From positions 1 through 8,413 of the forward strand of contig CAINOM010000468.1 in the NCBI GenBank assembly GCA_903851455.1: DNA of 8,413 nucleotides. The letters run 5' to 3'. A program made the translations under genes and the position numbers. The notes beneath the pieces are model-generated. The model worked only from the letters and a program-made list of their open reading frames with translations, was not told the origin of the DNA and made no database searches. This DNA comes from an uncultured Bacteroidota bacterium (lineage in GTDB: Bacteria > Bacteroidota > Bacteroidia > Chitinophagales > Chitinophagaceae). Within the stretch, counting starts at the first letter, position 1. Every line of letters begins with the position of its first letter. Positions 1 through 8,413 of the stretch are shown piece after piece.

Positions 1-43
1 CGGGGATCGGATTGGGGATAAATAGGGGAATTGGGAATTCGGC
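1..43. other. Region downstream of the C10 gene with spaced G-runs
   Basis: The plus strand has GGGG at 2-5, 14-17 and 25-28 and GGG at 33-35. The transcript of the minus-strand cluster would be C-rich here. A small GAATT-GGG-AATTC inverted repeat (28-40) is too short and AT-rich to count as a clear terminator. No further gene is visible in this fragment. Confidence 0.4.
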
Positions 44-2182
44 TTAATGCACTACAACTATTTTTTTGGTTGTTTTGTGGCCGTTGGATAATAGTTCAAC
101 AATATAGATGCCCGGGTCAATATCTGCGAGGGAAATGGATGTGACCAAATGTGGCATTGCGGCTTGTATGTTTTTAACGACCTGGCCCAAAATATTGACA
201 AGCCGGACTTCATTCAGTTCGTTATTATAGGGGTCAACATAGATCATGTTATTTGCCGGATTTGGATACACGTAGATCTCATTAGCGTTAAAATTCATCA
301 CGCCTCCGACATTTACTACTATAGGATTTGTCATCCAGGCCGATCCTGTGACGTAGTAACCGCCCGTGTCGGTATACTGATGTTTCAATATCAGAATATA
401 TTTACCGGGCGGCACTGCAAGGTTACTGTCGGTAAAAGTGCACTCATATTTATCATATGGATTAATATAAAGGCCTCGTTTTTGACCGATGTCGTATATC
501 TGCACACCTGTATTGATATCATATAACCCAATATCGAGGTTGCCGGTGAACCGTACCTGTCCAATATCGGCTATATGCACATTGATGCTCGCCGGGCTAC
601 CATGCGCTAACGTATCCTCAATGATCCGGATTGGCTGATACAGCATTATATCGGTATCATCAGCAATACCCATTACGGTATAGTTGATATAGTCCCCGTT
701 GTTTGCCACGGGAATCCATTGGTCGGTGCCTGTGCTCCTGTGTAAAACGCGAATGGAATAAATGCCGCTGATCAGATCGTACATTCCGCTGGTAGCAAAT
801 GTCAACGTGGATGTGCTATCGCCCACATTTATCTTTTGCCCGTTTATTGTTTGCAGTGTTCCCAAAATCTTGCCTGAGCTATCATATACCTGCGCGCAAA
901 AATCGCCACTGAATTGCGTTCCTCCTTTGTTTACGATTTTCGTTTTTACTGAAAATGGACCTCCGTATCTTACGGGAGAACTTGATGTTGTAAGGCAATT
1001 CTGCAATTGCAAGCTGCCCGTATTGTCGGGGAAAGCATCCGGCTCAATGCCGATTATCGCTTCATGCTCCTGACTGAAACCTGCCGGTGTTTTTAAAGTG
1101 AAATAGCCATTGCTCATTCCACCCCATCCCCAATTGAAATGAAAAAAGCTATCGGTCTCATATCCATCACATACCCAGCAATGGCCCTCCACATTATTGA
1201 AACCGGCATAGATTACAGGCCGTGAAGCATCGAGTTCTGCCACCAGCATTTGCTCCCACTTGGTGGTAGTCATACTATCCATCAGGTCATCGCCCGACCT
1301 GGCAACGGATGTCAAAGACGGCTTATAATGAAAATAGGTTTGTAGCGCGTAAGAAGTGATGTTCGTTTGCATGCTGTCGCCGGGTATCACCCATGCCCCG
1401 CTGCCATCAACACCGTATTGCATATCTACACTTACTCCGGCGCTATACATCAGCGTTGCAACGGCAGTGTCAGGGCCGCCTAAGCTATCCCGCATTGCAT
1501 CCCACTGGTATTTTGTTGCGCCAAAGTTTACTGTTTGAGGGCCGTAAAGAACGTGCTGGTACGTATGCGACCCGCAGCCCACCACGGGCCAGTTCCAGTA
1601 TTTCATTACCTGGGCCATCGCTGTTGCTACGCACCCGGTAACTGCGTGGGCGCGCTGCAGCACATCATAGGGGCACAGATCGTTAAAATACGGGGACTGA
1701 TTCCATTTTGTGGTAAGCAACGGGCCAACACTCGTGGTTTTTGCAACCCGAGAGCCTTTCCTGCTGATCAGCTCATCCCATTTTTCTTTTGTTTCCGCAG
1801 CGGGTGTTACGTTGTTTTGTATTGCATAATTTATCTCCTGCTGATATCCATTCATCCAGTAAACAACGTTCCTGTTCTGGCTATCATAATTAAAAACTGT
1901 TTCCCTGGAATAACCCAGGATCGGCTGTACCCTGTCATCCGCTGAAACTATTACGAAACCAGTTGGATTTACATTGAAGACATAAAAGCTGGTCGCGTCA
2001 ATGCCGTTGATAGCAGAAGTTGGACGGTATACGGTGGTAGCATCAGAGACAGGTCCCATCCCGATAGAAGTTAAAAAGGCAATGCCCACGAGCTTCGCAG
2101 TTGCCTCATCAATGGCTTTGCCATAAGATGCATTACTCGCAAGGTTTATCAATAATGCCAATAAACAGATTCTGCTTTTCAT
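44..2182 (-). CDS. Secreted C10 (streptopain-like) cysteine protease with T9SS sorting domain
   Basis: This is a 712-residue secreted papain-fold cysteine protease of the SpeB/streptopain family (MEROPS C10). Residues 1-21 look like a signal peptide. A prodomain covers about 23-150 and contains GFVIVSADDRVQPILGYS (75-92), typical of C10 propeptides. The catalytic domain runs about 152-384. It has WNQ at 160-162 (oxyanion-hole Gln), the nucleophile Cys184 in TGCVATAMAQVMKYWNWP, the catalytic His334 in GHCWVCDG, and NWGWGG at 350-355. All expected catalytic residues are present, so it should be active after propeptide removal. Residues about 385-630 look like two beta-sandwich/Ig-like modules. 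Residues 635-712 form a T9SS type A domain (YPNP at 639-642, then GIYIVELL and a Lys-rich end). It is the last gene of the cluster, 12 bp after the M43-like gene, so co-transcription and possibly translational coupling are likely. The ATG is the only start that gives a full signal peptide, and no Shine-Dalgarno is visible. Substrate is unknown. Confidence 0.93.
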   Translation of the reverse strand: MKSRICLLALLINLASNASYGKAIDEATAKLVGIAFLTSIGMGPVSDATTVYRPTSAINGIDATSFYVFNVNPTGFVIVSADDRVQPILGYSRETVFNYDSQNRNVVYWMNGYQQEINYAIQNNVTPAAETKEKWDELISRKGSRVAKTTSVGPLLTTKWNQSPYFNDLCPYDVLQRAHAVTGCVATAMAQVMKYWNWPVVGCGSHTYQHVLYGPQTVNFGATKYQWDAMRDSLGGPDTAVATLMYSAGVSVDMQYGVDGSGAWVIPGDSMQTNITSYALQTYFHYKPSLTSVARSGDDLMDSMTTTKWEQMLVAELDASRPVIYAGFNNVEGHCWVCDGYETDSFFHFNWGWGGMSNGYFTLKTPAGFSQEHEAIIGIEPDAFPDNTGSLQLQNCLTTSSSPVRYGGPFSVKTKIVNKGGTQFSGDFCAQVYDSSGKILGTLQTINGQKINVGDSTSTLTFATSGMYDLISGIYSIRVLHRSTGTDQWIPVANNGDYINYTVMGIADDTDIMLYQPIRIIEDTLAHGSPASINVHIADIGQVRFTGNLDIGLYDINTGVQIYDIGQKRGLYINPYDKYECTFTDSNLAVPPGKYILILKHQYTDTGGYYVTGSAWMTNPIVVNVGGVMNFNANEIYVYPNPANNMIYVDPYNNELNEVRLVNILGQVVKNIQAAMPHLVTSISLADIDPGIYIVELLSNGHKTTKKIVVVH

Positions 2183-2184
2183 AA

Positions 2185-2196
2185 AACAACGTTGTT
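2185..2196. repeat. Palindrome AACAACGTTGTT between the M43-like and C10 genes
   Basis: A perfect 12-bp palindrome fills nearly the whole 12-bp gap and overlaps the stop codon of the M43-like gene, just before the C10 start. It has no loop and no U-tract, so it is not a terminator. It may be chance or may affect translational coupling. Confidence 0.25.
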
Positions 2197-4324
2197 ACTG
2201 TACTACCAGCTTTTCGGTCTGGTTAATTCTTGCTGTAATAATGTGAACAAGATACAGGCCTATTGACGGAAGTACGGTTGCCGGTATTTCAATTTTTTCG
2301 GTAGTATTGTTTGTGTTTTCGTGCATTTTATATACACACTTTCCGGTAATATCGGTTACGATTATCGTCACGTCTTGTATAGCTACCTTGTCTTTAACAA
2401 TAGCATAGGCGCCTGCCTGTGTTGGGTTTGGCACCAGAGACAGGCCCTCAGGCATGTGTTCTGTCATCGCAATACTTTCGGGAAATCCACTAAAATTGAA
2501 ATGGTCGAGATAGAAATTGTTCCCCATTGAAATTCCTGTAGAATCTGCTCCCGGATGATAACGAAAGCGAAAGAGGGAATATGCCGTTCGTGCCGCGGCA
2601 GGTAGAGAAATATGGTGTGCCATCCAGTCGCCTGGGGATAAGGGCGCATAAGGATCGCTAACTCCATTTTTATTAAATAATGAGTCCCGTCGTAAGGTTT
2701 CTAACGTATGCCATGAATAGTTATGATCTGCTGAATATTGAACTTCGAGACTGTCGCCGGAGTGGAGGATATTCAGGAAACGAGTAGCGCCCGACGTCAT
2801 AAAATTCAGGAAGCACGAATCTCCAAAGCCCGTAAGATCAAAGGCGGGTGTAAAAATATCATCAACATCTCCTAAGGCCATGCCTGTAGTATTTTCAGGA
2901 AAGGTGCGGACATCGTAGCCCGTATATTCGAGGCCGGTGTTGTCAAAATAGCCGTTGTTGATGAGCTGCCATTTAAAACCATTGCCGTAGTAATTAAACA
3001 TCGGCCATTTGCCCATGCCAACGCTCGGGACGAATTCCTGCACGTAGCCAAGCGCATTGGTGGCGATAGAGTCCGCAATGAAAAGCGCATTAGAATCGGT
3101 AAGTGTAGTTGTGCCGGTATTATTTCCGGTAACGGCAAGAGAAACTGTTACCCACCCCGGCTCGTGGAACGCATTTAAAACCGCTGATAAAGCAGTACTT
3201 GTCGGAACGTGAGCACTGTTGGAAAATGCCCAGGATGCGGCAACTATTGTATCGTTCCAGCTTTTATTAACAAATCCTACGTTTTGCCCCTGGCAATAAA
3301 AATGCCGGGGCACTGTGCTGCCGATTGACGGGCTGCCAACGCTGAAATCAGCAACCGGCCACAAATCGTGCACTGGCTGGTTCACACCGGTAACGGCGGA
3401 AGTATATGGGGTAACCAGGCTATCTCGTTTCCCGTAATCCAATTGTAAAACGTTCTGCATATATTGGCCCTGACCATAGGTAAACATAATACCGCACGGC
3501 CCCGGGCTAGACATAATATTTTGAACGTTGGGAGTGTCACAGACGGTATCATAGATGTTAGTACAGCTATAGAAATCGTCATTGCAAGGCGGCGTATCAG
3601 GAATCCCGTCATTGTCACTGCAGGTGGCCGGGCCAAATGCATAGCAAGGATATGGTAGGTTCAGATACCTTGCAAAATAAAGCGCAATATAGCCACCGGG
3701 ATAGGGTGCAAAATAGCCGTAATTTAAAACCAATCCGTCATAATACGGACTGTATGCTGCCATGGTTGGTGTGTAATAGATGGAGGCAACCGGTGAACTT
3801 GAATTTGACGTCCAGATGTTTAAATACCGCTCCTGTGGCCACTGAGATACTTTCACCTGGTCTGAGCCGGCGTATGTGAGGTAAGTAAAAATATGCTCCA
3901 CGCCCTTCGTCGGATTCCCGCGTGGGTCGATGGTTGCCAACTTAAAGGAAATTTTCGTGTTGGCCGCCACCGCTTTGAATTTGGCAATGATATTTACAGT
4001 ATCCGGGTTGGTTTTCAGAAAAAAACTATTAACACTATCTAATATCTTGTATATCGTAGTGTCTGGTATCAGTTCTACACCATAATTATGCAGCACATGC
4101 ACCACCACAGGTATGGTATAAAGCACGGTGCCGCCGCTAGTCGTTCTGTCTACGTGATTCCAGTCTATTTTGTCCAGTTGCCTCAGTACTTGTTCGGTGA
4201 GCTGTTGTTTGGCGTACTCACTTGCAGGGTTAGATGCTTGTTCCGCCTCATGAGGGGGTGTATTTTGAGCAATAGACAGCTGTGCCATTACACACCCGAT
4301 AAATAAGAGTAGAGCACACTTCAT
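2195..4324 (-). CDS. Secreted M43-like (cytophagalysin/pappalysin) pseudoprotease with T9SS sorting domain
   Basis: The 709-residue product starts with a signal peptide (about 1-20, ending SIAQ). Residues about 68-305 match the M43 metalloprotease fold: IPVVVHVLHN (71-80), ISFKLATIDPRGNPTKGVE (125-143), YLNIWTSN (167-174), YDGLVLNYGYF (195-205), DNDGIPDTP (237-245), CDTPNVQNIMSSPGPCGIMF (262-281, the Met-turn region). Where active M43 enzymes carry HExxHxxNLxH, this protein has LYFARYLNLPY (215-225). All three zinc-binding His and the catalytic Glu are replaced, while the surrounding YLNLP is kept. It is therefore predicted not to bind zinc at this site or to cleave peptides. A PKD-like domain follows (about 323-420), then a jelly-roll/MAM-like beta domain (about 428-615), and a T9SS type A domain (about 627-709, VPNP at 631-634). 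The frame is intact throughout, so this is a pseudoenzyme rather than a pseudogene. It sits 71 bp after the preceding gene and 12 bp before the C10 protease. A binding, scaffold or regulatory role is inferred, not shown. Confidence 0.88.
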   Translation of the reverse strand: MKCALLLFIGCVMAQLSIAQNTPPHEAEQASNPASEYAKQQLTEQVLRQLDKIDWNHVDRTTSGGTVLYTIPVVVHVLHNYGVELIPDTTIYKILDSVNSFFLKTNPDTVNIIAKFKAVAANTKISFKLATIDPRGNPTKGVEHIFTYLTYAGSDQVKVSQWPQERYLNIWTSNSSSPVASIYYTPTMAAYSPYYDGLVLNYGYFAPYPGGYIALYFARYLNLPYPCYAFGPATCSDNDGIPDTPPCNDDFYSCTNIYDTVCDTPNVQNIMSSPGPCGIMFTYGQGQYMQNVLQLDYGKRDSLVTPYTSAVTGVNQPVHDLWPVADFSVGSPSIGSTVPRHFYCQGQNVGFVNKSWNDTIVAASWAFSNSAHVPTSTALSAVLNAFHEPGWVTVSLAVTGNNTGTTTLTDSNALFIADSIATNALGYVQEFVPSVGMGKWPMFNYYGNGFKWQLINNGYFDNTGLEYTGYDVRTFPENTTGMALGDVDDIFTPAFDLTGFGDSCFLNFMTSGATRFLNILHSGDSLEVQYSADHNYSWHTLETLRRDSLFNKNGVSDPYAPLSPGDWMAHHISLPAAARTAYSLFRFRYHPGADSTGISMGNNFYLDHFNFSGFPESIAMTEHMPEGLSLVPNPTQAGAYAIVKDKVAIQDVTIIVTDITGKCVYKMHENTNNTTEKIEIPATVLPSIGLYLVHIITARINQTEKLVVQ

Positions 4325-4372
4325 AATAGTATAGACGTATCGCCGGCCGAAATTCTTGGGTCGCCGGAGAAA

Positions 4373-4382
4373 TAAATGTACA
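4373..4382 (-). promoter_or_regulatory. TGTACATTTA motif upstream of the M43-like gene
   Basis: On the minus strand this reads TGTACATTTA, about 50 bases before the ATG at 4324. It includes TACATTTA, a 7-of-8 match to the Bacteroidota -7 element TAnnTTTG, but no TTTG was found about 20 bp upstream. It may be a weak internal promoter or a copy of the shared TGTACA site. Confidence 0.3.
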
Positions 4383-4395
4383 ATTATTCCGCAGC

Positions 4396-6000
4396 TTAGT
4401 TCTTCACCACCTTGCCGGCGTACTCGCCGTTCACTTTCATCAGGTACATGCCCGAGGGGAGCTCTTTCAGGTCGATGTCCACTTTAAGGGCATCGCAGGA
4501 ACGGGTGAAAACCTCCTGGCCGGTGAGATCGAGAATGGTCACTTGTTGTATTTTGCCAGAAGCAAGGGAAACAGAAAAAGCACCGCTTGTCGGATTTGGA
4601 TAGATAGTAACGCTGTTCAGCATCACGACATTTTCAGACATTGTTGTGCTGCCTTCTTTTTCTTTTGAATTAATGACAACAGTGGGTACAGTAGTACGTT
4701 TAGCCGCGGGGAACAGCACATTGTTAAGTATCAGCCGGTAGCCTGGTGAGTTTGGGTATTGGCTTAGGTCTGTTGCGGGGTTGCCAACGGCGTGCCTGTA
4801 ATCCTCGGGGTCGTGGCCACCATAAAAAGTCCAGGTACCTTTTCCGCATTCGCCATGCAGGTATCGCGCTTCATAACCGGTCATGTAGGCCGGGCAGGCA
4901 ACCCATTTGCCGTCTTCATACCGTGTATTTTCTGTTTGGATGAAATCACCGAGTATGGTTACATCAGGTTTAATGGCCTGTGGCGAAAATGCCGTTGTCT
5001 GGCCCATAAAGCCTTTGATTTTCGTAGTGTGATTCTGGCAGAGCATGGCAGGTACCTGGTCAAATTTTGCTGTAAAAGAAAGGAGGTTGAAATGATCGTC
5101 TTCCCGCGTCACATTCCGGGAGCTTGCCTTGTCTATACTGGAATGTTCATAGTTATACCGGCTTGTGTAAACGGCAAAATCTTTAAATGCGAGACAGTTA
5201 GAAAAATCAAGTTTGCGTTGCGCATCTATATCTACCGGGTCGCCGTCAAACTTGCCCGGGCATATATCAGTATGCTCGGCAGCCAGCGCTATATCAAAGG
5301 TTTCCGTGGCAGAGCACATGGCAAACATATTTCCTCCGTTGGCAACAAAGTCGCGTATTTTTTTCACCACGGCCAGTTGCAATTGCGATACCTTTTTGAA
5401 ACCATGTTTAGCGGCGACTGCTTCCATTGCTTTTTGGTCATCCTTATACCATTGCGTATTGCCAAACTGGTTGTAGAATTTTCCGTATTGACCGGTAAAA
5501 TCCTGGTGGTGCAGGTGTACCCAGTCATACTCTTCCAGGTCGCCCGCCAGTACTTCATCGGCGTATAGTTTGTCGTACGGAATTTCGGCATAGCCAAGCG
5601 CCAGCGACACGGCATCATCCCACGGCTCAGAGCTGGATGGATTATAAACAGCTATTTTGGGGGCCTTCTCCAGTTTTACAATAGCGCCATTAAATGCTGG
5701 GTCATTTACCTGTTTTGCAATTTGAGCATACTCTTTATTGCTCATCTTCACAAAGCTCACATGACGGGATTTGCACAGCACAGCGATTTCTTTATTATAG
5801 TCGAGTGCATAGCTGCCGCCCCTGTAATTGAGCAGCCAGTCTACCTTAATGCTGTCCATAAGCGCAGCGTATGCGATGCCATAGGCCTTAAGATGATCGG
5901 TTTGTGAACCGGCATCCATGGGAATGAAAATTTTGGAAGCCTGTACTCCTGTAGTAAGGAGTGTGCAAAAAATGCAAAGAGTAAAGAGTCTCACTTTCAT
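4396..6000 (-). CDS. Secreted GATase1/ThuA-like protein ('asparagine synthetase B' family name) with T9SS domain, paralog 2
   Basis: The 534-residue product has a signal peptide (1-21, cleavage after VQA). Residues 23-435 match a Bacteroidota family that, from memory, is commonly labelled 'asparagine synthetase B'. Neither an N-terminal Cys glutaminase nor an ATP-pyrophosphatase SGGxDS motif is visible, and the protein is exported, so that name is unsupported. Visible blocks are KIFIPMD (23-29), HLKAYGIA (36-43), WLLNYRGGS (55-63), EPWDDAVSLALGYAEIPYD (125-143), YDWVHLHHQDFTGQYGKF (158-175), NGGNMFAMCSA (221-231), FMGQTTAF (331-338), GGHDPEDY (394-401) and NSPGYRLILNN (417-427). Cys229 after a glycine-rich turn, with His396 and Glu399, resembles a class I amidotransferase layout; this is inference. 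Residues about 462-534 are a T9SS type A domain (YPNP at 467-470). It aligns without gaps to its upstream paralog over residues 1-351, then carries a 19-residue insertion (about 358-376). An in-frame stop six codons upstream fixes the start region. Function unknown. Confidence 0.88.
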   Translation of the reverse strand: MKVRLFTLCIFCTLLTTGVQASKIFIPMDAGSQTDHLKAYGIAYAALMDSIKVDWLLNYRGGSYALDYNKEIAVLCKSRHVSFVKMSNKEYAQIAKQVNDPAFNGAIVKLEKAPKIAVYNPSSSEPWDDAVSLALGYAEIPYDKLYADEVLAGDLEEYDWVHLHHQDFTGQYGKFYNQFGNTQWYKDDQKAMEAVAAKHGFKKVSQLQLAVVKKIRDFVANGGNMFAMCSATETFDIALAAEHTDICPGKFDGDPVDIDAQRKLDFSNCLAFKDFAVYTSRYNYEHSSIDKASSRNVTREDDHFNLLSFTAKFDQVPAMLCQNHTTKIKGFMGQTTAFSPQAIKPDVTILGDFIQTENTRYEDGKWVACPAYMTGYEARYLHGECGKGTWTFYGGHDPEDYRHAVGNPATDLSQYPNSPGYRLILNNVLFPAAKRTTVPTVVINSKEKEGSTTMSENVVMLNSVTIYPNPTSGAFSVSLASGKIQQVTILDLTGQEVFTRSCDALKVDIDLKELPSGMYLMKVNGEYAGKVVKN

Positions 6001-6016
6001 AACTGCAGATTTGTAT

Positions 6017-6048
6017 TAAAGTTACAGTTATTTTAATGTTTGTACAAA
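6017..6048 (-). promoter_or_regulatory. Candidate Bacteroidota promoter for the second paralog gene
   Basis: On the minus strand, TTTG (6048-6045) is followed after exactly 20 bp by TAACTTTA (6024-6017), which matches the TAnnTTTG -7 consensus except for its last base. This fits the known Bacteroidota pattern of -33 TTTG and -7 TAnnTTTG. The predicted transcription start would lie near 6010, giving a 5' leader of about 10 bases before the ATG at 6000. It would let this gene and those downstream be transcribed separately from the first paralog. Confidence 0.45.
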
Positions 6049-6055
6049 GTGTACA
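6041..6055. promoter_or_regulatory. Palindromic operator-like site TGTACA-N3-TGTACA
   Basis: Two copies of the self-complementary hexamer TGTACA, three bases apart, form a 15-bp near-perfect palindrome. It overlaps the -33 TTTG of the candidate promoter, a typical position for a dimeric regulator. The same hexamer occurs singly upstream of the two neighbouring genes. The regulator is unknown. Confidence 0.4.
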
Positions 6056-6071
6056 GTGAAAATATTGTTAA

Positions 6072-7649
6072 TCAATTTTTCACCACCTTACCTGCATATT
6101 CTCCATTCACCTTTATCAGGAACATACCAGATGGCAGGTCGTTCAGGTTTACGGTCACTTTCTCTGCGCTGAAATGCTTGTTGTATACTTCCTTACCGGC
6201 GCCCGTTAAGATAGTGACGTTCTTTATTTCGTTGACGCCACCTGGCAATGCGACCAATGAGATAGTCAGCTCTTCTTTCGAAGCATTGGACACGATCTGC
6301 ACCCGTTCAGCAAATGTAGGCGCAGCGGCCGCATCTTCAACCTTTTTCTGCGGAGCTATTGTCTTATCCGCATTCCCCACAACTACCGTGGGAATAAATT
6401 TCTTCTTTGCAGCGGGAGCCAGCACATTGTTGAGGATGAGCCGGTAGCCAGGTGAATTGGGGTGCTTGCTGATATCGGTTGGCGGGTTGTTTATATTGTG
6501 CATATAGTCTTCCGGATCATGACCGCCGTAGAACGTCCACGTGCCATCACCGTATTCGCCATGTATGTAGCGGGCTTCATTCGCCTTCTGAAATTCTCCC
6601 ATTATCAATACGCCCGGCTTTATCACTTCTTTGCGGAACGCAGTGGTCTGCCCCATGAATCCTTTAATAGTATCCGTATGGTTTTGGCAAAGCATAGCAG
6701 CAGCAGAATAAAACTTAGCCGGAAACGAAGCCAGCACAAAGTAGTCGCTGTCTTTTACAAAATGCCGGAAGTTTGTGTTGTCGATATTAGAGTATTCATA
6801 CTCATAAGGATTAGTGGACACAGTAAAATTCCGGAACGCGAAGCACTTCGAAAAGTCGAGTTTGCTGCTCGCATTGGGCGTCATTTTATCGCCATCAAAA
6901 GGAGTATCGCAGATATCCACACCTTCTGCAGCCAACGCAATATCATAAGTATCTGTGGCCGAGCACATGGCAAACATATTGCCGCCCGTGGCAACAAAGT
7001 CCCGTATTTTTTTCACCACGGCAAGCTGCATCTGTGATACTTTGGCAAAGCCGTTTTTCGCGGCTATGGCCTCAGCGGCATTCTTGTCGTTGATATACCA
7101 CGATGCGTTGCGATAGAGGCCCCAGAATTTTCCATACTGCCCGGTGAAGTCTTCATGGTGCAGGTGCAGCCAGTCATACTTATCCAGCCCACCGGCTAAT
7201 ACTTCGTTGGCGTAAAGTTTATCAAAGGGTATCTCGGCATAGGTCAGTGCAAGCGTTACAGCATCATCCCACGGCTCTTTATTCAGTGGCGTGTATACTG
7301 CGATCTTCGGTGCCTTTTCGAGCTTTATTATTTCTCCGTTGAAATGTGGATCTGCTATTTTTTTCACGATCGCCGCATAATCGGCATCTGTTATTTTTTT
7401 GAAGTATACGCCGCGCTGCTCGCATATGTTCTCGAGGTCCGGCGTATCGTCCATGACAAAGCTGCCGCCTTTATAATTGAGCAGCCAGTAAACGGGCTTG
7501 TTATTTTTCAAGGTGGCAAAGGCAATACCGTAAGCCTTAAGGTGGTTGGTCTGCTTGGTCGCGTCCATAGGAATAAACAGCTTGCCTGCCTGTGCGCTGC
7601 TTGCACACAGAACAACCAACAAGCTAATCACAACAGCTCTTATTCCCAT
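6072..7649 (-). CDS. Secreted GATase1/ThuA-like protein ('asparagine synthetase B' family name) with T9SS-like tail, paralog 1
   Basis: The 525-residue product is the first gene of the minus-strand cluster and the tandem paralog of the next gene. The signal peptide is 1-21 (cleavage after AQA). The core (23-416) carries the same blocks: KLFIPMD (23-29), HLKAYGIA (36-43), EPWDDAVTLALTYAEIPFD (125-143), YDWLHLHHEDFTGQYGKFW (158-176), GGNMFAMCSA (222-231, Cys229), FMGQTTAFRK (331-340) and GGHDPEDY (375-382). In sample blocks, 23 of 30 residues (101-130) and 27 of 30 (201-230) match its paralog. It lacks the 19-residue insertion. An Ala-rich linker (about 424-446) leads to a C-terminal domain whose first strand has lost YPNP (VSNA instead, 453-456), but whose last strands and final 13 residues equal those of the paralog. 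An in-frame TGA two codons upstream fixes the start at this ATG. GAGG lies only one base before the ATG, too close for a normal ribosome binding site. Catalytic role unknown; asparagine synthetase activity is not supported by sequence. Confidence 0.87.
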   Translation of the reverse strand: MGIRAVVISLLVVLCASSAQAGKLFIPMDATKQTNHLKAYGIAFATLKNNKPVYWLLNYKGGSFVMDDTPDLENICEQRGVYFKKITDADYAAIVKKIADPHFNGEIIKLEKAPKIAVYTPLNKEPWDDAVTLALTYAEIPFDKLYANEVLAGGLDKYDWLHLHHEDFTGQYGKFWGLYRNASWYINDKNAAEAIAAKNGFAKVSQMQLAVVKKIRDFVATGGNMFAMCSATDTYDIALAAEGVDICDTPFDGDKMTPNASSKLDFSKCFAFRNFTVSTNPYEYEYSNIDNTNFRHFVKDSDYFVLASFPAKFYSAAAMLCQNHTDTIKGFMGQTTAFRKEVIKPGVLIMGEFQKANEARYIHGEYGDGTWTFYGGHDPEDYMHNINNPPTDISKHPNSPGYRLILNNVLAPAAKKKFIPTVVVGNADKTIAPQKKVEDAAAAPTFAERVQIVSNASKEELTISLVALPGGVNEIKNVTILTGAGKEVYNKHFSAEKVTVNLNDLPSGMFLIKVNGEYAGKVVKN

Positions 7650-7672
7650 ACCTCAATATAACCAATGTCATA

Positions 7673-7681
7673 CAATGTACA
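7673..7681 (-). promoter_or_regulatory. TGTACATTG motif upstream of the first cluster gene
   Basis: The minus strand reads TGTACATTG, ending about 24 bases before the ATG at 7649. A second ACATTG follows ten bases on (direct repeat ACATTG-TATG-ACATTG). It aligns with TGTACATTT before the M43-like gene and TGTACACTT before the second paralog. This may be a regulator site or a variant -7 element. Confidence 0.3.
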
Positions 7682-7710
7682 TAGCGTACCGCCCTATTAA
7701 CATCTTAATA

Positions 7711-7728
7711 GCTATCTTTTTTTATAGC
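7711..7728. repeat. Inverted repeat GCTAT-N8-ATAGC around a T7 tract
   Basis: Perfect 5-bp arms (7711-7715 and 7724-7728) flank CTTTTTTT. The site lies near the middle of the divergent intergenic region. It could be a small operator, or an A-tract bend or UP-like element for the minus-strand promoter. The stem is too weak and poorly placed for a terminator. Confidence 0.3.
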
Positions 7729-7803
7729 GCCAGAGTCTTATGCATACCGCTGTTTAAAATTCATTGTTCTTTCTATTATTTTTAACCAACAATTCCTGCA
7801 CCG

Positions 7804-8413
7804 ATGAAACGCTGGCCGCTGCAAAAAGCATACTTCTGGGAGACGGCACCATTTTTCCGTATCCTGCTGCCGTTTGCGGTGGGGATACTCTGTTATGACC
7901 GCATGTGGTTGGCAATGCCCGGCATGGCAATGCTTGCGGTGGTCTGCGTGGCGTTTCTCTTGATGGCGAATTTCATTTACACCCAAAAGAAAAACTTCCC
8001 GGCACTTTTTTTGTTACAGGCTGTTATCATGTTTTCTGGTGGCTTAACCATTTCTCATTTCAGTGATGTGCGCAATAGCCGTTCCTGGTTTGGGAAAAAT
8101 GTGAGTGACAGCAGCTCGTTTCTTGTGCGACTGATAGATGCTCCCGCCGAGAAAGAAAACTCCTGGAAAGTACCTGTTCGCGTGATCAGCTCCATTAGAG
8201 ACGGTAAAGTATCGCCAGTTACCGGCGATGCATTTGTGTATCTGTATAAAGACCGGTTCCCTGTACTGCTGCATAAGGGTGATACCATACTAGTGCCGGG
8301 AAAATGGCAGCCAATTAAAAATGCAGGTAACCCTTTTGAATTCGATTATGCCACTTATTGCAGGCACAATGGACTAGTGTACCAGCAATTCTGCTCACCC
8401 GATGATGTTCGCC
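7804..8413 (+). CDS. comEC: ComEC/Rec2 family DNA-uptake channel protein, N-terminal part (runs off the window)
   Basis: The first 203 codons are open and the gene continues beyond the window, so only the N-terminal part is seen. ComEC is the inner-membrane channel for single-stranded DNA in natural transformation. The visible part has two or three hydrophobic segments (about 17-31, 38-59 and 66-85), followed by a soluble region (about 100-200) typical of the DUF4131/OB-fold part of ComEC. It includes FLVRLIDAPAEK (106-117), VRVISS (125-130), GDAFVYL (141-147) and the family signature NAGNPFEFDYATYCRHNG (173-190). Bacteroidota ComEC proteins are usually around 700 residues, so most of the competence channel and any C-terminal metallo-beta-lactamase domain lie outside. 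An in-frame TAA at 7783 makes ATG 7804 the first possible ATG. No Shine-Dalgarno is visible. It is transcribed divergently from the secreted-protein cluster, with no evident functional link. Confidence 0.87.
   Translation, partial: MKRWPLQKAYFWETAPFFRILLPFAVGILCYDRMWLAMPGMAMLAVVCVAFLLMANFIYTQKKNFPALFLLQAVIMFSGGLTISHFSDVRNSRSWFGKNVSDSSSFLVRLIDAPAEKENSWKVPVRVISSIRDGKVSPVTGDAFVYLYKDRFPVLLHKGDTILVPGKWQPIKNAGNPFEFDYATYCRHNGLVYQQFCSPDDVR

Follow-up and report, generated by a model that had tools for sequence, protein, structure and literature searches.

The stretch of DNA analysed here, 8,413 nucleotides in length and hereafter called the window, carries a gene for a relative of the M43 (pappalysin) metalloproteases whose zinc site has been replaced. 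Alignment with relatives documents the loss of the zinc motif, of the catalytic Glu and of the Met-turn Tyr together with the gain of two cysteines; conservation otherwise extends over the C-terminal domains and most of the M43 domain. The explanation that we favour, with a modest degree of confidence, is that the protein belongs to a conserved M43-related lineage which is devoid of a zinc site and has likely lost its catalytic activity, and that, once secreted, it probably serves to bind or scaffold the product of the next gene.

The pseudoprotease gene and its setting

The host assembly is fragmented (70.4% complete, 760 contigs). Four genes of the window lie on the minus strand and one, at its far end, on the plus strand. 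The features are:

44-2182, minus strand: gene for a C10 (streptopain-like) protease with an I69 pro-domain and a T9SS tail (Pfam, alignment)
2195-4324, minus strand: gene for the M43 (pappalysin)-like pseudoprotease, 709 aa (ORF list, Pfam, NCBIfam, phmmer, predicted fold)
3509..3523, minus strand: Met-turn QNIMS, residues 268-272, with Met271 kept and the switch Tyr missing (translation, alignment)
3584..3586, minus strand: codon 247, a clade-specific Cys at the position of mirolysin Gln255 (profile alignment)
3644..3646, minus strand: codon 227, a clade-specific Cys at the position of mirolysin Trp236 (profile alignment)
3650..3682, minus strand: residues 215-225, with HExxHxxNLxH replaced by LYFARYLNLPY (ORF translation, phmmer alignment)
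4223..4264, minus strand: residues 21-34, the cysteine-switch stretch of motif-bearing relatives, here without Cys (translation, row comparison)
4396-6000, minus strand: gene for a T9SS-tailed protein, 534 aa, related to the product of 6072-7649
6072-7649, minus strand: gene for a T9SS-tailed protein, 525 aa, related to the product of 4396-6000
7804 onwards, plus strand: start of a gene that we take to be ComEC-like

Tail aside, neither of the two upstream proteins matches a Pfam family above its cut-off. The tail of the 525-aa protein scores slightly below the Pfam and above the NCBIfam cut-off, and no solved structure matches this protein at E up to 1. An M43 paralog on contig C640 of the host genome has kept the whole zinc motif, HEMGHIMNLSH.

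From N- to C-terminus the pseudoprotease comprises a signal-like N-terminus, the former pro-segment, the M43 domain, a PKD-like domain, a reelin/MAM-like jelly roll and a T9SS tail. The initial annotation had read LYFARYLNLPY at residues 215-225, and codons 215-225 do correspond to 3682-3650; the segment aligns with the zinc motifs of mirolysin and ulilysin in a phmmer comparison with solved structures (mirolysin E 3.2e-21), bearing out the proposed loss of all three His and the catalytic Glu, so that HExxHxx[N/G]xxH is absent. Among the downstream features thought to be kept, YLNLP, DNDGIPDTP and the Met-turn Met (Met271) are present, whereas the Met-turn Tyr, equivalent to mirolysin Tyr286, is not. 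As to a cysteine switch, there is no Cys in the window protein in the stretch after the signal-like segment. Structure prediction gives the protein a pappalysin fold, matching promirolysin. Against PF05572 the protein scores 15.4 bits, below the Pfam cut-off of 23, which is passed by all six other motif-less members scanned (P0122, P0068, P0057, P0053, P0026 and P0030). The T9SS tail announced for it is found above both cut-offs (PF18962, 31.2 bits against 27; TIGR04183, 30 bits against the NCBIfam value of 23), as in T9SS cargo.

The motif-less clade

Two protein searches, with the best 120 matches taken from each, gave 186 different proteins including the window's own. HE..H..xx.H is present in 149 of these, which are termed motif-bearing without thereby being shown active, and absent in 37. 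The latter comprise a main group of 22 that includes the window protein, six deeper members (P0122, P0024, P0025, P0027, P0057 and P0068), four fragments extending into the motif, three fragments ending short of it, and two separate losses within motif-bearing groups, P0045 and P0050. These last two carry HHFGH and DRETGK, respectively, and P0045 still has the cysteine switch while P0050 still has the Met-turn Tyr. Named records in the motif-less clade are labelled Bacteroidetes or Flavipsychrobacter, a genus of the Chitinophagaceae, and several members are annotated in precomputed form, or score, as Peptidase_M43. Chance or a sequencing error as the source of the missing motif is ruled out by its absence at the same site in related proteins from other sources. 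The initial annotation had asked after close orthologs that keep HExxH; there are none among the listed proteins, in which the nearest motif-bearing matches are about 40% identical to the window protein. When 396 genomes sampled from the order were searched at 1e-215, only the window's own genome matched, and this set says little about the rarity of the lineage, the six other holders in the genus evidently falling outside it. With P0068 as query at 1e-150, the only match in 60 genomes of the order was the motif-bearing C640 paralog.

The conserved clade without HExxH that had been anticipated was recovered in trees, all supports being SH-aLRT values from a short search. A tree of the M43 domain alone was built from 72 rows, among them 42 of the 149 motif-bearing proteins, with the motif, the gained cysteines and the variable stretch removed. 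In it 28 motif-less rows form one clade (94) nested among motif-bearing rows (98); within this clade 26 rows, here called advanced, group at 100, and the pair P0057 and P0068 is sister to them (93). A lone recent loss, or decay, is ruled out by this clade. The whole-protein tree, with motif columns removed and seven fragments omitted (84 rows: the 30 motif-less proteins longer than 600 aa and 54 of the 149 motif-bearing ones), requires three changes between motif presence and loss.

The losses extend beyond the zinc motif. Every one of the 26 advanced rows has at most one of the three ligand His, at positions that vary freely. Two further losses add to the account of the initial annotation: where the cysteine switch can be scored, it is found in 139 of 144 motif-bearing rows and in none of 16 main rows (six main rows are unscorable, as are P0027, P0057 and P0068, which are short at the N-terminus), and the Met-turn Tyr in 141 of 149 motif-bearing rows against 0 of 22 main and 0 of 6 deeper rows. 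The Met-turn Met is kept in 21 of the 22 main rows. In mirolysin, Cys23 is a zinc ligand of the zymogen and the tyrosine switch is Tyr286 (PMC6949598), so that parts of no use in the absence of zinc were lost jointly in the clade. From Cys262 to Asn269 the stretch before the Met-turn is 6-7 residues long in advanced rows, 27 in P0057 and P0068, and has a median of 28 in motif-bearing rows. In P0068 all three His are kept and the Glu has become Gly, while in P0045 the Glu has become His; one plausible order that these replacements suggest is the loss of the catalytic Glu before that of the zinc ligands.

The only His, Asp, Glu or Cys residues of the M43 domain that are conserved in the clade and absent from motif-bearing relatives are Cys227, two residues past the former third zinc ligand, and Cys247. 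Of 30 advanced rows and fragments, 28 have both, the exceptions being P0015 (Tyr at 227) and P0024 (with a Cys adjoining that column); they occur together in none of the 149 motif-bearing rows, one of which has Cys247 alone, and P0057 and P0068 retain Trp227 and Thr247. In profile alignment Cys227 and Cys247 fall on mirolysin Trp236 and Gln255, whose backbone carbonyls both bind the calcium Ca997 (PMC6949598), so that the two positions should lie close together. A Cys227-Cys247 disulfide replacing the first calcium site is a reasonable prediction. The matches of mirolysin Asp247 and Thr252 at the second calcium site (Asp239 and Thr244) are invariant. In the 228-234 loop, an Asn is found in 146 of 149 motif-bearing rows against 8 of 22 main rows, and an Asp in 43 of 149 against 4 of 22. 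Other residues forming a metal site, which had been named as evidence that would overturn the pseudoenzyme reading, did not emerge: across clade rows no newly conserved His, Asp or Glu was found in residues 30-316, which speaks against a new metal site in the clade.

Purifying selection on the lineage is observed in pairs of members other than the window protein, and the dN/dS check called for earlier is answered to that extent, whole-gene dS being saturated in every pair that contains the window protein. The pair with the lowest dS, L006-L011 (1.1-1.6, near saturation), gives a dN/dS of 0.063 (NG86) or 0.100 (YN00), and 0.067 or 0.113 over the M43 domain; L006-L010 and L010-L011, with dS of 2.7-3.1, give 0.07-0.09 (NG86) and 0.09-0.18 over the M43 domain. 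The 195-230 stretch is looser (0.07-0.36 where measurable, over 33-37 codons) and does not exceed 1. Conservation relative to the protein mean, compared between the main clade and 128 of the 149 motif-bearing rows, is raised in the former pro-helix, residues 35-52 (0.91 in the main clade against 0.59), whereas main-clade values fall below those of the relatives in the switch segment (0.38 against 0.70), at the cleft rim (0.35 against 0.68) and along the motif helix (0.85 against 1.30). The upper cleft rim (198-210) is the least conserved of the regions compared and carries insertions and deletions. This pattern argues against a role for the old cleft and in favour of a pro-segment retained within the fold, and the variable rim could equally mean that the cleft has no function.

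In a tree of the C-terminal half, which requires five changes, the motif-less rows are split: the 22 main rows remain one group (99), a second (100) is made up of P0024, P0025, P0027, P0057 and P0068, and P0122 joins the motif-bearing P0059 (85). The dead M43 domain thus occurs with three different C-terminal backbones, support for the third being modest. P0024, with an M43 domain of the advanced dead type, and P0068, with three His and no Glu, are 92% identical in the C-terminal half and 43% in the M43 domain, and here a domain exchange is likely.

Downstream genes

Directly behind the pseudoprotease gene, after a 12-nt spacer, lies the C10 gene that the initial annotation had described as intact; its product does retain GCVATA and GHCWV when aligned with streptopain. 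In all seven main-clade loci (the window and L006-L011) the next same-strand gene follows after 8-14 nt, or 11-17 nt with the stop codon included, with the downstream starts of L007 and L010 taken at ATG instead of the upstream TTG. The proposal that the clade stands beside C10 genes is borne out for the clade itself and not as a general rule for its neighbour: a C10 gene is present in two of the seven loci (the window and L009), by which general C10 pairing is ruled out, and a YCF48/BNR-like propeller gene in the other five (L006, L007, L008, L010 and L011). The L006 propeller scores 82 bits against PF14870, with a T9SS tail at 25.0 bits, below the Pfam cut-off of 27, and the remaining four are 66-83% identical to it. 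Upstream, the window, L006, L010 and L011 share the T9SS-tailed gene family and, beyond it, the divergent ComEC-like gene. The T9SS-tailed gene is present twice in the window and once in each of the other three loci, and L011 has one extra gene. Behind the pseudoprotease, these four loci carry a C10 gene in the window and a propeller gene in the rest.

Among 60 genomes, propellers of at least 66% identity occur in five, all with the pseudoprotease, which itself occurs in seven of the 60; two weaker homologues (53% and 36%) occur without it. Such co-occurrence would arise by chance with a probability of 4e-6 (6e-5 within the genus) if relatedness is ignored. The divergences of pseudoprotease and propeller over five loci are not clearly correlated (Pearson 0.90; Spearman 0.50, p 0.14). 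In 60 genomes the nearest match of the window C10 is that of L009 (54%), other matches reaching at most 45% over the whole length and up to 50% in part, yet the window pseudoprotease groups with propeller-bearing relatives (94, whole-protein tree). Either the partner has changed, by our count at least twice on the tree, or ancestors with both genes may have been sorted. The seven partner-bearing genomes belong to one genus, and six are labelled as metagenome-assembled.

Outside the main clade, the deeper member at L012 has no such partner; this motif-less gene stands directly before a tandem pair of motif-bearing M43 genes (L012:9866-16851). Tandem M43 genes occur in several further loci, L025 for example. 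Of 11 other C10 loci, none has an M43-like gene within flanks of 3-5 kb. In nine of them (L115-L120 and L122-L124) the C10 gene adjoins a secreted-looking gene of about 160 aa, alike by eye and without a Pfam match in the two copies scanned, which is possibly a dedicated C10 partner; L114 has no such gene by its C10, and the sequence of L121 ends there.

Explanations and comparison with known systems

The reading as a pseudoenzyme under selection, rather than a decaying gene, is well supported by the motif-less clade, by purifying selection in the measurable pairs and by the promirolysin-like predicted fold; a conserved lineage that has shed its catalytic residues while purifying selection continues is what marks a pseudoprotease, and from this we infer inactivity. 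On the explanation that we favour, loss of the zinc site, the catalytic Glu and the switches would have ended proteolysis, the pro-segment is predicted to stay docked as part of the promirolysin-like fold, and the predicted Cys227-Cys247 disulfide would take the place of the calcium site. The protein may then be exported through the T9SS and associate physically with the downstream product, the C10 protease here and the propeller in five relatives, and it might fold, anchor or present that product at the cell surface. This physical partnership is suggested by the order of genes in seven genomes, all from one genus, and in the window's genome the C10 is a likely co-operonic partner. Against it stand the changing kind of partner, since two unrelated folds would have to be accommodated by a single interface, the locus L012 without a partner, the weakly correlated divergences of pseudoprotease and propeller, the propeller's T9SS tail below the Pfam cut-off, and the scattering of motif-less rows in the C-terminal-half tree. 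A bolder version, which we put forward tentatively, is that a self-activating zinc protease has been rebuilt as a non-cutting module, with zinc and switches removed, a disulfide in place of calcium and a permanent pro-segment, and that this module has been swapped among C-terminal backbones and paired with exchangeable secreted C10 or propeller proteins.

It is doubtful that the protein is simply a surface adhesin whose function resides in the PKD-like and reelin/MAM/gingipain-adhesin-like domains at its C-terminal end, with the M43 domain serving as a spacer or as an additional module for binding and not specially linked to the downstream gene, for the C-terminal region is common to motif-bearing relatives, leaving a conserved dead domain unexplained, as is the tight two-gene order. 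Improbable, too, is that the protein is specifically devoted to inhibiting or regulating the C10 protease encoded beside it, inhibition being among the roles suggested in the initial annotation: a C10 gene lies directly behind the pseudoprotease gene in the window and L009, that of L009 is the window's nearest match and lacks behind it the gene of about 160 aa, but a propeller takes this place in five of seven loci, the 11 other C10 loci have no M43-like neighbour within 3-5 kb, and the C10 protease already has its own I69 pro-domain.

Binding of peptides or substrates, as a decoy, through the old active-site cleft would fit the intact predicted fold of the cleft-bearing domain, and variable binding loops remain compatible with it, but the poorly conserved upper rim with its insertions and deletions and the free variation at ex-catalytic positions make this a weak candidate. 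Continued enzymatic activity, relying on a different metal site or on a Cys227 nucleophile, has in its favour that Cys227 is new, conserved and near the former third ligand; it is very unlikely given that no conserved His, Asp or Glu has been gained and that Cys227 and Cys247 co-occur as a disulfide would. The fragmented, roughly 70% complete host genome might invite the suspicion of a decaying gene or of an assembly or sequencing artefact, to which we assign a negligible probability, as the open frame, the conserved clade and purifying selection in measurable pairs speak against it and the clade already refutes it.

The lineage makes the exchange of a metal clasp for a disulfide a testable proposal, and the sister pair P0057 and P0068, with Trp227, Thr247 and a long stretch before the Met-turn, could reveal the order of losses in a bacterial pappalysin lineage. 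PF05572 matches in Bacteroidota need inspection of the motif before they are called proteases. Pseudoproteases as such are an already known kind of protein, and those among metzincins are known mainly from animals. A pappalysin pseudoprotease lineage with a probable calcium-to-disulfide swap was not found in the literature searched, which covered few subscription papers; the main text of one review (PMC11266112) names no pappalysin, with zero occurrences of 'pappalysin', 'M43' and 'PAPP'.

Known C10 enzymes are paired with small inhibitors of the Spi type, and we know of no pairing of one with an M43-like protein; set beside streptopain and interpain, the neighbour in the window is a complete-looking C10 protease with an I69 pro-domain. 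In contrast to mirolysin of Tannerella forsythia, also an M43 protein (PDB 6r7u, 6r7v, 6r7w), the pseudoprotease lacks the zinc ligands, the Glu, the switch Cys and the Met-turn Tyr, and has Cys where mirolysin has Trp236 and Gln255 at its first calcium site. The motif-bearing, T9SS-tailed M43 proteins, the C640 paralog among them, share its general domain order and T9SS tail at about 35-43% identity, whereas they keep HExxHxxxxxH, nearly all retain both the Met-turn Tyr and the cysteine switch, and their stretch ahead of the Met-turn is longer (median 28 against 6). Parallels lie among the pseudoproteases of other zinc families, where the inactive ADAMs and FtsHi, for example, have likewise kept the fold, lost the zinc motif and taken on a non-catalytic role.
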